Positions 1 to 7,614 of a DNA stretch of 7,614 nucleotides are shown in pieces. Position 1 is the first letter of the stretch. Each line of letters starts with the position of its first letter. The notes under the pieces were generated by a model. The model made no database searches. It was not told the origin of the DNA and worked only from the letters and a program-made list of their open reading frames with translations. Location of the stretch: contig DEUO01000030.1 of assembly GCA_002362595.1 (NCBI GenBank), positions 1 through 7,614 on the forward strand. The letters run 5' to 3'. The position numbers and the translations under genes were made by a program. Source of the stretch: Caryophanales bacterium UBA3260. GTDB lineage: Bacteria > Bacillota_I > Bacilli_A > RF39 > UBA660.

Positions 1-138
1 ATAAATGTTTTAATATTTTATTTATTATCATTATTATTTTTAAGTTATCGTATAACTTTAAAAAAGATTATATATTATGTAATTATTTTTATTACAACTA
101 TATTAGGTAGTGTTATAGGGAAAAATAAAAAGAACTAA
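1..138 (+). CDS. Possible C-terminal end of a membrane protein (partial, enters from left edge)
   Basis: Reading from base 1 in the first plus-strand frame gives 45 open codons ending in TAA at 136-138. The peptide has two hydrophobic stretches (about residues 1-16 and 23-40) separated by a short basic segment (YRITLKK) and ends in a lysine/asparagine-rich tail (GKNKKN). This resembles the last two membrane helices of an integral membrane protein with a cytoplasmic C-terminus. It would converge on the lysozyme gene, the two stop codons overlapping on opposite strands. A 45-codon open frame is unusual in DNA this AT-rich, but T-rich DNA also yields hydrophobic translations by chance. The start lies outside the window and the family is not recognisable. 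The alternative is a non-coding AT-rich spacer. Confidence 0.45.
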   Translation: MNVLIFYLLSLLFLSYRITLKKIIYYVIIFITTILGSVIGKNKKN

Positions 139-150
139 TTTAGTTCTTTT
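128..150 (-). terminator. Intrinsic terminator of the GH25 lysozyme gene, embedded in its last codons
   Basis: A perfect 10-base-pair hairpin joins 141-150 and 128-137 around a three-base loop at 138-140. Read on the minus strand it is followed by TTTTTATTTTT-like sequence down to about 121. The first arm encodes the last residues of the lysozyme and its TAG stop (135-137) forms the start of the second arm. On the plus strand the hairpin ends in TTCTTTT but is followed by GAGTTGG, so it would be a poor terminator in that direction. Confidence 0.85.
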
Positions 151-1706
151 GAGTTGGAAGTATCTTCTAATAATGTTGTTTCTTGGTTAGGTATTTTTTC
201 ATTTTCTACTTTATTTTCTTGTGTTTCTTCTTTTTCTTCTACTTGATCTTCATTATTATCTTTTAATATAGTATAAAAGTCAGTGTCTTTAATGTAATAT
301 GTTTCTTTTTCATATTCTATTCTGACGTATGAAGGATTGGTACCAGTAATAGTTATTTCTTCGTCTTTTAATTGTTTTACAATATTATTTTTTAGATAAT
401 CGTATGGTTCTCTTAGAAGAGTTACTTCTTTAGATAATTTTACTAATAAAGATTGTTCTTTAAATTGGACTTCTTCTTTATTTATTATAAAGCATTCTGT
501 ATCGTTAATATAGAAAGTATCTGAGTTATATTTGATACGAATGAAGTCATCAGACATTCCTGTTACTATTATGTTTGTTGTGGAATCCATTGTACCTGCT
601 TTATTAGGAAGGTTTGTATAAGGGCTACTTCTTAACATAACTGTTTTTGTTAGGTTAGTTGGCATATTCATATTAATGAATTCTATTTGAGGTAAATTAC
701 CAGCATTATTTATTCCATTTACGCTAGTAGATTTAGTTACATCGTTAGTTACACTAAAGTAAGCAACATTCATATCAACACGGCCATTAATACCTGGTAC
801 AGAACCATCACTTGTATATTGCCACATATGATATTTTCCACGATATGTTACTGTGTCGTTGTATTGAGCTAACCAAATTCGCTGATTAGAAAATTTAGCT
901 GTATTAAAGAATTTAGTAAAAGCGTTAGCATAACTATATATCATAGGAGTGTAACCCATTTTTTTTACGTATTCACAGAATACTAAGGCATTATCAGTCA
1001 TTGTACTATAGCTAATTCCAGTTAGACGATTTTGATTAAATACTTCTATATCAATTGCTAAAGGGTACGTTATGTCATAGTCTTTTACAACGTTTACAAG
1101 CCATTTTGCTTCTTCTAAGGCTTCACTTGAATCTCTGGCCATTGAGAAAAAGTAAACACCAACATTGATGTTATTAGCAATAGCACCTTTTATGTTATCT
1201 AAAAATCTATTATCCATAACAATAGTTCCTGAATCTAGTTTACGGAAGCCTGCTCTTATCATAGCAAATGTTACTCCGCTTTGCTTAACTTTTTTCCAGT
1301 CTATCTTTTTTTGCCAGGTTGAAACGTCGATACCAAAACTTGTTTCGTTTGTTTCATATTTTTTTACAGCAGTTTTAGCTTCTGATTTTTTAGCAACACC
1401 TTTCTTCTCTTCATTTTGCTTGATTATTTTTTCAGGATCTTCTTTATCATTTTCTTGTTGAACTACTATTGGAGTTGTCATATCGAAAGCCGTTCCTTCT
1501 TGGCCTATATTATTAATATCATCAAGACTAGCTAAAAAGTTCCATACTTCTTCATCAGTCATGTGAGATTTTTCTTTAGGTATTACAATTACATTATTAT
1601 TTTGTTTTAAGCTATTACTTATTTTTTGAGATGTAAAAGATAGTATTAATAATAATACTAGAAAAAGACAAGTTATAATATTAGTTTTATTTAAATGTTT
1701 CTTCAT
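135..1706 (-). CDS. Secreted or membrane-anchored GH25 lysozyme (muramidase) with two SH3-like repeats
   Basis: Glycoside hydrolase family 25 enzymes cleave the beta-1,4 bond between N-acetylmuramic acid and N-acetylglucosamine in peptidoglycan. This 523-residue protein starts with a basic stretch and one hydrophobic segment (about 8-27), a signal peptide or anchor without a lipobox. A hydrophilic Lys/Glu-rich linker (about 28-120) could span the wall. The catalytic domain covers about 122-318: GIDVSTW with Asp127, IDWKKVK, GVYFFSMA, the AIDIE motif with Asp219 and Glu221, and the closing VDMNVAY. The known GH25 acidic residues are thus all present and the enzyme should be active. Two related SH3-like segments follow (about 353-408 and 424-480), probably binding cell wall, then an acidic Glu/Asn/Gln tail (484-523). 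The start is supported by GGAGAG six bases upstream and by its own promoter. It may remodel the cell's own wall or act on neighbours; the sequence does not decide this. Confidence 0.93.
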   Translation of the reverse strand: MKKHLNKTNIITCLFLVLLLILSFTSQKISNSLKQNNNVIVIPKEKSHMTDEEVWNFLASLDDINNIGQEGTAFDMTTPIVVQQENDKEDPEKIIKQNEEKKGVAKKSEAKTAVKKYETNETSFGIDVSTWQKKIDWKKVKQSGVTFAMIRAGFRKLDSGTIVMDNRFLDNIKGAIANNINVGVYFFSMARDSSEALEEAKWLVNVVKDYDITYPLAIDIEVFNQNRLTGISYSTMTDNALVFCEYVKKMGYTPMIYSYANAFTKFFNTAKFSNQRIWLAQYNDTVTYRGKYHMWQYTSDGSVPGINGRVDMNVAYFSVTNDVTKSTSVNGINNAGNLPQIEFINMNMPTNLTKTVMLRSSPYTNLPNKAGTMDSTTNIIVTGMSDDFIRIKYNSDTFYINDTECFIINKEEVQFKEQSLLVKLSKEVTLLREPYDYLKNNIVKQLKDEEITITGTNPSYVRIEYEKETYYIKDTDFYTILKDNNEDQVEEKEETQENKVENEKIPNQETTLLEDTSNSKELN

Positions 1707-1712
1707 ACTTTA

Positions 1713-1718
1713 CTCTCC
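1713..1718 (-). promoter_or_regulatory. Ribosome binding site of the lysozyme gene
   Basis: GGAGAG on the minus strand lies six bases before the ATG at 1706. It sits at or almost at the predicted transcript 5' end. Confidence 0.8.
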
Positions 1719-1724
1719 ATTTTT

Positions 1725-1753
1725 AATATAACAAAGAATAGAAATTACTTCAA
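1725..1753 (-). promoter_or_regulatory. Promoter of the lysozyme gene (SigA-type, extended -10)
   Basis: On the minus strand, TTGAAG (1748-1753) and TATATT (1725-1730) are separated by 17 bases. The -10 box is preceded by TG plus one base, an extended -10. The predicted start point near 1718-1719 gives a leader of only about 12-13 bases. The promoter lies after the terminator of the upstream membrane-protein gene, so the lysozyme appears independently transcribed. Confidence 0.7.
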
Positions 1754-1767
1754 GAAAACGAAATAAA

Positions 1768-1795
1768 AAAAGACTTTATTTATGTAAAGTCTTTT
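1768..1795 (-). terminator. Intrinsic terminator of the membrane-protein gene
   Basis: An 11-base-pair perfect hairpin (1785-1795 with 1768-1778, six-base loop) is followed on the minus strand by TTTTTTATTT. Only two of the pairs are G-C. The TAA stop at 1794-1796 overlaps the base of the first arm. Confidence 0.85.
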
Positions 1796-2609
1796 AACTT
1801 ACGATATTAAAATCAGTTAAGATGTAAGAATTATTGTTTAATGTATAAGTATATTGGAATTCTAGGAATTGTTGAGTATCGTTTTGATATAAGTTAGTTA
1901 GATACATTTCTTCAGTATCAGGATAGCCAAATTCTTCTAAACGATCATCTACACCAATATATCTTTTTATACCTTTATCATTTTCAATATATTCTTGGAA
2001 ACCGTCATGGTTCTTATACATACCATATACTGTTATAATTCCACCATTTTCTGTTTTATCAATACTTTTTACTTTGTAATTATATAATTTTTTAGTACTT
2101 AAATCAGTTAATTGATCTGAACCATTTTCGTATTCTTCATTTATTTTAAATTCACCATTTGTATCATTATACTTGATAAAAGGTTGTTCAGCTTCTCCAA
2201 TATAATAATCTTCGCCTTTTATACTAATATCATTGCCTAAGATGTTAATTAGGTTATTTTTTATATCTGCTATAGATAAAGATGTATTATTATTTTTTAC
2301 TTTCATTATATCGCCTAGATATAATTTTTGATTATTATTTAGATTTGATAGATATGTTATTAGGTCAGTTTCAGTAGTTGAATATGAATATAGTGCTCTT
2401 AAAAAACCATCATTTAATTTATTAAGTTCTTGTTCAGTTAATGGCTTTGCTACTTCTGTATCTATCTTTTTTATAGCAGTAGGATTAGATTCTGATTGCT
2501 TAACTTTTTTAGAAGTTAATAAAAAAGTTAAACCTATTACTATAAATATAAGACATAGTATTACAATAACCCCGATTATATTCTTATTATCATTAGTATC
2601 GAAATCCAT
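1794..2609 (-). CDS. Single-pass membrane protein of unknown function
   Basis: I do not recognise this 271-residue protein. An acidic, Asn-rich N-terminus (1-10) is followed by one strong transmembrane segment (about 11-32) and then SKKVK. The remaining 235 or so residues are hydrophilic and probably lie outside the cell, though the topology is uncertain because the positive charges follow the helix. Residues 57-130 look mostly helical. Residues 130-271 have alternating aromatic/hydrophobic patterns and end in YTYTLNNNSYILTDFNIV, suggesting a beta-rich extracellular domain. There are no cysteines outside the membrane segment and no catalytic motif I can name. An ATG at 2633 in the same frame would add eight residues, but it has no ribosome site and lies upstream of the predicted transcript start. 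The ATG at 2609 has AGAGGTGA five bases upstream and is preferred. It has its own promoter and terminator. Its position beside the lysozyme fits an envelope role, but that is only inference. Confidence 0.85.
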   Translation of the reverse strand: MDFDTNDNKNIIGVIVILCLIFIVIGLTFLLTSKKVKQSESNPTAIKKIDTEVAKPLTEQELNKLNDGFLRALYSYSTTETDLITYLSNLNNNQKLYLGDIMKVKNNNTSLSIADIKNNLINILGNDISIKGEDYYIGEAEQPFIKYNDTNGEFKINEEYENGSDQLTDLSTKKLYNYKVKSIDKTENGGIITVYGMYKNHDGFQEYIENDKGIKRYIGVDDRLEEFGYPDTEEMYLTNLYQNDTQQFLEFQYTYTLNNNSYILTDFNIVS

Positions 2610-2614
2610 TGTTT

Positions 2615-2622
2615 TCACCTCT
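2615..2622 (-). promoter_or_regulatory. Ribosome binding site that decides the membrane-protein start
   Basis: AGAGGTGA on the minus strand is placed five bases before the ATG at 2609. The alternative in-frame ATG at 2633 has only AT-rich sequence and the -10 box around it, so the shorter protein is the better call. Confidence 0.85.
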
Positions 2623-2631
2623 ACTATATTC

Positions 2632-2661
2632 ATTATATATTATAATTCTATTTTTATTCAA
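2632..2661 (-). promoter_or_regulatory. Promoter of the membrane-protein gene with an A/T tract upstream
   Basis: On the minus strand, TTGAAT (2656-2661) is followed after 18 bases by a perfect TATAAT (2632-2637). The predicted start near 2625 gives a leader of about 16 bases. Just upstream of the -35 box, about 2664-2690, is an almost pure A/T tract with runs of six or more T and A. It could act as an UP element, although the last bases of the dehydrogenase terminator also lie close by. Confidence 0.7.
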
Positions 2662-2694
2662 GATTTTTATGTTATTTTTTAAAAAAAGATAAGA

Positions 2695-2725
2695 AAAAAA
2701 CAATAAAATTTATTTATTGTTTTTT
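2695..2725 (-). terminator. Very AT-rich intrinsic terminator of the dehydrogenase gene
   Basis: A perfect 13-base-pair hairpin (2713-2725 with 2695-2707, five-base loop 2708-2712) contains a single G-C pair. The minus strand continues TTTTTTTCTTATC, giving a T-rich exit. The first arm encodes the last four residues (KNNK), and the TAA stop (2710-2712) lies in the loop. The stem is weak, so read-through is possible. Confidence 0.65.
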
Positions 2726-4107
2726 AAAATATCTCTCGCAGCTACTAATCCAGTTGCAGCAGCAGTGACAATGTTGCCGGCTTTGCCTGCTCCATCACCA
2801 ATAAAATATATGTTATTATTTTTTAGTTTGAAATTATTATCAGTTTCTATTTCATTACTGAAGAATTTTATTTCTGGTCCATATAGTAATGTATCGTCAT
2901 TAGCAACACCAGGAATTATTTTATTTAATGTTTCTAAGCCTTCTAGAATATTAGTAATAATACGATGTGGTAATACTAAAGCTAAGTCTCCTGCTACACA
3001 GTCTTTTAAGGTAGGTTCTATAAATCCTTTATTAATACGATGCCATTCACTACGGCGACCATTTTTTAAATCTTTTAGTGACTGGATAATTGGTTTACCA
3101 TCACCTAAAACATTAGCAATACGAGCTATTGATTCACCATAAAGTCTTGTATTAGTTACAGGTTCTGTTAAATGAACTTTAGAAATAAATGCAAAATTGG
3201 TATTATTTGATTTTATTTCTTTTAGGGCATGGCCATTTACACATATATAGCCATAGTAATTTTCTTTAGCTACAAATCCACCAGGATTAGTACAGAACGT
3301 TCTTATTTCATCATTATATGTATTTGTTTTAATGAATATGGTTGGATCGTAAATTACATTAGTGATACTTTCCATTATTTCTTTTCTTACTTCTACTCTA
3401 ACACCTATTTCAATACTTTGTGAAAGATATGGAATAGAATATTTATCTGCTAGTTCTTGGATCCATTTGGCCCCAGTTCTTCCTGGAGCTACGATAACTG
3501 TTTTTGTATTGATAGTTGTTTCTTTTTTATTTGTTAAGTATGTTACTTCATGTTCGTCTTCTTTTATTGATTTAATATCTGTTACGTCTGCTCTATCTAA
3601 TAAGGTTACACCTTTATCTATTAGATAATCGCAGATACCATCAATATACTCTGGTAAGTGATCACTTCCTAGATGTTTTTGCTTTATTAATAATAATTTT
3701 GCTCCTGCTATAGCTACTTGTTTTTTTATTTCATTAGCTTCATCTATATTACTTGGGTAGACTTCAGCATCCATATTAAATTTATTAAATATCTCTTCTG
3801 TTTCATCTATTAGTTTATAGGCTTCGCTTTCACTCATGTATTTAGTTAAATCACTTTTACCTAGACGAGGTATAAAATTTAATTTGCCATCACTAAATGT
3901 TCCTGCTCCGCCATATCCAGCTAAGATAGCACAAGGATTACAGTTTTGACATGGTATACCACTTTTGTTCATAGGACATACTCTGTTTTTTACACGTGAA
4001 CCTTTATCTATGATAGCTATTTTAAGCTTAGAATTTTTAGTAATTAGTTCGTATGCACTAAATAAACCTGCTGGGCCTGCACCGATAATTACAACATCGT
4101 ACTTCAT
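2710..4107 (-). CDS. FAD-dependent dehydrogenase of the COG2509 type with a four-cysteine cluster
   Basis: This 465-residue cytoplasmic flavoprotein opens with a classic dinucleotide-binding fold: DVVIIGAGPAG (4-14) and an acidic end to the second strand (IAIIDKG, 30-36). A second flavin-fold signature is IVAPGRTG (205-212), and the C-terminal FAD-contacting motif is IYFIGDGAGKAGN (433-445). A cysteine cluster C44-x8-C53-x2-C56-x2-C59 is followed by GYGGAGTFSDGKL (64-76). That arrangement is typical of the uncharacterised FAD-dependent dehydrogenase family COG2509, and the length is usual for it. The substrate is unknown. The four cysteines could hold an iron-sulfur cluster or zinc, which is inference. 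The start has AAGGAG eight bases upstream. The gene begins 47 bases after the giant sigma-like gene with no terminator and no convincing promoter between, suggesting co-transcription. It is an intact, ordinary-looking gene. Confidence 0.92.
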   Translation of the reverse strand: MKYDVVIIGAGPAGLFSAYELITKNSKLKIAIIDKGSRVKNRVCPMNKSGIPCQNCNPCAILAGYGGAGTFSDGKLNFIPRLGKSDLTKYMSESEAYKLIDETEEIFNKFNMDAEVYPSNIDEANEIKKQVAIAGAKLLLIKQKHLGSDHLPEYIDGICDYLIDKGVTLLDRADVTDIKSIKEDEHEVTYLTNKKETTINTKTVIVAPGRTGAKWIQELADKYSIPYLSQSIEIGVRVEVRKEIMESITNVIYDPTIFIKTNTYNDEIRTFCTNPGGFVAKENYYGYICVNGHALKEIKSNNTNFAFISKVHLTEPVTNTRLYGESIARIANVLGDGKPIIQSLKDLKNGRRSEWHRINKGFIEPTLKDCVAGDLALVLPHRIITNILEGLETLNKIIPGVANDDTLLYGPEIKFFSNEIETDNNFKLKNNNIYFIGDGAGKAGNIVTAAATGLVAARDILKNNK

Positions 4108-4115
4108 TTTATCAT

Positions 4116-4121
4116 CTCCTT
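4116..4121 (-). promoter_or_regulatory. Ribosome binding site of the dehydrogenase gene
   Basis: AAGGAG on the minus strand is eight bases before the ATG at 4107 and is the strongest ribosome binding site in the window. Upstream TATGAT and TAAAAT could pass as -10 boxes but lack a -35 partner, so I do not call a promoter here. Confidence 0.85.
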
Positions 4122-4154
4122 ATAAATTTTATCATATTATTTATGAACTTTCTA

Positions 4155-7100
4155 CTATTGTTCTTCTAATTTTAAGCGATAGCTTTTGCCTTTATCAACA
4201 AATAATAGTTGACGTTCTATTAAACTATTTATAATACGGTATACATGGTTAATATCTCTTCCATCAAGATTGCCATAAGGATTTACTATGTCACTTAATG
4301 TATGTTTAGTTTTACTATCTAAAATATAATTAGGATTATTTAGAATGGATTTTATTTCTTCTTTACTAGCAGTAGATAGATGAAATAAGTTTGCTTCTCT
4401 TTCTTTTAATAAATCATATGTTATCATTGTTGGTATTTTTGATTTTTTACCATTTATTTCTTGAGTGTTATTTATTCTTTTAAAGAAACGTTCGTAATAT
4501 ACTTTATGAATACAATCCATTTCATCTTTATGTCTTTCATAGTAAGATATTATTTCTTCTAGAGTAAATTCATTTGTTTTTTTTATGCCTTCTCTTAGCT
4601 TACAAACACTAACCATTAATTGATAAATAGAATTATTAATAGCTGTTGTTTGTTGAGGTAAGTTTAGTCTTTCTTTTATTTCAGGAATTGATAAACGACG
4701 CATTTCGCTGATACCGAAATATAAATCAAATATTTCAGTTGCGACTTTTAAATCTCCATAGAAAGGCAAATCTGGGCTTTTAATAGCTTCTTGATAATAA
4801 TCAAAGTCAAATTTTTTATCTGTTTTGCCATGAGTTATTTCATAAATATTTATTCTTAATCTGTTTATTATAGCAATAGTCATTTCTCTAGTAAGATGAT
4901 ATTTTTCTCCTAGTGCTTCGTAAGATAAATTATTTTTAAAATAATCATAGATGAAGACGCGATCACTATTACTAAAATATTTTAGGTATGGTACTATATC
5001 TGTTTCAAAATCCATTTGTTCATCTAGTTCACCATTTAGATATTTCTTTATATTAACTATTGCTCGGTAATATCTTCTTCTTACACTATTTTTTAAATCA
5101 CCTAGTTCTTTACTTAATTCATTTAAACTTTTATATTCATGATTGTTTAAAGCAAATAGAGAGTTTATTATATAACGTTCTTTATCACTTATAGGGAGAT
5201 GTCTATCTTCTAAGATAGTAGTTAATTCTTCACGAGTAAAGACAGATAAATCTGGAGATAAGGCGCCTATTTTACGTAGTTTTATCTTATCTGTACTTTC
5301 ATATATAGTGTGATAGAATGTATAATTTGAAATAGATAAAAGTTTTTGAATATCTTTGCTTTCTAGATGTTTACCAGTTTTATTGTATTTAGTTTTAATA
5401 CCATAATATAAAGATAATACTTGTTGTTCTCTTTCAGTTAAAACTGTATCAGTAAAATGGCGATGTAATTCACGAGATATATCTTTAGATGAAATTGTTA
5501 CATTTTTTATAAGCAATTTGTCATGTAAGTCATATAGATGTTGCATTGCTCTATTTACATTAATACGTGGAATATTTAGAATTACAGCAATCGCTTCATT
5601 AGAGTTTCCATAATTATATCTTAAGGAATAGATTTCTTTTTCTTCTTCAGTTATTTTATCACCGAATAATTTATAAATATCTTTTAAGGTGACTGTGGAT
5701 ATTTTTCTAGCTTTTAGAACACCTAAACGATAATGATCTATTTTTCTTATTCCGTCTGTAATAATATTAGATATTCTTGTTCTATTTAATCCTGTTCTTT
5801 TAGATATTTCTTCATAATCTAAGTCTTGTTCTAAAAACATAATTAATATTTTTCTAGTTTCATCTGTATAGTCATATTGTTCACTTAGATATGGAAGATA
5901 ATCTTTTTTAGTTATTTCTATTTTATGTTTTTTATTTATATAGATATTAATTGCTGCTTCTCTAGCATCACTTATCATATCATGAACTTTAATGTAAGTA
6001 AGAGATGGGTATAGCTTGGCGATTTCTTTAATAGATAATGGGTCGCTATCTACACCATAAAATAAGTCTAGAAGATGGACTCTTTCTTCAGTATGTCTTT
6101 CTTGATATTTAGAACGAATAAGGAGCCATTTTGCTCTATTAAAATCGTTATCTAGGAAATTATTAATGTTATAATATAGTTTTTCTAAACGATTAGTTAA
6201 CATGTAATAACGATAGTATAATTTACTATCAGGATATTTTTTAATAAATTCACGTTTATCTTTCTTTTTAAAATAATAGCATTCTAAAAATAAACGTTGA
6301 GATTCATCAAATTCATCTATGTGATCAAGATATGTTTGATAATATTTTTGAGGATGTAAGTCTTCTTTACTTGCTTTATAGCCGAATAAGTTTAGATTAA
6401 CATCTCTTTCTATATCTTCTACTTCAGCACTATATCTACCTACTTTATAATAGTATTTATATAAAAGTTTTTTTTCGTTATCTGTAAGATAAGCACAGTC
6501 ATCATCTAAGAATTTTTTTATATCATCAAAAGTTAATAAATTAACGGCTTCTTTTATAGTTGAAAAGTCAAATTTTTTATAACTTTCACTTTTTACTAAA
6601 TTATATACATATGGTCCATATAAATTTAACATTTCTTCTTTAAATTCTAAGTAATCTGGTGATTGGGATGCGGTTGATATTTTTTCATTTAGAGAAGTAC
6701 TTAAAGCAAGAAGTTCTTGTTCAGTTAGTTTTAAGCTAGAACATAATTCATTAGTAAAATATGAATATTTACTAAATACTTGATAATAATATAGTCTTTG
6801 TTCTTCATGAGTTAAAGAATCTTTTAAGTAGAAATATATTATAATGCTATCTATTGAATATGGAGTTACTTTTATACGAGAAGATTTATTTCCTTCTCTT
6901 TCTTTAATACTATATATACGGCGTTTTAATCTTTTGTCGTCATTAGCAAGAAATGTTTCTAATGTTTCTAAAGCGAAGATATATCTTTTTCTTGCTTCTA
7001 ATAAATCAATGTTCAATTTAGAACTTATTTCTTCGATAGGTATTCCTGAAACCATTTGATAGAATACATAATATATGTCTGGGTCAAGGGAATCTTTTAA

Positions 7101-7496
7101 AACTTTTAGAATGTTTTCATCTATTTCTAAATTTATGAAAGAAAATGAGTCTTTTTTATTATTTATTTTTACTCTTTTTATATAACGTAAGGCTTCTCTA
7201 GCAATTAGTCTATTAATATCTTTCTCATATGAATAGATAGATGTACATATTTGCATTCTTTGAAATAAGCAACTATTAATATATTTAATCATATCATCTA
7301 TATCATATATACTTTTTTTAGCACAGAATTTAAGGACGTAGTTAATAACATTTTTATAATAGCTTTTTAGTAAGGTATACATTGAGGCGTTATCGCCATT
7401 TTGGTAAGCATTAAATAAACGTTCTTTTTCTTTTATTGATAGTGAAAATGAATTATTTTCTATCTCTTGATATTCTTGGATACTAATTTTAGACAT
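4155..7496 (-). CDS. Giant sigma-70-like protein with tandem region-4-like helix-turn-helix units
   Basis: This 1113-residue protein resembles a sigma factor at its N-terminus and then continues far beyond the 180-600 residues usual for that family. Residues 21-110 look like a diverged sigma region 2: LFNAYQNGDNASMYTLL, then DIDDMI where sigma factors have a D/E-D-L/I-QE motif, then INRLIAREALRYIKR. Residues 128-185 look like region 4. About ten diverged copies of a similar unit follow between 211 and 1050; the clearest are LTEREQQVLSLYYGI (686-700) and KITEEEKEIYSLRY (614-627). The C-terminal 50 or so residues may form a winged helix. There is no signal peptide or membrane segment, so it should be cytoplasmic and probably binds DNA and/or RNA polymerase. 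Whether it acts as a real sigma factor is doubtful, because the region 2 promoter-melting residues are poorly kept. The start at 7496 has AAAGGTGG before it; an in-frame ATG at 7541 overlaps the -35 box and is rejected. I know of no named family with this layout. Confidence 0.85.
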   Translation of the reverse strand: MSKISIQEYQEIENNSFSLSIKEKERLFNAYQNGDNASMYTLLKSYYKNVINYVLKFCAKKSIYDIDDMIKYINSCLFQRMQICTSIYSYEKDINRLIAREALRYIKRVKINNKKDSFSFINLEIDENILKVLKDSLDPDIYYVFYQMVSGIPIEEISSKLNIDLLEARKRYIFALETLETFLANDDKRLKRRIYSIKEREGNKSSRIKVTPYSIDSIIIYFYLKDSLTHEEQRLYYYQVFSKYSYFTNELCSSLKLTEQELLALSTSLNEKISTASQSPDYLEFKEEMLNLYGPYVYNLVKSESYKKFDFSTIKEAVNLLTFDDIKKFLDDDCAYLTDNEKKLLYKYYYKVGRYSAEVEDIERDVNLNLFGYKASKEDLHPQKYYQTYLDHIDEFDESQRLFLECYYFKKKDKREFIKKYPDSKLYYRYYMLTNRLEKLYYNINNFLDNDFNRAKWLLIRSKYQERHTEERVHLLDLFYGVDSDPLSIKEIAKLYPSLTYIKVHDMISDAREAAINIYINKKHKIEITKKDYLPYLSEQYDYTDETRKILIMFLEQDLDYEEISKRTGLNRTRISNIITDGIRKIDHYRLGVLKARKISTVTLKDIYKLFGDKITEEEKEIYSLRYNYGNSNEAIAVILNIPRINVNRAMQHLYDLHDKLLIKNVTISSKDISRELHRHFTDTVLTEREQQVLSLYYGIKTKYNKTGKHLESKDIQKLLSISNYTFYHTIYESTDKIKLRKIGALSPDLSVFTREELTTILEDRHLPISDKERYIINSLFALNNHEYKSLNELSKELGDLKNSVRRRYYRAIVNIKKYLNGELDEQMDFETDIVPYLKYFSNSDRVFIYDYFKNNLSYEALGEKYHLTREMTIAIINRLRINIYEITHGKTDKKFDFDYYQEAIKSPDLPFYGDLKVATEIFDLYFGISEMRRLSIPEIKERLNLPQQTTAINNSIYQLMVSVCKLREGIKKTNEFTLEEIISYYERHKDEMDCIHKVYYERFFKRINNTQEINGKKSKIPTMITYDLLKEREANLFHLSTASKEEIKSILNNPNYILDSKTKHTLSDIVNPYGNLDGRDINHVYRIINSLIERQLLFVDKGKSYRLKLEEQ
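4593..6344 (-). repeat. Coding repeat array: eight clear region-4-like units in the giant sigma-like protein
   Basis: Residues 385-968 divide into units starting near 385, 452, 529, 602, 669, 753, 829 and 898, spaced 67-84 residues apart. Each begins with a short helix of the form aromatic/Thr-x-x-D/E-hydrophobic. It is followed by an E/D-rich segment with an aromatic end (for example LTEREQQVLSLYYGI, HTEERVHLLDLFYGV, LKVATEIFDLYFGI), then a helix-turn-helix-like part (LSIKEIAKLYP, LDYEEISKRTGLNRTRISNII, LSYEALGEKYHLTREMT). Likely weaker copies lie at about 128-185, 211-275, 323-375 and 977-1050. I noticed no repeat at DNA level, so the duplications are old. Confidence 0.7.
7167..7436 (-). 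other. Sigma region-2-like domain of the giant protein
   Basis: This stretch encodes residues 21-110. The order of motifs matches sigma region 2: an acidic/basic first helix (IKEKERLFNAYQNGD), a hydrophobic helix (YKNVINYVLKFC), the acidic DIDDMI, then a basic helix (IAREALRYIKR). The tryptophans and aromatic cluster of region 2.3-2.4 that melt the -10 element are not obvious. The domain may therefore keep the core-polymerase-binding part and have lost promoter opening; this is inferred from motif inspection only. Confidence 0.55.
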
Positions 7497-7500
7497 AAAA

Positions 7501-7508
7501 CCACCTTT
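7501..7508 (-). promoter_or_regulatory. Ribosome binding site that decides the start of the giant sigma-like gene
   Basis: AAAGGTGG on the minus strand lies four bases before the ATG at 7496. The in-frame ATG at 7541 has no ribosome site and lies within the promoter, so the 1113-residue form is preferred. Confidence 0.8.
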
Positions 7509-7512
7509 TGTT

Positions 7513-7541
7513 ATTATACAAGTAAATTGTAATGTAAACAA
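7513..7541 (-). promoter_or_regulatory. Promoter of the giant sigma-like gene and probably the dehydrogenase
   Basis: On the minus strand, TTGTTT (7536-7541) and a perfect TATAAT (7513-7518) are separated by 17 bases. The expected start point near 7506-7507 gives a leader of only about 10-11 bases, with the ribosome binding site at its very 5' end. The promoter lies just downstream of the terminator at the right edge, so transcription appears to restart here. Confidence 0.75.
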
Positions 7542-7568
7542 GAAAAAGAGATATATTAGAAAGAAAAA

Positions 7569-7598
7569 AAGTAGCTTATATTTTAAGATAAGCTACTT
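7569..7598 (-). terminator. Intrinsic terminator of an unseen upstream minus-strand gene
   Basis: A perfect 11-base-pair hairpin (7588-7598 with 7569-7579, eight-base loop) is followed on the minus strand by TTTTTTTCTTTC. The polarity shows that a minus-strand transcript enters from the right of the window. Stop codons occur in all three minus frames between 7597 and 7613, so at most a few final codons of that gene are inside the window and none can be called. Confidence 0.8.
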
Positions 7599-7614
7599 AT
7601 AAATTATTATTTAT

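Follow-up and report, generated by a model that had tools for sequence, protein, structure and literature searches.

A giant sigma-70-like protein of the Bacilli with an array of about ten sigma-4-type units

Sigma factors are taken to carry a single sigma-4 domain, and promoters are therefore read at one -35 element. The giant protein family described here shares its sigma-2 and sigma-4 folds with sigma-70 factors of groups 1-3 (SigA/RpoD, RpoS, SigF), but carries about ten sigma-4-type units where these have one. The unit fold also occurs in small stand-alone proteins, namely the UPF0122 protein 1xsv_A, which we take to be YlxM, and KorA/TrfB (5clv_M, 2w7n_B), which share the fold of units U6 and U7, whereas the giant strings its units in a chain on a sigma core. 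A sigma core with an added C-terminal module is common to the giants and to ECF factors with a C-terminal extension; in the part of PMC8999054 on which we draw, that extension serves for sensing or protein binding, while in the giants it is multiplied sigma-4 instead. In addition, an ECF core comprises sigma-2 and sigma-4 only, whereas that of the giant's relatives has region 1.2 and often region 3 (P0007 and P0018 carry region 1.2, and P0018 also region 3). Among paper titles and abstract openings, in a collection covering few subscription journals, we found no report of multiple region 4 domains in a sigma factor. Both the sigma-4 fold and the sigma core are already known; what is new is the architecture and its likely use.

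The window, by which we mean the whole 7,614-nt stretch of DNA that was analysed, contains four minus-strand genes in tandem. The first encodes the giant (4155..7496, minus strand), an intact ORF of 1113 aa, and is followed by genes for an FAD-dependent oxidoreductase-like protein (2710..4107), a protein without clear family that has a hydrophobic N-terminal stretch (1794..2633) and a GH25-type lysozyme (135..1706). Upstream of the giant, a computed scan placed an intrinsic terminator-like hairpin (7569..7598, minus strand), and a AAAAGGTGG ribosome site, recognized by eye, precedes its ATG; these two features suggest that the giant's transcript probably begins at the giant itself. A promoter-like TTGTTT-17-TATAAT site (7513..7541, minus strand) was likewise seen by eye immediately upstream, with a first hexamer that agrees at only 3 of 6 positions. 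It is missing from the list of our promoter scan, which returned 29 sites in 4050-7614 versus 27.1 expected and hence carries no information.

The initial annotation had likened the N-terminus to sigma region 2 plus region 4 and the remainder to a chain of some ten HTH units of the region-4 type. The first proposal was borne out by a sigma-2 profile match of the giant family at 99.9%, by the predicted fold and by the profile match of U1; the second agrees with profiles, predicted structure and relatives alike. An anatomy comprising a worn sigma-2 domain and ten four-helix sigma-4-type units is thus well supported by sequence and model. Residues 1-111 (7164..7496; all positions here are on the minus strand) form a sigma 1.2-2-like domain that keeps its predicted fold and has lost the -10/melting motif. 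U1 (residues 127-183; 6948..7118) occupies the canonical region 4 position and U2 (215-277; 6666..6854) follows, identified by both profile and predicted structure. An irregular helical stretch is predicted next (280-380; 6357..6659), with a low-confidence hinge at 303-310, near where the stand-alone sigma modules of some relatives end. The array then continues with U4 (382-441; 6174..6353), U5 (454-524; 5925..6137), U6 (530-590; 5727..5909), U7 (601-662; 5511..5696), U8 (670-742; 5271..5489), U9 (755-820; 5037..5234), U10 (830-889; 4830..5009) and U11 (898-968; 4593..4805), and the protein closes with a helical region that is not clearly region 4 (979-1094; 4215..4562).

Single-sequence Pfam searches matched Sigma70_r4 at 1.7e-17 over three stretches and Sigma70_r4_2 at 1.1e-9 over two, and when residues 116-900 were searched as ten separate pieces, three of the ten yielded sigma-4 matches. 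Individual matches were to U6 (Sigma70_r4, 1.1e-6), U7 (Sigma70_r4_2, 5.2e-5; KorA/sigma-4-like) and U8 (Sigma70_r4, 0.004). Pfam region 2 was not reported on the window protein (P0001) by the single-sequence search. We then compared a 35-member family profile with one for region 4, derived from the RpoD and small sigma factors that occur in the same order. The 35 members consist of 18 array proteins from a protein search and 17 hand-chosen loci, excluding near-duplicates (L005, L009, L041-L043, L052, L108, L109), incomplete or split ones (L053-L055) and those discovered subsequently (L128, L134, L136, L139 and others); alignment A2 holds 28 of the 35. Matches were obtained at residues 130-190 (97%), 233-281 (67%), 462-518 (36%), 550-593 (54%), 606-657 (81%), 691-746 (92%), 763-814 (82%) and 852-897 (37%), the four remaining ones staying below 4% and five column-shuffled controls at or below 1.5%. 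Leave-one-out profiles found the same eight units independently, at 75% for U1, 82% for U2, 67% for U5, 90% for U6, 86% for U7, 89% for U8, 82% for U9 and 89% for U10. The ninth unit, U11 (profile residues 924-987), varied between 13 and 78% in eight leave-one-out runs and never appeared in the profile itself, while the tenth, U4, shows four helices and is identified by structure only, its profile match being weak (17%). Residues 390-431, 330-376 and 1053-1095 remained below 25% with the leave-one-out profiles. Region 4 similarity, which the initial annotation had proposed to seek by profile, was therefore found in the repeated units. A weak Pfam hint (0.17) of another region-2 domain midway along the protein was rejected because the region-2 profile has one real match.

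The model predicted four-helix HTH units along the chain, as anticipated. The four-unit fragment U6-U9 was predicted with a pLDDT of 94 and a pTM of 0.83, and each of its units superposes at 1.3-2.4 A on a solved sigma-4 or sigma-4-like DNA-binding domain (8jzt_A, 1rp3_A, operator-bound 5clv_M, 4g6d_A and 1ku3); U8 fits domain 4 of sigma-A (4g6d_A) at 2.0 A over 62 residues and U9 fits region 4 of 1ku3 at 1.6 A over 59. The sigma-2-like domain superposes on 9e84_F at 2.7 A over 108 residues. Foldseek searches with the whole model and with fragments gave no match with E <0.001; its limited list, considered with regard to alpha-solenoids of the TPR or HEAT type, consisted mostly of sigma factors and single HTH proteins. 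Profile A3 of the U6-U9 fragment likewise gave no significant match to PDB sequences, the best being DesR (0.016), followed by two calcium-carrier chains (0.023 and 0.036) and by sigma factors from 0.19.

Relatives of similar length, for which the initial annotation had suggested a search, were recovered. The architecture is common to 18 proteins of 1094-1225 aa, query included, and the 17 relatives cover 86-100% of the giant; four of them, of 1094-1114 aa, are 61-70% identical to the window protein. Database names among the 18 include RpoD/SigA of Candidatus Coprovivens (P0007) and sigma-70 family factor of a Bacilli bacterium, and ten loci lie in contigs of MAGs titled Bacilli, Tenericutes, Bacillota or Candidatus Coprovivens. 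A wider search with a 28-row alignment, which scored 7996 candidates, recovered those 18 and added seven proteins. One of the seven was P0019 (606 aa, E 3.9e-208); the others were long sigma factors (6e-54 to 2e-20) whose matches cover little of P0001. When the best few candidates were scored per genome, sampled genomes with the array profile numbered 16 of 385 in one Bacilli order, perhaps RF39, and 7 of 193 in the family. At class level, 2 of 395 genomes matched strongly and short matches turned up in five others (1.5e-7 to 8.7e-6), in four cases with internal stops. The stretches bearing relatives were picked by hand, and the first genome survey scored two candidates per genome. Some relatives are only ~400 aa long and end soon after U2, near the hinge.

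Family members differ in the state of the sigma core. The region 2.2 motif LDxIQEGN was strictly present in 21 of the 35 members, FSTYAxxWIxQ, which we take to be the region 2.3/2.4 melting and -10 motif, in 14, and TRERxRQxE, presumably the -35 motif of region 4.2, in 16; all three were intact in 13. Labels set by eye, as opposed to this strict count, gave 19 near-intact (canonical), 4 partly changed and 12 eroded cores. Core-intact relatives possess regions 1.2, 2, 4 and in some cases 3 together with the canonical motifs, as expected of sigma-70 factors (Pfam reported r1.2, r2, r3 and r4 in P0018, and r1.2, r2 and r4 in P0007). In contrast, none of the three motifs was found in any of the five members of the window's clade, nor in the neighbouring P0006, all of which belong to the 12 eroded cores. 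In the clade the FSTYAxxW segment is mostly gapped in all five, TRERxRQxE is absent despite the predicted retention of the U1 fold, and LDxIQEGN is changed to DDMIKYIN in three and to variants in two. The window protein thus keeps a sigma-2 domain and lacks the region 2.3/2.4 and 4.2 motifs. A tree of the array part requires five label changes to or from eroded, two of them forced by well-supported branches, suggesting that core erosion may have occurred repeatedly, although long branches make this uncertain. An extreme case is L144 (978 aa), whose sequence opens with U1 and gives no sign of region 2; in its 9-kb stretch we found no sigma-2 gene of more than 150 aa.

A separate canonical RpoD of 361-366 aa was present in all ten carrier genomes checked (G001-G010), indicating that the giant is not their housekeeping sigma factor, in disagreement with the NCBI name RpoD/SigA of P0007; the genomes of P0007 and of the window protein lie outside this set. 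The same ten genomes hold further small sigma factors, some of which, in our reading, resemble sporulation factors. Given that many relatives are core-intact, that the window's clade lacks the promoter-reading motifs and that RpoD is separate, the earlier description of the window protein as sigma-like stands, while the term sigma factor probably applies to the core-intact relatives alone.

Conservation was distributed unevenly along the chain. Between clades, identity per 60-residue block was 0.27-0.53 across residues 361-1020 (at least 0.37 in nine of eleven blocks), above the 0.22-0.28 of residues 1-360; residues 1021-1080 were no better conserved than residues 1-360. For one close pair, dN/dS was 0.50 over residues 1-310, 0.40 over 311-560 and 0.21-0.24 over 561-1213, and the overall value of 0.31 indicates a gene under purifying selection, though fast-changing.

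We consider it about an even bet (probability ~0.5) that the family originated as an alternative sigma factor whose own integral arm binds DNA at several sites and that, in the window's clade, it has turned into an array-type DNA-binding regulator. In a sigma-70-derived protein, multiplication of the -35-reading domain would have given nine further HTH units, arranged in order as a C-terminal array. Core-intact members would load on RNA polymerase as alternative sigma factors and read -10 and -35 through sigma-2 and the first sigma-4, the array reaching upstream to bind DNA at several sub-sites in their own promoters. In the window's clade, which has lost the -10, melting and first -35 motifs while keeping array length nearly constant, sigma activity would have been lost and contact with RNA polymerase weakened or lost, and the protein would most likely act as a multi-site regulator of a long composite site.

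The capacity of the units to bind DNA appears unequal. Basic residues were present in at least 85% of the 35 members in the last helices of U6 (584, 585, 590), U8 (739, 742) and U9 (807, 808, 811, 818), and in the window protein the recognition helix of U9 is strongly basic (R807, R808, R811). Mean last-helix net charge was highest for U9 (+5.0), followed by U8 (+3.8), U1 (+3.5, falling to +0.2 in the window's clade), U7 (+2.6), U6 (+2.4) and U11 (+2.0), with U2, U4, U5 and U10 at +0.4 to +1.0. These charges suggest that perhaps half of the units are ready DNA binders, the others being spacers or protein contacts. A tentative extension, to which we give clearly less credence, is that the array is a modular DNA reader and a bacterial counterpart of zinc-finger arrays, in which ten units of sigma descent would read one long composite operator, some fixed and others free to evolve specificity. 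The recognition helices of U4, U5 and U6 look fixed and those of U2, U10 and U11 variable; however, of ten units only U5 gave p <0.05 in permutation tests, uncorrected, so that the pattern is a trend only.

Alternatively, the window protein could still function as a sigma factor, recognizing promoters by altered rules, its residual sigma-2 seated on the beta-prime coiled coil and other units replacing the -35 reader. The retained sigma-2 fold and the identity of blocks 1-60 and 61-120 within the clade (0.49 and 0.67) fit this proposal, but the state of all three core motifs in five of five clade members makes it unlikely. Still less probable are two further roles for the array, between which we draw no distinction in likelihood. 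One is a nucleoid-type protein, bridging or coating DNA largely irrespective of sequence, as a single chain with ten HTH units and several basic last helices might do; its overall charge is nevertheless near-neutral, the first ten residues of the last helices of U4, U5 and U6 are conserved at 0.77-0.87 in a 12-member clade and so are not generic, and presence in only 16 of 385 genomes of the order is unlike a housekeeping architectural protein. The other is a protein-binding scaffold whose sigma-4 folds dock the beta flap, activators or anti-sigma factors and thereby titrate polymerase or sigma. Sigma-4 does bind the beta flap and activators, according to the part of PMC4598750 used here, and several units lack a basic last helix, yet the conserved last-helix arginines of U6 and U9 resemble DNA contacts.

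The fast divergence and patchy presence of the giant could be accounted for by a role in conflict, as a regulator or as a defence factor against, for example, phage; we regard this as quite improbable. At four loci (L002, L004, L005, L009), the giant and then the FAD gene come after a run of genes that we take to be rplU, a small gene, rpmA and obg, and the window shares this order of giant and FAD gene; a 286-aa gene lies between obg and the giant in three of the four, and L002 has two further ORFs there. Identity across the five loci is 36-51% for the giant as against 87-94% for the FAD gene; in the four loci with data it is 83-89% for obg, 90-99% for rplU and 92-98% for RpoD of the same genomes. 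Other genes at the locus diverge fast as well, including the 286-aa gene (41-65%), downstream repeat-protein genes (38-69%), the small gene (65-87%) and a gene we presume to be M50-like (62-67%), which counts against a special role of the giant, and the neighbours read as housekeeping genes in the four loci and, by the FAD gene, in the window. The sigma core of P0007 (residues 40-273) matches positions 416-656 of the PADLOC model MzaA (PDLC02203) at 4.8e-25, revealing a sigma-type core in a candidate defence protein; two weaker PADLOC matches are typeIV_Cas11 (2.3e-5, residues 56-130) and mad1 (0.0064, residues 800-829). However, MzaA leaves the array part unmatched, and P0001 matches neither MzaA nor any other PADLOC model. 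Among phage records P0001 had no match even at E 1, P0007 matched 146, none over 80% of its length and the 30 listed all within residues 1-263, that is, its sigma core, and a viral_contigs search returned no relative of the giant. That the protein is a decaying sigma factor or pseudogene is least credible of all, for although core motifs are eroded in several lineages and frames are split in a few relatives (L110, L141), the frame is fully open, the four close relatives are of near-equal length, and the array is conserved.

A family of proteins with about ten units, forming a series from intact sigma factor to an array devoid of sigma-2, would show an initiation factor becoming an array-type regulator, and offers a system for testing whether one polypeptide combines the roles of sigma factor and activator. 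Long, partly repeated C-terminal parts are also joined to a sigma core in further long sigma factors from this order (L099, L103, L097). The repeats differ from the sigma-4 units of the giant: those of L103 are another unit of ~90 residues, and those of L099 are HA domains. The order holds a sigma factor with seven such HA domains, suggesting that repeat arrays may have been added to sigma factors more than once within it.

P0007, a relative of the giant sigma-array protein with a sigma core, is recorded publicly as 'RNA polymerase sigma factor RpoD/SigA'. Since a separate RpoD, the housekeeping sigma factor, was present in all of the other carrier genomes tested (10/10), this name is probably a misnomer. 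Residues 40-273 of P0007 were also matched by the model of MzaA, a candidate defence protein, at 4.8e-25. MzaA itself thus seems to possess a sigma-type core.

The sigma core and the C-terminal chain of units (the array) are not always contained within one full-length frame. At locus L110 (1178-4381, minus strand), the core and the array occupy two consecutive open frames separated by a single stop codon, and these frames are followed by an additional sigma factor of 302 aa. This separation may represent a natural split, a mutation or a sequence error. Five loci (L112, L141, L111, L113 and L114) encode proteins of ~400 aa that consist solely of the sigma core and the first two sigma-4-type units, U1 and U2, and that stop near a common boundary. 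These proteins form a tandem pair at L112, one member of which runs to the edge of the fetched stretch, while at L141 two of them lie upstream of a separate array frame; the U1-U2 module is repeated in the L111 protein (631 aa). L108 (5344-12607, plus strand) bears two adjoining full-length giants of 1210 and 1209 aa in one genome, with a mutual identity of 38%.

Other long sigma factors whose C-terminal parts are partly repetitive were found in the same order. The 929-aa protein of L099 (1085-3871, minus strand) contains r1.2, r2, r3 and r4, followed by seven Helicase-associated stretches (HA, PF03457; E 1.3e-116), and is thus another case of a sigma factor carrying an extra repeat array. In the 1351-aa sigma factor of L103 (3040-7092, minus strand), region 4 is followed by a run of ~90-residue units, which by eye are highly alike (IYDYLSEYSKED...); every unit shows a weak resemblance to region 4 in its first half. 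The 1703-aa protein of L097 (375-5483, plus strand) has a single complete sigma core at 232-491, together with weak region-4-like matches close to its C-terminus.

Regarding neighbouring genes, 2-3 fast-diverging, secreted-looking repeat proteins are encoded downstream of the FAD-dependent oxidoreductase-like gene at L002, L004, L005 and L009. Positions 135-2633 of the window (minus strand) encode a GH25 lysozyme-like protein and an adjoining protein of no clear family, both of which have an N-terminal hydrophobic stretch.
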